Shown: piece by piece, positions 1 through 64,000 of the stretch
Numbering within the stretch: the first letter of the stretch is position 1
Layout: each line of letters begins with the position of its first letter
Assembly (NCBI RefSeq): GCF_002843175.1
Contig: NZ_PJEO01000013.1
Span: 1 to 64,000 of the forward strand
Direction: 5' to 3'
DNA: 64,000 bases
Source: Confluentibacter flavum
Lineage (GTDB): Bacteria; Bacteroidota; Bacteroidia; Flavobacteriales; Flavobacteriaceae
The notes under the pieces: model-generated
What the model was told of the DNA's origin: nothing
The model's database searches: none
Seen by the model: the letters and a program-made list of their open reading frames with translations, nothing else
Made by a program: the position numbers and the translations under genes

Positions 1-1
1 C

Positions 2-70
2 TCTAGTGCCAGAAACTATCAAGATGACAGTACGGTTTTAGAAATAGACGATGCTGGATTTTTCGGTTAG
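2..70 (+). CDS. C-terminal end of an unidentified gene (partial)
   Basis: An open frame runs from the window edge through about 22 codons to a TAG at 68-70, ending in residues LEIDDAGFFG. It could be the tail of a gene that starts outside the window, but it is too short to recognise and could also be chance. It points toward the end of leuB, so it is convergent with the leu operon. Confidence 0.25.
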   Translation, partial: SSARNYQDDSTVLEIDDAGFFG

Positions 71-80
71 TTGTTAAAGG

Positions 81-101
81 GCACTCGTTACAAACGAGCG
101 C
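81..101. repeat. Small REP-like inverted repeat
   Basis: GCACTCGTT and AACGAGCGC form a nine-base imperfect inverted repeat around a three-base loop, with one G-U pair. It lies in the intergenic space between the partial frame and leuB. Similar CG-rich hairpins are known as REP elements spread by RAYT transposases; the assignment here is inference, as no transposase is in the window. Confidence 0.35.
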
Positions 102-154
102 TAGCAGAGGAAAAAGTCAACAGGTAATATAGTATCAAGAGGTAAGCTCAAATA

Positions 155-187
155 AAATAAAAAAGCGCACTTCTAAAAGTGCGCTTT
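155..187 (-). terminator. Rho-independent terminator of leuA-leuB
   Basis: The arms AAAGCGCACTT and AAGTGCGCTTT form a perfect 11-bp stem with a CTAA loop. Read on the minus strand the hairpin is followed by a T-rich run, and it lies about 40 bases after the leuB stop. This ends the operon and argues against leuC or leuD following leuB. Confidence 0.8.
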
Positions 188-228
188 AAGGATCCCAAAA
201 ATTATAATTTGGTGACTAACTCAAATAA

Positions 229-1347
229 TTAAATAATTGTGGATTGTCCTAAATGAATGTTGGTAAAGTTTAGATTGGTTTCGTCAGGATTGTTAATAAA
301 ATCCTCTATGAAGTCCCCAACCTTGATTGTGGTGATGTGTTCGTATTTTGTATTTAAATCGGGGGTAGTAATATGAAGCTTTAATGACTTATCGACACCT
401 TCTTTTACCAAAGAAGCTTCGTCATATAATTCAAAATGATCTAATAACATAGCCGCCGATAAAATCGCTGCTATAGGGTTTGCAATGCCTTGGTTTGAGG
501 CTTTGTTGTAAGCTCCGTGAATGGGCTGAAACATGGCTTTTTTGTCGCTAAAAGATGCCGAAGCCAATAAACCTATAGAGCCTACGATGACCCCAGCAAG
601 TTCAGATAGAATATCGCCAAACATGTTTTCGGTTAAAATAACATCAAACTGTCTTGGGTTAATGGCCAACTCCATAGCCGCTTTATCTATATACATGTAA
701 CTAACGGCAACATCTGGATATTGAGGTGCCATTTCTTGAATCACTTTACGCCATAATTTTGAACTTGCCAAAACATTGGCTTTATCAACCAAGGTTAATT
801 TGCGTTTTCTTTTTTGTGCGGCTATAAAAGCTAAATGTGCAATGCGTTCTATTTGAAAGCGTGTGTACTGACAGGTGTCTGTAGCGGTGTTCCCATCGTC
901 ACTAAATGTTTTTTCACCAAAATATATACCACTAGTAAGTTCTCTGTAAATAAGAATATCAGTGTCTTTAATTTGTTTCTTTTTTAAAGACGACTTGTCT
1001 AAAATATCTTCGTAAGCGATGACGGGTCTTACATCTGCATATAAATCAAATGTTTTGCGTAAGCCCAAAAGACCTTGTTCTGGTCTTATTTTCGCCATAG
1101 GATCCATATCATATACAGCATTGCCAATAGCGCCAAATAGGATGGCATCTGCTTTTTCGCAAAGTGCAATAGTTTCCTGTGGTAAGGCAACGCCTGTTTT
1201 TTCTATGGCAGAGGCACCAACCACTCCGTAATCAAAAGTAAATACATGGTTAAACTCCATAGCAATAGCTTTCAAGACCTTAACGGCTTGTGCTGTTACT
1301 TCTGGACCAATACCATCGCCCGGTAAAACGGCAATATTTAACTTCAT
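229..1347 (-). CDS. leuB: 3-isopropylmalate dehydrogenase
   Basis: LeuB oxidatively decarboxylates 3-isopropylmalate to 2-oxoisocaproate with NAD+, a late step of leucine synthesis in the cytoplasm. The 372-residue length fits the family. Visible motifs are GDGIGPEV near residue 10, RPEQGLLGLRK, RELTSGIYFGE, DKANVL and NMFGDILS. Several usually conserved positions differ: family DILSDEAS reads DILSELAG, the EPIHGS motif reads QPIHGA, and RELTGG reads RELTSG. The first of these touches a metal-binding acid, which is Glu here instead of Asp. The gene follows leuA after 10 bases and is the last gene before the terminator. The family is clear; whether it is fully active on isopropylmalate is less certain. 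Confidence 0.88.
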   Translation of the reverse strand: MKLNIAVLPGDGIGPEVTAQAVKVLKAIAMEFNHVFTFDYGVVGASAIEKTGVALPQETIALCEKADAILFGAIGNAVYDMDPMAKIRPEQGLLGLRKTFDLYADVRPVIAYEDILDKSSLKKKQIKDTDILIYRELTSGIYFGEKTFSDDGNTATDTCQYTRFQIERIAHLAFIAAQKRKRKLTLVDKANVLASSKLWRKVIQEMAPQYPDVAVSYMYIDKAAMELAINPRQFDVILTENMFGDILSELAGVIVGSIGLLASASFSDKKAMFQPIHGAYNKASNQGIANPIAAILSAAMLLDHFELYDEASLVKEGVDKSLKLHITTPDLNTKYEHITTIKVGDFIEDFINNPDETNLNFTNIHLGQSTII

Positions 1348-1357
1348 AAATTAACTT

Positions 1358-2533
1358 TTAAGACGAAATGATTTCTTTGTACAATTTACTATGTTCTATA
1401 ATTTGATGAATATCATCATCATCTACTTGTTTCTTATTGTCTGCAAAGTCTAAAAAGCTAGTATATATGTCATCTAGCTGAAGCTTTGTTAATTCGTAAC
1501 CTAAATTTTTAGCTCTGTAGGCCAAAGCTGCTCTACCACTTCTGGCAGTAAGTACAATAGCAGATTCCGTAACTCCAACATCCTTAGGATCTATAATCTC
1601 ATATGTTTCACGTTTTTTAATAACCCCATCTTGGTGAATGCCCGAGCTATGTGCAAAGGCATTGGCTCCCACAATGGCTTTATTTGGCTGGGTGTAAATG
1701 CCCATACTCTCTGATACTAATTGGCTGATGCCGTATAACATTTCTGTTTTAATTCTGGTATCCAAATTAAGATATGGATGTTGTTTTAAAATCATAACCA
1801 CTTCTTCTAAAGCAGTGTTTCCAGCACGTTCACCTATACCATTAATGGTACATTCAATTTGTCTGGCGCCGTTAATAACACCTTCAATGGAATTTGCGGT
1901 GGCCAAGCCTAAATCATTATGGCAATGGCAAGACAAAATAGCTTTGTCTATACCTTTAACATTTTCCTTTAGGTATTTAATTTTGGCACCGTATTCACTT
2001 GGCAAACAATACCCTGTAGTATCTGGAATATTTAAAACGGTAGCACCAGCTTTAATGACCGCTTCACACACACGAGCTAAATATTCGTTATCGGTTCTAC
2101 CAGCATCTTCCGCATAAAATTCTACATCTTCAACAAAAGATTTAGCATATTTAACGGCATGAAAGGCACGCTCTAATATATCTTCTTGGGTGGATTTGAA
2201 CTTGTATTTTATGTGAGAGTCCGATGTGCCAATACCAGTATGAATCCTTGGGCGTTTAGCATATTTTAATGCTTCGGCAGCTACTTTTATATCATTTTCA
2301 ACAGAGCGTGTTAATCCGCAAACTGTAGCATTTTTTATTATTTTTGAGATGGCTTCAACCGATTTAAAATCGCCCGGGCTAGACACAGGGAAACCAGCTT
2401 CAATAACATCTACTCCTAAAATATCAAGTTGTTCTGCAATAATAAGTTTCTGTTCTGTGTTTAATTTACAGCCAGGAACTTGCTCACCATCACGAAGGGT
2501 AGTGTCAAAAATTTGAACGTTGTTATTCGACAT
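1358..2533 (-). CDS. leuA: 2-isopropylmalate synthase (short form)
   Basis: LeuA condenses 2-oxoisovalerate with acetyl-CoA, the first committed step of leucine synthesis. The HMGL-like TIM barrel is clear: [10 protein letters not shown] near the start, [11 protein letters not shown], the metal-binding HCHNDLG and GIGERAGN, and later HSSGIHQDG. At 391 residues it lacks the roughly 120-residue C-terminal domain that binds leucine in long LeuA enzymes, so feedback control must be weak or of another kind. Short LeuA enzymes are usual in Bacteroidota. The start is an ATG at 2533, with 149 bases between it and the divergent gene. Homocitrate or citramalate synthase are less likely alternatives. 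Confidence 0.9.
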
Positions 2534-2682
2534 TTATTAAAATATATTTTCGTATTCTTACTACGAATTTATATTTTGGTTTGTCAAAATCAGTATTCAT
2601 CAATTGACTTTTACGATGTTTAACACTTCTATTATTGATTTAACTATTTGTATATCATATATTTAATATTGTTTTTACAACT

Positions 2683-4242
2683 ATGACAAAGGAGCAAAAA
2701 GATAATTTGTTTGTACTAATAAAATCGTTATCAAAATCAGAGAAGCGGCAGTTTAAGCTATATGTTGGGCGTTTAGGTGTCAATGAAGATTCAAAATTTT
2801 TAATGCTTTTTGATATTCTTGAAAAACTATCTGTGTATGATGAATCGGTCATTTTAAAGAAGGGGATAGTAAAAAAGCAACAATTATCAAATCTTAAGGC
2901 TCATTTATACAAACAGATTTTAATCAGTTTAAGGTTGAATCCGTCGCATCAGGATGTTAGAATTCAAATTCGAGAACAATTAGATTTTGCCACCATATTG
3001 TATCACAAGGGTTTATATAAGCAAAGTCTAAAAATTTTAGAAAAAGCGAAGGCCGTTGCCGTTGCACATGAAGAAAAAAATGTGGCTTATGAAATTGTTG
3101 AACTTGAAAAAGTTATTGAATCCCAATACATCACCAGAAGTTTAAGCACTAGAGCCGATGAACTTTCTATTCAAGCCAAGGAATTAAGTCAGCAAAATGT
3201 GCTGGCAAGTAAATTATCTAATTTATCACTTCAATTATATGGTCTTTTCTTAAAAACGGGTTACGTTAAAAATGACAAGGAAACTAAACGAATTGTAAAA
3301 TATTTTGAAGCTAGAATGCCAAAATATGATATTAACGACCTTGGTTTTAGAGAAAAATTATGGCTTTATAAAGCTTATTTATGGTATAGCTTTTTGACAC
3401 ACGATTTTTTGTCTTGTTATAAATATGCGACTAAATGGGTCAATCTGTTTTATGAAAATAAAGACATGATTACTTTAAATCCCGTATTCTTTTTACGAGG
3501 AAATCATTACTTGCTTGAGGCATTATTTTATTTAAGACATTATGAAAAGTTTAAAGAATCGCTCCTTAGATTGGAATCTATTACTAAGGAACCTTGGTTT
3601 CCAGTAGATGACAATTTGGAAGGTTTGGCATTCTTATATATTTACAACAATAAATTTAACCTCCATTTTATGGAAGGTAGTTTTGAAGAAGGCCTACCTT
3701 TAATTGATGAGGTTGTATTTAAATTGAAAGATTTTCACGACCGTATAGATGAGCATCATATTATGGTTTTTTATTATAAAATTGCCAGTATGTACTTTGG
3801 TGCAGGCGAAAGCAAAAAATGTATCTATTACTTAGAAAAAATAATTTCAAACAAATCATTACAAATGCGCGAGGATTTATTGTGTTTTACCAGAATATTG
3901 AATTTGGTGGCTCATTATGAATCTGGTTTAGATTACCATTTAGATGTACTTATAAAAAGCACCTATAAATTCTTAATTAAAATGGAAGATTTGTATGAAG
4001 TGCAAAAAGAGTTTATTAAATTTTTAAGAGGTTTGGGCGATATTTATCCGCATGAAGTTAGAAACGAATTCATCAAACTTCATAAAAAACTAAAAGAATT
4101 TGAGGATGATCCATACCAAAGTAGAGCGTTTCTATATTTAGATATTATTTCGTGGTTGGAATCTAAAATCCAAAACAGACCAATAGGGCTAGTTATTAGA
4201 AATAAATTTCATGATAATTTGGGAAAACATAAAAGTCATTGA
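2683..4242 (+). CDS. Conserved helical (TPR-like) protein of unknown function
   Basis: I do not recognise a named family. The 519-residue protein has no signal peptide or membrane segment and is predicted by eye to be almost wholly helical, rich in Lys, Leu, Glu and Tyr. Spaced helix pairs such as FATILYHKGLYKQSLKILEK (about residues 100-120) resemble TPR hairpins, so a protein-binding scaffold is plausible. The N-terminus, with KSLSKSEKRQFKLY, is highly charged. It is monocistronic, divergent from leuA, and followed by the SAM riboswitch. It has no visible link to either pathway. Confidence 0.75.
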   Translation: MTKEQKDNLFVLIKSLSKSEKRQFKLYVGRLGVNEDSKFLMLFDILEKLSVYDESVILKKGIVKKQQLSNLKAHLYKQILISLRLNPSHQDVRIQIREQLDFATILYHKGLYKQSLKILEKAKAVAVAHEEKNVAYEIVELEKVIESQYITRSLSTRADELSIQAKELSQQNVLASKLSNLSLQLYGLFLKTGYVKNDKETKRIVKYFEARMPKYDINDLGFREKLWLYKAYLWYSFLTHDFLSCYKYATKWVNLFYENKDMITLNPVFFLRGNHYLLEALFYLRHYEKFKESLLRLESITKEPWFPVDDNLEGLAFLYIYNNKFNLHFMEGSFEEGLPLIDEVVFKLKDFHDRIDEHHIMVFYYKIASMYFGAGESKKCIYYLEKIISNKSLQMREDLLCFTRILNLVAHYESGLDYHLDVLIKSTYKFLIKMEDLYEVQKEFIKFLRGLGDIYPHEVRNEFIKLHKKLKEFEDDPYQSRAFLYLDIISWLESKIQNRPIGLVIRNKFHDNLGKHKSH

Positions 4243-4325
4243 AAAAAAAATTATTAAAAAAATTAGGATTTTAAATTTTTCTGACTGAATATTTGCATTC
4301 ACAAAGTTCAAAAACGTATTGAAAT

Positions 4326-4444
4326 GTTATCAAGAAAGGCGGAGGGATTAGACCCTGTGAAGCCTTAGCAACCCTTTATCCGTAAAGAAGGTGCTAAATT
4401 CTACCCACTTCTGAATAATTTTCAGAATAATTTGGATAGATAAC
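4326..4444 (+). ncRNA. SAM-I (S-box) riboswitch upstream of metY
   Basis: The leader contains the S-box core: the P1 strands GTTATCAAG (4326) and GATAAC (ending 4444), a GGCGGAGGGA segment, the GACCC/GUGAAGCC turn, AGCAACC, and the GGTGCTAA-ATTC segment. An AT-rich P4-like hairpin lies at about 4411-4432. Family knowledge: SAM binding stabilises P1 and favours termination. A TATTTG element at 4290-4295 is a possible promoter -7 box. It controls the methionine operon metY, the fusion gene, metZ-like and perhaps phzF. Confidence 0.9.
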
Positions 4445-4450
4445 CAAACG

Positions 4451-4480
4451 AAATTGCTTACGGCAATTTTTATTTCTTTT
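4451..4480 (+). terminator. Riboswitch-controlled terminator
   Basis: AAATTGC and GCAATTT form a 7-bp stem with a five-base loop, followed by a T-rich tract. It starts six bases after the last P1 strand of the SAM riboswitch, the position expected of an expression-platform terminator. High SAM should end transcription here before metY. Confidence 0.75.
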
Positions 4481-4540
4481 TAACATTTTTCTATTAAGTA
4501 CATTTCGAAAGAAGTGTTTATTATTAATTAATAGTCTTTT

Positions 4541-4591
4541 ACCTCTCCTTTGGAGAGGTCAGAAATAGCTGAAACTATTTCTAGGTGAGGC
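4541..4591 (+). repeat. GC-rich hairpin repeat (family A) before metY
   Basis: ACCTCTCC and GGAGAGGT form a hairpin with a TTT loop. A second hairpin follows (AGAAATAG with CTATTTCT), then AGGTGAGG. The metY ATG lies 19 bases further on. This is a variant of the repeat seen before metF, tyrA, dtd, rlmN and others in this window, with an inserted second stem. Confidence 0.6.
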
Positions 4592-4609
4592 AAATAAAAA
4601 ACTAGAAAA

Positions 4610-5887
4610 ATGAGTACATTAAAATTAGCAACTAACGCATTACATGCAGGACATGATGTAACGGCAAACGCAGGAACTAGAGCGGTTCCTATTTATCAAA
4701 CAACGTCGTATGTTTTTAAAAATTCTGACCATGCGGCGAATCTGTTTTCATTACAGGAACTCGGTTTTATTTATACGAGGCTCAACAACCCTACCAATCA
4801 AATTTTACAAGAACGTTTAGCAGCTGTTGAAGGCGGTATAGGTGCCGTAGTTTTTGCATCAGGAACGTCAGCTATTTCAACAGGTTTATTAACCTTGTTA
4901 AAAGCAGGTGACCATATTGTGGCATCTAGCAGCTTATATGGCGGTACGTATAATTTACTAAAAGTTACCTTGCCACGATTAGGCATTACCACAACGTTTG
5001 TGGATGCCGATAATCCAGATAATTTTAAACACGCTGTTCAAGATAATACGAGAGCCTTTTTTGTGGAATCTTTAGGAAATCCAAAATTAGATGTGTTGGA
5101 TTTAGAAGCCATTGCTGTGCATTCAAAAGCGGCAGGTGTACCGTTTATTGTGGATAACACCGTTGCAAGCCCCGTCTTGTTAAACCCAATAAAACATGGA
5201 GCAGACATTGTGATCCATTCGTTAACTAAATATATTGGTGGACAAGGAACATCTTTAGGTGGTGCTATCATTGATGCCGGAACTTTTGATTGGGCTAACG
5301 GGAAGTTCCCAGAATTTACAGAACCTTCTGCTGGATATCATGGTTTAGTGTATCATGAAGCATTAGGTGCTGCGGCATATACGTTTAAATTGATATTAGA
5401 AGGATTACGGGATTTTGGTGGTGCTTTAAGTCCGTTTAACGCCTTTCAAATCATTCAAGGTTTGGAAACATTACCAGTTAGAATAAAACAACATAGTGAA
5501 AATGCTTTGGAACTGGCCAAATGGTTAGAACAGCAAGACGAAGTGGCTTGGGTAAATTATCCAGGATTGGCATCGAGTAAATATAAAGCATTATCAGATA
5601 AATATTTGCCAAAAGGACAGAGTGGAGTTATTACCTTTGGGGCCAAAGGGGGTTATGATGCAGCGAAAGCCATAGTAGATAATTCGAAATTATTTTCATT
5701 ATTGGCAAACATCGGTGATACAAAATCTTTAATTATCCATCCAGCAAGTACAACGCACCAACAATTAACGGACGCTGAGCAAGAATCGACAGGTACTTCA
5801 AAAGATTTAATCCGTTTGTCGGTTGGTATTGAAGATATAGAAGATTTGAAAGCTGATTTAAAAGAAGCATTTAAAGCCATTAAATAA
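4610..5887 (+). CDS. metY: O-acetylhomoserine sulfhydrylase (MetY)
   Basis: A PLP enzyme that makes homocysteine directly from O-acetylhomoserine and sulfide. The 425-residue length and the start ATNALHAGHD, with YQTTSYVF and YTRLNNPTN, are typical of MetY. VIHSLTKYIGGQG carries the PLP lysine near residue 208. The C-terminal GDTKSLIIHPASTTH and RLSVGIED are family hallmarks. It is the first gene after the SAM-I riboswitch, and the acetyl donor substrate is made by the next gene, eight bases downstream. MetY is distinguished from cystathionine gamma-synthase by its longer chain and its context. Start is the ATG at 4610, after a repeat element. Confidence 0.93.
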   Translation: MSTLKLATNALHAGHDVTANAGTRAVPIYQTTSYVFKNSDHAANLFSLQELGFIYTRLNNPTNQILQERLAAVEGGIGAVVFASGTSAISTGLLTLLKAGDHIVASSSLYGGTYNLLKVTLPRLGITTTFVDADNPDNFKHAVQDNTRAFFVESLGNPKLDVLDLEAIAVHSKAAGVPFIVDNTVASPVLLNPIKHGADIVIHSLTKYIGGQGTSLGGAIIDAGTFDWANGKFPEFTEPSAGYHGLVYHEALGAAAYTFKLILEGLRDFGGALSPFNAFQIIQGLETLPVRIKQHSENALELAKWLEQQDEVAWVNYPGLASSKYKALSDKYLPKGQSGVITFGAKGGYDAAKAIVDNSKLFSLLANIGDTKSLIIHPASTTHQQLTDAEQESTGTSKDLIRLSVGIEDIEDLKADLKEAFKAIK

Positions 5888-5895
5888 TTTTTCAG

Positions 5896-8800
5896 TTGAA
5901 TAAAGCATTGCAACATATCATCATCACAGATTATATTACAGAAAACAACGTATCTATTTCTGAAATCAAATTAAGCTATCAGCTATTTGGTAAAGATTTA
6001 GGTACGGCTCCTGTGGTATTGGTCAACCATGCATTAACGGGAAATAGTAATGTGGCTGGTGAAGATGGCTGGTGGACTGATTTGGTTGGGGATGATAAAG
6101 TCATTGATACCAAACTTTACACGGTTTTGGCTTTTAATATTCCGGGTAATGGGTTTGATGGTTTTGTTATTGAAAATTATAAAGATTTTGTAGCAAGGGA
6201 TATTGCCAAATTATTTTTAATTGGTTTAAAAGAGCTTAAAGTCGATAAACTTTTTGCATTAATTGGCGGTTCGTTAGGTGGCGGTATTGCTTGGGAAATG
6301 GCTGTTTTAAATCCAGATATTACCGAGAATTTAATACCTGTGGCAACCGATTGGAAATCGACCGATTGGCTTATTGCCAACTGTCAAATTCAAGAACAAT
6401 TTTTAATGAATTCTAGAAATCCGGTGCACGATGCCAGAATGCACGCCATGTTATGTTACAGAACACCAGAATCGTTTAACGAGCGTTTCCACCGTTCTAA
6501 AAATGAGGAATTGGAAATTTTTAATGTCGAGAGTTGGTTGTTGCATCATGGTAAAAAATTGCAGGAACGTTTTCAGCTATCGGCATATAAATTAATGAAC
6601 CAACTTTTAAAAACCATTGATGTTACTAAAAACAGACCGAACGATTTTAATGTTTTGGAAAGCATTCATGGGAATATTTATATTATTGGGGTGGATTCCG
6701 ATTTGTTTTTTACGGCTGAAGAAAATAGACAAACGCATAAACAATTGGCGTTGACAAATCCCAATGTCACTTATAATGAGATTAATTCGGTGCACGGACA
6801 TGATGCATTTTTAATGGAATACGAGCAATTAGAAAAGATAATAGAAGGCATTTTTGTGCCAAATTCTAAAAAGAGACGCATGAAAGTATTAAAGTTTGGA
6901 GGCAAATCTTTAGCAAACGGCGAAGGGTTGAATACCGTGATTTCAATCATTGAAAATAAGGTAAAAGAAGGCGAAAAAATAACCGTTGTGGTTTCTGCCA
7001 GAAGTTCTGCTACCGATGATTTGGAAAATATTTTAAATAAAGCCTCAAAAGGACATCCCTACAAAGAAGTGTTGCAGGTTTTTAAAGATTATCAAACAGA
7101 ACCTTTAAAGGATATTGATTTTTCTAAAGAATTCACCATTTTAGACAAACTGTTTGAAGGCGTCAGTTTATTAGGTGATTACAGCAATAAAACCAAAGAT
7201 GAAATTTTAGCACAAGGCGAATTGCTTTCAGTGAAACTTATTTCAGCTTTATTGAATAAAAAAGGGATAAAGGCTTCGGCGGTTGATGCCAGGGAACTCA
7301 TTAAAACCGACGGATCTTTTGGTAATGCACAACCTATTTTGCAATTATCGAAAGACAACGTCAAAAACTTTTATAAAAACAGCGGTAAAGATGTCGTCAA
7401 TGTTGTAACAGGGTTTATTGCGTCTAACGCTAAAAATGAAACCACAACCTTGGGTAGAAATGGCAGTAACTATACGGCTGCTTTGTTGGCGAATTATTTA
7501 GATGCCGAAGAATTGCAAAATTATACGCATGTGAATGGTATTTACACAGCCAACCCCGATTTGGTTGAAGATGCCAAAAAAATTAGGGAATTATCGTTTA
7601 GTGAAGCCAATGAATTAGCAAACTTTGGAACCACCGTTTTACATGCTAAAACCATCATTCCGTTGGTTGAAAAAAATATCAACCTTCGTATTTTAAATAC
7701 CTTTAATCCAGATGATGAAGGAACGTTGATTACGGCGAAACCAAATTCAAAAGAAGTCACCTCCTTATCGGTTTTAGATAATGTGTCGTTATTAAATTTG
7801 GAAGGACGCGGGTTGTTAGGAAAAAGCGGTGTGGATGCTCGAATTTTTGGAGCATTGGCAAATCATAATATTAGTGTCAGCATTATTTCGCAAGGGTCTT
7901 CAGAACGAGGAATTGGTTTGGTTATCAATTCCGAGCAAGCAACGCAAGCGGTTATCGCTTTAGAACGTGAGTTTGAAAATGATTTTTATTCGCAAGATGT
8001 CAATAAAATTGGCGTGGTAGACGATGTGTGTGTTATCTCCATTATTGGTATTGAGTTGAGTTCATTCCACAAACCGTTTAATGCCCTTATAAAAAACCAA
8101 ATAGTGCCGTTATTGTTTAATAATACGGTGACTGGGAAAAATGTGAGTTTGGTTGTTAAAAAGGATCAGTTGCATAAAGCCATGAACGTGATTCATGGTG
8201 AGATTTTCGGAATTTCAAAGAAAATAAATATCGTCATTTTTGGTCATGGGGGCGTTGGTGGCGCTTTAATTAATCAGATTTTAAAATCGAAAGGCGATAT
8301 AGAAAATCGAAAAGGCATCAACCTAAATGTGTTTGCTATAGCGAATTCCAAAAAACTGCTTTTAAACAAAAGAGGCGTTGATATTAATTGGAAAGATGCC
8401 ATAAAATCAGCATCATTAGAAAATTCCATTCAAGATATTATAGCGTTTGCAAATACACATCATTTAGAAAATTTAATTGCCGTAGATAATACAGCGAGTC
8501 CTCATTTTTATAAAAATTATATACCGTTAATTGAGGCTGGTTTCGATTTGGTGTCATCCAACAAAATAGCCAATACCATTTCACATCAGTTTTACTCAGA
8601 TTTACGTGTTAAATTAAAGGAAAACAATAAACAATATTTATACGAAACCACGGTTGGTGCTGGTTTGCCGCTTATAGATACCATTAAATTATTGCACGAA
8701 TCGGGGGAAAATATTACCAGAATACGTGGGGTGTTCTCAGGCACATTAAGTTATTTATTCAATAATTTCTCGGTTCAAGACAAGCCATTTAGCGCCATTG

Positions 8801-9297
8801 TTCAAGAAACGATTGATAAAGGTTTTACGGAACCGGATCCTAGGGAAGATTTCTCAGGAAATGATGTCGCTAGAAAATTATTGATTTTGGCAAGAGAATT
8901 GGATTTACAAAATGAGTTTGAAGATGTATCGGTTCAAAATTTAATTCCAGAAGCGTATAGAGTCATTTCTGTGGAAGCATTTTTAAGTCAGTTGCATGTT
9001 TTAGATGATGAATTTCAGAAGATAAAAGAAAATCAAAAACCGGGTTATGTATTGCGATATGTAGGTGATTTGTCGGGCGATTTGTCAAAAGATAAGGGAA
9101 ATTTAGAGGTGAAATTAGTGTCCATTCCAGGAGATAGTACTTTAGGTCAAATTAAAGGAAGTGATGCTATTTTTGAAATATTTACAGAATCGTATGGCGA
9201 ACAACCTATAGTAATCCAAGGCGCAGGCGCAGGCGCACAAGTGACTGCCAGAGGTGTTTTTGGGGATATTTTAAGATTGTCTAAGCATATAAATTAA
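5896..9297 (+). CDS. Fused homoserine O-acetyltransferase-like / aspartokinase / homoserine dehydrogenase
   Basis: One 1133-residue chain joins three activities of the homoserine branch. Residues 1-320 are an alpha/beta hydrolase like MetX, with nucleophile Ser126 in GGSLGG, Asp269 and His302 (GHDAF). Residues 329-780 are an aspartokinase with ACT-like segments. Residues 790-1133 are homoserine dehydrogenase with the GHGGVG nucleotide loop, SSNKIANT and TEPDPREDFSGNDVARK. The kinase looks damaged: KFGGTS reads KFGGKS (Lys337), GRGGSDY reads GRNGSNY (Asn525), and TDVDG reads THVNG (His545). The dehydrogenase and acyltransferase motifs look intact. The start is TTG, with no in-frame ATG nearby and a stop just upstream. 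An internal ATG at 6880 begins exactly at the kinase and could give a shorter product. The substrate of the first domain (acetyl-CoA) is inferred from metY. Confidence 0.88.
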   Translation: MNKALQHIIITDYITENNVSISEIKLSYQLFGKDLGTAPVVLVNHALTGNSNVAGEDGWWTDLVGDDKVIDTKLYTVLAFNIPGNGFDGFVIENYKDFVARDIAKLFLIGLKELKVDKLFALIGGSLGGGIAWEMAVLNPDITENLIPVATDWKSTDWLIANCQIQEQFLMNSRNPVHDARMHAMLCYRTPESFNERFHRSKNEELEIFNVESWLLHHGKKLQERFQLSAYKLMNQLLKTIDVTKNRPNDFNVLESIHGNIYIIGVDSDLFFTAEENRQTHKQLALTNPNVTYNEINSVHGHDAFLMEYEQLEKIIEGIFVPNSKKRRMKVLKFGGKSLANGEGLNTVISIIENKVKEGEKITVVVSARSSATDDLENILNKASKGHPYKEVLQVFKDYQTEPLKDIDFSKEFTILDKLFEGVSLLGDYSNKTKDEILAQGELLSVKLISALLNKKGIKASAVDARELIKTDGSFGNAQPILQLSKDNVKNFYKNSGKDVVNVVTGFIASNAKNETTTLGRNGSNYTAALLANYLDAEELQNYTHVNGIYTANPDLVEDAKKIRELSFSEANELANFGTTVLHAKTIIPLVEKNINLRILNTFNPDDEGTLITAKPNSKEVTSLSVLDNVSLLNLEGRGLLGKSGVDARIFGALANHNISVSIISQGSSERGIGLVINSEQATQAVIALEREFENDFYSQDVNKIGVVDDVCVISIIGIELSSFHKPFNALIKNQIVPLLFNNTVTGKNVSLVVKKDQLHKAMNVIHGEIFGISKKINIVIFGHGGVGGALINQILKSKGDIENRKGINLNVFAIANSKKLLLNKRGVDINWKDAIKSASLENSIQDIIAFANTHHLENLIAVDNTASPHFYKNYIPLIEAGFDLVSSNKIANTISHQFYSDLRVKLKENNKQYLYETTVGAGLPLIDTIKLLHESGENITRIRGVFSGTLSYLFNNFSVQDKPFSAIVQETIDKGFTEPDPREDFSGNDVARKLLILARELDLQNEFEDVSVQNLIPEAYRVISVEAFLSQLHVLDDEFQKIKENQKPGYVLRYVGDLSGDLSKDKGNLEVKLVSIPGDSTLGQIKGSDAIFEIFTESYGEQPIVIQGAGAGAQVTARGVFGDILRLSKHIN

Positions 9298-9304
9298 TAT
9301 ATAA

Positions 9305-9429
9305 ACCGCAAATTGGCAAATTAAACGGAATAATTATTTGTTAACTCCCCGAGAAAGAAGGATAAAAATAATAATGAATTTAGCAGCCAATGCATAGATT
9401 ATTAAATCAAAAATTTGCGAATTTGCGGT
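9305..9429. repeat. Long-armed inverted repeat between the fusion gene and metZ-like gene
   Basis: ACCGCAAATTGGCAAA (9305-9320) and TTTGCGAATTTGCGGT (9414-9429) are inverted copies with one mismatch, about 93 bases apart. The second arm ends 12 bases before the likely ATG of the next gene. It could fold over the ribosome-binding region or be a remnant of a small mobile repeat. No other structure was seen in this 144-base gap. Confidence 0.45.
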
Positions 9430-9441
9430 AAAACAAAAATC

Positions 9442-10617
9442 ATGAGCGAAGAAAGAAAACAATTTGAAACAGAAGCCATTCGTACGCAATTAGAACGTAG
9501 CGAATTTTTAGAACATACCAGCCCAATATACTTAACATCCAGTTTTGTTTTTGAGGATGCCGAAGATATGCGTGCCTCTTTTACAGAAGAAAAGGAACGT
9601 AATATTTACAGCCGTTTTTCAAACCCAAATACCACTGAGTTTGTAGATAAAATTTGCAAGATGGAAGGAGCCGAAAGTGGTTATGCATTCGCAACGGGTA
9701 TGGCTGCTGTATTTTCAACATTTGCAGCGTTGTTAAAAAGTGGTGATCATATAGTATCGGCGCGTTCGGTGTTTGGTTCAACACATGCGTTGTTTGTGAA
9801 TTATCTTCCAAAATGGGATATTACAACCAGTTATTTTGATGTCAATAAACCAGAAACCATTGAAAGTTTCATCACGCCAAATACTAAAATTCTTTATGCT
9901 GAAACACCGACCAATCCAGCAGTAGATATTATAGACTTGGAATTGCTTGGTGACATTGCCCAAAAGCACAATTTAATTTTAATCATTGATAATTGTTTCG
10001 CCACGCCCTATTTACAACAACCTATAAAGTTTGGAGCACATTTGGTCATCCATTCGGCTACCAAATTAATTGACGGACAAGGTCGTGTTTTGGGTGGCGT
10101 AACCGTTGGAAATGCCGATTTAATAAGAGAGGTCTATTTGTTCTCAAGAAATACAGGCCCTGCATTATCACCATTTAATGCGTGGATATTGTCTAAAAGT
10201 TTAGAAACCCTTGCGGTTAGGGTCGATAAGCATTGCGAGAATGCTTTAAAGGTAGCTGGGTTTTTGGAAAGCCATTCGAATGTGAGTTGGGTAAAATATC
10301 CATTTTTAAAATCGCATCCGCAATACGAAGTCGCTAAAAAGCAAATGAAATTAGGCGGTAACATTGTCGCTTTTGAAGTTAAAGGGGGCATAGAAGGAGG
10401 TCGTAACTTTTTAAATGCCATCAAAATGTGTTCTTTGGCAGCAAATTTAGGTGATACAAGAACCATAGTCACACATCCATCCTCAACAACACACAGCAAA
10501 TTATCGGAAGCGGATAGATTGCAAGTCAGTATTACCGATGGTCTGGTAAGAATTTCGGTGGGGTTGGAACATATAGATGATATTATTACAGATTTAAAAC
10601 AAGCTTTAGAAAATTAA
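9442..10617 (+). CDS. metZ: Second Cys/Met-metabolism PLP enzyme, O-succinyl/acetylhomoserine sulfhydrylase type
   Basis: A 391-residue PLP enzyme of the trans-sulfuration family, likely giving homocysteine from an acylated homoserine and sulfide. It has the METY/METZ features YSRFSNPNT near residue 50, ATGMAAVF, ETPTNPAVDIIDLE, HSATKLIDGQGR with the PLP lysine, and GDTRTIVTHPSSTTH. I chose the ATG at 9442 over an upstream TTG at 9415, because homology-like sequence starts with FETEAIRTQ and the extra residues lie in an inverted repeat. It lies two bases or fewer from phzF-like and shares the methionine operon. Cystathionine gamma-synthase or methionine gamma-lyase cannot be excluded; the acyl donor is inferred. 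Confidence 0.82.
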   Translation: MSEERKQFETEAIRTQLERSEFLEHTSPIYLTSSFVFEDAEDMRASFTEEKERNIYSRFSNPNTTEFVDKICKMEGAESGYAFATGMAAVFSTFAALLKSGDHIVSARSVFGSTHALFVNYLPKWDITTSYFDVNKPETIESFITPNTKILYAETPTNPAVDIIDLELLGDIAQKHNLILIIDNCFATPYLQQPIKFGAHLVIHSATKLIDGQGRVLGGVTVGNADLIREVYLFSRNTGPALSPFNAWILSKSLETLAVRVDKHCENALKVAGFLESHSNVSWVKYPFLKSHPQYEVAKKQMKLGGNIVAFEVKGGIEGGRNFLNAIKMCSLAANLGDTRTIVTHPSSTTHSKLSEADRLQVSITDGLVRISVGLEHIDDIITDLKQALEN

Positions 10618-10618
10618 A

Positions 10619-11413
10619 ATGCAATTATTTACTGTTGATTCTTTTACAAATATTCCTTTTAAGGGAAACCCTGCGGCAGTATGTGTTTTGGAAAAACCGC
10701 TGACTGAAGCTGCTTATATTGATATAGCACAAGAAATGAATCTTTCTGAAACTGCTTTTGTGTACGAAGAAAACGGTCAGTACCAACTCAGATGGTTCAC
10801 GCCAACTCTAGAAATAGATCTTTGTGGACATGCTACTCTGGCGACGGCTAAAATTCTTTTTGAGAAATTCAACGTAACCAAAGACGTTCTCGAATTCCAT
10901 ACTAGAAGTGGGGTGTTGACGGTGAAAAAAAGGGGGCATCAGTTAGAAATGGATTTTCCAATTGGTAAAACCCAACCTGAAAATTCCGATGATGCTTTAT
11001 TAGAAGCGTTTTTAGGTGAAAAACCCATAACCGTTAATAGTGATAAGGATTGGTGTTTGGTTGAAGTCAGTCAAAGTGATTTGATTAGGCATTTAAAACC
11101 TCAATTTGAATTGTTAAAGAAGCACTCCAAAAAGAAATTTATCATCACAGCTAAATCTTCTGAGAAGGAATACGATTTTGTTTCTAGAATGTTCGCGCCA
11201 GATTTCGGCATTGACGAAGATCCTGTTACAGGTTCTGCACATTGTTACTTGGCAAATTATTGGAGTGAGAAACTGTCTAAAAATACACTCATTGGTTACC
11301 AAGCGTCAAAACGTGGCGGTGTGGTAATATGTGAGGTTATAAATAATGACAGAGTGCTTTTAATTGGCGATTGCGTTATTATGGCTGAGCTTTTGGTGGC
11401 GTGGGATAAGTAG
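10619..11413 (+). CDS. PhzF-family isomerase/epimerase
   Basis: PhzF-like proteins are two-lobed isomerases of the diaminopimelate-epimerase fold. The 264-residue length fits. Residues VDSFTNIPFKGNPAAVCVLE near the start, MNLSETAFV with the catalytic glutamate (about residue 44), DLCGHATLA and the second-lobe DEDPVTGSAHC are hallmark motifs. The true substrate is unknown; most PhzF-family members are not phenazine enzymes. It begins one base after the metZ-like stop, so it is probably co-transcribed with the methionine genes, but no role in methionine synthesis can be read from the sequence. Confidence 0.85.
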   Translation: MQLFTVDSFTNIPFKGNPAAVCVLEKPLTEAAYIDIAQEMNLSETAFVYEENGQYQLRWFTPTLEIDLCGHATLATAKILFEKFNVTKDVLEFHTRSGVLTVKKRGHQLEMDFPIGKTQPENSDDALLEAFLGEKPITVNSDKDWCLVEVSQSDLIRHLKPQFELLKKHSKKKFIITAKSSEKEYDFVSRMFAPDFGIDEDPVTGSAHCYLANYWSEKLSKNTLIGYQASKRGGVVICEVINNDRVLLIGDCVIMAELLVAWDK

Positions 11414-11504
11414 ATGCATTATTTTGAATTTGGAATAATTTTCTAAAAGCTTTAGTTACTATTGCAAAGTAAAAAACGTATATTTCAGTTATATCGATTG
11501 TATT

Positions 11505-11741
11505 ATGGGAGCATTAGAATTAAGGGAAAAACGGAAGAAGTCAATAACTAAAGTTGATGAACGTTTCCTGCGTATGGTAAATGCGCTATACGAAAGCTCC
11601 ACCCAAAATGAATGACTACGATAATTAACAGAAACCGCTAAGAAGTTAATTAATCAAGGTTTAGAAGATATTAATGAAGGACGTGTTCATACTCATGAAG
11701 ACGTGATGGCCGAATTGAGAAAGAAATACACTCTTGTTTAA
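11505..11741 (+). pseudogene. Decayed antitoxin gene
   Basis: One reading frame from ATG 11505 encodes a RelB/CopG-like small antitoxin: GALELREKRKKS, VDERFLRMVNALYE, then LTETAKKLINQGLEDINEGRVHTHEDVM and a final AELRKKYTLV. It is broken in frame by TGA at 11613 and TAA at 11622. The downstream part, with an N-x-G-R-V-H-x-H-E-D-V-M pattern, is typical of antitoxins in Bacteroidota. A stub of the toxin follows. The position next to a sensor kinase insertion suggests an old accessory locus. Confidence 0.6.
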
Positions 11742-11747
11742 AATTTA

Positions 11748-11810
11748 ATGGAGGTTTTTTGGACTCAAACTGCTAAATGGAGTTACCTCACATTTTCTAT
11801 TTCACCGTAA
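11748..11810 (+). pseudogene. Truncated RelE/ParE-type toxin remnant
   Basis: ATG at 11748, six bases after the antitoxin remnant, starts MEVFWTQTAKW, which matches the usual first residues of RelE/ParE toxins in Bacteroidota. The frame then leaves the family and stops at 11810. The rest of the toxin, about 80 residues, is missing, so the toxin cannot be functional. Confidence 0.5.
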
Positions 11811-12080
11811 ATCTAATTGGTAAATCATAAATTTATGATACGTCTTTGGACACAGATGCATTTATCTGTGCCAAAACTAAAAGATATAAAATTATAGTTA
11901 TTTATTATCACCACCTTGTTGTTTATTATCACCACCTTTGATTGTATTTTTTTTCCCATAAGTTAATTATCAACTATTTATAACCTTCAAATAACATTTT
12001 TTACTTTTTAAAAGAAAATAATTAAAATTTATCCATTGGGGTGGAGACTTGGTTTATAAATATATTAATAAACAAAAAAA
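11811..12080. other. Gene-free stretch before the sensor kinase, with a short direct repeat
   Basis: No gene is visible. A 17-base sequence, TTTATTATCACCACCTT, occurs twice (11901-11917 and 11922-11938), separated by four bases. The remainder is AT-rich and presumably holds the promoter for the histidine kinase, but no convincing -33/-7 pair was found. The repeat may be a duplication left by replication slippage. Confidence 0.4.
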
Positions 12081-14846
12081 ATGGATAATAGAAATTTTTT
12101 GAACGAGCAAGCCATTGCGAGCAATCTGGCAAAAGATTTAAAGGCTGCTTACAGTGAAATATCATTTCAAATCGAAGAAAAGGGAAAGCGTGCAGCAGAG
12201 CTTGTTATAGCCAACATAGAACTTTCTTTTCAAAACGAAGAAAAAGAAAAACGATCAGCAGAATTAATAATAGCTAACAAGGAACTCATTTTCCAAAATA
12301 AGGAAAAGGGAAAACGCGCAGGAGAATTAATAATAGCTAACAAGGAACTCATTTTTCAAAATAAAGAAAAAGGAAAACGTGCTGCAGAGTTATTCATTGC
12401 TAACAATAAGCTTATCAAATCAGAAGCCAATTTTCGGAAACTGAATGAGGAACTAGAGCAAAAGGTAAGTAAGCGCACGTCACAATATGTCTTCTTAAGC
12501 CAAATTAATCAAACCATTGTTCATGTTAGAGACGAAGCGACACTCTTTCGCAATTCATGCCGCTTTGCTCTGGAGTTTGGCAAATTCAAAATGGCATGGA
12601 TAGGAAGTTTTAACTCAGAACAAAATAAAATTACACTTCTTGAAAACAGTGGCATACCAGCTGAAGACATCAAACTATTTACAGATGTGTCCTATGAAAG
12701 CAAAGATCCGCAGGGTATTGTATTTCGAACCGGAAAACATTTTCTTTGCAATGATGTGGAGAACACTCCTGAAATAGAGAGTTGGAAATCCTTTGCAAAA
12801 AAGCAGGGTATTCATTCGTGTATTGTCCTACCAATACATAAATCGGGCAAGGTCTTCGGCACTTTTAATCTCTACGCAAGCAAACTTAATTTTTTCAACA
12901 AAGAAGATATTGCATTACTTACCGAGGTGACTGGCGATATTTCATTTGCCCTTGACCTTTTAGAAAAAACAAAAAGACATACACAAGCAGAAGAATTAAT
13001 AATTAAAAATGAAAAGCTTTTTAGAGCATTGATAGAAAAAAGCACCGACATGGAAACGCTTTCAACAATTGACGGCAAAATTTTCTATGCAAGCCCCTCC
13101 ATTTCCAAAGTACTTGGTTACTCTCTTGAAGAATTTTTAAATACAACCCCTTCTGACATTATTCATCCTGATAATATACCCATAGTTTTTGAAAACATAC
13201 AAAAGATTTTACAATCTCCTGGCGCTTCATTTACTATACGACATCAGCTAAAACATAATAACGGAAACTATATCTGGTGCGAGGGAACTATTACCAATAT
13301 GCTTCATGAACCTTATGTGCATGCAATAGTATCAAACTTCCGTGATATTTCCTATAAAAAATCAATTGAAGAACAACTGGAATTCGACAACAATAATCTG
13401 AATGCCTTAATTAATAACACTCATGATTTGATGTGGAGTGTGGATCGGGAATTAAATCTTATTACTTCTAACCTTCCATTTGATATAGCACACAAACTTA
13501 ATTTTGATAGAGCAATTCGTAAAGAAAAAAATATTCTTACAATAATGAATGCTCCTGAAATGATAAACCATTTTAAGCCATTATATGAACGGGCATTTGC
13601 AGGAGAAACATATTTATCAACTTTTTATTTGGATACACCAGTAGAGTTATGGACTGAAATTTCCTTCTATCCTATACGCAAGGGACATGAAATAATTGGA
13701 ACCGCCTGTCATTCGCGTGACATTACGGGAATAAAAAAATCAGAGAAAGAATTAAAAAATATCACAGATCGGCTATTGCTTGCAACTTATTCTGCAAAAA
13801 TTGGGATATGGGACTGGGATACTAAAAATGATATATTGATTTGGGATGACAATATGTACAAGATTTTCGATACTGTGCAAAATGAATTTAATGGCGCATT
13901 TGAAGCTTGGTCTAATACCGTGCATCCTGATGATTTACAAAGAACTTTGCTTGATGTTCAAACAGCACTTGATGGTCCTAAGAACTTTGATTCTGTCTTC
14001 AGGATACGCTGGCATAACAATGAAATTAGATATATAGAAGGACATGCAATCGTTCTGCGTGATGAAGATGGTAAGGCTAATAGAATGATTGGAGTAAACC
14101 GTGACATCACAGAACTAAAAGTTGCAGAGGAAACCAAAGAAAAATTAATCAATGGCATGGCTCAACGCAACTGTGACCTAGAACAGTTCACATTCATGAT
14201 TTCTCACAACCTTCGTGGTTCCGTCGCAAATATTCTAGGTTGTGCAGAAACCTTACAGGATGATACACTTACACTACAAGAACGAAAAGAATTTCTAAAA
14301 GGTCTTTTTGAATCCGTTTCGGGGCTAGATATCATAATTAAGGACATCAACTCTATACTACAATTAAAACATAAAGTCACCGAAAAAAATGAACTTATAT
14401 CCTTTTCAAATTTAGTAAATGATATAGTCAACAGCCTCGGACTTCACATAGACAAACACAATGTTCACATCAACTCTGATTTTTCAGCAGTGGACGAAAT
14501 CCTTTCACTCAAAGTATATATGCACAGCATCTTTTACAATTTAATAAGCAATAGCATAAAATACAGCAAGCCCCATGAACCAACGCATATAGAAATCAAA
14601 AGTTATTTTGAAAACGGAAGAATAACCCTCACTTTTAATGACAACGGATTAGGAATTGATATGAAAAAACATGGAGATAAAGTGTTTGGACTCTACAAGC
14701 GATTTCACTCTCACGTTGAAGGCAAAGGCATTGGTTTATTTATGGTAAAAACACAAGTAGAGGCATTAGAGGGAAAAATAACCGTATCAAGTGTACTCAA
14801 TAAAGGAACAGAATTTACAATCGTATTTGAAAACAGAATTAAATAA
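12081..14846 (+). CDS. GAF/PAS sensor histidine kinase with a repeat coiled coil
   Basis: A 921-residue soluble sensor kinase without membrane segments or signal peptide. Residues 30-115 are four near-identical 21-residue repeats (pattern ELIIANKELIFQNKEKGKRA) that should form a long helix or coiled coil. A GAF domain follows (about 140-290), then three PAS/PAC units (about 305-430, 435-555 and 560-690). The kinase core has the H-box ISHNLRG with phosphoacceptor His709, NLISNSIKYSKP as N-box, and NDNGLGID and GKGIGLFMVKTQ for ATP. The signal is unknown. The single-domain response regulator starts three bases after the stop. Base use looks slightly richer in C than the neighbours, and a decayed toxin-antitoxin pair lies upstream, hinting at acquisition. 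Confidence 0.88.
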   Translation: MDNRNFLNEQAIASNLAKDLKAAYSEISFQIEEKGKRAAELVIANIELSFQNEEKEKRSAELIIANKELIFQNKEKGKRAGELIIANKELIFQNKEKGKRAAELFIANNKLIKSEANFRKLNEELEQKVSKRTSQYVFLSQINQTIVHVRDEATLFRNSCRFALEFGKFKMAWIGSFNSEQNKITLLENSGIPAEDIKLFTDVSYESKDPQGIVFRTGKHFLCNDVENTPEIESWKSFAKKQGIHSCIVLPIHKSGKVFGTFNLYASKLNFFNKEDIALLTEVTGDISFALDLLEKTKRHTQAEELIIKNEKLFRALIEKSTDMETLSTIDGKIFYASPSISKVLGYSLEEFLNTTPSDIIHPDNIPIVFENIQKILQSPGASFTIRHQLKHNNGNYIWCEGTITNMLHEPYVHAIVSNFRDISYKKSIEEQLEFDNNNLNALINNTHDLMWSVDRELNLITSNLPFDIAHKLNFDRAIRKEKNILTIMNAPEMINHFKPLYERAFAGETYLSTFYLDTPVELWTEISFYPIRKGHEIIGTACHSRDITGIKKSEKELKNITDRLLLATYSAKIGIWDWDTKNDILIWDDNMYKIFDTVQNEFNGAFEAWSNTVHPDDLQRTLLDVQTALDGPKNFDSVFRIRWHNNEIRYIEGHAIVLRDEDGKANRMIGVNRDITELKVAEETKEKLINGMAQRNCDLEQFTFMISHNLRGSVANILGCAETLQDDTLTLQERKEFLKGLFESVSGLDIIIKDINSILQLKHKVTEKNELISFSNLVNDIVNSLGLHIDKHNVHINSDFSAVDEILSLKVYMHSIFYNLISNSIKYSKPHEPTHIEIKSYFENGRITLTFNDNGLGIDMKKHGDKVFGLYKRFHSHVEGKGIGLFMVKTQVEALEGKITVSSVLNKGTEFTIVFENRIK

Positions 14847-14849
14847 ACC

Positions 14850-15248
14850 ATGACAAAATCTGCAAAACAATTCATACTAGTGGACGATGACTCCTTAAGC
14901 ACTTCAATCTCTAAAATGGTATTAGTAAAGTCTCTGGAAGATATAGAAGTAAAGGATTTTATTGATCCCGAAATAGCATTGGAGTATATTGAAACGCAAT
15001 TTGAGAATAAATTTGAAAACCAATTAATAATACTCCTTTTAGATATTAACATGCCAAACTTAACAGGATGGGAATTCCTTGATAAATTTAAAACATTCAC
15101 CGATTCAATAAAAAAACAATTTGAAATCTATATGCTCTCCTCATCTGTTGACCCAGTTGATATTCAAAGAGCGAAACTAAATCCCCTTGTCAAAGATTTT
15201 ATTGAGAAGCCACTCAACAAAGCGGTCCTTTTAAAAATATTGGGTTGA
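14850..15248 (+). CDS. Single-domain response regulator
   Basis: A 132-residue REC domain with no output domain. The acidic pocket VDDD (residues 11-14), phosphoacceptor Asp65 in LLLDINMP, the Ser/Thr position in LSSS (about 97) and Lys120 in EKPL are all present. It is paired with the preceding histidine kinase and is likely its phosphorylation partner. Such stand-alone receivers work by protein binding or phosphorelay. Function beyond that is not readable. Confidence 0.88.
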   Translation: MTKSAKQFILVDDDSLSTSISKMVLVKSLEDIEVKDFIDPEIALEYIETQFENKFENQLIILLLDINMPNLTGWEFLDKFKTFTDSIKKQFEIYMLSSSVDPVDIQRAKLNPLVKDFIEKPLNKAVLLKILG

Positions 15249-15453
15249 GAATACATGCTTTCAAGCTATGAACTCAATGTTTTTATTAGCGTTGTAAGCT
15301 TCCCATAATAAAACTACGAATTTAATTCTACTAGTTAATTTTACAAGTGATTTTTACTGTTGCCCAACTCATTATACATCCATTAAAATACTCATTATCC
15401 ATTTATCTTTTCAGCATCATAATAACTTTTGTTAAAATACTTATCTTCGCAGC

Positions 15454-15864
15454 ATGCTATCTAAAAAAACAAAATACGGTTTAAAGGCACTCACCTATAT
15501 TGCCAGAAAAGGTAATAACGAACCAGTACAAATTGGTGAGATTGCCAAAAACGAACATATTTCACAGAAATTTTTAGAGAGCATTTTACTAACGTTAAGA
15601 AAATCTGGGTTTTTAGGTTCAAAAAAAGGGAAGCACGGGGGTTATTATTTGATTAAAAAACCGTCTGATATTTTAATGACCGATGTGATGCGTGTTTTAG
15701 AAGGTCCCATAGCTTTGGTATCTTGTGTGAGTTTGAACTTTTATGAAAAATGCGATGATTGCCCAGATGAAGCCAGTTGCAGTGTAAATAAATTAATGAT
15801 TCAAGTGCGGGATAGCACCCTTAATGTGTTTAAAAATAATACACTAGAGGATATATCACGGTAA
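15454..15864 (+). CDS. Rrf2-family transcriptional regulator, likely of the cysteine genes
   Basis: A 136-residue winged-helix regulator of the Rrf2 family (relatives IscR, CymR, NsrR). LSKKTKYGLKALTYIAR is the typical start, and the recognition helix follows ISQKFLESILLTLRKSG. A Cys cluster near residues 90-110 (SCVSLNFYEKC, CDDC, EASCSV) has the layout of an iron-sulfur-binding loop but with four cysteines. It sits directly before the sulfate reduction operon and is separated by 96 bases holding a palindrome. By analogy with CymR, control of cysteine supply is inferred. The -7-like TATCTTCG (15442-15449) ends only four bases before the ATG, so the mRNA may be leaderless. Confidence 0.85.
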   Translation: MLSKKTKYGLKALTYIARKGNNEPVQIGEIAKNEHISQKFLESILLTLRKSGFLGSKKGKHGGYYLIKKPSDILMTDVMRVLEGPIALVSCVSLNFYEKCDDCPDEASCSVNKLMIQVRDSTLNVFKNNTLEDISR

Positions 15865-15888
15865 TGATTAAAAAAAACATAAATATTT

Positions 15889-15943
15889 TTTGAGATATAA
15901 TAAAAAGTATTATTTTTGTAATCCCTATTAAGTCGATAGGAAT
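15889..15943 (+). promoter_or_regulatory. Promoter and palindromic operator of the cys operon
   Basis: TTTG (15889-15892), an 18-base spacer and TATTTTTG (15911-15918) match the Bacteroidota promoter consensus. Overlapping the expected start point is an inverted repeat, ATCCCTAT (15921-15928) and ATAGGAAT (15936-15943), seven of eight positions matching across a seven-base gap. Its size and place suit an Rrf2 dimer site that would block transcription. That the preceding Rrf2 gene product binds it is inference. Confidence 0.6.
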
Positions 15944-15960
15944 AATATAATACGAATAAA

Positions 15961-16224
15961 ATGATTGACCAAGTGTTGACAAATCCAAATCAAACAGAGA
16001 AAACGACATATAAAACCGATTCAACTAAAGAGAAGCCAATAAGAAGTATAGCAAAATCTATTAGTTGGAGGATAATAGGAACGATTGATACCATGATCAT
16101 TTCTTGGATTATTACTGGAAAGTTGAATACAGCACTTTTAATTGGGGGTGTTGAAGTCGTCACAAAGATGGTATTATACTTTTTCCACGAACGCATATGG
16201 AATTCAGTTAAATGGGGTAAATAA
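15961..16224 (+). CDS. DUF2061 small membrane protein
   Basis: An 87-residue protein whose second half is the DUF2061 domain: SIAKSISWRIIGTIDTMIIS, a hydrophobic stretch through TGKLNTALLIGGVEV, and FFHERIWNSVKWGK. Two short membrane helices are likely (about residues 40-57 and 58-75). DUF2061 proteins often accompany sulfate-assimilation genes in Bacteroidota, but their role is unknown; sulfate or sulfite movement is only a guess. It is the first gene after the operon promoter and is nine bases ahead of cysH. Confidence 0.8.
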   Translation: MIDQVLTNPNQTEKTTYKTDSTKEKPIRSIAKSISWRIIGTIDTMIISWIITGKLNTALLIGGVEVVTKMVLYFFHERIWNSVKWGK

Positions 16225-16233
16225 GAGATTATA

Positions 16234-16854
16234 ATGATAACGGAAAATCAAATTAAAGAATTAAACGACGCTTATAAAAGTGCTAAGCCCTCTGACATTA
16301 TCCAGAAGGCTTTTGAGCTTAGCAAAGAAGCGGTAGTAACAACAAATTTCAGGCCTTACGAAGCAGCTATATTATATGCTGTAAATACCGTTGAAGCCAA
16401 TGTGCCAGTGGTTTGGTGCGATACAGGTTACAATACACCACAAACCTACAGACACGCCGAAAAAGTCATAAAGGATTTGAATATAAACGTATTTCTGTAC
16501 GTGCCTAAACAAACATCGGCGCATAGAGATGTGGTTATGGGTATTCCAAGTGTTGATGCGCCAGAACATGCTCTTTTTACAGAACAAGTGAAGTTAGAAC
16601 CTTTCAGACGTGCTATGGAAGAACACAAACCCAAAGTTTGGTTTACCAATTTGCGTCAAGGGCAAACAGCATTTAGGGATAGTATTGGTATTTTCAGCGT
16701 CAGCAAAGATGGCGTTTTAAAGGTAAGTCCGTTCTATTATTGGTCTGATGCCGATTTAGATAAGTACTTAGAAGAACATAATTTGCCAAACGAATTTAAA
16801 TATTTCGATCCTACAAAAGCGTTAGAAAACAGAGAGTGTGGATTACACGCCTAA
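16234..16854 (+). CDS. cysH: Phosphoadenylyl-sulfate (or adenylyl-sulfate) reductase
   Basis: CysH reduces activated sulfate to sulfite with thioredoxin. The catalytic tail ENRECGLHA and the substrate loop VVWCDTGYNTPQT are clear, as is NLRQGQTAFR. At 206 residues it is short. It has only two cysteines, lacking the CC and CxxC pairs that hold the 4Fe-4S cluster of classical APS reductases. So it is either a PAPS reductase, needing an APS kinase not seen here, or a cluster-free APS reductase. It is in the cys operon between DUF2061 and cysD. Confidence 0.87.
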   Translation: MITENQIKELNDAYKSAKPSDIIQKAFELSKEAVVTTNFRPYEAAILYAVNTVEANVPVVWCDTGYNTPQTYRHAEKVIKDLNINVFLYVPKQTSAHRDVVMGIPSVDAPEHALFTEQVKLEPFRRAMEEHKPKVWFTNLRQGQTAFRDSIGIFSVSKDGVLKVSPFYYWSDADLDKYLEEHNLPNEFKYFDPTKALENRECGLHA

Positions 16855-16951
16855 GTAAGTTAAAAGTTAAAAGTACAAAGTTAAAAGTTGTTATTGATTT
16901 GGTTCAGAAACCAACAACCATCAACCAACAACCATCAACCATAAAAATATT

Positions 16952-17857
16952 ATGAATAAAGACACATCGCATATAAATTCACTAGAAAACGAAGCAATTT
17001 ATATTATTAGGGAAGTAGCAGCTCAGTTTGAAAAACCGGTATTGTTGTTTTCTGGCGGAAAAGATTCCATTACCTTGGTTAGACTTGCCGTAAAAGCATT
17101 TTATCCTGCAAAAATTCCGTTTCCATTAATGCATATCGATACAGGGCATAATTTCCCGGAAACGATTGAATTTAGAGATAGATTGGTTAAGGAATTAGGA
17201 TTGGAATTGATTGTTAGAAATGTTCAGGATTCTATTGATGAAGGTAAAGTAAAGGAAGAATCTGGCAGATATGCTAGTAGAAACCAATTGCAAACCACCA
17301 CACTTTTAGATGCTATTGAAGAATTTAAATTTGATGCTTGTATAGGTGGTGCTCGTCGTGATGAAGAAAAGGCAAGAGCTAAAGAACGTATTTTTTCGGT
17401 TCGGGACGATTTTGGCCAGTGGGACGAAAAAAAGCAACGTCCGGAATTGTTCGATATGCTAAACGGACAAATTAATTTAGGACAAAATGTACGTGTGTTC
17501 CCAATTTCAAATTGGACAGAGTTAGACGTTTGGTCTTATATTGAACAAGAGAATATTGAAATTCCATCTATTTACTTTGCTCATACGCGTAAAGTATTTT
17601 TAAGGGATGGGATGATTTGGTCAGCTGAAGATGAAGTAGTTTATAGAGATGATAACGAGCAAGTAATTGAAGAATTGGTACGTTTTAGAACCGTTGGGGA
17701 CATGAGTTGTACGGCAGCAGTGTTGTCCGACGCTACAACCATTTCAAAAGTAGTGGAAGAAATTAGGGAATCAACCATTTCAGAACGTGGTGCGCGTATA
17801 GACGATAAACGCTCTGAAGCCGCTATGGAAAAACGTAAACAACAGGGGTATTTCTAA
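16952..17857 (+). CDS. cysD: Sulfate adenylyltransferase subunit 2
   Basis: CysD makes adenylyl sulfate from ATP and sulfate, driven by the GTPase CysN. The 301-residue length matches the family. The PP-loop LFSGGKDSITLVRL (about residue 33), HIDTGHNFPET, GGARRDEEKARAKER and the C-terminal RFRTVGDMSCTAAV are characteristic. The 97-base gap before it has tandem low-complexity sequence (two copies of an ACCAACAACCATCA unit at about 16908-16936). Start is the ATG at 16952. Confidence 0.95.
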   Translation: MNKDTSHINSLENEAIYIIREVAAQFEKPVLLFSGGKDSITLVRLAVKAFYPAKIPFPLMHIDTGHNFPETIEFRDRLVKELGLELIVRNVQDSIDEGKVKEESGRYASRNQLQTTTLLDAIEEFKFDACIGGARRDEEKARAKERIFSVRDDFGQWDEKKQRPELFDMLNGQINLGQNVRVFPISNWTELDVWSYIEQENIEIPSIYFAHTRKVFLRDGMIWSAEDEVVYRDDNEQVIEELVRFRTVGDMSCTAAVLSDATTISKVVEEIRESTISERGARIDDKRSEAAMEKRKQQGYF

Positions 17858-17985
17858 AATTTGCTTAAGCAAATTTTTGCTATTAGCTATTGGCTGTTAG
17901 CCTTTAGCACAAGTTTAAAAATTAATTATAAAATTGCCATAAGTGGATAGCGAATAGCTAAAAGCTAAAGGCCAACAGCATAAAC
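17858..17985. repeat. Low-complexity intergenic repeats between cysD and cysN
   Basis: The gap is filled with permutations of AGCTAT and AGCTAAA, arranged as a rough inverted pair (TATTAGCTATTGGCTGTTAG near 17880 and the complementary-type sequence near 17955). No T-run or gene was seen. The paired arms could stabilise the mRNA between cysD and cysN, but this is unproven. Confidence 0.35.
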
Positions 17986-19233
17986 ATGGAAGTAATAAAA
18001 ATTGCAACAGCAGGTAGTGTAGATGATGGAAAGAGTACCTTAATTGGGCGCATACTTTACGATACAAAATCATTAACGACCGATAAGTTAGAAGCTATAG
18101 AAAAAACCAGTAAACAAAGAGGATATGATTATCTGGATTTTTCTTTGGCTACAGATGGTTTGGTTGCTGAAAGAGAGCAAGGCATCACCATTGATGTGGC
18201 TCATATTTATTTTTCAACAGCGAAAAAAAGTTACATCATTGCCGATACACCGGGGCATGTGGAATATACCAGAAACATGGTTACTGGGGCTTCAACATCA
18301 CAAGCATCCATCATTTTAATTGATGCTAGAAAAGGCGTTATTGAGCAAACCAATCGTCACTTCTTCATCAATAATTTATTAAGAATTAAAGATGTGGTTG
18401 TTGCTATTAATAAAATGGATTTGGTTGATTATTCTGAAGACATTTACAATAAAATCAAAGCAGATTTTACTGAATTAATGAGCAAAAGGGATTACCAAGA
18501 CCAAAAAATAACATTCATTCCAGTAAGTGCTTTAAAAGGAGATAATGTAGTGAACAAATCCCAAAAGATGCCTTGGTACAAAGGGCAGTCTTTGTTAGAG
18601 CATTTTGAGCAATTAGATAAAGCGGATATTTATAATGTGGGTACACCACGTTTTCCTGTACAATATGTTATTCGTCCAAAAACAGAAGAATTTCATGATT
18701 TTAGAGGCTATGCAGGTAAAATATATGGAGGTGAGTTAAGTGTTGGTGATGATATTTTAGTGTTGCCTTCAAAAACAAGATCGAAAATTAAAGACATTTA
18801 TTTTTATGATCAAAAGTACCAAACGGCTTCCAGACGTTCTTCGGTAACGATTACTTTGGAAAACGACATTAATGTAAGTCGTGGTGATATGATTGTTAAA
18901 GATGGCGATTTACCAACCATTGATAAAGAATTCACGGCCAATGTGTGTTGGATGGACTCAAAACAATTAGTACCAGGTGCTAAATATGTAGTGCAACATG
19001 GCATTAATAAAGTTTTAGGTAGGGTTGAGAGAATCAACCATAAAATACATCCAGATTATTCTGGAATAGAAAAAAATGTTACAGAATTAGGAGTCAATGA
19101 TATTGCTTCGGTAACATTCAAATTAAATAAGCCAATTTTTTATGATCAATTTAAAAACCACAGAACCAACGGTTCTTTTATTTTAATTGATACACAATCC
19201 AACAATACAGTTGGAGCAGGCTTCATTCAGTAA
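17986..19233 (+). CDS. cysN: Sulfate adenylyltransferase subunit 1 (GTPase)
   Basis: CysN is the elongation-factor-like GTPase that couples GTP hydrolysis to APS formation by CysD. The G1 loop GSVDDGKSTLIGR (about residue 10), G3 DTPGHVEYTRNM and G4 NKMD are present, followed by EF-Tu-like beta-barrel domains. At 415 residues it ends after the barrels and carries no C-terminal APS kinase, unlike CysNC fusions. It is followed by a full-length family A repeat and then the sulfite reductase gene. Confidence 0.94.
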   Translation: MEVIKIATAGSVDDGKSTLIGRILYDTKSLTTDKLEAIEKTSKQRGYDYLDFSLATDGLVAEREQGITIDVAHIYFSTAKKSYIIADTPGHVEYTRNMVTGASTSQASIILIDARKGVIEQTNRHFFINNLLRIKDVVVAINKMDLVDYSEDIYNKIKADFTELMSKRDYQDQKITFIPVSALKGDNVVNKSQKMPWYKGQSLLEHFEQLDKADIYNVGTPRFPVQYVIRPKTEEFHDFRGYAGKIYGGELSVGDDILVLPSKTRSKIKDIYFYDQKYQTASRRSSVTITLENDINVSRGDMIVKDGDLPTIDKEFTANVCWMDSKQLVPGAKYVVQHGINKVLGRVERINHKIHPDYSGIEKNVTELGVNDIASVTFKLNKPIFYDQFKNHRTNGSFILIDTQSNNTVGAGFIQ

Positions 19234-19347
19234 AGCCCCTAGCCCCCGATGGGGGAATTAGCAGGGCTGCGAAAAAATAATAATAACAATATTCTTGCTT
19301 CACCCGAGTAAGAATTCCTCCCCTTTTGGGAGGTTAGGAGGGGCTAG
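19234..19347 (+). repeat. Full-length family A repeat between cysN and sulfite reductase
   Basis: A composite element. The left end starts AGCCCCTAGCCCCC with a GGGGG partner. The right end holds CCTCCC, a TTTT loop and GGGAGG, then TTAGGAGGGGCT. The outer ends are near-complementary, so the whole 114 bases could fold as a MITE-like hairpin. GGAGG at 19337-19341 lies nine bases before the next ATG, ideal Shine-Dalgarno spacing. Confidence 0.7.
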
Positions 19348-19350
19348 ATT

Positions 19351-21447
19351 ATGCAAACTTTTAGAACAGAAATAGAAAATCCGGTTGTAGAAAAGGATAT
19401 TATCGATTTAGCGAATAAAATCGAGCTTTTTCACAAAGGAAAAATAGATGAGGAAAAATTTAGAAGCCTTCGTTTGGCACGTGGTGTTTATGGTCAGCGT
19501 CAAGAAGGTGTTCAAATGATACGTATTAAATTGCCTTACGGAAAAGTAAAAAGCAACCAATTACGTAGAGTTTCTGATGTGTCTGATGAATATTCTCGTG
19601 GACGTTTACACATTACAACACGTCAAGATATTCAAATTCATTACGTTGATTTGAACAGAACACCTGAGCTTTGGGCAGAGTTGGAAAAAGATGATGTTAC
19701 CTTAAGAGAAGCTTGTGGTAATACCGTTCGAAATATCACCGCTTCAGAACTTGCAGGAATCGACATCAATGAACCCTTTGATGTGTCACCGTATGCCGAT
19801 GCCATGTTTCGTTTCTTTTTAAGAAATCCTATTTGTCAAGAAATGGGACGAAAATTCAAAGTGTCTTTTTCATCTTCTGATGACGATACTGGATTATCTT
19901 ACATGCACGATTTAGGTTTTATAGCGAAGATTGAAAATGGTGTTCGTGGATTTAAAGTGATGATTGGTGGTGGATTAGGGTCTCAGCCTCGTGAAGCCGA
20001 TGTGCTATATGATTTTATACCAACAGATAAAATCATTCCAACTATGGAAGGCGTTGTACGTGTTTTTGACCGTTACGGTGAACGTAAAAGCCGTGCCAAA
20101 GCGCGTATGAAATTCTTAATTAAAGATGTCGGATTGGATGCTTTTATAGAATTGGTAGAAGCAGAGCAAAACGCTATCGAGCTTAAAACGGTTGCTATTG
20201 ATGCAGATGTTTACCCCGTTTCGAAACCAGTGTCGGTAGAAGCCCCTCAAGTAGCCATTAAAGACCAAAAAGCTTTTGAATTATGGAAATCTACTAACCT
20301 TATTCCTCAAAAACAAGACGGCTATGTGGCTATAGGAATTAAAGTGTTGTTGGGTGATTTTTATACAGATAAAGCGCGTTTATTGGCCGATTTGGTTGAA
20401 AAATATGCTGCGGGCGAAATACGTTTGTCATTGCGTCAAAATATCGTTATTCCTTTTGTAAAGGAAGATTTAGTGCCTTTCTTCTACACAGAATTGGAAA
20501 AATTAGGTCTGGTGGAAGTAGGTTATAATAAAGCAGTCGACATCACAGCTTGTCCAGGAACTGATACGTGTAATTTAGGTATTGCAAGTAGCACAGGAAT
20601 CGCAGATGAATTAGAACGCGTGTTGAAAGCAGAATATCCTCAATATTTAACTAAAGATGATTTAGTCATAAAAATTAGTGGTTGTATGAATGCATGTGGG
20701 CAACACAATATGGCGAATATTGGTTTCCAAGGGATGTCTGTTCGTACTCCAGATAAATTAGTAGCACCTGCTTTACAAGTCTTATTAGGTGGTGAAAATT
20801 TAAAAAATGGTAAAGGAGCTTTTGCAGATAAAGTGGTAAAAGTGCCAAGTAAAAGAGGCCCAGAAGCATTGCGTAGAATTTTAAATGATTTTGAAGCCAA
20901 TGCCAACGGAAAAACATTCTATGAGTATTACCAAGTAACAGGTGAACGCTATTTTTATGACTTATTGAATGATCTTCAAGATGTTACCAATTTAACCCAA
21001 GACGATTTTATTGATTGGGGAACCAACGAAGAATATGTTAAGGAAATAGGTGTTGGTGAATGTGCTGGTGTGGTCATTGATTTAATTGCAACTTTGTTCT
21101 TTGAAAGTGAAGAGAAAATAGAAAATGCTACAGTTTCCTTCGATAACAAAGTGTATTCTAGTGCTATTTACCATGCTTATAGTTCTATGGTAAATTCTGC
21201 GAAAGCATTGCTTATCGCCGAAAATAAAAGCACAAACACCCATGCTGGTATCATCAGTCAGTTTGATGAATTGTTTGTTGAAAGTGGAAAAATAAATTTG
21301 GGTGTTTCTTTTTCTGAATTGATTTATCAGATTAATAAAAATGCACCAACCGAAGCTTTTGCATCGAAGTACATTGAAAGTGCCAATCTGTTTTTAGATA
21401 AAGTAAGAACGTATAGAAGCCCCAAACCCCTAAAGGGGGCAAAATAG
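19351..21447 (+). CDS. sir: Ferredoxin-type sulfite reductase with C-terminal HEPN-like domain
   Basis: A siroheme and 4Fe-4S hemoprotein that reduces sulfite to sulfide with six electrons. Residues 1-560 have the two ferrodoxin-like repeats, and the cluster ligands Cys401, Cys407, Cys445 and Cys449 (TACPGTDTC and SGCMNACG). Residues 575-690 are an added helical domain resembling HEPN proteins: AIYHAYSSMVNSAKALLI, a NTHAGII turn and a LFVESGKI segment. The Arg of the usual RNase R-x4-6-H motif is absent, so catalysis by it is unlikely. The last residues, SPKPLKGAK, are encoded by a repeat element. Electron supply is probably ferredoxin via the downstream reductase. Nitrite reductase activity cannot be excluded but the cys context favours sulfite. 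Confidence 0.87.
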   Translation: MQTFRTEIENPVVEKDIIDLANKIELFHKGKIDEEKFRSLRLARGVYGQRQEGVQMIRIKLPYGKVKSNQLRRVSDVSDEYSRGRLHITTRQDIQIHYVDLNRTPELWAELEKDDVTLREACGNTVRNITASELAGIDINEPFDVSPYADAMFRFFLRNPICQEMGRKFKVSFSSSDDDTGLSYMHDLGFIAKIENGVRGFKVMIGGGLGSQPREADVLYDFIPTDKIIPTMEGVVRVFDRYGERKSRAKARMKFLIKDVGLDAFIELVEAEQNAIELKTVAIDADVYPVSKPVSVEAPQVAIKDQKAFELWKSTNLIPQKQDGYVAIGIKVLLGDFYTDKARLLADLVEKYAAGEIRLSLRQNIVIPFVKEDLVPFFYTELEKLGLVEVGYNKAVDITACPGTDTCNLGIASSTGIADELERVLKAEYPQYLTKDDLVIKISGCMNACGQHNMANIGFQGMSVRTPDKLVAPALQVLLGGENLKNGKGAFADKVVKVPSKRGPEALRRILNDFEANANGKTFYEYYQVTGERYFYDLLNDLQDVTNLTQDDFIDWGTNEEYVKEIGVGECAGVVIDLIATLFFESEEKIENATVSFDNKVYSSAIYHAYSSMVNSAKALLIAENKSTNTHAGIISQFDELFVESGKINLGVSFSELIYQINKNAPTEAFASKYIESANLFLDKVRTYRSPKPLKGAK

Positions 21448-21547
21448 CGGTATAAATAAACTGTTGTTTTTCAGAATTAAATGAATAAGAAAAAAAAAAC
21501 ATATGAAACTGAGTCTTCTATTTCCCCTTCGGGGGTTAGGGGGCGGT
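21418..21547 (+). repeat. Family A repeat invading the ends of sir and cobA
   Basis: The left half (21418-21440) begins AGCCCC and has CCCC paired with GGGG across TAAA; it supplies the last codons of sir. The right half (21522-21547) has CCCC-TTC-GGGGG then TTAGGGGGCGG and lies within the first 22 codons of cobA. The halves are about 80 bases apart, the same arrangement as the elements at 19234 and 29931. Confidence 0.6.
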
Positions 21548-22293
21548 TAACGGTAGTAGGTGCAGGGCCAGGAGATGTAGATTTAATTACCATTAAAGCA
21601 ATTAAAGCTATAGAATCTGCTAATGTGATACTGTATGATGCCCTTATTAACGAGGAGTTGTTAAAATATGCTTCAAAAAAGGCTGAGATTATTTTTGTGG
21701 GTAAACGCAAAGGATGTTATGCCTTTCAGCAAGAACAAATTAACGAACTTATTGTTGCTAAAGCCAATGAAAAAGGACATGTAGTTCGATTAAAAGGAGG
21801 TGACCCTTTTATATTTGGCAGAGGTGCAGAGGAAATTGATTATGTAAAACCTTTTGGTTTGGAGACCTATGTGGTCCCTGGGATATCCTCTATAAGTGCT
21901 GTACCAGCGTATCAAGGAATTCCGTTAACTAAAAGACATGCTGCCGAAAGTTTTTGGGTCATTACAGGAACAACAAAAAACCATCAATTATCTGAAGATG
22001 TTGCTATTGCAGCAAAATCGACAGCAACAATTATTATTTTAATGGGAATGTCTAAGCTGAAAGAGATAGTTAAGGTTTTTTCAGCAGAAAATAAACAAGA
22101 TATTGCTGTAGCTGTGATTCAAGAAGGGACAACAGCTAATGAAAGAGTAGGGATTGGGACGATTAGCAACATTCAGCAAGTTGTGGAAGAAAAACAGTTA
22201 ACATCTCCTGCAATCATAGTTATTGGCGATGTTGTAAAAGAGCGTGTTGAACTTTCATCGTTAGTTAAGAATTTAAATGAGAATATATCTTAA
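21481..22293 (+). CDS. cobA: Uroporphyrinogen-III C-methyltransferase
   Basis: Transfers two methyl groups from SAM to uroporphyrinogen III, giving precorrin-2 for siroheme, the cofactor of the neighbouring sulfite reductase. Motifs VVGAGPGDVDLITIKA (about residue 25), LKGGDPFIFGRGAEE, VVPGISS and PLTKRHAA are diagnostic. The 270-residue protein has a basic, low-complexity N-terminal extension of about 20 residues, encoded partly by a repeat element. No better in-frame start exists downstream. No uroporphyrinogen synthase domain is fused. Confidence 0.92.
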   Translation: MNKKKKTYETESSISPSGVRGRLTVVGAGPGDVDLITIKAIKAIESANVILYDALINEELLKYASKKAEIIFVGKRKGCYAFQQEQINELIVAKANEKGHVVRLKGGDPFIFGRGAEEIDYVKPFGLETYVVPGISSISAVPAYQGIPLTKRHAAESFWVITGTTKNHQLSEDVAIAAKSTATIIILMGMSKLKEIVKVFSAENKQDIAVAVIQEGTTANERVGIGTISNIQQVVEEKQLTSPAIIVIGDVVKERVELSSLVKNLNENIS

Positions 22294-22302
22294 CGGACAG
22301 GG

Positions 22303-22896
22303 ATGGAAGAAAGAAACAATCTATATCCAATTTTTTTAAAACTAAGTAACCTTAAAGTACTGATAGTTGGTGGTGGAAATGTTGCTGAAGAAAAATTGTC
22401 ATTTATTTTGAAATCCAGTCCAGATGCTTGTGTAACAATGGTGTCACCTATGTTTAGGGATGCTACCATATCTTTGGCAAAACAAGGCAATGTTAAGTTA
22501 ATAAAAAGTAGATATAGCAAACGTTTCTTAAAAGGAAAACATATGGTGATTGTAACTACCGATATTCCTACTGTAAATGTAAAAGTTTACAAACATTGCA
22601 GAAAGCGTAGCATTTTAGTTAATGTAGCCGATAATCCACCGTATTGCGATTTTTATATGGGTGGCATCGTAACCAAAGGCAATGTGAAAGTGGCGATTTC
22701 CACTAACGGAAAGTCACCTACAACAGCCAAACGTTTACGTCAGTTTTTCGAGGATGTTATTCCAGAAAATGTAGATGATTTGGTTAAAAATTTGAATGAA
22801 TATAGAAAAACAATAAAAGGTGATTTTCAAGAAAAAGTGGAAACACTCAACGAATTTACCAAAGGATTAATTGAAAAAAAAGTGCAAAATGATTAA
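22303..22896 (+). CDS. Precorrin-2 dehydrogenase / sirohydrochlorin ferrochelatase
   Basis: Completes siroheme from precorrin-2 by NAD-dependent oxidation and iron insertion. The 197-residue protein has the Rossmann loop VGGGNVAEEK near residue 20, VTTDIPTVN and NVADNPPYCDFYMGGIV. STNGKSPTTAKRLRQFFE is typical of the CysG N-terminal (Met8-like) family. With cobA it makes a two-gene equivalent of CysG. The first base pairs of the next gene overlap its stop by eight bases. Whether the chelatase half is active cannot be judged from the sequence. Confidence 0.88.
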   Translation: MEERNNLYPIFLKLSNLKVLIVGGGNVAEEKLSFILKSSPDACVTMVSPMFRDATISLAKQGNVKLIKSRYSKRFLKGKHMVIVTTDIPTVNVKVYKHCRKRSILVNVADNPPYCDFYMGGIVTKGNVKVAISTNGKSPTTAKRLRQFFEDVIPENVDDLVKNLNEYRKTIKGDFQEKVETLNEFTKGLIEKKVQND

Positions 22897-23938
22897 AACA
22901 GATATACTCATAATAGGTGCGGGACCAACAGGATTGTTCACGGTTTTTGAGGCGGGATTGTTAAAACTAAAATGCCATTTAATTGATGCATTGCCTCAGC
23001 CAGGTGGTCAATGTTCAGAAATATATCCTAAAAAACCTATTTATGATATTCCTGGTTTCCCAGAAATATTAGCGGGCGATTTGACTAAAAATTTATTAGA
23101 GCAAGGTAAACAGTTTGAACCTGGTTTTACATTAGGAGAACGCGCAGAAACTATAGAAAAACAAGACGATGGTTCGTTCATTGTAACTACAAATAAAGGT
23201 ACAAAACACCAAGCGCCAGTGGTTGCTATTGCTGGAGGATTAGGATCTTTCGAACCTAGAAAACCAGCACTAGATAATCTGGAAATTTATGAAGATAATG
23301 GTTTAGAATATTTCATTAAAGACCCAGAAGTATACAGAAACAAAAGAGTGGTTATTTCTGGTGGAGGTGATTCTGCTTTGGATTGGAGCATCTTTTTAGC
23401 CGATGTAGCCTCAGAGGTAACATTAATACACAGAAGAAACGAATTTAGAGGTGCTCTAGATTCTGTTGAAAAAGTAGGCGAATTAAAAGACCTAGGGAAA
23501 ATCAATTTAGTAACGCCTGCCGAAGTTGTAGAGCTGCACGGGAATGGTAAAATTGAAGCGGTTACAGTAAATATAGATGGCGAATTAAGTCAAATTGAAA
23601 CCGATCATTTCATTCCGTTATTCGGTTTATCTCCAAAATTGGGGCCTATTGCCGATTGGGGATTGGAAATTGAGAAGAATGCTATTAAAGTTGATAATTC
23701 CTTAAATTATCAAACTAATATCCCCGGTATTTTTGCCATAGGAGATGTTAACACCTATCCAGAAAAATTAAAATTAATTCTTTGTGGATTCCACGAAGCT
23801 ACCTTAATGTGCCAAGCAGCTTATAGAATTATTAATCCAGGTAAAAGGTATGTGTTAAAATATACGACTGTAAGTGGTATTGATGGTTTCGATGGTACAC
23901 GTAAAGAAGCACCAAAAGCGGTTGTTCAATCCATTTAA
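22889..23938 (+). CDS. Ferredoxin-NADP reductase, thioredoxin-reductase-like type
   Basis: A 349-residue FAD/NAD(P) two-domain flavoprotein. FAD loop IIGAGPTGLFTVFEAG (about residue 8), PQPGGQCSEIYP, the NADP loop VVISGGGDSALDW and IFAIGDVNTYPEKLKL are diagnostic of the TrxR-like FNR family. It lacks the CxxC of true thioredoxin reductase. I prefer ATG 22889 to the upstream TTG, since the chain then starts MIKTDILIIG. Placement directly after the siroheme genes suggests it reduces the ferredoxin that feeds sulfite reductase; that link is inferred. Confidence 0.9.
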   Translation: MIKTDILIIGAGPTGLFTVFEAGLLKLKCHLIDALPQPGGQCSEIYPKKPIYDIPGFPEILAGDLTKNLLEQGKQFEPGFTLGERAETIEKQDDGSFIVTTNKGTKHQAPVVAIAGGLGSFEPRKPALDNLEIYEDNGLEYFIKDPEVYRNKRVVISGGGDSALDWSIFLADVASEVTLIHRRNEFRGALDSVEKVGELKDLGKINLVTPAEVVELHGNGKIEAVTVNIDGELSQIETDHFIPLFGLSPKLGPIADWGLEIEKNAIKVDNSLNYQTNIPGIFAIGDVNTYPEKLKLILCGFHEATLMCQAAYRIINPGKRYVLKYTTVSGIDGFDGTRKEAPKAVVQSI

Positions 23939-24026
23939 TCGAAAAGAATTTTTATCTAAATCTATTATTGTTGTAAATTTCAGAAGTGAATAACGACAAT
24001 CATTAGATAATTAAAATGTATTTGAT

Positions 24027-24797
24027 ATGGATCCATGTGAAGAATTGAACGATAAGTTGATTCAAAAAAAGTATAATGTTCGTTTAAAAGATGTTGTAAA
24101 AACATTTACGAAACGATTGTTCTATTATGTTTTTGATGAACACGACAATGAGCTTCAATCTTTAAAGAAAACGTTTTTAGATATTACCGATAATCTGAAT
24201 ATTGAAAATAGCGAAGCTATCTGGGATGAGTTTAAAGGTAAATTTCATGCCATTAGGGTAAAATTAGATTTAGATGCTATTGCAGTTGTAAATTTCGACC
24301 CAGCTACAAAAAGCTTAGAGGAAGTTTACATGGCATGTCCAGGGTTTTATGCCATTTCCATATACCGATTAAGTCATGAATTATATGTGCAAAAAGTGCC
24401 TATTCTCCCAAGAATGATGAGCGAATATGTGCACGGCATAACAGGTATTGATATTCATCCGGGAGCAACCATTGGCGAATCCTTTTTTGTTGACCATGGC
24501 ACCGGTATCGTCATTGGAGAAACGTCCATCATCAAAAATAACGTCAAGATTTTCCAAGGGGTTACTTTAGGAGGCATTCAAGTGAAGAAAAACATGGAAT
24601 CTACTAAACGTCACCCAACCATTGAAGATAATGTGACGATTTATGCCAATGCGACTATTTTAGGTGGTGATATTGTCATAGGAGCAAACAGCACTATTGG
24701 TGCAAACGTTTGGATAACCCAATCAGTTCCAGAAAATTCATTGGTGACATATCAAACGGAAATTAAAATCAGACCAAAGAAAAATGGAATACGCTAG
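24027..24797 (+). CDS. cysE: Serine O-acetyltransferase
   Basis: Acetylates serine with acetyl-CoA, giving the acceptor for sulfide. The C-terminal half is a left-handed beta helix with hexapeptide repeats, including GIDIHPGATIGESFFVDH, GTGIVIGET and KNNVKIFQGVTLGG. The N-terminal 120 residues are helical, as in the EpsC/SrpH type, and 256 residues fits. The C-terminal tail lacks an obvious long cysteine-synthase-docking sequence. It overlaps cysM by 14 bases, so the pair is translationally coupled. It is 88 bases from the reductase gene. Confidence 0.92.
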   Translation: MDPCEELNDKLIQKKYNVRLKDVVKTFTKRLFYYVFDEHDNELQSLKKTFLDITDNLNIENSEAIWDEFKGKFHAIRVKLDLDAIAVVNFDPATKSLEEVYMACPGFYAISIYRLSHELYVQKVPILPRMMSEYVHGITGIDIHPGATIGESFFVDHGTGIVIGETSIIKNNVKIFQGVTLGGIQVKKNMESTKRHPTIEDNVTIYANATILGGDIVIGANSTIGANVWITQSVPENSLVTYQTEIKIRPKKNGIR

Positions 24798-25671
24798 TAT
24801 TACAGACCGAATAGGAAATACACCACTGGTAGAAGCCAGCCATTTAATTCAAAATAAAAAAGTTACTCTATTATTAAAACTTGAAGGTGATAATCCGGGC
24901 GGAAGTGTAAAAGATCGTGCGGCATTTAATATGATTTCTGAAGCTTTAAAGCGTGGAGAGATAAAACAAGGTGGAACTTTAGTGGAAGCTACAAGTGGCA
25001 ATACAGGCATTGCATTGGCGTTTATAGCTAACTTATTAGGTTTGAAGATGGTGTTGGTGATGCCCGATAACTCAACCGAGGAACGTGTTAAAACCATGCG
25101 AGCTTATGGCGCTGAGGTTATCTTAACACCTGCCGATATTGGCATTGAGGGTTCTAGAGATGTTGCTTTTCAATTACGTGACGAAAAAGGATATATGCTT
25201 TTAAACCAGTTTGAAAATGATGATAACTGGAAAGCACATTATAAAACCACGGGACCAGAAATTTGGAGAGATACTAATGGTGAAGTAACTCATTTTGTGT
25301 CTGCCATGGGGACCACGGGAACCATTATGGGCGTGTCAACCTATTTAAAAGAGCAAAATAAAAATATCACCATCGTTGGTGCCCAACCAGCAGATGGCGC
25401 TAAAATTCCGGGCATAAGAAAATGGTCGCCAGAATATGTGCCTAAATTTTTTGACAGATCGAAAGTAGATGTGGTCATAGATGTGAGTGAAGAAGATGCA
25501 AAAACGATGACTCAAAGGCTAGCAAAGGAAGAAGGCGTTTTTGCAGGCATGAGCAGTGGCGGTTCTGTTTTTACAGCTTTAAAATTGGCAGAAACTTTAG
25601 AGAGTGGTGTTATTGTTGCTATTATTTGTGATAGAGGAGACCGGTATTTGTCTTCAACATTATTTGAATAA
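24784..25671 (+). CDS. cysM: Cysteine synthase B type (O-acetylserine sulfhydrylase)
   Basis: A PLP enzyme that makes cysteine from O-acetylserine and sulfide. The PLP lysine is Lys43 in NPGGSVKDRAA, and the TSGNTGIALAF and GTTGTIMGV phosphate-binding loops are present. The 295-residue length and EGDNPGGSVKDR suit CysM better than CysK. The C-terminal Asp-Arg loop (CDRGDRYLSS) is intact. It is the last gene of the sulfate-to-cysteine series and lies 98 bases before the second SAM riboswitch. CysK cannot be fully excluded. Confidence 0.93.
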   Translation: MEYASITDRIGNTPLVEASHLIQNKKVTLLLKLEGDNPGGSVKDRAAFNMISEALKRGEIKQGGTLVEATSGNTGIALAFIANLLGLKMVLVMPDNSTEERVKTMRAYGAEVILTPADIGIEGSRDVAFQLRDEKGYMLLNQFENDDNWKAHYKTTGPEIWRDTNGEVTHFVSAMGTTGTIMGVSTYLKEQNKNITIVGAQPADGAKIPGIRKWSPEYVPKFFDRSKVDVVIDVSEEDAKTMTQRLAKEEGVFAGMSSGGSVFTALKLAETLESGVIVAIICDRGDRYLSSTLFE

Positions 25672-25718
25672 TTAAAGCAATTTTTCATAAATAGTGCGGA
25701 TAAAAAAAATATTGTTAG

Positions 25719-25726
25719 TATTTTTG
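25719..25726 (+). promoter_or_regulatory. -7 box of the metH riboswitch transcript
   Basis: TATTTTTG matches the Bacteroidota -7 consensus TAnnTTTG exactly and lies about 43 bases before the riboswitch. No good TTTG -33 partner is visible at the right distance, so the call rests on one element. Confidence 0.45.
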
Positions 25727-25768
25727 TTCGCTCGTTCATAAACGTATTTTCATAAACGTATTAATTAT

Positions 25769-25892
25769 GTTATCAAGAAAGGTAGAGGGAATAGACCCGT
25801 TGAAGCCTTGGCAACCCTTTACCTTGTAAAGAAGGTGCTACGTTCTACTGCTTGTCCTGAATTTATTTTCAGGAACTATTCAGAAAGATAAC
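25769..25892 (+). ncRNA. SAM-I (S-box) riboswitch upstream of split metH
   Basis: It has the same parts as the first riboswitch: GTTATCAAG (25769) pairs with GATAAC (ending 25892), with AGGTAGAGGGA, GACCCGTTGAAGCC, GGCAACC and AAGGTGCTA between. A P4-like stem (CCTGAA with TTCAGG) lies at about 25855-25873. It is expected to shut off methionine synthase genes when SAM is plentiful. This copy controls methylation of homocysteine, the first controls homocysteine synthesis. Confidence 0.9.
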
Positions 25893-25917
25893 GAAAAGTG
25901 TTTCTTTTACTTTTCTT
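25893..25917 (+). terminator. Probable expression-platform terminator of the second SAM riboswitch
   Basis: GAAAAGT and ACTTTTC form a 7-bp stem around a nine-base T-rich loop. It starts immediately after the P1 strand, as expected for SAM-I. The T-run after it is short, so either termination is weak or the device acts on translation. Confidence 0.5.
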
Positions 25918-25946
25918 GATGACATATAGATAAAAAAAAATCGAAA

Positions 25947-26963
25947 ATGTCAAACATACAACAAGCTTTACAGCAACGTATTTTAGTGCTCGATGGCGCT
26001 ATGGGAACCATGCTTCAGCAATATAAATTTACTGAAGAAGATTTTAGGGGCGAACGCTTTAAAGATTATCCAACACCATTGCAGGGTAATAACGATTTAT
26101 TGTCTATTACCCAACCTGAAGCTATTAAAACCATTCATGCTAAATATTTTGAAGCAGGTGCCGATATTGTAGAAACCAATACATTTTCTGGTACAACGAT
26201 TGCTATGGCCGATTATCAAATGGAAGATTTGGTGTATGAACTCAATTACCAATCGGCTAAAATAGCTAGAGAAGTTGCTGATGTGTTTACCGCAAAAGAA
26301 CCACACAAACCGCGTTTTGTTGCTGGGTCTATCGGACCAACAAACCGTACAGCCAGCATGTCACCTGATGTTAACGATCCAGGGTATAGAGCTGTGACTT
26401 TTGATGAGTTGCGTATTGCCTATAAACAACAAGTGGAAGCGCTGATGGATGGTGGTGTTGATTTATTGTTAGTTGAAACCGTGTTCGATACCTTGAACGC
26501 CAAAGCAGCATTATTTGCGATAGAAGAAGTTAAGGAAGAGCGCAATATGGATGTGCCTATTATGCTAAGTGGTACCATTACCGACGCTTCTGGTAGAACG
26601 CTATCAGGTCAAACTGCCGAAGCTTTTTTGATTTCCGTGTCTCATATTCCATTATTGTCCATTGGATTTAATTGTGCTTTAGGGGCAAACTTATTGCAAC
26701 CGCATTTAGAAGCGATTGCGAATAAAACTGACTTTGCTATTTCTGCGCATCCTAATGCGGGTTTACCAAATGCTTTTGGAGAATATGATGAATCTCCAGA
26801 AGAAATGGGTGAACAAATAGAAGAATATTTAAAGAAAAATTTAATTAATATTATCGGTGGTTGTTGCGGTACAACACCAGAACATATTAAAGTCATAGCG
26901 CAATTAGCGGCGAAGTATAAACCGCGGGAGTTTGTCATTCCTATGGAGGCAGGAATCCAATAG
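25947..26963 (+). CDS. metH: Methionine synthase, homocysteine-binding part (split MetH)
   Basis: This is the zinc- and homocysteine-binding domain of cobalamin-dependent methionine synthase as a separate 338-residue protein. [24 protein letters not shown] and the zinc ligands Cys243 (FNCALG) and Cys306-Cys307 ([10 protein letters not shown]) are present. The remaining MetH domains are two genes downstream. The last nine residues, VIPMEAGIQ, are read from an interspersed repeat, so the original stop was probably a few codons earlier. The start ATG lies 30 bases after the terminator-like hairpin. Confidence 0.93.
26934..26959. repeat. Family B repeat (GTCATTCC...GGAATCCA) at the end of split metH
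   Basis: GTCATTCC and GGAATCCA-type ends flank a short GGAGGC core. The same ends occur at 32474, 51304 and 52518. Here the element is translated as the C-terminus of the homocysteine-binding protein. Confidence 0.6.
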
Positions 26964-26974
26964 AAGAATTAATT

Positions 26975-27256
26975 ATGATATTAGAGGTTGCTGTTTTAAA
27001 TATTAAAAAAGGACTTTCAGAAGATTTTGAAAAAAATTTTCATGAAGCACAAAAAATAATTTCATCAATGAAAGGATACATATCTCATGAATTGAAGAAA
27101 TCTATAGAGCAACAAGATAAATATTTATTATTAGTGAATTGGGAAACCATTGAAGATCACGAAGAAGGATTTCGTAAATCGGAAGCATATCAAGATTGGA
27201 AAAAATTATTGCATCATTTTTACGAACCATTTCCAACAGTAGAACATTATAAATAA
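26975..27256 (+). CDS. ABM-domain (antibiotic biosynthesis monooxygenase-like) protein inside the metH operon
   Basis: A 93-residue ferredoxin-like protein of the ABM superfamily. Family-like features are the strand start [13 protein letters not shown], an acidic helix, then [20 protein letters not shown] and [20 protein letters not shown] and a closing [18 protein letters not shown] proteins include monooxygenases and heme-degrading enzymes, but many have no known role. Its stop shares a base with the start of the second MetH gene (TAATG), so it is tightly coupled to it. A role in cobalamin or MetH maintenance is speculation. Confidence 0.8.
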
Positions 27257-29931
27257 TGCAAATTAAACAAACAAAGTACATGCGTTTATCTGGACTTGAA
27301 CCTCTTGTCCTGAATGAAAATAGCAATTTTATAAACGTTGGTGAGCGTACTAACGTGGCGGGGTCACGTATGTTTTTACGATTAATAAAAGAAGAAAGAT
27401 TTGATGAAGCCTTAGATGTGGCACGTCATCAAGTAGATGGTGGTGCGCAGATTATTGATATTAATATGGACGATGGTCTTATTGATGGCAAAGAATCGAT
27501 GGTACGTTTTCTAAATCTAATTGCTGCCGAACCCGATATTTCTAGAGTACCAATCATGATAGACAGCTCGAAATGGGAAATCATTGAAGCTGGTTTAAAA
27601 GTGGTACAAGGTAAATGTGTGGTCAATTCTATTTCTTTAAAAGAAGGTGAAGACAAATTTATTTGGGAAGCAAAACAGATAAAACGGTACGGTGCTGCGG
27701 TAGTTATCATGGCATTTGATGAGGTGGGACAAGCCGATAATTATGAACGTCGATTAGAAATTTGTAAGCGTTCGTATGATATTTTAGTAAATAAGGTAGG
27801 CTTCCCTTCCGAAGATATTATTTTCGACTTAAACATATTTCCTGTGGCAACAGGAATGGATGAACACCGTAGAAATGCCATAGATTTTATTGAAGCTACG
27901 CGTTGGGTACGTCAAAATTTACCAAACGTCAGTGTAAGTGGAGGCGTTAGTAATGTGTCGTTTTCATTTAGAGGAAATGATGGTGTACGTGAAGCTATGC
28001 ATTCTGTGTTTTTGTATTATGCCATTCAAGCGGGCATGAATATGGGGATTGTCAATCCAGCACTTTTAGAGGTTTATGATAATATTCCAAAGGATTTATT
28101 GGAACGTGTAGAGGATGTTATTTTAGACAGAAGAGAAGATGCTACCGAACGGTTATTGGATTTTGCTGAAACTGTTAAAGGTTCTAAAAAAGAAGCGGGA
28201 GCCGATTTATCCTGGCGCGAAAACCCCGTTCAAGATAGAATTACACATGCGCTTGTAAAAGGTATTGATGCGTTTATTATTGAAGATGTTGAAGTAGCCA
28301 GATTAGAAGCTGAAAAACCCATCGATGTTATTGAAGGTCATTTAATGATTGGGATGAACGTTGTGGGCGATTTGTTTGGCGCGGGAAAAATGTTTTTGCC
28401 TCAGGTTGTTAAGTCAGCCAGAGTGATGAAAAAAGCAGTAGGATATTTAAATCCGTTTATTGAAGCTGAAAAAGGAGATTTACAAGAACCAGTTGGTAAA
28501 GTACTGATGGCAACAGTAAAAGGCGATGTACACGATATTGGTAAAAATATTGTGAGCGTCGTTTTGGCTTGTAATAATTATGAAATCGTCGATTTAGGTG
28601 TGATGGTGCCACCAGAACGAATTATATCTGAAGCCAAATTGCATAATGTTGATGCCATTGGATTGTCTGGATTGATTACACCGTCGCTTGATGAAATGGT
28701 CTATTTAGCGAAAGAAATGGAGCGTCAAAATTTCAGTATTCCATTACTTATCGGTGGAGCAACAACCTCAAAAGCACATACAGCAGTGAAAATTGATACT
28801 CAATACAAAAATGCCGTGGTTCATGTCAATGATGCATCGAGGGCCGTTACTGTTGTGGGCGATTTGTTGAACAAAAAAACGGTCAACGAATATGTGGTCA
28901 ATTTAAAAAAGGATTATGATGAGTTTCGCACCAAGTTTTTAAAACGCGGCAAAGAGAAATCCTATATTTCTATTAATGAAGCTAGAAAAAGAAAGTTTAA
29001 AATTGATTGGGAAACTTCTGAAATTTTAAAGCCTAAAGAATTAGGAATTCAAGTTTTAAAGCAATTAAGCTTAAAGGAATTAGAGCCATTTATAGATTGG
29101 AGTCCGTTTTTTAGAAGTTGGGATTTACATGGAAAATATCCAGATATTTTAACAGATGATGTGGTAGGTGAGCAAGCAACCATTATGTTTAAGGAAGCTC
29201 AAAAAATGATTGAAGAAATCATTGCAAAGCAATTATTAAAACCTAGAGCAGTTTTCGGATTGTTTGAGGCAAATACCATCCATCATGACGATATTTCTGT
29301 TCAGAAAAAAGGAAAAGAAATAGCTATTTTTAGAACGTTACGTCAGCAATTAAGCAAACGGGAAGGCATTCCAAATATCGCTTTAGCCGATTTTATCGCA
29401 CCAAAAGAAACCGGAAAAACAGATTATATGGGCGCCTTTTGCGTCGCCATTTTTGGAGCGCAAGAGTTGGCCGATAGTTATAGAAAAAAAGAAGATGATT
29501 ATAACGCAATTATGGCACAAGCCATTGCCGATAGGTTTGCTGAAGCATTAGCAGAATATTTGCACAAGCAAGTACGAACCAAACATTGGGGTTATGCGGC
29601 AGACGAAACGTTGTCTAATGATGATTTGATAAAAGAAAGCTATAAAGGTATTCGTCCAGCACCAGGATATCCAGCATGTCCAGACCATTTAGAAAAGGAA
29701 ACAATTTGGAGTTTATTAGAGGTTGAAAAAATTATTGGTGTAACCTTAACAGAAAGTATGGCGATGTGGCCAGCAGCAGCGGTTTCGGGATATTATTTCG
29801 CAAATCCTGAAGCGAAGTATTTTGGTTTGGGAAAAATCACAGATGATCAAGTAACCGATTATGCCGTTAGAAAAGGCATCACAAAGGAAAAGGCCAGGAA
29901 ATGGCTGCATCCAACGATTGCAGATGAATAA
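27256..29931 (+). CDS. metH: Methionine synthase, folate-, cobalamin- and activation-domain part (split MetH)
   Basis: This 891-residue protein carries the rest of cobalamin-dependent methionine synthase, starting with the folate-binding barrel ([14 protein letters not shown] near residue 25). Cobalamin binding follows, with His426 in DVHDIGKN and GLSGLITPS. The C-terminal activation domain (about 560-891) has RTKHWGYA and [14 protein letters not shown], which bind SAM. Together with the 338-residue protein it makes a complete enzyme from two chains. It uses 5-methyltetrahydrofolate from MetF downstream. The activation domain implies a flavodoxin or similar reductant elsewhere. Confidence 0.94.
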
Positions 29932-30032
29932 GCCCCACCTAGCCTCCCAAAGAGGAGGGATGATAATGGAAAAGAATTACTGTAAAGTTATTTTCCGTGC
30001 GAGTTCCCCTCCTTTGGAGGGGTTAGGGGAGG
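29931..30032 (+). repeat. Full-length family A repeat after metH
   Basis: The left half begins AGCCCC and has CCTCCC with GAGGAGG around AAAG (29931-29960). After a spacer, the right half (30004-30032) has CCCCTCC, TTT and GGAGGGG, then TTA and GGGGAGG. The GGAGG ends 13 bases before the next ATG. The first base of the element is also the last base of the metH stop codon. Confidence 0.7.
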
Positions 30033-30045
30033 AAAAAATATAGAA

Positions 30046-30285
30046 ATGAAAGATAAATTTATAGAGTTAACATTGGGCAGTTACATTATTTCGCATGGCT
30101 ATAATGCTAAAAATAAAGAGATGATGGAGCCTATTGCTTCGGATCATTTTTCAAAGAAAATCATTCCAGTTTCCAGAATAAAATCGATTAGTGAGAAATA
30201 TATTTTAACCGATTATGTAGATGGACGATGGATTTATTGGGAATATGAAGAGGACTATGAAGCCATTAAAAAGTTATTGCTTTAA
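30046..30285 (+). CDS. Small protein of unknown function between metH and metF
   Basis: A 79-residue acidic-basic protein, MKDKFIELTLGSYIISHG at the start and WIYWEYEEDYEAIKKLL at the end, with no signal peptide, membrane segment or known domain. It is flanked on both sides by family A repeats and lies in a co-directional methionine operon. The frame is open and not overlapped by another good ORF, but the short length and repeat surroundings make it a moderate call. Confidence 0.5.
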   Translation: MKDKFIELTLGSYIISHGYNAKNKEMMEPIASDHFSKKIIPVSRIKSISEKYILTDYVDGRWIYWEYEEDYEAIKKLLL

Positions 30286-30326
30286 TTTGCGTTAACAAAA
30301 AAAAATAATTAATTAAGACCACGAAA

Positions 30327-30355
30327 TTCCCCTCCTTTGGAGGGGTTAGGGGAGG
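30327..30355 (+). repeat. Right-half family A repeat before metF
   Basis: CCCCTCC, TTT and GGAGGGG, then TTA and GGGGAGG. It is nearly identical to the right half at 30004-30032. The GGAGG ends three bases before the metF ATG. Confidence 0.75.
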
Positions 30356-30358
30356 CCT

Positions 30359-31315
30359 ATGAAAGTAACAGATCACATAAAAAAAGCCAACGGAAAAACA
30401 TTGTTTTCCTTTGAAGTTATTCCACCTCAAAAAGGAAAAAATATTCAGGAATTATATGACAATATAGATCCGTTAATGGAGTTTAAACCACCTTTTATTG
30501 ATGTAACGACATCTAGGGAAGAATATGTTTATATCGATAAAGGTAACGGACTTTTAGATAAACGCATGACACGTATGCGCCCTGGAACCGTTGGTATTTG
30601 CGCGTCTATTATGCATAAATATGGGGCTGATGCGATTCCGCATTTGCTATGTGGTGGCTTTACAAAAGAAGAAACTGAATATGTTTTGGTCGATTGCCAT
30701 TATTTGGGCATTGACAATGTGATGGCATTGCGTGGAGATTCCATGAAAGATGAACCGTATTTTAAACCTGTAGAAGGTGGTAATGCGTTTGCTAGCGAAT
30801 TGGTGGAACAAATAGCCAATTTAAATCGTGGTAAATATTTACATGACGATGTTATAGTAGAACGTCATGCTGATTTTTGTATTGGTGTCGCTGGCTACCC
30901 AGAAAAACACATGGAAGCACCATCTTTGGTAACCGATTTAAAGCGTTTAAAAGCCAAAGTAGATGCTGGAGCCGATTATGTGGTGACACAAATGTTTTTT
31001 GATAACAATAAGTTTTTTGAGTTTGTTGAAAAAGCAAGAGCAGCAGGTATTACCGTGCCCATTATTCCTGGTATTAAACCCATTGCCGTAAAGCGTCATT
31101 TACAATTATTGCCTCAGGTTTTTAAAATAGATTTACCACAAGAACTTATTGATGCTGTGGAAGCTTGTAAAGACAATAATGCAGTAAGGCAAGTGGGTAT
31201 TGAATTTGCCATACAACAATCGAAAGAGTTAAGAGATTTTGGAGTACCTGTATTGCATTATTATTCCATGGGCAAAAGTGATAATATAAAAGCCATAGCC
31301 TCTGCTTTATTTTAA
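30359..31315 (+). CDS. metF: Methylenetetrahydrofolate reductase
   Basis: Reduces 5,10-methylenetetrahydrofolate to 5-methyltetrahydrofolate for MetH, using FAD. The 318-residue protein has FSFEVIPPQKGKN (catalytic Glu near residue 19), ALRGDSMKDEPYF and GVAGYPEKH. QMFFDNNKFFEFV and PIIPGIKPI follow in the expected order. It closes the methionine operon that begins at riboswitch 2. The family A repeat places its GGAGG three bases from the ATG, a short spacing. Confidence 0.95.
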   Translation: MKVTDHIKKANGKTLFSFEVIPPQKGKNIQELYDNIDPLMEFKPPFIDVTTSREEYVYIDKGNGLLDKRMTRMRPGTVGICASIMHKYGADAIPHLLCGGFTKEETEYVLVDCHYLGIDNVMALRGDSMKDEPYFKPVEGGNAFASELVEQIANLNRGKYLHDDVIVERHADFCIGVAGYPEKHMEAPSLVTDLKRLKAKVDAGADYVVTQMFFDNNKFFEFVEKARAAGITVPIIPGIKPIAVKRHLQLLPQVFKIDLPQELIDAVEACKDNNAVRQVGIEFAIQQSKELRDFGVPVLHYYSMGKSDNIKAIASALF

Positions 31316-31348
31316 TATAGTACATTTACCAAATAAGCAAATGCTTTA

Positions 31349-32449
31349 ATGAAGCCATTTTTAACCTACACGTTTATTTTTGTTGCACTGCTTGGTTTTT
31401 CACAAGACAAAGAACATACATCGTATTTTGATGTCAACTATTTTAAAGGAAACATTTCCTTACATAATAATGATATTCTTCATCTAATTAAAGGGCATCC
31501 AGAAGGTGTTATTTTAAGTTGGAATAAAAAAACCTATGGATTTAACAATTGGGAACAACGTTACAACTATCCAGATTATGGAGTCTCGTTCATTTATCAG
31601 AATTTAAAAAATGATGTTTTAGGAGATAATTATTCAATGTACGCGCATTATAATTTTTATTTTTTCAATCGGAATGTAATGATGCGTATCGGTCAAGGTT
31701 TGGCTTTAACAACAAATCCGTACGACAAAGAAACAAACTATAGAAACAATGCTTTTGGGTCTAAATTATTAAGCAGTACGTATGTGATGCTTAATTACAA
31801 AAAAGAACGAATTGTAGATAATTTTGGTTTGCAAGGGGGCTTGTCTTTAATTCATTATTCCAACGCAAACCTAAAAGCACCCAACACCAGTATTAATTCC
31901 ATTACTTTAAACTTAGGGGTTACTTATAATTTAGATGCTGAAGAACCAGAATACATCACCACATTATCCCAACAAGGCAAAGAAAAATACACTCAGACAT
32001 TAAAATATAATCTCGTTTTTAGAACGGGGATTAATGAAAGTGATGTTGTTGGTAGCGGACAATTTCCATTTTATATAGTGTCTGCGTATGTGGATAAACG
32101 TATCAATGTGAAAAGTGCATTTCAGTTAGGAACCGAAGTGTTTTTTTCTAATTTTTTAAAAGAGTATATTCATTATAGGTCGGTGTCTTATCCAGAAGAG
32201 CCCACAACCGGAAATGAAGATCATAAACGTGTTGGTGTTTTTGTTGGTCATGAGCTATTTGTTAACAGGACATCGCTGGTTACACAATTAGGATATTATG
32301 CCTATTATCCGTTTGATTTCGAAGGAAGAACCTATTTTAGAGTGGGGTTAAAGCGTTATATTAATGATAATTGGTTTGGTGCTTTAACGCTAAAATCGCA
32401 CGGAGCAAAAGCTGAAGCCGTAGAATTTGGAATAGGGGTGAGGTTATGA
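31349..32449 (+). CDS. PagL-like acyloxyacyl hydrolase (lipid A 3-O-deacylase family)
   Basis: An outer-membrane beta-barrel with a signal peptide (MKPFLTYTFIFVALLGFSQ) predicted to be cut near residue 19. The segment LIHYSNANLKAPN carries the His-Tyr-Ser pattern that, with a downstream Glu, forms the PagL catalytic site. The rest alternates polar and hydrophobic residues. It ends VEFGIGVRL, a typical barrel C-terminus. At 366 residues it is longer than PagL of Pseudomonas (about 170). Lipid A is the likely substrate; the exact position cleaved is unknown. Confidence 0.78.
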   Translation: MKPFLTYTFIFVALLGFSQDKEHTSYFDVNYFKGNISLHNNDILHLIKGHPEGVILSWNKKTYGFNNWEQRYNYPDYGVSFIYQNLKNDVLGDNYSMYAHYNFYFFNRNVMMRIGQGLALTTNPYDKETNYRNNAFGSKLLSSTYVMLNYKKERIVDNFGLQGGLSLIHYSNANLKAPNTSINSITLNLGVTYNLDAEEPEYITTLSQQGKEKYTQTLKYNLVFRTGINESDVVGSGQFPFYIVSAYVDKRINVKSAFQLGTEVFFSNFLKEYIHYRSVSYPEEPTTGNEDHKRVGVFVGHELFVNRTSLVTQLGYYAYYPFDFEGRTYFRVGLKRYINDNWFGALTLKSHGAKAEAVEFGIGVRL

Positions 32450-32473
32450 AAAACTGGAAATGATAAATAATAG

Positions 32474-32499
32474 TAGATTCCTGCTTTTGCAGGAATGAC
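32474..32499. repeat. Family B repeat before the GIN lipoprotein
   Basis: TAGATTCCTGC, a TTTT loop and GCAGGAATGAC form a tight hairpin five bases before the next ATG. It is the reverse orientation of the elements at 26934 and 52518. Confidence 0.6.
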
Positions 32500-32504
32500 A
32501 AAAG

Positions 32505-33251
32505 ATGAAAAAAATAATATACATATTAATTTCTATTTTGATGATTGCTTGTAATAGTGAACAGGCGGGCGACTGTTTTCAAACATCGGGAATTATTATT
32601 CAACAAGAAGTGATGCTTTCTAATTTTGATAAAATATTAGTAAATCGTGATATTGAATTAATTTTGAAAGAAGGTCTAGAGCAAAAAGTAATTATTGAAA
32701 CCGGTAAGAATTTATTAAATGATGTTGAAGCGGTGGTTACCGATGGAAAACTTATTATAACAGATAATAATAGTTGTAATTACGTGCGTGGTTATGGCAT
32801 TACAAAAGTGTATATTACATCTCCAAACATTACCGAAATTAGAAGTTCTACACAATACGATGTTCGGTCAGATGGCGTTTTAACATACCCAACGTTGACT
32901 ATTTTATCTGAGGATTTTAATGTACCGGATAGTTTTACCATTGGAAATTTTTATTTGCAATTGAATAATGATGCTTTTAACGTGGTATTTAATAATATAT
33001 CGAATTGCTATGTTTCAGGCAATACCAATAACTTAAATATCACTTTTGCATCTGGGGGGTCAAGGTTTGAAGGGGAAAACCTTATTGCTCAAAACGTAAC
33101 AATTTGGAACCGAAGTTCAAACGATATGATTGTAAACCCACAGCTATCCGTAAAAGGAAAAATTTCAGGAACAGGAGATGTGATTTGCTTAAACCAACCT
33201 CCTATTGTGGATGTTGTTGAACAATATAAAGGTCGATTAATTTTTAAATAA
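32505..33251 (+). CDS. GIN-domain (DUF2807) lipoprotein
   Basis: A 248-residue lipoprotein; the start has a lipobox at ILISILMIACNSEQ, so Cys16 is the likely lipid site. The remainder is a right-handed beta-helix-like DUF2807/head-GIN domain, with regular turns such as IELILKEGLEQ, NITEIRSSTQYDV and GKISGTGDVICL. Function is unknown; such proteins are common in Bacteroidota and bind the envelope. Its last 15 bases overlap the end of ackA, which is on the other strand. Confidence 0.82.
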   Translation: MKKIIYILISILMIACNSEQAGDCFQTSGIIIQQEVMLSNFDKILVNRDIELILKEGLEQKVIIETGKNLLNDVEAVVTDGKLIITDNNSCNYVRGYGITKVYITSPNITEIRSSTQYDVRSDGVLTYPTLTILSEDFNVPDSFTIGNFYLQLNNDAFNVVFNNISNCYVSGNTNNLNITFASGGSRFEGENLIAQNVTIWNRSSNDMIVNPQLSVKGKISGTGDVICLNQPPIVDVVEQYKGRLIFK

Positions 33252-34424
33252 ATTCATCGATTGTTTAACGATTTCCAATTCTTCATTAGTTGGAACTACC
33301 AAGATTTTTGCTTTTGAATCCTCTTTGTTGATAGCTCGAATGGTTCTTAAATCAGAATTATTTTTTTCAGTATCCAAATTAATGCCAAAAAACTCTAAAT
33401 CTTCACAAATTAGTTGGCGCATATATTTTGAATTTTCACCAATACCACCCGTAAATACAATAGCATCAAGTCCGTTTAACACAGCAGCATAACTTCCTAT
33501 ATATTTTTTTATTCGATATGCATTCATATGTAAAGCCAATAAGCAATCGGTATTGCCTTTTGAAGCCATAGCTTCAATATCTCTTAAATCGCTATAACCA
33601 GTAAGCCCAAGCATACCACTCTTTTTATTCAATAGGGTATTTATATCCTTTAAATGGTATTTTAGTTTGTCTTTTAAATGAAAAATGATGGAAGGGTCAA
33701 TGTCACCAGATCGTGTTCCCATAATTAAACCGCCAAGTGGTGAAAAGCCTAAAGAATGATCGATGCTTTTGCCATTTTTTATAGCGGTCATACTGCAACC
33801 ATTTCCTAAATGAATGGTGATCATTTTAGATTCTTTTTTATCTAAAAACGCAATGGCTTTTTCTGAAACATATTTATGGCTTGTGCCGTGAAAACCATAC
33901 AAGCGGATATTATGTTCGATTAAAAACTCATTAGGAATCGCATATTTATAAGCATGTTCTGGAATACTTTGATGAAAAGCAGTATCGAAAACAGCTACCT
34001 GTTTTGCATTGGGAAAAATATCTTCGGCCACTACGATGCCTTCTAAATTGGCAGGATTGTGCAAAGGGGCTAAAGACGATAATGCTTTTATTTTCTCTTT
34101 AACTTCTTCAGTAATTTCGGTAGTATTACTAAAATAAATACCGCCATGTACCACTCTATGACCAACAATAGCAATATCTTCAGGTAGTTTTATAACGCCT
34201 ATGTTTTTATCCAAAAGATGTTGCGCTACTAGTTTTAAAGCTATTTTATGATTTGAAATCTGAGACTCTAACTCAATAGTATCTTTATTGGTTTTAAATT
34301 TGAAAATAGAATCATTAAAACCAATACGCTCTACAATTCCAGAGCATAAAATGGTTTCATCTGGCATGGAGAATAATTGAAATTTTAAAGAGGAGCTTCC
34401 TGAGTTTAAAATGAGTACTTGCAT
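33237..34424 (-). CDS. ackA: Acetate kinase
   Basis: Interconverts acetyl phosphate and acetate with ADP/ATP. The 395-residue protein has LNSGSSSLKFQ at the start, GHRVVHGG, FDTAFHQSIPEHA, YGFHGTSHKYV and HLGNGCS. The later signatures GLIMGTRSGDIDPS and FTGGIGENS are also present. It lies seven bases after pta, so the two form an operon for acetyl-CoA to acetate conversion. Confidence 0.96.
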   Translation of the reverse strand: MQVLILNSGSSSLKFQLFSMPDETILCSGIVERIGFNDSIFKFKTNKDTIELESQISNHKIALKLVAQHLLDKNIGVIKLPEDIAIVGHRVVHGGIYFSNTTEITEEVKEKIKALSSLAPLHNPANLEGIVVAEDIFPNAKQVAVFDTAFHQSIPEHAYKYAIPNEFLIEHNIRLYGFHGTSHKYVSEKAIAFLDKKESKMITIHLGNGCSMTAIKNGKSIDHSLGFSPLGGLIMGTRSGDIDPSIIFHLKDKLKYHLKDINTLLNKKSGMLGLTGYSDLRDIEAMASKGNTDCLLALHMNAYRIKKYIGSYAAVLNGLDAIVFTGGIGENSKYMRQLICEDLEFFGINLDTEKNNSDLRTIRAINKEDSKAKILVVPTNEELEIVKQSMNLFKN

Positions 34425-34431
34425 ATATATG

Positions 34432-36522
34432 TTAAAGTTCTTGAGCTTGAATGGCGGTTATAATTACGGTGCTGTAAATATCATCTACAGTACACCCTCT
34501 ACTAAGGTCGTTAACGGGTTTGTTCAGTCCTTGTAAAACGGGGCCGATAGCCAAAGCTCCTGTTTCACGTTGCACCGCTTTGTAGGTGTTGTTACCAGTA
34601 TTTAAATCTGGAAAAATTAATACACTGGCATGTCCTGCCACTTCAGAATCTGGCATTTTGCTTTTTCCAATACGCATGTCTACAGCGGCATCATATTGAA
34701 TAGGCCCTGCAATTTTTAAGTCTGGAGCTTGTATCTTAACAATTTCTGTGGCTTCCCTTACTTTTTCAACATCAGCACCTTTACCTGAAGCACCAGATGA
34801 ATAAGATAACATAGCCACTTTGGGTTCTATACCAAAATCTTTAGCAGTTTGAGCAGAGGAAATTGCAATTTCAGCTAACTCTGTAGCATTTGGGTTTGGG
34901 TTTATGGCACAATCACCAAAAACAGAAATCCTGTCTTCTAAACACATAAAGAATATAGACGATACAATATTAACGCCTGGTTTGGTTTTAATGAATTGCA
35001 AAGCTGGCAGTAAGGTATGTTGGGTGGTGTGCACTGCTCCCGAAACCATACCATCAGCATGGCCTTTGTAAATCATCATGGTTCCAAAATAGGATACATC
35101 TGCCATGGCATCTCTAGCCATTGCCAAATTAACATTTTTGTGTTTTCTTAGTTCATAAAGGGTGTTAACATAATCTTCAAAATAAGGTGATTTTGTAGGA
35201 TATACAATGTTTACATCTTTTAAATCTAAAGGAATATCAAATTTTTCAACAAGCTCCTTTATCTTATCTTCATTACCTATAAGCGTTAATTTTACAACTT
35301 GTGCATTAATCAACCGGGCAGCTGCACGTAATACACGTTCATCATAACCTTCGGGCAACACAATGTGTTTTTTATTTTTTAAGGCACGTTGCAATAAATT
35401 ATATTGAAACATTCTGGGCGTAAATATATCTGATTCAAATGTTATTAATTTATCCGCTAATTTATCCGTATCTACATGTTTTTCAAATGTGGCAATGGCT
35501 GTTGTGATTTTTTCAGTGTTATCGGCATATATTCTTGGTTTGATAGTACCAATACTATTGGTAACCAAATAGGTGCCTCCATTAACACTAATTATGGGAA
35601 CAATACTAGAAAGACCTTCAATAAGTTTTAGTATAGATTCTTCAGGAATAAGCCCCCCTGTTAAAATAATCCCCGAAATTTTAGGATAGTTTTTAGAGAT
35701 ATTGGCTTGTAAGGCACCAAGAATAATATCGGCACGATCTCCCGGAGTTATTACCACTGCATTATCTTTTAAATGCGTCAAATAATTGCGTAATTGCATA
35801 GCACCAACACTAAAGTTTTCAGAAAGATTGTGTAACATGTCGTTTCCAAAAAGAACCTTTCCATTTAGTGATTTTACAATTTCTTTTATGGTAGGGCTTG
35901 ATAAACTATGAATCATTGGAATAACAGTGATATCTGTATCATTGTTTATACGCTCTTTTAATAGACGTTTTAATTCTTTAAGATTATTGGCATGTACTTT
36001 ATTGGTCATAATGGAAAGTACATCGGCTTCTTGTTTAAAAGTGTCATATGCCAATTGCACATTATCAACAATGTCCCTTAAATCAGTTTTGTCACCTCTT
36101 GTAACGATGATTACAGGAAGTCCCAGATTTTTTGAAATGAGCATATTAATATCTAATTCCAGACTTGAGTTGTCATGCGAAAAATCGGTGCCTTCAACCA
36201 AAACGATGTCAAATTGATTCTCTAGATATTTGTATTTACGAATGATTTCATCAATAACGTCTCCAGATTTTCCTTGATTGTACAGGTTAAGAACTTCATT
36301 TCTAGTAAAAGCGAAGCATTTCTTGTAATCAATATTAATTTCAAAGTATGATAGTACGGTGTTGATGTGGTTATCGATTTCACCCTCGTCAATATCATCA
36401 ATTATGGGTCTAAAATACCCGACTTTAGCCGTTTTGCCCAATAGCATACGCATAAGGCCCAAAACCACAACCGATTTGCCACTACTTGGTTCAATGGCGG
36501 CTACATAAATTCCTTTACTCAT
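34432..36522 (-). CDS. pta: Phosphate acetyltransferase (long form)
   Basis: Converts acetyl-CoA and phosphate to acetyl phosphate. The 696-residue long form has three parts: an N-terminal P-loop dethiobiotin-synthetase-like domain (SSGKSVVVLGLMRML near residue 15), a DRTGG domain (about 215-330, with ITPGDRADIILGAL) and the C-terminal catalytic domain (about 365-690). The N-terminal parts usually sense NADH or pyruvate in the enterobacterial enzyme. The catalytic part has SYSSGASGKG and KMPDSEVAGHASVLIFPDL. It heads the pta-ackA operon and its start has about 100 bases of upstream space. Confidence 0.95.
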   Translation of the reverse strand: MSKGIYVAAIEPSSGKSVVVLGLMRMLLGKTAKVGYFRPIIDDIDEGEIDNHINTVLSYFEINIDYKKCFAFTRNEVLNLYNQGKSGDVIDEIIRKYKYLENQFDIVLVEGTDFSHDNSSLELDINMLISKNLGLPVIIVTRGDKTDLRDIVDNVQLAYDTFKQEADVLSIMTNKVHANNLKELKRLLKERINNDTDITVIPMIHSLSSPTIKEIVKSLNGKVLFGNDMLHNLSENFSVGAMQLRNYLTHLKDNAVVITPGDRADIILGALQANISKNYPKISGIILTGGLIPEESILKLIEGLSSIVPIISVNGGTYLVTNSIGTIKPRIYADNTEKITTAIATFEKHVDTDKLADKLITFESDIFTPRMFQYNLLQRALKNKKHIVLPEGYDERVLRAAARLINAQVVKLTLIGNEDKIKELVEKFDIPLDLKDVNIVYPTKSPYFEDYVNTLYELRKHKNVNLAMARDAMADVSYFGTMMIYKGHADGMVSGAVHTTQHTLLPALQFIKTKPGVNIVSSIFFMCLEDRISVFGDCAINPNPNATELAEIAISSAQTAKDFGIEPKVAMLSYSSGASGKGADVEKVREATEIVKIQAPDLKIAGPIQYDAAVDMRIGKSKMPDSEVAGHASVLIFPDLNTGNNTYKAVQRETGALAIGPVLQGLNKPVNDLSRGCTVDDIYSTVIITAIQAQEL

Positions 36523-36625
36523 AATTCCCCTTTGTTTTTAAAATATATGCAAAATTAATGTCTTCATATATTTGTAAAACTGATTAATATCATACCTCTC
36601 AAAAATTATAGAAGAAAGTATGCTG

Positions 36626-37522
36626 TTATTTTGAAGTTAAATCTCTAAAAAGAGATTCTAAACTTGCATTTTTTTGATTAAGCTGTAAAATCTTCAATTG
36701 ATTATCATGTGCAAAATCAAACACATAAGCGCGCATATCATCTGATGTCGAAAAGGTTATTTCATATACAAAATCGTGTGTGTTAACAACGTTTTTTGCT
36801 TTTGGTAATTTTAATAAAAAAGCATCTTCAACTCTATAGTCAAATTCCACAACAACGGTTTGTTCTTTACTATCACGAAGTTCCTGTAGTTTTTTATCAG
36901 CAACAATTTGTCCTTTGTTTATAATGATAACGCGGTCGCACATGGCTTCCACCTCTTGCATGATGTGGGTAGAGAGAAACACGGTTTTTTTCTTGCCAAT
37001 GGTTTTAATTAAATGTCTAATATCCACTAATTGATTGGGATCTAAACCTGTTGTAGGTTCATCAAGAATCAACACTTCTGGGTCATGTAACAAGGCATTT
37101 GCTAAACCCACACGTTGGCGATATCCTTTAGATAATTGGCCTATTTTTTTATGCGATTCTGTAGTTAAGCCCGTTTGTTCAATAACTTCATTAATTCTGT
37201 CTTTCGCAACATTATATATAGTCGCATTGAAGGATAGATATTCTTTAACGTACATATCTAAATACAATGGATTGTTTTCCGGTAAATACCCAACACTTTT
37301 TTGAACACCTTCAACATTATCAGTAACATCATGTCCATTTACCTTGGCATTACCAGCATCACTTTTGAGGAACGTGGTTAAAATTTTCATCATGGTAGAC
37401 TTTCCTGCGCCATTCGGCCCTAGAAAACCAACAATTTCTGGGTTATTTATTTTAAATGATACATTATTTAAAGCTTTTTGGTTTCCGTAAAGTTTAGAAA
37501 CACCTTCAACTTCTATTGACAT
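36626..37522 (-). CDS. gldA: Gliding-motility-type ABC transporter ATPase GldA
   Basis: A 298-residue ABC ATPase. Walker A is GPNGAGKST (residues 35-43), the signature LSKGYRQRVGLANALLHDP follows and Walker B is VLILDEPTTG. GldA with GldF and GldG forms an ABC transporter needed for gliding in Flavobacterium johnsoniae; gldF and gldG are not in this window. Assignment rests on the typical C-terminal domain (residues 220-298) and the taxon. It is divergent from the pheA leader and alone in its transcription unit. Confidence 0.82.
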   Translation of the reverse strand: MSIEVEGVSKLYGNQKALNNVSFKINNPEIVGFLGPNGAGKSTMMKILTTFLKSDAGNAKVNGHDVTDNVEGVQKSVGYLPENNPLYLDMYVKEYLSFNATIYNVAKDRINEVIEQTGLTTESHKKIGQLSKGYRQRVGLANALLHDPEVLILDEPTTGLDPNQLVDIRHLIKTIGKKKTVFLSTHIMQEVEAMCDRVIIINKGQIVADKKLQELRDSKEQTVVVEFDYRVEDAFLLKLPKAKNVVNTHDFVYEITFSTSDDMRAYVFDFAHDNQLKILQLNQKNASLESLFRDLTSK

Positions 37523-37626
37523 ATTTAAATAGTTTGCTCAAAAATAATGATTATATCGCGTAATGTAAGATTTGATGTTAAATCTTTAAAACTTTTAATA
37601 AAATTGAAAAAAAATAAATATTCGAT

Positions 37627-37656
37627 TTTGATTTATTAAAATATTAATTACTTTAG
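37627..37656 (+). promoter_or_regulatory. Promoter of the pheA attenuator transcript
   Basis: TTTG (37627-37630), an 18-base spacer and TACTTTAG (37649-37656) match the Bacteroidota -33/-7 pattern at seven of eight -7 positions. Transcription would start near 37662, about 90 bases ahead of the leader peptide. Confidence 0.6.
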
Positions 37657-37670
37657 CGGCTTAATTATGA

Positions 37671-37719
37671 AACCTTCATAAAGATTTTAAATTCCTTACG
37701 GAATGATTGAATGAAGGTT
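37671..37719 (+). promoter_or_regulatory. Leader RNA hairpin upstream of the Phe/Tyr leader peptide
   Basis: AACCTTCAT (37671-37679) and ATGAAGGTT (37711-37719) form a perfect 9-bp stem over an AT-rich loop with an inner ATTCC/GGAAT pairing. It lies between promoter and leader peptide. It may pace polymerase or protect the 5' end. Confidence 0.5.
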
Positions 37720-37754
37720 GCATGTAACAATTGGGAAAACAATAAATAACCCAC

Positions 37755-37832
37755 ATGAAAGCAGTATATTATACATATTTTAGCAACTTTTATTTCTTTT
37801 TTAGCAAAAGGATCGAGGCGTTGTATGTATAA
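37755..37832 (+). CDS. Phe/Tyr-rich leader peptide of the pheA operon
   Basis: This 25-codon ORF starts at ATG 37755 and stops at TAA 37830. Residues 5-16 contain nine aromatic residues out of twelve (Tyr 5, 6, 8, 13; Phe 9, 12, 14, 15, 16), and Tyr24 follows. It sits between a good promoter and a strong terminator, upstream of phenylalanine and tyrosine genes. This is the arrangement of classical pheL-type attenuation: starving for Phe or Tyr would stall the ribosome on these codons. It is too short and too rich in aromatic codons to be chance in this position. Confidence 0.85.
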   Translation: MKAVYYTYFSNFYFFFSKRIEALYV

Positions 37833-37885
37833 TTTATAAGATATAAATTTAATATAAGTCTCGATGAAAATCGGGACTTTTTTTT
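37812..37885 (+). terminator. Attenuator: terminator with competing antiterminator of the pheA operon
   Basis: The terminator is AGTCTCGAT (37857-37865), a GAAA loop and ATCGGGACT (37870-37878), nine pairs with one G-U, followed by seven T. The 3' end of the leader ORF (ATCGAGGC, 37812-37819) can pair with GTCTCGAT (37858-37865), the same bases as the terminator 5' arm. A ribosome stalled on the aromatic codons upstream would leave 37812-37819 free to form this antiterminator. A small hairpin (AATTTA with TAAATT) lies between the arms. Confidence 0.8.
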
Positions 37886-37925
37886 GTTCAACTTTTGGTT
37901 GAACAACCTCCATGAAGATGGAGGT
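37886..37925 (+). promoter_or_regulatory. Two small hairpins before the pheA start
   Basis: GTTCAAC with GTTGAAC (37886-37904) and ACCTCCAT with ATGGAGGT (37906-37925) follow the attenuator and end about 20 bases before the pheA start. They have no T-run. They could modulate translation of pheA or be inert. Confidence 0.4.
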
Positions 37926-37946
37926 CTAAAAAATAAAAACTAGATT

Positions 37947-38774
37947 TTGATAAAAACGGTTGCCATACAGGGAATAAGAGGATCTTTTCACCATATTGTT
38001 TCATTGCAATATTTTGAAAAACCTGTCCGCGTTATAGAATGTATGACGTTTGATGGCGTTGTGGAATCTTTAATAACTAATGAGAGTGATGCAGTAATTA
38101 TGGCCTTAGAAAATTCCATTGCGGGATCCATTTTACCTAATTATGCTTTGATAAATAAGCATGATTTGCATATTGTGGGCGAGCATTATTTGGATATTCA
38201 ACATAATTTAATGGCGCTGCCTAATCAAACGATCGAGGATATTAAAGAAGTGTATTCGCATCCCATGGCGTTGTTGCAATGTAAAGAGTTTTTTAGAAAC
38301 TATCCGCATATCAAACTTGTTGAAGATAAAGATACTGCTGAGGTTTCCGAGCGCATCCATAATCATCAACTTAAACAGGTAGGCGCTATTGCAAGTGTTA
38401 TGGCCGCAGACATTTTTGAATTGGATATTTTGGCACACAGTATTCAAACCATAAAACATAATGAAACCAGATTTGCTATTGTTAAAAGAGTAAATTCTGA
38501 AGTTCCTGAAAATGAAATTAACAAAGCTTCACTAAAATTTGAAGCAGACCATAAACGGGGTAGTTTAGCAACCATATTGAATGTGATGAGCGATTGCAAA
38601 TTGAATTTAACTAAGATTCAATCCATGCCCATTATAGAAACACCTTGGAAATATGCTTTTTTTGTTGATGTTACTTTTGAAACGTATGCCGATTTTAAGA
38701 AAGCAAAATCCATTATAGACATTATGGCTATTAATTTTAGAGTATTGGGTGAATATAAAAATGCTAAGTTATGA
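37947..38774 (+). CDS. pheA: Prephenate dehydratase
   Basis: Makes phenylpyruvate from prephenate, the committed step to phenylalanine. The 275-residue protein has the PDT domain (about residues 1-180) with VAIQGIRGSFHH and ALENSIAGSI, and the TR motif NETRFAIV. An ACT domain (about 195-270) follows, which usually binds phenylalanine for feedback. No chorismate mutase domain is fused; that activity is on the last gene of the operon. The apparent start is TTG at 37947, with no nearby in-frame ATG. It overlaps the next gene by four bases. Confidence 0.93.
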   Translation: MIKTVAIQGIRGSFHHIVSLQYFEKPVRVIECMTFDGVVESLITNESDAVIMALENSIAGSILPNYALINKHDLHIVGEHYLDIQHNLMALPNQTIEDIKEVYSHPMALLQCKEFFRNYPHIKLVEDKDTAEVSERIHNHQLKQVGAIASVMAADIFELDILAHSIQTIKHNETRFAIVKRVNSEVPENEINKASLKFEADHKRGSLATILNVMSDCKLNLTKIQSMPIIETPWKYAFFVDVTFETYADFKKAKSIIDIMAINFRVLGEYKNAKL

Positions 38775-39916
38775 TAGAAGTAGCAGATAGATTGAATACT
38801 GTTGAAGAATACTACTTCTCAAAAAAATTAAGAGAGGTAAATTTGCTAATTGCAAATGGAAAGCCTGTTATTAATTTAGGTATTGGTAGCCCAGATATGC
38901 GGCCGCCACAAAAAGTTATTGATGCTTTGGTAGAAAGCTTGCAAGATGTTAATGCGCATAAATACCAGAGTTATCAAGGTCTTCCGGCATTACGTGAAGC
39001 TATGGCTGGATTTTATAAAGAACATTTTAATGTGTCTTTAAGTCAGACAACAGAAATTTTACCATTAATGGGAAGCAAGGAAGGTATTATGCACATTTCT
39101 ATGGCTTTCTTAAATAAAGGAGATGGCGTGTTAATTCCAAATCCGGGATATCCAACATATCAATCGGTGACAAATTTAGTAGAAGCTAAGGCTATGTTTT
39201 ATGAACTAGACGAAACTAACAATTGGTTTCCAGATTTTAAAGCCATTGAAAAGCAAGATTTAAGTAAGGTAAAGTTAATGTGGGTAAATTATCCGCATAT
39301 GCCAACAGGAGCAGGTGCTACTGAGCAATTATTTAAAGATTTAATAGCTTTTGCAAAACGGTATAATATATTAATCGTTAATGATAATCCGTATAGTTTT
39401 GTATTAAACGATTCGCCAAAAAGTATTATGAGCATTCCTGGGGCAAAAGATGTTTGCTTAGAGCTTAATTCGCTTAGTAAAACATTTAATATGGCTGGAT
39501 GGCGTGTAGGTATGGTTGTGGGAGATAGTAATTATATTAACCATATTTTAAAAGTTAAAAGCAATATGGATTCTGGAATGTTTTATGGCATTCAAAAAGG
39601 GGCTATTGAAGCTTTAAAATGTTCAAGCATGTGGTTTGTTACATTAAATAGTGTTTACAGAAAGCGTAGAGAGTTGGTATGGAAACTAGCCAAGGCATTA
39701 CATTGTACGTATGATGAACATGCTACCGGACTTTTTGTTTGGGCAAAATTACCTCCAAACATAAAATCGGAGGCATTTATAGATTCAATATTAAATATCA
39801 ATTATATATTCATAACACCGGGAACCATTTTTGGCAGTAAAGGTGAAGGATATATCAGGTTTTCTTTATGTGCTTCGGAAGAAGAATTAGTGGAAGCCAT
39901 TGCAAGATTAAAATAA
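38771..39916 (+). CDS. Class I/II aminotransferase, probable aromatic aminotransferase
   Basis: A 381-residue PLP aminotransferase of the aspartate aminotransferase fold. INLGIGSPDMRPP near residue 40, NPGYPTYQSVT, NYPHMPTGAGA and SLSKTFNMAGWRVG with the PLP lysine are diagnostic. Its neighbours pheA and tyrA make phenylpyruvate and 4-hydroxyphenylpyruvate, so transamination to Phe and Tyr is the likely job. Other substrates such as LL-diaminopimelate are possible by family. It starts at ATG 38771, overlapping the pheA stop. Confidence 0.87.
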   Translation: MIEVADRLNTVEEYYFSKKLREVNLLIANGKPVINLGIGSPDMRPPQKVIDALVESLQDVNAHKYQSYQGLPALREAMAGFYKEHFNVSLSQTTEILPLMGSKEGIMHISMAFLNKGDGVLIPNPGYPTYQSVTNLVEAKAMFYELDETNNWFPDFKAIEKQDLSKVKLMWVNYPHMPTGAGATEQLFKDLIAFAKRYNILIVNDNPYSFVLNDSPKSIMSIPGAKDVCLELNSLSKTFNMAGWRVGMVVGDSNYINHILKVKSNMDSGMFYGIQKGAIEALKCSSMWFVTLNSVYRKRRELVWKLAKALHCTYDEHATGLFVWAKLPPNIKSEAFIDSILNINYIFITPGTIFGSKGEGYIRFSLCASEEELVEAIARLK

Positions 39917-39963
39917 GTTTACAGTCACAGTAAACAGAAAAGTAATAAATAAAATCCGTAACA

Positions 39964-39995
39964 TTCCCTCTCCTTTGGAGAGGGTTAGGGAGAGG
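39964..39995 (+). repeat. Right-half family A repeat before tyrA
   Basis: CCCTCTCC, TTT and GGAGAGGG form the hairpin, followed by TTA and GGGAGAGG. The last GAGG ends four bases before the tyrA ATG. It is the same layout as at 30327 but with CTCTCC instead of CCCTCC. Confidence 0.7.
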
Positions 39996-39999
39996 AAAA

Positions 40000-40851
40000 A
40001 TGAAAAATATATACATCATAGGTGTTGGATTAATAGGCGGAAGTTTAGCTTTAGAACTAAAGAGGCTAGACCCTACCGTAACTATTTATGGCATCAGTAG
40101 AAAAGAAACTACTTTAGATGAAGCCATGTCTTTAAACTTAATTGATAGAAAAGCAACTATTGATAACATTGTAAATGCCGATTTAGTGATTTTATCTATT
40201 CCCGTTGATGCCGCGGTTAAGTTATTGCCATCGCTTTTAGATACCATACCAGAAAAAGGATTGGTCATTGATGTAGGATCAACTAAAGAAGCCATTTGTA
40301 AAGTGGTTGAAAATCATCCCAAAAGAAAGCATTTTTTAGCCATGCATCCCATAGCAGGAACCGAATATTCTGGTCCTAAGGCAGCTATATATGATTTGTT
40401 TCAAAATAAAACCAACATCATTTGTGAAGAGGATAAAACAGATGAAGCTCTTAAGAATAAAGTGTTGAATTTTTTCACTACAATTGGCATGAAACTAAGG
40501 CGCATGAATCCAGAGTCACATGATAAGCACATTGCGTATGTCTCTCATTTATCGCATATCAGTTCATTTATGTTGGGTAAAACCGTTATTGAAAAAGAAA
40601 AAAATGAACGCGATATTTTTGATATGGCTGGGAGTGGATTTGCTTCAACGGTGAGACTTGCAAAAAGTTCACCAGAAATGTGGACTCCCATTTTCAAACA
40701 GAATAAAGTTAATGTTATTGAAACATTAGAAGAATATATTACAAACCTCACTCATTTTAGGGATATGATGAAACAAGATGATTTTGAAGCCATTTATAAT
40801 GAGATGAAAAATACCAATCATATAAAAGACATATTAAAAGGAATCAATTAA
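40000..40851 (+). CDS. tyrA: Prephenate dehydrogenase
   Basis: Oxidatively decarboxylates prephenate to 4-hydroxyphenylpyruvate, the tyrosine branch. The 283-residue protein begins with a Rossmann fold (IYIIGVGLIGGSLALEL) and has SIPVDAAV, DVGSTKEAI, HPIAGTEYSGP and the helical SHLSHISSFML. No ACT domain is seen, so tyrosine feedback is likely absent or elsewhere. It sits between the aminotransferase and the DAHP synthase gene, so it is coexpressed with them. Confidence 0.93.
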   Translation: MKNIYIIGVGLIGGSLALELKRLDPTVTIYGISRKETTLDEAMSLNLIDRKATIDNIVNADLVILSIPVDAAVKLLPSLLDTIPEKGLVIDVGSTKEAICKVVENHPKRKHFLAMHPIAGTEYSGPKAAIYDLFQNKTNIICEEDKTDEALKNKVLNFFTTIGMKLRRMNPESHDKHIAYVSHLSHISSFMLGKTVIEKEKNERDIFDMAGSGFASTVRLAKSSPEMWTPIFKQNKVNVIETLEEYITNLTHFRDMMKQDDFEAIYNEMKNTNHIKDILKGIN

Positions 40852-40965
40852 AGTAAAAAGTAATAGTTAAAAAGTAAAAGTTAATAAATTAATAGAAATA
40901 GATTTTTTCCGCTTGTACTGAGCAAAGTCGAAGTATTGGGAAACTATCTGAAAGACAAAAGGGAT
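40852..40965. repeat. Repeats before the DAHP synthase gene
   Basis: The gap holds AAAGTAAAAGTTAA-type low complexity (40852-40890) and a CTTGTACTGAGCAAAGTCGA segment (40911-40930). The latter looks like an interspersed element, but it occurs once here. No terminator was seen, so read-through from tyrA is likely. Confidence 0.4.
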
Positions 40966-42048
40966 ATGGAAAACAAGAAGGAATTAAGAGGCTGGTTAGA
41001 TGATTTAAATTTAGATCATCCTTTGGTTATCGCAGGACCATGCAGTGCAGAAACAGAAGAACAAGTATTAAGAATAGCTCACGAGCTAAAAGATACGGAT
41101 GTTAACTATTACAGAGCAGGCATTTGGAAACCAAGAACACGACCAGGCATGTTTGAAGGCGTTGGGGCTTTGGGTTTAAAATGGTTGCAAAAAGTAAAAG
41201 CTGAAACTGGTATGAAAACAGCAACCGAAGTTGCTAATGCAGCCCATGTAAAATTAGCTTTAGAGCATGATGTAGATTTATTATGGATTGGCGCACGCTC
41301 CACAGTGAGTCCGTTTATTGTTCAGGAAATTGCAGATGCCTTAAATGGAACCGATAAAATCGTATTGGTTAAAAACCCAGTGAATCCAGATTTGGCCTTA
41401 TGGTTAGGTGCTATTGAACGTTTGGCAACGGCTAATATTAAAAAATTAGGAGTCATTCATAGAGGGTTTTCAACATACGAAAAAACAAAATACAGAAATA
41501 ATCCAGAATGGCAATTGGCGATTGAGTTACAAACAAAATTTCCAGATTTACCAATAATTAATGACCCATCACATATTACGGGAAAACGAGATATGATTTT
41601 TGATGTGTCTCAAACGGCTTTGGATTTGAATTTTGATGGATTAATGATTGAAACACATTTTGATCCAGATAATGCTTGGAGTGATGCATCTCAGCAAGTA
41701 ACACCAAAAGTATTGATTCAAATTATGAAAGATTTGAAGATAAAAAAAGAGACCGATCCCGAAGCGGACTATAATAAGAATCTTGATAATTTAAGGGCTC
41801 AAATTGATATTGTAGATAATCAAATTATAGATTTACTTGGTAAGCGAATGAAAGCTGCCGATAGTATTGGAGTTCTTAAAAAACAAAAAAACGTTGCCGT
41901 TTTACAATCCAAACGGTGGAATGAAATATTAGGCAAAATGGTTCTTGAAGGAGAATCTAAAGGATTAAGCGAAGAGTTTGTTTTAAAAATGTTTAAAGCG
42001 ATTCATCAAGAATCCATCAATCACCAAGAGAAGATTATTAATGGTTAA
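40966..42048 (+). CDS. Bifunctional DAHP synthase / chorismate mutase
   Basis: Residues 1-265 are a 3-deoxy-7-phosphoheptulonate synthase of the AroG/KdsA-like type, with AGPCSAET, WKPRTRPGMFEG, GARSTVSPFI, KNPVNPD and NDPSHITGKRD. Residues 275-360 are an AroQ chorismate mutase helix bundle (LRAQIDIVDNQIIDLLGKRM). Thus one chain catalyses the first and the branch-point reactions. I place the start at ATG 40966, not the upstream TTG, giving 360 residues, which is the usual length. The gene closes the pheA operon and ends at a strong bidirectional terminator. Confidence 0.92.
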   Translation: MENKKELRGWLDDLNLDHPLVIAGPCSAETEEQVLRIAHELKDTDVNYYRAGIWKPRTRPGMFEGVGALGLKWLQKVKAETGMKTATEVANAAHVKLALEHDVDLLWIGARSTVSPFIVQEIADALNGTDKIVLVKNPVNPDLALWLGAIERLATANIKKLGVIHRGFSTYEKTKYRNNPEWQLAIELQTKFPDLPIINDPSHITGKRDMIFDVSQTALDLNFDGLMIETHFDPDNAWSDASQQVTPKVLIQIMKDLKIKKETDPEADYNKNLDNLRAQIDIVDNQIIDLLGKRMKAADSIGVLKKQKNVAVLQSKRWNEILGKMVLEGESKGLSEEFVLKMFKAIHQESINHQEKIING

Positions 42049-42084
42049 AAAAAAAGAGCCTCACAATTGTGAGGCTCTTTTTTT
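42049..42084. terminator. Bidirectional terminator between the pheA operon and a secreted protein gene
   Basis: A perfect 36-base palindrome has AGAGCCTCAC and GTGAGGCTCT arms, an AATT centre, seven A before and seven T after. It lies between two convergent genes and should end transcription from both. Confidence 0.9.
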
Positions 42085-42101
42085 GATAGTTTATTGAAAA
42101 A

Positions 42102-42782
42102 TTAATCTTTTACTTCTTCTCCTTCTTCTTCTTTACTGTTTTTAGTATAGGCCAATCTTCGTGATGCCTTTCTCATTAAAATATTAATTAAGTCTTCGGT
42201 ATCACTACCAATACTTCCACTAACTTTTTTATTGTAATTCCAAAGTAAAACACCATCGGCAGTATTATGAACACTCATATTAATTGTGGCACTATTTGTG
42301 TTCCCAAAAAACCCAAATAAAACACCCAATGCGACAGAAGCACCTTCAGACATGGGTTTGTTAGTTTCAAAATCACCAGAAATTATCGCATCCACTCCAA
42401 GAATCGTAGCCAACTCTTGAGGAGTAGAATCCATAATATTATTATAATCAATATTCTGTTTTTTTAATGTGGCATTAGTAGTTCTGGGATCCTGAATGTC
42501 TAAAGATTCAAGGTCACCTCTCTTTTTTCGTTTTAGAAACCAAGAATACATAGCTGTTTGAATACTTTCACCTTCAGATTTTTCAATGCGGTTAAGTTGT
42601 TCCGCAGTCATGTCCTTCATTTGTTTTGGACGCAATTTCACTTGGGTTTTAAATGGAACCATGGCAATGATTTTGTGACTTTTTGCAATTTCATCAAAAT
42701 CTGGGTTTTCATATAGGCTGGTTTGTGAAAACATACTTTGAAAGAATGCCAATAGTAAAATGGATAATAAAATTTTTTTCAT
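42102..42782 (-). CDS. Secreted protein of unknown function
   Basis: A 226-residue protein with a signal peptide (MKKILLSILLLAFFQSMFS). The mature part has helix-rich start ENPDFDEIAKSHKIIAM, a VDAIISGDFE segment, a glycine-rich hydrophobic patch (SVALGVLFGFFGNTNSATI) and an acidic tail (EEEGEEV). The GVDAIISGDF pattern resembles outer-membrane-associated lipoproteins of the CsgG/LpoB kind, but the lipobox is missing. No function can be assigned. Confidence 0.6.
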   Translation of the reverse strand: MKKILLSILLLAFFQSMFSQTSLYENPDFDEIAKSHKIIAMVPFKTQVKLRPKQMKDMTAEQLNRIEKSEGESIQTAMYSWFLKRKKRGDLESLDIQDPRTTNATLKKQNIDYNNIMDSTPQELATILGVDAIISGDFETNKPMSEGASVALGVLFGFFGNTNSATINMSVHNTADGVLLWNYNKKVSGSIGSDTEDLINILMRKASRRLAYTKNSKEEEGEEVKD

Positions 42783-42882
42783 GTGGTTGTTGATTTTTGT
42801 TTATCTCGCAATATATGGTTTTTTCTCACGGTATATTATAACTAAATGTTGTTAATTTGTATAAGTAATTATTTAATCATTA

Positions 42883-43833
42883 ATGACAGGACTTGTTTAT
42901 AAATCTACTGGAAGTTGGTACACGGTTAAAACCGATTTAGGCGACACTTACGAGTGCCGTATTAAAGGTAAATTCCGAATGAAAGGGATAAAAAGTACCA
43001 ACCCCATTTCAGTTGGCGATGTTGTAGATTTTGAATTGGAAACTGATAATAATCAAGTTTCGGGAATCATTAATAATATCCACGACAGAAAGAATTACAT
43101 CATTAGAAAATCGGTCAATTTATCGAAGCAAACGCATATTATTGCGGCAAATATCGATCAGGTTTTTTTATTGATTACCATAAACAATCCGCCAACGTTA
43201 ACTAGTTTTATCGATAGGTTTTTAGTTACGGCCAATGCCTACCAAATAAAAACTATTTTGCTTTTCAATAAAATTGATAGCTATGATGAGGAAACATTAA
43301 ATGAAGTAAAGTTTCTGGCCTATGTGTACAGAAAGATTGGTTATGAGTGTATTGGTGTTTCAGCCAAAACAGGTAAAAATGTTGACAAGGTTAAATCCAT
43401 CATGCAGGGTAAAGTAAATATGTTTTCTGGTCATTCTGGAGTCGGGAAATCGACACTTGTTAATACAATTGAGCCAACTTTAGATATTAAAACCAAAGAA
43501 ATTTCAACACTACACATGCAAGGACAACATACTACTACGTTTGCCGAAATGTTCGACTTAACTTTTAATGCCAAAATAATTGATACGCCCGGAATTAAAG
43601 GTTTTGGAGTTGTGGACATGGATAAAGAAGAGATAGGCGATTATTTTCCGGAATTTTTTGCTCTTAAACAGCATTGTAAATTCCATAATTGTTTGCATGT
43701 ACAAGAACCAAACTGTGCTATAAAAAAAGCCTTAGATAATGATGAGGTTGCCTTTTCACGTTACCGTAGCTACATTCAAATACTTGAAGGAGAAGATGAA
43801 CATTATAGAACCGATAATTGGGAAAATCAGTAA
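42883..43833 (+). CDS. rsgA: Ribosome small-subunit-dependent GTPase A
   Basis: A circularly permuted GTPase that assists late 30S subunit maturation. The N-terminal OB fold (residues 1-70) precedes an order G4 NKID, G1 GHSGVGKST (about 183), then DTPGIKG (G3). The C-terminal zinc site has CKFHNCLHVQEPNCAIK. The 316-residue length fits. It is 73 bases ahead of dtd. Confidence 0.94.
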   Translation: MTGLVYKSTGSWYTVKTDLGDTYECRIKGKFRMKGIKSTNPISVGDVVDFELETDNNQVSGIINNIHDRKNYIIRKSVNLSKQTHIIAANIDQVFLLITINNPPTLTSFIDRFLVTANAYQIKTILLFNKIDSYDEETLNEVKFLAYVYRKIGYECIGVSAKTGKNVDKVKSIMQGKVNMFSGHSGVGKSTLVNTIEPTLDIKTKEISTLHMQGQHTTTFAEMFDLTFNAKIIDTPGIKGFGVVDMDKEEIGDYFPEFFALKQHCKFHNCLHVQEPNCAIKKALDNDEVAFSRYRSYIQILEGEDEHYRTDNWENQ

Positions 43834-43881
43834 GCAGTATTTAGTCTCAGTTTTCAGTTTAAGAAATATTTAAAAAATAGA

Positions 43882-43904
43882 AGTCCCTTTGGGGATTTAG
43901 GGGC
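43882..43904 (+). repeat. Short family A repeat before dtd
   Basis: GTCCC, TTT and GGGGAT, then TTAGGGGC, ending two bases before the dtd ATG. It is a shortened version without a GGAGG. Confidence 0.5.
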
Positions 43905-43906
43905 TT

Positions 43907-44359
43907 ATGAAGGTTGTCATTCAAAGAGTTTTAAAAGCAAGTGTAACAATTGAAGATAAAATAGTAGCTTCCATTGGTCATGGTCTTTTAATCCTTCTGG
44001 GAATCGTTGATAAAGACACCCAAGAAGATATAAACTGGCTCAGTAATAAAGTTGCCAACCTCAGAATTTTTGGTAATGAAAACGGTGTGATGAACAAGTC
44101 CATTTTAGAAATACACGGAGATGCTCTTGTTGTTAGCCAGTTTACATTGCATGCTTTAACCAAAAAAGGCAATCGTCCGAGTTATATAAAAGCAGCAAAA
44201 CCAGCTGTTGCCATTCCCATATATGAGGCCTTTGTAAAGCAATTGGAATTAGATTTAAATAAAAAAGTTCTGACAGGAGAATTTGGTGCGGATATGAAAG
44301 TGGAACTAACAAATGATGGTCCGGTAACCATTATAATTGATTCAAAAAACAAAGAGTAA
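43907..44359 (+). CDS. dtd: D-aminoacyl-tRNA deacylase
   Basis: Removes D-amino acids from mischarged tRNA. The 150-residue protein has the family signatures SQFTLHA near residue 79, KGNRPSYIKAA, and the GPVTI cis-proline loop near the end. Length and order match Dtd. It likely shares a transcript with rsgA. Confidence 0.94.
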   Translation: MKVVIQRVLKASVTIEDKIVASIGHGLLILLGIVDKDTQEDINWLSNKVANLRIFGNENGVMNKSILEIHGDALVVSQFTLHALTKKGNRPSYIKAAKPAVAIPIYEAFVKQLELDLNKKVLTGEFGADMKVELTNDGPVTIIIDSKNKE

Positions 44360-44530
44360 ATACAATTATACATATGGGAATATAGTCTTTCCCTTATTTT
44401 ATTATCTTATCTGTAAGATTTTAGCTTATAAACTAAAAAGCTAAGCATTACAACGAAATATGATTTTTCTCATGTAATTATAAGCTTAAAAAGAATATAT
44501 TTAAGGCTTTAATCATATTTTGCACAATAA

Positions 44531-46444
44531 ATGAATGTAAAAAGCATAGCGATTATTTTTGTTTTATTCTCAACAACATATCTTTTTTCACAAGAAAATT
44601 TATATTCTTTCACTTCAATTCCCGAAAATCTTAAACAAAATGCTAATGCTGTCGTTAGGCTGCATCAAGTAAATGTTTCGTTGAATTCTATAAATAATAT
44701 GGATGTTTCTGAAAAACGTATTATTACTGTTTTAAACAAACAAGGAAACGATAATATTGATGCTTATGTACATTATGATAATAACGTAAAAATTAAAGAA
44801 TTAGAAGTTCTGGTTTTTAATCAGTTTGGTAATGAAATAAAAAAAATTAAAAAGAACGATTTTAAAGATGTAAGCGCTGTAGATGGCGGCACATTGTATT
44901 CTGATTCAAGAGTTAAATATTTAGAATATATACCCATTTCGTATCCTTATACAGTTGAATTTAATTACTCATTAAACACATCTAATACGGCATTTATATC
45001 ACCATTCATACCTATTGATAGCTATTTTTTAAGTGTTCAAAATAGTTCTTATACTATAAACTTCCTCAGTGATATAACTATGAGAACCAAGGAAGTTAAT
45101 TTAGAAGGTTTCGATGTCACTAAAGAAGAACTTTCAAATAAAATTAGCTATAGTGTAAAAAACATGGAGGCCTTGAAGCCAGAAGATTATAGCCCTAATT
45201 TGGTAGATATGTCTCCAAAAGTATTAATTGCTTCAAAACAATTTACATTAGAAGGGGTGTCGGCTCAGGTTGAAAATTGGTACGACTTTGGAAAATGGAT
45301 TTATGATGATTTATTAAAAGATACAAACGATTTATCAGCTGAAACGGTGTCTTACATTCAAAATTTGGTTAAAGACGAAAAGAATAATATTGATAAGGCA
45401 AAAAAAATATATCAATATGTACAGGACAAATCCAGATATATTAGTGTTCAAGTTGGTATTGGCGGATGGAAACCTTTTAATGCTTCAGAAGTTGATAGGT
45501 TGAGTTACGGAGACTGTAAAGGTTTAACGAATTACACCATGTCTTTACTTAAAGCGGCCAATATAGAGTCTAATTATACTGTTCTGTACGCAGGTGAGAA
45601 TCAAAGAAGTATGGATCCACATTTTGCTTCCATGCAGGGCAATCATGCTATTTTATCTATTCCAACAGAAAACGATACACTTTGGTTAGAATGCACCAGT
45701 CAAAAAGCTCCTTTTGGTTTTATTGGTGATTTTACCGATGATAGAGATGTGTTGGTTGTAACACCAGAAGGAGGTAAAATTCAACATACCAAAAAATATA
45801 CAACGGAAGAAAATACCCAACACTTAAAAGGACGCTATGCGGTATCAAATACTGGTGATATTGATGTAAAGGTGAATGTGAATTCTAAAGGAATTCAGTA
45901 CGATAATAAATATATATATGAAACCCAAACCAAAAGAGATTTAGATACCTATTATAAAAGTAGATGGAATTATGTTAACGGTATTACCATTAATAACATG
46001 CAAATTACCAACGACAAAGAGCAAATAGCGTTTATTGAGGATGTTAATTTTATAGCTGGTAATTATACCAAAATAGCTGGGGATAGAATGTTAATTACAT
46101 TAAATGCTTTAAATAGGCAGACAGAAATTCCGGATCGATATAGAGATAGAAAATTTCCACTTAAAATTAAAAGAGGCTTCAAAGATGTAGATGAAGTTGA
46201 AATAACACTACCATCAGATTATAAAATTGAAGCGATGCCTAATAATGTTTCCATAGAAAATAAATTTGGAAATTATGGAGTTGAAATTGAAAAAAGAGAT
46301 GAACATACACTAATTTATAAAAGACAGTTTGTTGTAAATGATGGAGAGTTTCCTAAAGAAGATTACGAAGCCTTTAGGGATTTTTTCATAGAAGTATCAA
46401 AACAAGACAATACCAAAGTAGTACTAATTAAAAACCAACACTAA
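44531..46444 (+). CDS. DUF3857 / transglutaminase-like exported protein
   Basis: A 637-residue exported protein. A signal peptide spans about residues 1-20. An N-terminal DUF3857 beta domain follows (about 30-240). A transglutaminase-like core lies at about 270-400, with the cysteine in YGDCKGLTNY, His in NHAILSI and Glu/Asp region LWLECTSQ. A C-terminal beta-rich domain completes it. The catalytic Cys and His are present. Function is unknown in Bacteroidota. The next gene is a paralogue that starts one base after the stop. Confidence 0.8.
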   Translation: MNVKSIAIIFVLFSTTYLFSQENLYSFTSIPENLKQNANAVVRLHQVNVSLNSINNMDVSEKRIITVLNKQGNDNIDAYVHYDNNVKIKELEVLVFNQFGNEIKKIKKNDFKDVSAVDGGTLYSDSRVKYLEYIPISYPYTVEFNYSLNTSNTAFISPFIPIDSYFLSVQNSSYTINFLSDITMRTKEVNLEGFDVTKEELSNKISYSVKNMEALKPEDYSPNLVDMSPKVLIASKQFTLEGVSAQVENWYDFGKWIYDDLLKDTNDLSAETVSYIQNLVKDEKNNIDKAKKIYQYVQDKSRYISVQVGIGGWKPFNASEVDRLSYGDCKGLTNYTMSLLKAANIESNYTVLYAGENQRSMDPHFASMQGNHAILSIPTENDTLWLECTSQKAPFGFIGDFTDDRDVLVVTPEGGKIQHTKKYTTEENTQHLKGRYAVSNTGDIDVKVNVNSKGIQYDNKYIYETQTKRDLDTYYKSRWNYVNGITINNMQITNDKEQIAFIEDVNFIAGNYTKIAGDRMLITLNALNRQTEIPDRYRDRKFPLKIKRGFKDVDEVEITLPSDYKIEAMPNNVSIENKFGNYGVEIEKRDEHTLIYKRQFVVNDGEFPKEDYEAFRDFFIEVSKQDNTKVVLIKNQH

Positions 46445-48463
46445 ATGAGAACCACCACATTATTGCTCAGCTTATGTTTTTCCATAACGACATTAGCTCA
46501 AAACTATGATTTTGGAAAAGTTTCGAGAGAAGAACTAGAGGAAAAACAAAATCCTTTAGATACTTCGGCAAACGCAACCTATTTATATAAAAACCGAAAA
46601 ACCTATCTTCAATATGATCAAACCCAAGGATTTCAACTAATTACCGATATCCATGAACGTATAAAAATATACAATCAAGACGGGTTTGATTATGCTACAA
46701 GAAAAGTAGAACTTCACAAGAGCGGAAGCGATGAAGAAAAACTTTCAAGTTTAAAAGCCAATACCTTTAATCTGGTTGATGGAAAGATAGAAGATACAAA
46801 ACTAGATAAAGATGGCATTTTTAAAACAGAACTTTCTAAGTATAATAATGAAACGACATTTACAATGCCAAATATAAAAGAAGGAAGTGTTATTGAGTAT
46901 AAATATAATATTGTTTCTCCTTTTTATTGGAATGTTGATGATTTCGTGTTTCAGCATGCCATTCCAGTAAAAAAATTAGAAGCATCCTTTGAAACACCAG
47001 AATATTTTAATTTTAAATTAAACACCAAAGGGTATTTAATGGTGACACCAAAAGTTGAGACCAAAAATGATAAAATTACGTTTACAAGTAAAGAAAGGTC
47101 AGGTCGAGGCGGATTTGGTGCGGCGTCTATTTCAACTAGTTTTAGTACATCTAGTTTAGATTTCATGAAAACAATAACATCCTATAATCTTTCAGATATC
47201 CCGGCATTAAAAGATGAACCTTATGTAAATAATATTGCTAATTACCGTTCGGCTATTCAATATGAATTATCCTATACAAAGTTCCCTCAGTCACCCTTAA
47301 AATATTATTCCACAACATGGGAAGATGTGGTTAAAACCATATATGATAGCCCAAATTTTGGGTCTGAGTTAGATAAAACAGGTTATTTTGAAGGAGATAT
47401 CGATGCTTTAATAAGTACTATTTCAGAACCAATGGCAAGAGCATCATTAATTTTCAACTTTGTAAAAACCAAGGTAAAGTGGAATAATTATATTGGTAAA
47501 TATACAGAGGTTGGTGTAAGGAAGGCTTATAAAGATCAAGTAGGAAATGTTGCCGAAATAAATTTGATGTTAACAGCTATGTTACGGCATGCAGGTTTGA
47601 ATGCAAACCCTATTTTGGTTAGTACGAGACAAAATGGTATCCCACTATTCCCAACCTTGGATGGTTACAATTATGTTATATCTGGTATAGAAATAGAACA
47701 AGGTGTCATTCTTTTGGATGCTAGTAACAAGTATTCTATGCCAAATATTTTGCCAACTACTGCTTTAAATTGGGAAGGACTAATAATTAGAAAAAATAAA
47801 AGTTCATCTACAATAAGTTTGTATCCAAACCAACCTTCTAGAAATACAGTAACGATGATGGCCAATCTAGATAGAAGTGGTAATATAGAAGGAAATTATA
47901 GATCTGTAAAAACAAATCATGATGCTATGTTATACCGGGCAGGTTATTTAGAAACCGATAAGAACCAATTTCTGGAAAGCCTTGAAAATAAATACAATGG
48001 CATGGAAGTTTCTGATTATGAAGTTGTAAACGATTATAATTTATCTGAACCAATTACAGAATCATACAAATTCTCATTAGAAAGTCAAGCAGATGTTATA
48101 GGAGATAAGTTATACTTTTCACCCATGTTCTTTTTAAAAACAAATGAAAATCCTTTTAAATTAGAAAAGCGAGAGTTCCCTGTTGATTTTGGGTATCCAT
48201 CAGAAATAGCATTTAGGATATTAATTAACTTGCCAGAAGGATATAAAATTGAAAATATGCCAGAACCGGCAGCGGTTATTATGCCAGATAACTTAGCGGA
48301 ATTTAAATATTTTGTTTCTGGAAATGAAAAAAGTATCCAACTTATAGTTTCAACTAAAGTAAATGCACCTATTATTTCACCTATGTATTATGATAGTTTA
48401 AAGGAATATTTTAATAAATTTATTGAAAAAGAAGCAGAACAAATTATTCTCACTAAAATATAA
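46445..48463 (+). CDS. DUF3857 paralogue with degenerate transglutaminase site
   Basis: A 672-residue exported protein (signal peptide MRTTTLLLSLCFSITTLAQ) with the same domain order as its upstream neighbour. At the catalytic site the pattern GDC reads GNV (in the stretch VGNVAEINLML) and the usual His position reads Tyr (YNYVISG), while LLDAS keeps the Asp. It is therefore probably not a transglutaminase. It shares one base with the stop-start junction of each neighbour (ends 48463), so the three genes are tightly coupled. Confidence 0.78.
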   Translation: MRTTTLLLSLCFSITTLAQNYDFGKVSREELEEKQNPLDTSANATYLYKNRKTYLQYDQTQGFQLITDIHERIKIYNQDGFDYATRKVELHKSGSDEEKLSSLKANTFNLVDGKIEDTKLDKDGIFKTELSKYNNETTFTMPNIKEGSVIEYKYNIVSPFYWNVDDFVFQHAIPVKKLEASFETPEYFNFKLNTKGYLMVTPKVETKNDKITFTSKERSGRGGFGAASISTSFSTSSLDFMKTITSYNLSDIPALKDEPYVNNIANYRSAIQYELSYTKFPQSPLKYYSTTWEDVVKTIYDSPNFGSELDKTGYFEGDIDALISTISEPMARASLIFNFVKTKVKWNNYIGKYTEVGVRKAYKDQVGNVAEINLMLTAMLRHAGLNANPILVSTRQNGIPLFPTLDGYNYVISGIEIEQGVILLDASNKYSMPNILPTTALNWEGLIIRKNKSSSTISLYPNQPSRNTVTMMANLDRSGNIEGNYRSVKTNHDAMLYRAGYLETDKNQFLESLENKYNGMEVSDYEVVNDYNLSEPITESYKFSLESQADVIGDKLYFSPMFFLKTNENPFKLEKREFPVDFGYPSEIAFRILINLPEGYKIENMPEPAAVIMPDNLAEFKYFVSGNEKSIQLIVSTKVNAPIISPMYYDSLKEYFNKFIEKEAEQIILTKI

Positions 48464-48789
48464 TGGACATTAAAAACGCACAAATAATAGTAGATGATTG
48501 GATAAGAGACCATGGCGTTCGCTACTTTAACGAACTTACCAACATGGCACAACTTACCGAAGAAGTAGGTGAGGTAGCACGTATTATTGCGCGCCGCTAT
48601 GGTGAGCAAAGCGAAAAGGAAAGTGATAAGGATAAAGATTTGGGAGAAGAACTCGCCGATGTTTTATTTGTGGTCTTGTGCTTGGCTAACCAAACAGGTG
48701 TCGATTTACAAGAGGCTTTTAATAAGCGAATGGACAAGAAAGCTAAACGCGATCATGATAGGCATCATAATAATGAAAAATTAAAATAA
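48463..48789 (+). CDS. MazG-like nucleotide pyrophosphohydrolase
   Basis: A 108-residue all-alpha NTP pyrophosphatase. The metal-binding motif EEVGEVARIIARRYG and later GEELADVLFVVLCLANQTG give the EExxE...ExxD pattern. A basic C-terminal tail (KKAKRDHDRHHNN) is rich in Lys and His. The substrate, usually a non-canonical or dNTP, is not known. It is the third gene of the DUF3857 operon and is followed by a strong terminator. Confidence 0.85.
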   Translation: MDIKNAQIIVDDWIRDHGVRYFNELTNMAQLTEEVGEVARIIARRYGEQSEKESDKDKDLGEELADVLFVVLCLANQTGVDLQEAFNKRMDKKAKRDHDRHHNNEKLK

Positions 48790-48805
48790 TTTATAAGTAT
48801 CTTTG

Positions 48806-48845
48806 AACGCTTCTTCCAATAGCTATTGGAAGAAGCGTTTTTTTA
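48806..48845 (+). terminator. Terminator of the DUF3857-mazG operon
   Basis: Perfect palindrome with arms AACGCTTCTTCCAATAG and CTATTGGAAGAAGCGTT (48806-48839), followed by a T-run to 48845. It ends 11 bases before the aroA ATG, so aroA must have its own promoter or rely on read-through. Confidence 0.85.
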
Positions 48846-48855
48846 ATACATTATA

Positions 48856-50097
48856 ATGGATATTACACTTCACAAATCACAAATCGTAAATCGTCAATCA
48901 AAGATCACCATTACAGGCTCTAAAAGTGAATCTAATAGATTGCTCTTATTAAAAGCTTTGTACCCAGAATTTACTTTGGAAAACATTTCAAATTCTGATG
49001 ATAGTAATTTAATGACCCAAGCATTAATTTCAGATTCTGATATTATAGATATTCATCATGCAGGAACGGCCATGCGCTTTTTAACCGCTTTTTTGTCTAT
49101 TCAAGAGGGTAAGGAAGTTATTATTACAGGCTCTCAACGTATGAAAGAACGTCCGATTAAAATTTTAGTTGATGCATTAAATGAGCTGGGAGCAGATATT
49201 AGTTATACAGATAATGAAGGCTTTCCACCATTAAGAATAAAAGGGAAAAAGTTAACAAATAATAAAGTGTCGCTTCAAGCAAATGTAAGTAGCCAATATA
49301 TTTCGGCTTTACTATTAATTGCATCCAGACTTGAAAATGGATTGGAATTAACGCTCGAAGGAGATATTACATCCATTCCGTACATAAAAATGACATTGGC
49401 ACTTTTGGAAGAAATCGGGATAGAAACATCCTTTATTGAAAATACAATAAATGTTAAACCCAATACCCAGCACCCAACACCTAACACTCAAAACCCAACA
49501 ACCTTAATAGTGGAATCCGATTGGTCTTCGGCATCCTATTACTTTAGTATTGTGGCTTTATGCGGCGTTGGTACAGAAATAACCTTGTCTTCCTACAAGG
49601 AAAATTCATTACAAGGCGATTCCGTTTTAGTAGATATTTATAAACATTTTGGAGTCGTTTCGACTTTTAATGACAACAAAATTACTTTAAGAAAAGAAAC
49701 TTTTAATGTTCAACCTTTAACTTTAAACCTTCAAAATGCACCAGATATTGCTCAAACCATCGCTGTAACCTGTTTCGGATTAGGAATAGCATGCGATTTA
49801 ACAGGGCTCCATACATTAAAGATTAAAGAAACAGACAGATTAGTAGCTTTAAAAACCGAAATAGAAAAGTTGGGCGGAGAGGTTGACATAACCGACGAAT
49901 CTTTGCATCTATCACCTTCTGAAAAAATAAATAAAAATATTCCCATTGCCACGTACCACGACCATAGAATGGCTATGGCTTTTGCACCTTTGGCATTAAA
50001 AACAAATATAATAATTGAAGATGCGAACGTGGTTTCAAAATCCTATCCAACCTTTTGGGAAGACCTAGAATCTATTGGTTTTAAAATAACAAAATAA
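48856..50097 (+). CDS. aroA: 3-phosphoshikimate 1-carboxyvinyltransferase (EPSP synthase)
   Basis: Makes EPSP from shikimate-3-phosphate and phosphoenolpyruvate. The 413-residue protein has GSKSESNRLLLLKAL, HHAGTAMRFL, RMKERPI, SSQYISALL, VESDWSSASYYFS and KETDRLVALKTEI. Also present are YHDHRMAMAF and KSYPTFW. Three segments look like low-complexity insertions: the N-terminal KSQIVNRQSK, the Thr/Pro/Asn/Gln-rich NTQHPTPNTQNPTT (about residues 202-216) and the FNVQPLTLNLQ stretch. These are unlike other EPSP synthases I can recall. Core motifs are intact, so it is probably functional. Confidence 0.93.
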   Translation: MDITLHKSQIVNRQSKITITGSKSESNRLLLLKALYPEFTLENISNSDDSNLMTQALISDSDIIDIHHAGTAMRFLTAFLSIQEGKEVIITGSQRMKERPIKILVDALNELGADISYTDNEGFPPLRIKGKKLTNNKVSLQANVSSQYISALLLIASRLENGLELTLEGDITSIPYIKMTLALLEEIGIETSFIENTINVKPNTQHPTPNTQNPTTLIVESDWSSASYYFSIVALCGVGTEITLSSYKENSLQGDSVLVDIYKHFGVVSTFNDNKITLRKETFNVQPLTLNLQNAPDIAQTIAVTCFGLGIACDLTGLHTLKIKETDRLVALKTEIEKLGGEVDITDESLHLSPSEKINKNIPIATYHDHRMAMAFAPLALKTNIIIEDANVVSKSYPTFWEDLESIGFKITK

Positions 50098-50112
50098 TAA
50101 ACTGGTTTTTAC

Positions 50113-50144
50113 TTGACAAGGCCTATCTCACGATTGTATATTTG
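50113..50144 (+). promoter_or_regulatory. Promoter of queA
   Basis: TTGAC (50113) and TATATTTG (50137-50144) are separated by 21 bases after the TTG and match the Bacteroidota consensus. The downstream leader is low-complexity, AAACTTTTAAAC-type repeats, with ATG at 50217. Confidence 0.65.
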
Positions 50145-50216
50145 CAGCCTGATTTTTAAAAGCTGAAGCAAAAACTTTAAACTTTTAAACTCTTAAACTT
50201 TTAAACATTATTTTAA

Positions 50217-51266
50217 ATGAAATTATCACACTTCGGATTCAATTTACCAGACGAATTATTAGCAGAATATCCAGCAGAGAACAGGGACGAATCTCGTTTG
50301 ATGGTTTTAAACAGAAAAACACAAACCATAGAGCACAAAATGTTTAAAGATATCATGGATTATTTTGACGAAGGAGATGTCATGATTATAAACAATACAA
50401 AGGTATTTCCTGCAAGATTGTATGGTAATAAAGAAAAAACAGGAGCTAGAATTGAAGTGTTTTTATTAAGGGAATTAAATGAAGAGCAACGTCTTTGGGA
50501 TGTTTTAGTAGACCCTGCCAGAAAAATAAGAATAGGTAATAAATTATATTTTGGTGATGACGATACGCTTGTTGCTGAGGTTATAGATAATACAACATCT
50601 CGCGGACGTACATTACGTTTTTTATATGATGGTTCTTATAAAGAATTTAGAAATAAACTAACCGAATTAGGCGAAACACCACTCCCTAAATATATAAAAA
50701 GAGAAGTGCAACCAGAAGATGAAGAACGTTACCAAACGATTTTCGCTAAAAATGAAGGTGCTGTAGCAGCACCAACGGCTGGACTTCACTTTTCAAAGCA
50801 CCTTTTAAAACGATTGGAAATTAAGGGCGTTAATTTTGCCGAAGTCACTTTACATGTTGGTTTAGGAACTTTCAACCCAGTAGAGGTAGAAGATTTATCC
50901 AAACATAAAATGGATAGTGAAGAATTAATTATTAATTCAAAAGCGGTAGACATTGTTAATAATGGCATTAAAAATAAAAAGCGTATTTGTGCCGTAGGTA
51001 CAACAGCTATGCGCGCTATAGAAAGTTCAGTATCCTCAAATGGCAAGTTAAACGAAATGGAAGGTTGGACCAACAAGTTTATTTTCCCTCCATACGATTT
51101 TAGTATTGCAAATTGCATGATTACTAACTTTCACACACCAAAATCAACATTGTTAATGATGGCATCAGCATTTGGTGGCGTAGATTTTGTTAAAAAAGCA
51201 TACCAAGAAGCGATTAAGGAAAAGTATAAATTCTATAGCTACGGTGATGCCATGCTAATAATATAA
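50217..51266 (+). CDS. queA: S-adenosylmethionine:tRNA ribosyltransferase-isomerase
   Basis: Adds the cyclopentene moiety of queuosine to tRNA using the ribosyl part of SAM. The 349-residue protein has [41 protein letters not shown] and [19 protein letters not shown]. Near the end is [18 protein letters not shown]. Single-gene unit with its own promoter and a terminator at 51271. Confidence 0.95.
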
Positions 51267-51270
51267 ATTT

Positions 51271-51303
51271 AAAAGCCTTGTGTATTCAGGGCTTTTCTTT
51301 TTT
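51271..51303 (+). terminator. Terminator of queA
   Basis: AAAAGCCTTG and CAGGGCTTTT form a 10-bp stem with one G-U, followed by CTTTTTT. It lies five bases after the queA stop. Confidence 0.75.
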
Positions 51304-51374
51304 GTCATTACCGCGAAATGTGAGATTCACGGATACATATTCTAAAATAAGAATCAATGAGTAAGGCAGGAATC
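51304..51374. repeat. Diverged family B repeat between queA and rlmN
   Basis: GTCATTACCGCG at the left and GGCAGGAATCTC at the right have the ends of family B elements, but the interior is 45 bases longer. The 200-base gap has no gene. Confidence 0.45.
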
Positions 51375-51412
51375 TCTTTTTTAAAGTTTTAGAAATTTTT
51401 TTCAAATTAGAG

Positions 51413-51442
51413 TTTCCCTCCTTTGGAGGGATTAAGGGAGGC
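51413..51442 (+). repeat. Right-half family A repeat before rlmN
   Basis: CCCTCC, TTT and GGAGGG form the hairpin, then ATTAAGGGAGG. The GGAGG is 23 bases before the rlmN ATG, too far for direct ribosome binding, and a -7 box lies between. Confidence 0.65.
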
Positions 51443-51451
51443 TTTTTTCAT

Positions 51452-51459
51452 TATTTTTG
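51452..51459 (+). promoter_or_regulatory. -7 box of rlmN, near-leaderless
   Basis: TATTTTTG matches the Bacteroidota -7 element and ends only six bases before the ATG at 51466, so the transcript may begin almost at the start codon. No -33 element is clear. Confidence 0.4.
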
Positions 51460-51465
51460 CATCTT

Positions 51466-52506
51466 ATGACAGTTACAAAAAAAGACATTCGGGCATTATC
51501 AAAAGAAGACCTTAGGGATTTCTTTATAAAACAAGGTGATAAAGCATTTAGAGGCAATCAGGTTTACGAATGGCTTTGGCAAAAAGCGGCACATTCGTTT
51601 GATGGAATGACCAACCTTTCAAAAGAAACCAGAGATCTTTTAGAACATCATTTTGTTATCAACCACATTCAGGTTGATACCATGCAACGAAGTAAAGATG
51701 GAACCGTAAAAAATGCAGTAAAATTACATGATGGCTTAATTGTAGAATCTGTTTTAATACCAACTGCTACTAGAACAACAGCCTGTGTATCCAGTCAGGT
51801 TGGTTGTAGTTTGGATTGTAAATTTTGTGCCACCGCAAGATTAAAACGCATGCGTAATTTAAATCCTGACGAAATTTATGATCAAGTGGTTGCCATCGAC
51901 CAAGAAAGCAAATTATATTTTAACAGACCACTTAGTAATATTGTTTTTATGGGCATGGGCGAACCGCTCATGAATTATAATAATGTCATTAAAGCCATTG
52001 ATAAAATTACCTCTCCAGAAGGTTTGGGGATGTCTCCTAAACGAATCACGGTGTCAACATCTGGTGTGCCAAAAATGATTAAAAAAATGGCAGATGATGA
52101 CGTTAAATTTAATTTGGCTGTGTCGCTGCATTCCGCTATTGATGAGGTAAGAACATCCATCATGCCGTTTAACGAAACCTTTCCTTTGGCAGATTTAAAA
52201 GAGGCTTTGGAATACTGGTACATGAAAACCAATCGGAAAATCAGTTATGAATATGTGGTTTGGAAAGGTATTAACGATAGCCAAAAAGATATCGATGCTT
52301 TTGTGAAATTCTGTAAATATGTGCCTTGTAAAGTTAATATTATAGAATACAATCCCATTGATGATGGCGAATTCCGGCAGGCAAGCCCAGAAGCTATAGA
52401 AAATTATATTTATCATTTAGAGAAACATAGAATTGTAGTGAATGTGCGCCGAAGCCGAGGAAAAGATATTGATGCAGCTTGCGGACAATTAGCTAATAAA
52501 TCCTAA
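51466..52506 (+). CDS. rlmN: Dual-specificity RNA methyltransferase RlmN
   Basis: A radical-SAM enzyme that methylates C2 of A2503 in 23S rRNA and A37 of some tRNAs. The 346-residue protein has CSLDCKFCATA (4Fe-4S cluster), FMGMGEPLMNY and KRITVSTSG. The catalytic Cys of VNVRRSRGKDIDAACGQL is near the end. I prefer ATG 51466 over an upstream TTG. Confidence 0.94.
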   Translation: MTVTKKDIRALSKEDLRDFFIKQGDKAFRGNQVYEWLWQKAAHSFDGMTNLSKETRDLLEHHFVINHIQVDTMQRSKDGTVKNAVKLHDGLIVESVLIPTATRTTACVSSQVGCSLDCKFCATARLKRMRNLNPDEIYDQVVAIDQESKLYFNRPLSNIVFMGMGEPLMNYNNVIKAIDKITSPEGLGMSPKRITVSTSGVPKMIKKMADDDVKFNLAVSLHSAIDEVRTSIMPFNETFPLADLKEALEYWYMKTNRKISYEYVVWKGINDSQKDIDAFVKFCKYVPCKVNIIEYNPIDDGEFRQASPEAIENYIYHLEKHRIVVNVRRSRGKDIDAACGQLANKS

Positions 52507-52517
52507 TATATATTTTT

Positions 52518-52558
52518 GTCATTCCTGCGCCTCCCGATAGCTATCGGAAGGGAATCCA
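52518..52558. repeat. Family B repeat with an inner palindrome after rlmN
   Basis: GTCATTCCTGCG at the left and GGAATCCAC at the right flank CCGATAGCTATCGG (52534-52547). The inner palindrome recurs at 59990-60007. Confidence 0.6.
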
Positions 52559-52619
52559 CTAATTAAATAACAATGAACTTTTAATTTAATTCATTTGAAA
52601 TAGTATATTTAAACTTTAA

Positions 52620-53597
52620 ATGAAAATAGTAGAGCAAATAAAACAACCCATAGCCTATGAAATGGATCTTTTCGAGCAAAAGTTCCTGTTATCTATGGCT
52701 AGTAAAGTGGCTTTGCTTAACAGAATTACGACTTACATTGTAAATAGGAAAGGCAAACAAATGCGCCCCATGTTTGTGTTTTTGGTTGCTAAAATGGTAT
52801 CGAATGGCGAAGTTAGCGAGCGTACCTATCGAGGCGCTTCGGTTATTGAATTGATACACACCGCTACTTTGGTGCATGATGATGTGGTTGACGATAGTAA
52901 CCGCAGAAGGGGCTTTTTTTCAGTCAATGCCCTTTGGAAAAATAAAATAGCTGTTTTAATAGGTGATTATTTATTATCAAAAGGCTTATTACTTTCTATT
53001 GATAATAATGACTTTGATTTGCTTAAAATTATTTCCATCGCTGTGCGTGAAATGAGCGAAGGCGAATTACTTCAAATAGAGAAAGCTAGAAAGCTAGATA
53101 TTACAGAAGCTATTTATTATGAAATCATTCGTCAAAAAACCGCAACGCTCATAGCAGCTTGCTGTAGTTTGGGTGCGGCCTCGGTAAAACCAGAATCCGA
53201 TCATGTGGAAACCATGCGCAAGTTTGGTGAATTGATAGGGATGGCCTTTCAAATTAAGGACGATTTGTTCGATTACGGTGATGCACAAATTGGTAAGCCA
53301 ACGGGAATCGACATCAAAGAGCAAAAAATGACTTTGCCTTTAATTTATGTGCTTAATCAAGCATCTGAAAAAGATAAGAACTGGTTAATTAATTCCATAA
53401 AAAATCATAATAAAGATAGTAAGCGCGTAAAAGAAGTGATTGCTTTTGTAAAAGATAATGGAGGTCTGGATTATGCCATCAATAAAATGAACTTGTTTCA
53501 AGAAGAAGCTCTAAAACTGCTTGAAGTCTATCCAGAATCAGATTATAAAAAATCACTGGAATTAATGGTGAATTATGTTATTGATAGGAAGAAATAA
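52620..53597 (+). CDS. Polyprenyl diphosphate synthase (octaprenyl type)
   Basis: Condenses isopentenyl diphosphate onto an allylic diphosphate to make a long prenyl chain, probably the menaquinone side chain. The 325-residue protein has both aspartate-rich motifs, HDDVVDDSNRRRG (about residue 86) and KDDLFDYG (about 220), and GKQMRPMFVFLVAK at the N-terminal region. Chain length is not readable. Start is ATG 52620. Confidence 0.9.
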   Translation: MKIVEQIKQPIAYEMDLFEQKFLLSMASKVALLNRITTYIVNRKGKQMRPMFVFLVAKMVSNGEVSERTYRGASVIELIHTATLVHDDVVDDSNRRRGFFSVNALWKNKIAVLIGDYLLSKGLLLSIDNNDFDLLKIISIAVREMSEGELLQIEKARKLDITEAIYYEIIRQKTATLIAACCSLGAASVKPESDHVETMRKFGELIGMAFQIKDDLFDYGDAQIGKPTGIDIKEQKMTLPLIYVLNQASEKDKNWLINSIKNHNKDSKRVKEVIAFVKDNGGLDYAINKMNLFQEEALKLLEVYPESDYKKSLELMVNYVIDRKK

Positions 53598-53601
53598 CTA
53601 G

Positions 53602-53994
53602 TTATTTTAACCGTTCTAACACCCCTTTTCGTTTTACGATGTTTTTATAATCCCATTGAATGTCTTTTGACTTTTCAATCCACCTTTCTAAATCCATGCT
53701 ATTTATTTGGGTGATAGAAGTGTAAAGTATGGAAGCGTCTTTAAATTTACCAGAACCTAATTTTAAATCCTCTTCGTTAAAACTTGCGCCACTCCAAAAC
53801 ATCAAGCGAATGCCATTTTTTAATTTACTATAACCAACAATTGGGTTTCCATCTAAAAACCAAACGGGATGTCTGTGCCAAATTTTGCTTTCTACGTCTG
53901 GTAATTGTCTATAAATAAAAACGGCTAAAAAGTCACATATTTGACGTTCCTCAAATTCTAGATAGTCATTATATGCAGCTATTTCTTGATTCAT
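53602..53994 (-). CDS. DUF1801-family protein
   Basis: A 130-residue protein with the DUF1801 features: SKIWHRHPVWFLDGNPIVGYS, then GIRLMFWSGASF, and the C-terminal KDIQWDYKNIVKRKG. I place the start at ATG 53994 (MNQEIAAYNDYLEFEER), one base from the stop of the next gene, rather than an overlapping upstream ATG. Function unknown; some relatives are called iron-chaperone-like. It is downstream of a second DUF1801 gene. Confidence 0.75.
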   Translation of the reverse strand: MNQEIAAYNDYLEFEERQICDFLAVFIYRQLPDVESKIWHRHPVWFLDGNPIVGYSKLKNGIRLMFWSGASFNEEDLKLGSGKFKDASILYTSITQINSMDLERWIEKSKDIQWDYKNIVKRKGVLERLK

Positions 53995-53995
53995 G

Positions 53996-54352
53996 TTATT
54001 TTTGATTGTTTTCATTAACTCGAAAAACTACAATTTCAGTAATCAAATCAACAGGTAGATCTTCACTTAAAGGAAATTGAACAGACCCTTTTCCTTGTTT
54101 ATATTTAGAAAGTTGGGATTCGAACTTTTGGTGTCCGGTAGGCGTTGCATAAAACCCAATATGTTTTGTAAATCCGCCAAAGTAAACAAGCGGTTTTTTG
54201 TTCAGTTTATAAGCGGGCATACCATAAGAAATACTTTCAATGGCGTTTGGGGCATTTTTTAAAATGGTTTTACGAACTAACTGTAATTTATTCTGAACGT
54301 TTTTAGGAAATTTAGTTATATAGTCTTCAACAGTATTTATTCCTTTTTTCAT
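53996..54352 (-). CDS. DUF1801 / YdhG-like protein
   Basis: A 118-residue protein with TVEDYITKFPKNVQNKLQLV, the SYGMPAYKLNKKPLVYFGGF core and HIGFYATPTGH. These match the YdhG/DUF1801 family, whose molecular function is unknown. With the gene after it, it forms a pair of distant family members, arranged so that one stop and the next start are one base apart. Confidence 0.8.
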   Translation of the reverse strand: MKKGINTVEDYITKFPKNVQNKLQLVRKTILKNAPNAIESISYGMPAYKLNKKPLVYFGGFTKHIGFYATPTGHQKFESQLSKYKQGKGSVQFPLSEDLPVDLITEIVVFRVNENNQK

Positions 54353-54409
54353 CTTTTAAATGGTGTGTAAATCTTCATATATGACGATAAATCAATCTAA
54401 ATTCAAATA

Positions 54410-54925
54410 TTATTTAATGCGAATTGCTTTTGTAGTAAACGATAGTCCTTGCTGCCCCATAGTTGAATTCATGACTCCCTCAAATAAAGGTTCGGGACAG
54501 TTTTTAGGGATTTTCCACTCAAATATAAAATTGGAACCAGTGCCTCCCGTAGTGTCAACTTCATCTATAATAATGTCTGCTGTTTCCATTGGTGCCAGAA
54601 ATATGGGATGATTAAAATAAGTTCTAACTAATTTACCATGCGTATCATAATAACCAGCTTTTAAAACATAAATAGTGTCTAAATCACTTATGTTCCTTAA
54701 ACTTACCATGGCGGTTAAGTTGTGGGTTTTGTGTTCTGATAAACTATAAATCTGTGAATAAATTGAAAGATACGATTTGCCAAATTCAAGGCTGTCTTTC
54801 TTACTTAAGTCTATCATTCTTTTAGACCAATTTTCTGTATTTAATGAACTAACTTCTTTTTGTGTGTTACTACAGCTTAATAAACTTAAAACAACTATTA
54901 CTAAGGCTACAATTGATTTCATCAT
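54410..54925 (-). CDS. DUF3124 lipoprotein
   Basis: A 171-residue lipoprotein; LSLLSCSNT places the lipid-bearing Cys near residue 18. The mature domain (SIYSQIYSLSEHKTHNLTAMVSLRN, then IYVLKAGYYDTHGKLVRTYF and VDTTGGTGSNFIFEWK) matches DUF3124. Function unknown. It is a single-gene minus-strand unit. Confidence 0.82.
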   Translation of the reverse strand: MMKSIVALVIVVLSLLSCSNTQKEVSSLNTENWSKRMIDLSKKDSLEFGKSYLSIYSQIYSLSEHKTHNLTAMVSLRNISDLDTIYVLKAGYYDTHGKLVRTYFNHPIFLAPMETADIIIDEVDTTGGTGSNFIFEWKIPKNCPEPLFEGVMNSTMGQQGLSFTTKAIRIK

Positions 54926-55023
54926 CCATTTTTAATTTAATAATAATGTATTTTATATGCTTTGCGCATATAAAAATATACTTACTAAGGTAATGAAATT
55001 TCACAAAAAAGAGTTAGAACTTT

Positions 55024-55992
55024 TTATTGCTGTTGCTGTTGCTGTTGTTGTTGGTGCTGAATGATTTCCAAATTCTGCAAATAGCTGTTATTTGTAGATG
55101 AAGGCATAAAATCTTTTGTTTTGAAAGAATCCAAATGATTGTTTTTTGTTGTGCTAACATCTACCTTAACAAGCAGCTTATCTTCAACATTTCCTTTAAA
55201 AACACCTTTAACAGGAGAACAGTCGTCATAATGTCTTCCAACGGCTAAACGCACATGGTTTTCATTAGCAATGGCATTGTTTGTCGGGTCTACACCAAAC
55301 CATCCATAAAAAGGGATGTAAGCTTCAATCCATGCATGTGTAGCACCTTCGCCTCTTGTTATAGTTTCATTTGGGCATATATAACCACTAACATAGCGTG
55401 CGGGAATTCCAATCATTCTAACAAATTGCAATAATACATTGGTAAAGTCTTGGCAAACGCCTGCTTTTAAATCCCAAACTTCCTCTAGGGTAGAGTTTAC
55501 AGTGGTTATTCCTTGAATATACTTGAAGTTTTTATATACATATTCGCAAAGTTCTAAAACCACTTTATAGGGTGAATGGTTTTTGGTATCAATAGCTTCA
55601 ATTAAATTCAGTACTTCTTGATTGGTTGCAAAAGCTTTGTTATAGGATGTGAAGTCTATATACTCTATATGCCTTTGTATCGCTTTTATTTCAGCCCATT
55701 GTTCATCAATAGCCACACTGTCATCAGGAAAAATTTTATCAAACGTAAGAACTTCTACTTCAGATTCAATAAATAGCTCTTTATGGGGTTCTGTAATCAT
55801 AAAGGTGCCGAACGTGTTGTTGTAGAAATCCGTAAACGTTTGAATATATGCATTATTAGTAACGGCAATGGTATGGGATAACACCTTTTGGTACTCATCA
55901 TTTATAGGATGAAGCCTAATTAAATTAGCGGCATCAATCACTGAATTACTGTATGTGTATTTTGTAAGATGTTTAATGTAAAATTTAGCCAT
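55024..55992 (-). CDS. Transglutaminase-like cysteine peptidase of the ATP-grasp cluster
   Basis: A 322-residue cytoplasmic protein with an N-terminal transglutaminase-associated beta domain (about 1-140) and a transglutaminase core. The catalytic triad is readable: Cys in AGVCQDFTNV, His in ATHAWIEAY and Asp in GVDPTNN. A poly-Gln tail (nine Gln after a His) comes from a CAA/CAG tract at 55024-55060. I use ATG 55992, because an overlapping upstream TTG would add five residues before it. It is the last gene of a three-gene operon with the alpha-E and ATP-grasp proteins. The family is proposed to cleave or modify peptides made by the ATP-grasp partner. Confidence 0.85.
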   Translation of the reverse strand: MAKFYIKHLTKYTYSNSVIDAANLIRLHPINDEYQKVLSHTIAVTNNAYIQTFTDFYNNTFGTFMITEPHKELFIESEVEVLTFDKIFPDDSVAIDEQWAEIKAIQRHIEYIDFTSYNKAFATNQEVLNLIEAIDTKNHSPYKVVLELCEYVYKNFKYIQGITTVNSTLEEVWDLKAGVCQDFTNVLLQFVRMIGIPARYVSGYICPNETITRGEGATHAWIEAYIPFYGWFGVDPTNNAIANENHVRLAVGRHYDDCSPVKGVFKGNVEDKLLVKVDVSTTKNNHLDSFKTKDFMPSSTNNSYLQNLEIIQHQQQQQQQQQ

Positions 55993-56003
55993 GATTTCTT
56001 GAA

Positions 56004-56930
56004 TCAATTATTTTGTGAAAAGTACACCGCATTAATGTTCAGTGATATATTGCGAATATCGGTTTTAATATCATTAATAAAGTTATTTAAACCTTGTTTA
56101 TTAATATTTTCAATAGTAGTGTATTTAATGGTACTTTCCAATTTTCCCAATAAAAATTCAATATTATTTTTTTCAAGTTCACCACTCTCAATAAGTTGGT
56201 TTATATGTCGGTTTAATTTGTTTACACAATAATACACCGATCTTGGGAACAATTTATCTTGAAATACCATTCTGATGACATGGTCTTCGTTAAAAGTGGA
56301 TTTGTGTGTTTTTAAATATAACTGATAGCCACCAACGGAAAGCAATAAATTTTTCCAATAAAAACTTTGTTCTAAACTATCGGATGTCTTTCCAATTTCT
56401 ATAAGCTTAATAGCAGTAAAGTCTGAAATTTGAATAACACGCTCTAAAAATTTACCGACGTTCATAAAATAGTAAGAAGCTCCTCGTTCTTGTGTCACAT
56501 CAGCCGTACCATTATATATCAAATGATAATTTCTAAGATCTTCCAAAAATTGTATGGGGTCTTCTTCACGAAGTTTTTTAGGCAAATCTTTATTGGTAAG
56601 ATACAAGTAATAATTATTTATACTAAGCCATAGTTCCCTAGAAATATGTTCTTGAACACTTCTCGCGTTTTCTCTGGCTTTGGTTACTATGTTTATAATA
56701 GAGTTCGAGTTTTCATAACTAAACACCATAAATTCGATACATTCTATGGCATCTTCGGTATAAAACTCATTGTCTGAGGTCGTGAAATTTTTAATGATTG
56801 GCGTCCAGGAAAAGAGTTCAGGAGAGTCTTGATTGGCATAAAAATTTACTTTAAGTAAATTTAAAATACCGCTTCCACGTTCCATATACCTCTCTAACCA
56901 AATGAGATTATTTGCTACTCTACTTAACAT
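56004..56930 (-). CDS. Alpha-E domain protein
   Basis: A 308-residue all-helical protein with the family start MLSRVANNLIWLERYMERG. Helices rich in Glu, Lys and aromatic residues follow (AINAVYF at the end). Alpha-E proteins are always found with circularly permuted ATP-grasp and transglutaminase genes and are thought to act with them in peptide-bond chemistry. No biochemical role is proven. It sits between the two partners, 19 bases from the ATP-grasp gene and 11 from the transglutaminase. Confidence 0.85.
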   Translation of the reverse strand: MLSRVANNLIWLERYMERGSGILNLLKVNFYANQDSPELFSWTPIIKNFTTSDNEFYTEDAIECIEFMVFSYENSNSIINIVTKARENARSVQEHISRELWLSINNYYLYLTNKDLPKKLREEDPIQFLEDLRNYHLIYNGTADVTQERGASYYFMNVGKFLERVIQISDFTAIKLIEIGKTSDSLEQSFYWKNLLLSVGGYQLYLKTHKSTFNEDHVIRMVFQDKLFPRSVYYCVNKLNRHINQLIESGELEKNNIEFLLGKLESTIKYTTIENINKQGLNNFINDIKTDIRNISLNINAVYFSQNN

Positions 56931-56949
56931 ACTAATGTTTTTCTGATTA

Positions 56950-58392
56950 TTATTGTATTACCCATGTATCTTTACTGCCACCACCTTGAGAACTATTTAC
57001 TACCAAAGAACCTTTTTTTAAGGCGACTCTAGTAAGACCACCCGGACAAATATCGATGCCATCCCGGCCAGCAAGAGCAAATGGCCTTAAATCTATACAG
57101 CGAGGGGACAATTGACCGTTTATGTAGCATGGGGCTGTAGACAATCTTAAAATAGGTTGCGCTATAAAATTTTCAGGTTTTTTCTTGACGTTATCTATGT
57201 AGTCTTTTATTTCTTCATCATTCGCTTCGTGCCCCATTAGCATACCGTACCCACCACTACCATCGGTTTTTTTAATAACCATTTCTCTTATGTTTTTAAT
57301 AACGTGTTCAAGTTCGTCTGGTCTTCCTAATTGATAAGTTTCAATATTTTTTAAAATAGGCTCTTCACCTAAATAATATTTTATCATATCGGGCACGTAA
57401 ATATAAATGGCTTTATCATCTGCAATTCCAGTTCCAGGGGCGTTTACAATATTTACATTTCCTTTTCTATAAACATCCATAATACCCGCAACACCTAATA
57501 TACTTTTGGCATTAAACTCTAAAGGGTCTAAAAAATCATCATCCACACGTCTGTAAATAACATCCACTTGTTTTAAACCATTAGTGGTTTTCATGTAAAC
57601 AAAATGATTTTTAACAACCAAATCACTTCCCTCTACCAATTCAATACCCATAAGTCTGGCTAACGTCGTGTGCTCATAATAGGCGGAATTGTAAATGCCG
57701 GGAGTTAAAAGTACAATATTAGGATTCAAATTATTGGAAAGCTCCTTTAATTTTTTGTAGAGCATGTTTGGGTAATTAGACACCGAACGCACACCGTTTT
57801 TTGGCAAAATCCCAGGAAATAAGCGTTTGGATATTTCTCTGTTTTCTAACATATAGCTAACTCCAGAAGGTGTACGCAAATTATCTTCGAGTACATAAAA
57901 TTCGCCATCATTATTACGAATTAAATCTACTCCAGAAATATGTACATAAATATCATAAGGGACTTTCACACCTTTCATTTCGCGTAAAAAACTGGGGCAA
58001 GAATAAATTAATTCACCTGGCATAATACCATCTTTAATAATGAATTGTTCATTGTAAATATCCTTGATAAACAGGTTTAAAGCTTTAAGACGCTGTTTGA
58101 TGCCTCGTTCAATTTTTTCCCATTCCACAGCAGTTATTATTCTTGGAACAATATCAAAAGGGAATATTTTCTCAATTCCTTCATTGTCGCTGTAGACTGT
58201 GAAAGTGACACCTTGGCTCATGAATAATTGCTTAGAAAGTTCTTCTTTTTTTGTTAATTTTTCAGGAGATGTATTTTTTAAATATTCTATAAATCCCTCA
58301 TACTGAGTTCTTATCTTTGAATCGGTACAGTACATCTCGTCCCAAGTGCTTGGTAATTGATTGTAGGATGAAAAAAGGTTGGTGTTTTCCAT
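56950..58392 (-). CDS. Circularly permuted ATP-grasp protein
   Basis: A 480-residue protein of the circularly permuted ATP-grasp family (DUF404/407 relatives). Landmarks are FYVLEDNLRTPSGVSYMLEN, DVIYRRVDDDFLDPL, NAPGTGIADDKAIYIYVPDM and KTDGSGGYGM. RPILR-type AQPILRLSTAPCYINGQLSPR and the ending GSLVVNSSQGGGSKDTWVIQ complete it. By family it should join a carboxylate to an amine using ATP. The start is ATG 58392, rather than an upstream TTG. It is the first gene of the operon. Confidence 0.87.
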   Translation of the reverse strand: MENTNLFSSYNQLPSTWDEMYCTDSKIRTQYEGFIEYLKNTSPEKLTKKEELSKQLFMSQGVTFTVYSDNEGIEKIFPFDIVPRIITAVEWEKIERGIKQRLKALNLFIKDIYNEQFIIKDGIMPGELIYSCPSFLREMKGVKVPYDIYVHISGVDLIRNNDGEFYVLEDNLRTPSGVSYMLENREISKRLFPGILPKNGVRSVSNYPNMLYKKLKELSNNLNPNIVLLTPGIYNSAYYEHTTLARLMGIELVEGSDLVVKNHFVYMKTTNGLKQVDVIYRRVDDDFLDPLEFNAKSILGVAGIMDVYRKGNVNIVNAPGTGIADDKAIYIYVPDMIKYYLGEEPILKNIETYQLGRPDELEHVIKNIREMVIKKTDGSGGYGMLMGHEANDEEIKDYIDNVKKKPENFIAQPILRLSTAPCYINGQLSPRCIDLRPFALAGRDGIDICPGGLTRVALKKGSLVVNSSQGGGSKDTWVIQ

Positions 58393-58696
58393 AAGTTTTA
58401 ATGTCTCTAACAAATGTAAAAATTTATTGAAAAATATTCAATAAATTCATGTTTTAAGTAAATAAAAATCAGTGTTTATTCATTTTTACCAAAAATATCA
58501 TCATTAAAAAATTAAAAACATAAATTTAATATGACTTAATTGATTTCTTCATAATGAGGTGATAAGTTAAGAAAAGAAATTTTATTTTCCTTAAAAACCG
58601 CTATATTATTATTCAAATAATTGAGTTTAATGATTATTTTTTGACCTTTAGGCAACCTTTTAAATAAAATTAGCGTCTTTTTAAATAGAACAACCA
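58393..58696. other. Divergent intergenic region with no gene
   Basis: About 300 AT-rich bases between the ATP-grasp gene and the sigma-factor gene. The right end holds the ECF promoter at 58652-58677. No -7 box of good quality was found for the ATP-grasp operon, and no hairpin of note. Confidence 0.6.
58652..58677 (+). promoter_or_regulatory. ECF-type promoter of the sigma-factor operon
   Basis: GCAACC (58652-58657) and CGTC (58674-58677) are the AAC and CGTC cores of ECF-sigma promoters, 16 bases apart. It lies 20 bases before the ATG. Autoregulation by the sigma factor encoded just downstream is the usual arrangement and is inferred here. Confidence 0.6.
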
Positions 58697-59272
58697 ATGA
58701 AGTCACTTTTGAAAGTCATACAACTTTATAAAAACGAAACTACGCTTATAGAAAAGGCTGCGAAAAATAATCGTGAAGCACAGCAGACACTATTTGAAAT
58801 GTTTTCACCTAAAATGTTAAGCGTTTGCAGATATTATATTTCCGATTTGCAATATGCAGAAGATGTCATGTTAGATGGTTTTTTTAAAGTGTTCACCCAT
58901 TTAAAAAGCTTTAAGAATGAAGGGAGTTTTGAAGGTTGGATAAGACGTATTATGATCAGGGAAAGTATATCATTTTTAAGAAAGCAAAAGCAAATTGAAC
59001 TTTCAATGGATGACATACACTATGAAAATGATTATGATGATAGCATCAACACAAATATTGAAGTAGCTGATCTGCAAAAACTGATAGACGACCTTCCCGA
59101 AGGCTATAAAATAGTATTTGTTATGTATGCGATTGAAGGGTACAAGCATCATGAAATTGCAAGCATGTTGCATATTACCGAAGGCACATCAAAATCACAA
59201 TTATTTAAAGCTAGAAAATTATTGCAAGAAAAAATAAAAGAAATAAATACCACAAGTTATGGCACCAAATAA
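58697..59272 (+). CDS. ECF-family RNA polymerase sigma factor
   Basis: A 191-residue sigma-70 factor with region 2 (about residues 25-95, including DVMLDGFFKVFTHLKSF and GWIRRIMIRE) and region 4 (about 125-180, with LPEGYKIVFVMYAIEGYKHH and EIASMLHITEGTSKSQLFKARK). Region 3 is missing, as in ECF sigmas. Its stop overlaps the next gene by 14 bases, so sigma and partner are coupled. An ECF promoter precedes it. Confidence 0.9.
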   Translation: MKSLLKVIQLYKNETTLIEKAAKNNREAQQTLFEMFSPKMLSVCRYYISDLQYAEDVMLDGFFKVFTHLKSFKNEGSFEGWIRRIMIRESISFLRKQKQIELSMDDIHYENDYDDSINTNIEVADLQKLIDDLPEGYKIVFVMYAIEGYKHHEIASMLHITEGTSKSQLFKARKLLQEKIKEINTTSYGTK

Positions 59273-59966
59273 ATTTGACCATCATATTAATGAAAAGCTA
59301 AACAACCGAACATTGCAACCGTCGACAGATGCTTGGAATACATTATCTAAACGCTTAGATAACAAAACCGAAAAGCACAAAAGCAAACCTTACTGGTGGT
59401 TGGGTTTAGCAGCAAGTCTTGTGGGCATTTTATTGGTCACCACTTTGTTTTATAATAACACAAATGTTGAGAGCAATCCTATAATAGTTAATAATCCGCA
59501 ACCCATTAAAGAGGTGTTACAAGAAAGCGTTCAAACGCAAGATTTAATTAAAAACAAGAAACCAATTATAATAGAACAAAAAACAAATGACAAGGAGGTT
59601 CTTGTAGTTAATAATAGTGACCACCCAACAATAGAATTAAAGAATGGAACAGTTCATTTTGCTGAAGCGACAGCAAAAGAATTAACATTTGAAGAACAGA
59701 AAATTCAAGATGTTGTTGTCCAAATACAACTATTAAAGAATAACAATGCAGATGTTACCGATTCAGAAATTGATGCGCTGTTACTTAAAGCGCAGAAAGA
59801 AATTAATTTAAACCAATTATATACTAACAAAGGGTTGGTTGATGCCAAATCATTGCTTCAAGATGTGGAGGCGGACATAGACCAATCGTTCAGGAGTAAA
59901 GTTTTTGAAGCTTTAAAAGATAGTTTTGGCACTGTAAAATCGGCCGTAGCCAATCGAAATAATTAA
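59259..59966 (+). CDS. Membrane-anchored partner of the sigma factor, possible anti-sigma
   Basis: A 235-residue protein with a 45-residue cytoplasmic-type start and one membrane helix (YWWLGLAASLVGILLVTTLF, residues 45-64). A long hydrophilic outer part (residues 70-235) follows. It has a charged helical repeat of EINLNQLYTNKGLVDAKSLL type. The topology and overlap with the sigma gene suggest an anti-sigma role, but no canonical zinc anti-sigma motif is present, so it may instead be a signal transducer. Confidence 0.65.
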   Translation: MAPNKFDHHINEKLNNRTLQPSTDAWNTLSKRLDNKTEKHKSKPYWWLGLAASLVGILLVTTLFYNNTNVESNPIIVNNPQPIKEVLQESVQTQDLIKNKKPIIIEQKTNDKEVLVVNNSDHPTIELKNGTVHFAEATAKELTFEEQKIQDVVVQIQLLKNNNADVTDSEIDALLLKAQKEINLNQLYTNKGLVDAKSLLQDVEADIDQSFRSKVFEALKDSFGTVKSAVANRNN

Positions 59967-59989
59967 AATCATCATCAATCATTAATCAA

Positions 59990-60007
59990 TCCCGATAGCT
60001 ATCGGGA
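59990..60007. repeat. Palindrome TCCCGATAGCTATCGGGA
   Basis: A perfect 18-base palindrome lies 16 bases before the next ATG. Its core recurs inside the family B repeat at 52534. It may be a hairpin in the leader of the beta-barrel gene. Confidence 0.6.
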
Positions 60008-60023
60008 CAAAAAACGAACAGTT

Positions 60024-61085
60024 ATGCAAACCATTACAAAACACCTAGTGCTGTTAGCACTACTATTCAGCATGCAATTAATCCATGCACAAGACACCAT
60101 TCCAGCAATTAAAAATCAAAAGAATATTGAGATGTTGGAAAGGGTAAAGACTGAAATTATAGAAGAAGAAAAGAAATATTTAAAACAAGAGGTGGAAGCC
60201 ATCAATAGAAAGTTGGATAACGGAGATATTACACTTGAAGAAGCCGAGAAGCTGAAAATGGAGGTAGCTAAAAAAACGGCATTGAATATAGAAAATCTAA
60301 CAGCAATAGCAGATAATAAAATAGCACTTTTAAAACGAAATAGTTATGGAATTAGTAGAATAGGGGAAGAACACAAATTTGGTATCGTGATTAATGATAT
60401 TCCATATGGCATTAGAAAAGATAAAAATGAACCCAAGAAATATGATAAAAGAACCACAAGTGACTTTGTATTAGCCTTTGGTTTTAACAATGCCATTATA
60501 GAAGGCGAAAGCTTGGATGATTCTCCTTATAAATTTGGAGGTTCACGATTTTTTGAAATAGGTACGGCTTGGAAAACGCGTGTATTTGATAACAGTAATT
60601 TTATGAGGTTAAAATATGGTGTGTCACTTCAAATAAACGGATTAAAGCCAACTGATAACTATCATTTTGTGCAACAAGGCAATCAAACTGTTCTTGAAAA
60701 CTTTCCTTATGAATTAAAAAAAGTGAAATTATCTGTTTCCAACTTAGTGTTTCCAGTTCATTTGGAATTTGGACCTTCCAAAAAAATAGAAAAGGATAAT
60801 TATATGAGGTATTCAACTAGCAATAAATTCAAAATAGGTTTAGGTGGCTATGGCGGATTTAATATAGGCACACGTCAAAAATTAAAATATGAAATTGATG
60901 GAGAACGCACCAAGGAAAAACAAAAAAGAGGATTTAATACAACCAATTTGGTTTATGGTGTTAGCGGATATATAGCTTTTGATGACACAGCATTATATGT
61001 TAAATACGATTTATCACCCATTTTTAATGACCAAGCAATAAAGCAAAATAATATTTCTATTGGGGTGAGGTTTGATATGGATTAA
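60024..61085 (+). CDS. Predicted outer-membrane beta-barrel protein of the sigma operon
   Basis: A 353-residue protein with signal peptide (LVLLALLFSMQLIHA, cleaved near residue 23) and a long helical segment after it (about 30-100, with EEEKKYLKQEVEAINRKL). A beta-rich C-terminal part ends NNISIGVRFDMD. The C-terminal residue is acidic rather than the typical Phe, so barrel assignment is moderate. It is co-directional with the sigma and partner genes and is likely part of the same regulon. Confidence 0.65.
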   Translation: MQTITKHLVLLALLFSMQLIHAQDTIPAIKNQKNIEMLERVKTEIIEEEKKYLKQEVEAINRKLDNGDITLEEAEKLKMEVAKKTALNIENLTAIADNKIALLKRNSYGISRIGEEHKFGIVINDIPYGIRKDKNEPKKYDKRTTSDFVLAFGFNNAIIEGESLDDSPYKFGGSRFFEIGTAWKTRVFDNSNFMRLKYGVSLQINGLKPTDNYHFVQQGNQTVLENFPYELKKVKLSVSNLVFPVHLEFGPSKKIEKDNYMRYSTSNKFKIGLGGYGGFNIGTRQKLKYEIDGERTKEKQKRGFNTTNLVYGVSGYIAFDDTALYVKYDLSPIFNDQAIKQNNISIGVRFDMD

Positions 61086-61106
61086 GCTAACACATATAAT
61101 ACAGAA

Positions 61107-61147
61107 ACCAAAAAGCGTTGAAATATTATTTCAACGCTTTTTTTACT
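61107..61147. terminator. Bidirectional terminator between the barrel gene and DoxX
   Basis: AAAAGCGTTGAAAT and ATTTCAACGCTTTT form a perfect 14-bp stem with an ATT loop, with A before and T after. It separates convergent genes. Confidence 0.85.
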
Positions 61148-61168
61148 AAAATAAACATCCTCCAAATT

Positions 61169-61543
61169 TTATGAAAAAAGAGGTTTGTACTTTTTGCTAT
61201 TATTCATTAGCAACATAATATTTAAAAATGCAACTACTAAGGCTGGCCAAAATTTGCTAATATCATTGTTGGTCATATTGAAAATTAAGAAAGACAGGCT
61301 TAATGGAAATAAAACAATAACTATAAAAGGGGTCCATTTATTTAAAACCAAGAGTAAACCTATTAAAATTTCAAGAATGTATAAATAAGGTAAGTACATG
61401 GCACTAGCATCTATAAAATACATGGAATCTTCTGGCATTTGCCCATATGATGTTGGTAAAAAATGTAAAAATTGATTTAAGGCATATACAATTAGAAATA
61501 AACCTAAAATAATTCGCGCCCATTTAAAAATATTGGAATTCAT
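61169..61543 (-). CDS. DoxX-family membrane protein
   Basis: A 124-residue integral membrane protein with about four helices (for example IILGLFLIVYALNQFLH, ILEILIGLLLVLN and PFIVIVLFPLSLSFLIF). The order and lengths fit DoxX. Substrate and role in this organism are unknown. It is a single-gene unit. Confidence 0.8.
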   Translation of the reverse strand: MNSNIFKWARIILGLFLIVYALNQFLHFLPTSYGQMPEDSMYFIDASAMYLPYLYILEILIGLLLVLNKWTPFIVIVLFPLSLSFLIFNMTNNDISKFWPALVVAFLNIMLLMNNSKKYKPLFS

Positions 61544-61638
61544 AATATCATGATTAGTTGTTTAATCATTCGAAGATATTATGATTCTGTAAAATAAAAT
61601 ATGACGAATGTCATATACCCTAAAAAGTTAATCATTTT

Positions 61639-61878
61639 TCATTCATGAATATAAACTTGCCCTCTATGCGGTTTTAAAGCATCCCTAATAGGTTTCATTT
61701 GTGCTTCATTTAAAACCAAAAAAGCAATGGCATGTATGTCGCTTAAAGTTTCTACACCGGTGATGGTAATATTTAATTTTTCAATAATAATATAGTCTTT
61801 TAAATGTTTTTCATGATGTTGTGCAATTTTGTTGGCATCTGGTCCATGAAAATCCCAAATAAGTTTTAGTTTGCGCAT
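61639..61878 (-). CDS. Small conserved protein of unknown function
   Basis: A 79-residue soluble protein, MRKLKLIWDFHGPDANKIAQ at the start, then an HHEKHLKDYIIIEKL segment, IHAIAFLVL and KPHRGQVYIHE. The start is ATG 61878; an upstream TTG at 61899 would add a doubtful MLFKQKS. Several His and Asp suggest metal or cofactor binding, but no family is recognised. Confidence 0.6.
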   Translation of the reverse strand: MRKLKLIWDFHGPDANKIAQHHEKHLKDYIIIEKLNITITGVETLSDIHAIAFLVLNEAQMKPIRDALKPHRGQVYIHE

Positions 61879-61969
61879 TGATTTCTGTTTGAAGAGCAAA
61901 TATACAGGTTCATTTTTATTGGAAATTTTATAATACTATAAAAGCTTTTTAAACGTTTGTTAATGCAAC

Positions 61970-61999
61970 TTGCATTATAGGTTAATATTAGTATTTTTG
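61970..61999 (+). promoter_or_regulatory. Promoter of the parvulin-type gene
   Basis: TTG (61970-61972), 19 bases, and TATTTTTG (61992-61999) form a Bacteroidota-type promoter. The ATG is at 62027. Confidence 0.55.
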
Positions 62000-62026
62000 T
62001 TGCTACTCTAAAATTTAAAAGATTAC

Positions 62027-63982
62027 ATGAAGTTGAAGTGTTATTCTGTTTTTTTATTGACATTGTTTTTGTTGGAAGGTCAGGCACAATCAAAAAGCAA
62101 AGACGTTCTTTTTACGGTTAGTGGAGACTCTATTTATACGTCTGAATTTATTAGGGTGTATAATAAAAATTTGAATTTGGTTCAAGATGAATCACAAAAA
62201 GATGTGGATGAATATTTAAATATGTTCATTAATTATAAATTAAAACTTAAGGAAGCCAAATCTTTAGGCTTTGATAAAAAACCATCCTATATTAGAGAAT
62301 TAGGCACTTATAGACAACAACTTGCACAAAATTTTGTTACCGATAGTAACGTAACGGACGCCTTGGTTGAAGAAGCTTATGATAGAGTTTTAAATGAAGT
62401 TGAAGCGTCGCACATCTTAGTAAGGGTAGACCAAAATGCAAGTGTCCAAGATACTTTGGACGCCTACAACGCCATATTAAAATTTCGCGACAGCGCTATA
62501 AAAGAAGGGTTTGAAACTGTTAGAAAGGAAGCGCATAACGGACAAACTGTATTTGGTGAAGATTTGGGTTATTTTTCCGGATTTAAGATGGTTTATCCGT
62601 TTGAAACAGCAGCATACAATACAAAAGTAGGAGAGATATCACAACCATTTAGAACCCAATTTGGGTATCATATCGTTTATGTGAAAAACAAACGAAAATC
62701 TAGAGGAGAACGCACCGTAGCGCATATTATGGTGGTTGATAAAAATGGGGATTCCATAGCTGCTAATTCTGAGATTAGAATTCAGGACATTTATAAAAAA
62801 CTTAATCAAGGAGAGGATTTTGAAGCACTGGCAAAACAATTTTCGGATGACACAAATTCTGCATCAAAAGGTGGTTTACTGTCGCCCTTCACATCAGGTC
62901 AGTTAAGTTCACAAGAATTTGAAGATGTCGCTTTTACATTAGATAATATTGGTGATGTGTCAAAACCATTTAAAAGTAATTTTGGTTGGCACATTGTTAA
63001 GCTTTATGATAAAAAACCAGTAGAGCCTTTTCAAAATTTAAAATCCCAGTTGGAAGCACAAGTAAAGCGTGATGATCGTTCTAAAATTATAGATAAGGCT
63101 TTGTTTGATAAATTAAAAGCTAAATATGGTGTTAACAATCATCAGCCTGCATTAGCCTATTTTGGATCCCTTTTAAATGAAAGCTATTTTAAGCGTTCAT
63201 GGCAATTGCCAGCGGATTTTGAACGAGATAAAATAGTATTTAAAATTAATGATAAACCATTTACCTATAAAGATTTTGGCGATTATTTAGTTAAAAACCA
63301 GAGTAATGCTTCCGTAAAAGAAACCTATACAGATATAGTTGCAAAAGCCTACGATTCATTTTTAAATACTAGTTTGGTACAATACCAAGAAGCTAATTTG
63401 GAAAATGAAAATGAGGACTTTGCCAATATTGTTAACGAATATAGGGATGGGTTGCTATTATTTGATTTGATGGAAAACGTTATTTGGAATACTACGCAAT
63501 CAGATTCATTAGAGATTCAAAAGTTCTATGATAACCATAAAGAAAATTATTTTTTTCCTGAAAGAATGGATGCCATTATAGCCTCTTCAGCAAAACAAAA
63601 TATCATAAAAAGAGTATCCCAATTATTGGCTTCAAATATGGATTTAGATGATATAAAAAATCTTGTAAATACTGATGGGGAAGTTCAGGTGCTTTTTACT
63701 TCAGATGTTATGGAGGCAAGCCATCAAGCACTTCCAGATAATTTTGAATTAAAAAAAGGTGTGTCCAAAATATACAAGCATCATGATGCTTATGTAATAG
63801 TTCAGATTAAAGATGTTCTCCCAAAAAAAATAAAAACATTTGAGGAGGCTAGAGGCGAAGTTATATCAGATTACCAAGTTGCAAAAGAAAACAAATGGCT
63901 TGAGGGACTTAAAACAAAATATAAAGTAGAAGTGAATCAAGAATCACTAAATAAAGTAAAATCTCAAATTAAAAACCAGTAA
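62027..63982 (+). CDS. Periplasmic parvulin-type peptidyl-prolyl isomerase
   Basis: A 651-residue exported chaperone with signal peptide MKLKCYSVFLLTLFLLEGQA. Two PpiC/rotamase domains are readable: the first about 120-220 (VEASHILVRV, FGEDLGYFSGFKMVYPFE, QFGYHIVYVK), the second about 225-325 (GERTVAHIMV, LAKQFSDDTNSASKGG, FGWHIVKLYD). A third, diverged C-terminal part (about 400-650) lacks catalytic-looking residues. It is SurA/PpiD-like and likely handles outer-membrane proteins. The next gene is beyond the window. Confidence 0.88.
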   Translation: MKLKCYSVFLLTLFLLEGQAQSKSKDVLFTVSGDSIYTSEFIRVYNKNLNLVQDESQKDVDEYLNMFINYKLKLKEAKSLGFDKKPSYIRELGTYRQQLAQNFVTDSNVTDALVEEAYDRVLNEVEASHILVRVDQNASVQDTLDAYNAILKFRDSAIKEGFETVRKEAHNGQTVFGEDLGYFSGFKMVYPFETAAYNTKVGEISQPFRTQFGYHIVYVKNKRKSRGERTVAHIMVVDKNGDSIAANSEIRIQDIYKKLNQGEDFEALAKQFSDDTNSASKGGLLSPFTSGQLSSQEFEDVAFTLDNIGDVSKPFKSNFGWHIVKLYDKKPVEPFQNLKSQLEAQVKRDDRSKIIDKALFDKLKAKYGVNNHQPALAYFGSLLNESYFKRSWQLPADFERDKIVFKINDKPFTYKDFGDYLVKNQSNASVKETYTDIVAKAYDSFLNTSLVQYQEANLENENEDFANIVNEYRDGLLLFDLMENVIWNTTQSDSLEIQKFYDNHKENYFFPERMDAIIASSAKQNIIKRVSQLLASNMDLDDIKNLVNTDGEVQVLFTSDVMEASHQALPDNFELKKGVSKIYKHHDAYVIVQIKDVLPKKIKTFEEARGEVISDYQVAKENKWLEGLKTKYKVEVNQESLNKVKSQIKNQ

Positions 63983-64000
63983 GTGCGTTTTAGAATAATC

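Follow-up and report, generated by a model that had tools for sequence, protein, structure and literature searches.

A candidate ribosome-mediated attenuator with Phe and Tyr codons upstream of pheA in Confluentibacter flavum, with Trp- and Tyr-codon leaders in relatives

The stretch of DNA considered here, 64,000 nucleotides in length and referred to below as the window, carries the genes pheA, aminotransferase, tyrA and aroG/CM in this order. The order was kept in 17 of 20 relatives picked for comparison; one of the exceptions is without the aminotransferase, and the other two are without both the aminotransferase and tyrA. A divergent gene upstream of pheA serves as a marker of synteny and encodes an ATPase that we take to be gldA-like by name; its N-terminal part lies divergently upstream at 49 of 90 pheA loci. 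The interval between these genes contains a promoter, a short reading frame rich in aromatic codons and an intrinsic terminator, laid out as follows.

36626-37522, minus strand: divergent ABC-type ATPase, marker of synteny (ORF read in the window)
37627-37656, plus strand: Bacteroidota-type promoter, read from the sequence as TTTG (37627-37630), 18 nt and TACTTTAG (37649-37656)
37664-37750, plus strand: 5' insert with a hairpin (AACCTTCAT...ATGAAGGTT), from by-eye comparison with relatives
37755-37832, plus strand: predicted leader peptide ORF, MKAVYYTYFSNFYFFFSKRIEALYV and a stop, 25 codons, ten of them Phe/Tyr
37770-37777, plus strand: region 1 (TATACATA), forming a predicted pause helix with 37824-37831 (fold and covariation)
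37788-37802, plus strand: aromatic core, codons 12-16 (FYFFF), the proposed main stall sites (codon-position pattern)
37812-37819, plus strand: region 2 (ATCGAGGC), 5' strand of the predicted antiterminator, inside the ORF (pairing, folds and alignment)
37824-37831, plus strand: 3' strand of the region-1 helix (TATGTATA), overlapping the stop codon (covariation)
37858-37865, plus strand: region 3 (GTCTCGAT), the arm that antiterminator and terminator have in common (pairing and alignment)
37856-37885, plus strand: intrinsic terminator and U-run, with stem 37856-37865/37870-37879, GAAA loop and T from 37878 to 37885
37886-37946, plus strand: pair of additional hairpins in the variable interval from terminator to pheA (fold and by-eye comparison)
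37947-38774, plus strand: pheA, prephenate dehydratase (PDT; Pfam), with a TTG start and an ACT domain below its cut-off
38771-39916, plus strand: class I/II aminotransferase (Pfam)
40000-40851, plus strand: tyrA, prephenate dehydrogenase (Pfam)
40936-42048, plus strand: aroG/CM, DAHP synthase fused to chorismate mutase (Pfam)

The 25-codon ORF with ten Phe/Tyr codons that had been reported in a first-pass annotation of this DNA was recovered at 37755-37832, as was the hairpin downstream of it (37856-37879); the earlier description of the latter as a 9-bp stem with a GAAA loop and seven T represents one way of drawing the border between stem and tail. Pairing between the 3' part of the ORF and the 5' arm of the terminator, also proposed at that stage, was borne out as eight base pairs, including one G-U, between regions 2 and 3. 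The promoter placed upstream of the ORF fits the Bacteroidota-type consensus, and a scan for sigma-70 promoters reported no site at 37627-37656. Among the 83 leaders tabulated from relatives and the window (see below), a TAnnTT[ATG]G element lies no more than 110 nt before the leader ATG in 75, vs. nine of 83 on the reverse strand.

The stretches flanking the ORF and terminator fold readily (-19.4 kcal/mol, z -4.2 for 37660-37740; -22.1 kcal/mol, z -4.8 for 37881-37946), and several relatives are without both the extra hairpin that the window carries between promoter and ORF and the two between terminator and pheA. By eye, the insert between promoter and leader is common to the window and L005, reduced in L002, and missing in L003 and L004. 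The leader ATG of L003, L004 and L006 corresponds to the start of the insert position, where the counterpart in the window (37667) opens only MKPS and a stop. The post-terminator hairpins are absent in L002-L005 and have a diverged relative in L007. No second copy of the insert (37664-37750) or of the post-terminator hairpins (37886-37946) was found in a check of the genome itself for mobile repeats. Among the 83 leaders, terminator and pheA are 6 to 517 nt apart, and in L019 the interval between them holds, by eye, several tandem copies of a unit of ~100 nt with palindromes. Elsewhere in the window, a small ORF and then a very strong terminator-like hairpin occur at 48659-48784, with no leader-like codon content apparent.

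A search of 149 genomes, the source genome included, identified pheA homologues in 103, and the upstream DNA was read at all 103. At 86 of these loci, that of the window among them, pheA is preceded by an aromatic leader ORF and then a terminator, and the arms covary, which answers the first-pass proposal that the leader ORF and arm pairing be sought in relatives. The 86 comprise 83 found by script, after removal of the false hit L078, together with L018, L091 and L093; the leader of L018 is cut by a contig end yet legible, and was matched by model R1. L092 cannot be judged and was left out of the leader count. The 16 pheA loci without a leader (five 0.6-Mb genomes of f16, seven f5 loci with divergent PheA, L055, L069, L071 and L078) count against the attenuator reading. 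A strict filter for an aromatic ORF and a strong terminator, run on the first 90 loci, passed 76 of the 90 upstream regions vs. none of 1800 dinucleotide shuffles, and when applied to both strands of the 64-kb window it passed the pheA leader locus alone. In the source genome, model R1 gave 2.5e-19 for this locus and 0.07 for the next of 31 listed matches. Nineteen R1 matches outside the known pheA loci (L112-L130), among the matches listed for the 149 relatives, were fetched. One of them, L112, lies where its contig ends and lacks its gene; two of the other 18 led to the Trp and Tyr leaders described below, and the remainder were rejected as leaders on looking, by eye, like ordinary terminators.

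These figures bear on whether an AT-rich intergenic stretch might yield TTT and TAT codons by chance, in front of a hairpin that is an ordinary terminator or pause site. Although the leader stretch is AT-rich, and sigma-70-type promoter-like sites are no commoner in it than in shuffles, an accident of composition is contradicted by conservation and covariation of the leader, by the failure of all 1800 shuffles to pass the strict filter, and by an aromatic content over the 83 leaders of 0.389 in frame vs. 0.128 and 0.174 in the other two frames. We regard such an accident as scarcely credible.

The nature of the constraint on the ORF emerges from a codon alignment of 54 of the 83 leaders (alignment A1). 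At codons 13-16, the first position is T in all 54 leaders, the second is T or A with a single C, and the third is T or C with a single A. The core nucleotides therefore vary as Phe and Tyr codons may vary, which is a codon-shaped constraint, and from it we infer that the ORF is translated. Codons for both Phe and Tyr are present in each of the 83 tabulated leaders, and Trp codons as well in 44, which fits the earlier suggestion that the leader may respond to both Phe and Tyr.

The RNA arms were assessed by pairing energy, position and covariation. Region 2 pairs with the terminator arm of its own leader at a mean of -11.23 kcal/mol over 83 loci, vs. -7.96 (sd 0.23) with permuted arms, where the best of 5000 permutations reached -8.77, and -6.76 with arms of another sequence class; a single arm class accounts for 46 of the 83 loci, which counts against the attenuator reading. 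Across the same loci, 3-13 nt separate the aromatic core from the start of region 2, whose end falls between -20 and +13 nt relative to the end of the stop codon. Judged by the size of the ribosome footprint, this spacing is as expected if a ribosome stalled in the core leaves region 2 free and one at the stop codon covers it. Changes on both sides of a pair occur among the 54 aligned leaders in six of eight pairs of the antiterminator, all eight of the region-1 helix and seven of eight of the terminator. Because RNAalifold run unaided on A1 recovered the terminator only, and neither the antiterminator nor the region-1 helix, the other helices were counted on supplied structures. The antiterminator stands modestly above column shuffles of A1 (75.6 vs. 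72.9% of cells paired, one of 500 shuffles being as high), and the region-1 helix scores higher on covariation when slid by -2 columns (0.213 vs. 0.191). When folded computationally, the free leader of the window (37755-37890) is predicted to adopt the region-1 helix and the terminator, the segment 37806-37890 the antiterminator (-20.7), and the segment 37842-37890 the terminator (-13.0). The predicted folds switch as ribosome-stalling attenuation would have it, in support of the logic first put forward for this locus.

The locus combines the features by which ribosome-mediated transcription attenuators are recognized: a leader ORF with cognate codons under codon-shaped constraint, presumably translated, an antiterminator that shares an arm with the terminator, as judged from pairing and position, and a terminator before the first structural gene, as read from sequence only. 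A ribosome would translate the aromatic ORF as RNA polymerase advances through the leader. A shortage of Phe-tRNA or Tyr-tRNA would stall the ribosome within codons 5-16, leaving region 2 free to pair with region 3, so that no terminator would form and the operon would be transcribed. With both tRNAs charged, the ribosome would reach the stop codon and cover region 2, region 3 would pair with region 4, and this pairing would end transcription near 37885. Should translation fail, both the region-1 helix and the terminator would form, and the operon would be off. Transcription would accordingly terminate in vivo in response to tRNA charging, with relative weights for the individual amino acids that we infer. 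The parts of the leader, their conservation and covariation, the codon-shaped constraint, and the match, considered below, between its codons and the products that the downstream genes still make are features of the DNA itself. Together they suggest, with a probability of about 0.92, that a ribosome-mediated transcription attenuator controls the pheA-aminotransferase-tyrA-aroG/CM operon, and that translation of the leader ORF most likely decides whether the Phe/Tyr pathway is on.

The match between codons and products is most apparent where the downstream genes have changed. Fourteen genomes of the family gave no pheA match and no Pfam PDT match, and the DNA upstream of aroG/CM was read in 12 of them. 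In one of the 12, G066, the contig is a fragment, and part of tyrA lies immediately before aroG/CM; no tyrA match was found among the other 11. A trpB match above cut-off is present in seven of these 11 (G031, G037, G046, G058, G077, G078 and G082), and in six of the seven a leader with consecutive Trp codons (Trp-Trp), followed by a terminator, stands directly before aroG/CM, e.g., MYNTSLYWWHPYKL and MTTRSNFWWHHITN. The seventh, G046, has trpB yet no Trp leader at aroG/CM, and no Trp-Trp leader was found at aroG/CM in G026, G045, G057 and G059, where trpB is not above cut-off. The combination of Trp-Trp and terminator did not arise in 2400 shuffles of the 12 regions, under a filter that, like the Tyr-run filter below, was set after the leaders had been seen. 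The Trp-Trp leader loci are L115, L183, L186, L189, L190 and L191, and GGGATTATTG follows closely after the stop in L183, L186 and L191. Five of the six share the divergent gldA-like gene of the window, the sixth having been fetched to 200 nt upstream only, so that the Trp leaders appear to occupy the same place with pheA-aminotransferase-tyrA gone. Judged on this synteny only, they probably descend from a Phe/Tyr leader.

A second variant precedes genes for phenylalanine hydroxylase-like proteins (Pfam Biopterin_H), for which the best six matches were read upstream. Two of the six, at L113/L152 (G046) and L153 (G112), have a leader with four or five consecutive Tyr codons and a terminator (MKNLNNTYYYYPILTRRIGQ and MNNNCTYYYYYTDPNWN), a combination absent from 1200 shuffles; no leader was found upstream of the other four, that of the source genome included. 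The predicted antiterminators of the Trp and Tyr leaders, eight in all, are weak and pair scarcely better with their own arms than with foreign ones (mean -7.9 vs. -7.3); the case for these leaders therefore rests on codons, place and terminator. Codons are not matched to gene content everywhere. G046 is one exception; the others are G016, G043, G067 and G080, which have PDT and no match to the tyrA of the window, and whose leaders keep Tyr. These four have distant hydroxylase-like matches and, given these, may make Tyr from Phe. As a natural experiment, the Trp and Tyr leaders provide the strongest hint that codons are what is sensed. At five f5 loci (L194-L196, L198 and L199), a Phe/Tyr-rich frame upstream of aroG/CM ends in RFYWYC or RFYYWYC and a stop, with no clear terminator after it by eye; this may be another kind of leader.

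That codons follow product bears on two further explanations of the leader. One supposes that its RNA binds a ligand or protein, as a riboswitch, a T-box or the target of an RNA-binding protein, with the ORF incidental. The whole leader RNA (37657-37946) does fold better than shuffles (-74.2 kcal/mol, z -5.8), as such an element might. At gathering scores, however, Rfam families were matched in the window only by two SAM riboswitches (RF00162, plus strand, 4324-4446 and 25767-25894, 74 and 73.7 bits), and by nothing in the leader, Bacteroid-trp (RF01692) included. A permissive search gave ten weak matches there, the best of which, BSnc120 on the minus strand (28.1 of 114 bits, E 0.00018), was taken for an effect of palindromes and rejected. 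With the codon-shaped constraint added to these results, a binding leader seems very improbable. The other explanation retains the ORF and has the leader peptide sense free Phe or Tyr from within the ribosomal tunnel, arresting translation without uncharged tRNA, much as TnaC senses Trp as a nascent peptide. Among members of the family, conservation of the peptide is good outside the core as well (..NWFYFFFSKRNETLYV and similar), as arrest would favor. Across the class, however, the peptides differ save for their aromatic runs, F and Y interchange in the core, third positions vary, and Trp and Tyr versions exist. The conserved C-terminal residues, moreover, fall on region 2 and the region-1 helix, and their conservation can therefore be explained by RNA pairing. 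Arrest by the nascent peptide is thus improbable, if somewhat less so than a binding leader, and stalling at cognate codons is preferred.

The attenuator reading extends beyond the family. In a class-level sample of 149 genomes, including that of the window, PDT was found in 39 and 30 loci were returned, of which 21, the window's own included, have an aromatic leader and terminator under a looser filter that none of 1200 shuffles of these regions passed; nine are without. The 20 further leader loci span ten families besides that of the window. Duplexes with their own arms average -11.16, vs. -8.35 (sd 0.37) when permuted, over 32 units made up of the six Trp and two Tyr leaders, three units of L093, one of L091, two of L227 and 18 class-level leaders. 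No antiterminator pairing was found in one class-level leader, L216. Two loci carry aromatic leader-terminator units in series before pheA: three units in L093:351-790 (G112; MYTFVFYMKHITENKAFSFEAFFFNRKTQA, MNNLVSTFRFFGFFFFRKEGAMS and MNQNTQQNFSFFGFFFFKWKSEAVD) and two in L227 (G289; MAYRSAYYFYFFCFFSSCRG and MNCMGYTYYYFFSLMDHRRLWVV). The pheA match of L093 is interrupted by one TAG. We lean toward viewing the leader as an ancient attenuator with several aromatic inputs, found in no fewer than ten other families of the class, whose codons have been rewritten as the downstream pathway changed. On this view, it carries Phe and Tyr codons, with or without Trp, where the operon is complete, Trp-Trp in the same position where pheA-aminotransferase-tyrA has been lost, and Tyr runs upstream of phenylalanine hydroxylase. 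Its stacking in series, with three units in one genome and two in another, would serve steeper or combined control.

Attenuation as such is classical, and the interest of the present case lies in the retuning of codons. The enterobacterial pheA leader (pheL), like that of the window, has a cognate-codon ORF and mutually exclusive antiterminator and terminator before pheA. Its codons are for Phe only, whereas the leader described here combines Phe with Tyr and, across relatives, often Trp, and the operon downstream also includes tyrA and a DAHP synthase. The window leader does not belong to the corresponding Rfam family, Phe_leader (RF01859), with scores of 19.3 bits on the plus strand and 19.2 bits on the minus strand vs. 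a cut-off of 55. The ilv leaders, in which mixed Ile, Val and Leu codons allow one leader to serve several end products, are similar in principle, although they concern branched-chain rather than aromatic amino acids. Attenuators beyond Proteobacteria have reportedly been treated comparatively by Vitreschak in 2004 and Lopatovskaya in 2010, and because of such older work we do not claim that the leader is absent from print. No description of the leader peptide, arms and retuning was found in the literature searched, including the portions consulted of PMC9723704, PMC7366714, PMC4833913, PMC2864571, PMC1262725, PMC6429828, PMC8632094 and PMC2965389. This partly upholds the first-pass remark that its author knew of no detailed account for Flavobacteriia: the peptide and arms were not found described, but a 5' element of pheA and clues for attenuation in Flavobacterium psychrophilum are on record (PMC9723704, in the portion consulted). 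According to that portion, a structured and transcribed 5' element precedes pheA in F. psychrophilum and is conserved in other Flavobacteriaceae with no Rfam hit, and there are clues for leader-peptide attenuation before amino acid operons in general (PMC9723704). The element lies in the same place as the window leader; the relevant section describes neither peptide nor arms nor codon content for pheA, and the two are likened by description rather than sequence. Short uORFs that contain Phe and Tyr and precede shikimate genes (PMC6429828) and uORFC-13-1, with Phe and a terminator before aroF in Acholeplasma (PMC8632094), are similar as far as the excerpts of these sources go, both being short Phe uORFs before aromatic-pathway genes; the source genomes of the two PMC6429828 uORFs are not stated there. 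Bacteroid-trp (RF01692) is likewise a cis-regulatory motif of Bacteroidetes, associated with trp by name in the part of the source consulted (PMC2864571), and differs in having no match in the window leader.

The leader and its relatives document what is probably ribosome-mediated attenuation of aromatic amino acid synthesis in a group for which little was found in print, and provide about a hundred leaders for comparison. They constitute a natural experiment in which the sensing codons appear to differ according to the end product, with place and terminator unchanged. Both the integration of two or three amino acids by a single leader and the evolutionary retuning of leaders thereby become directly testable.
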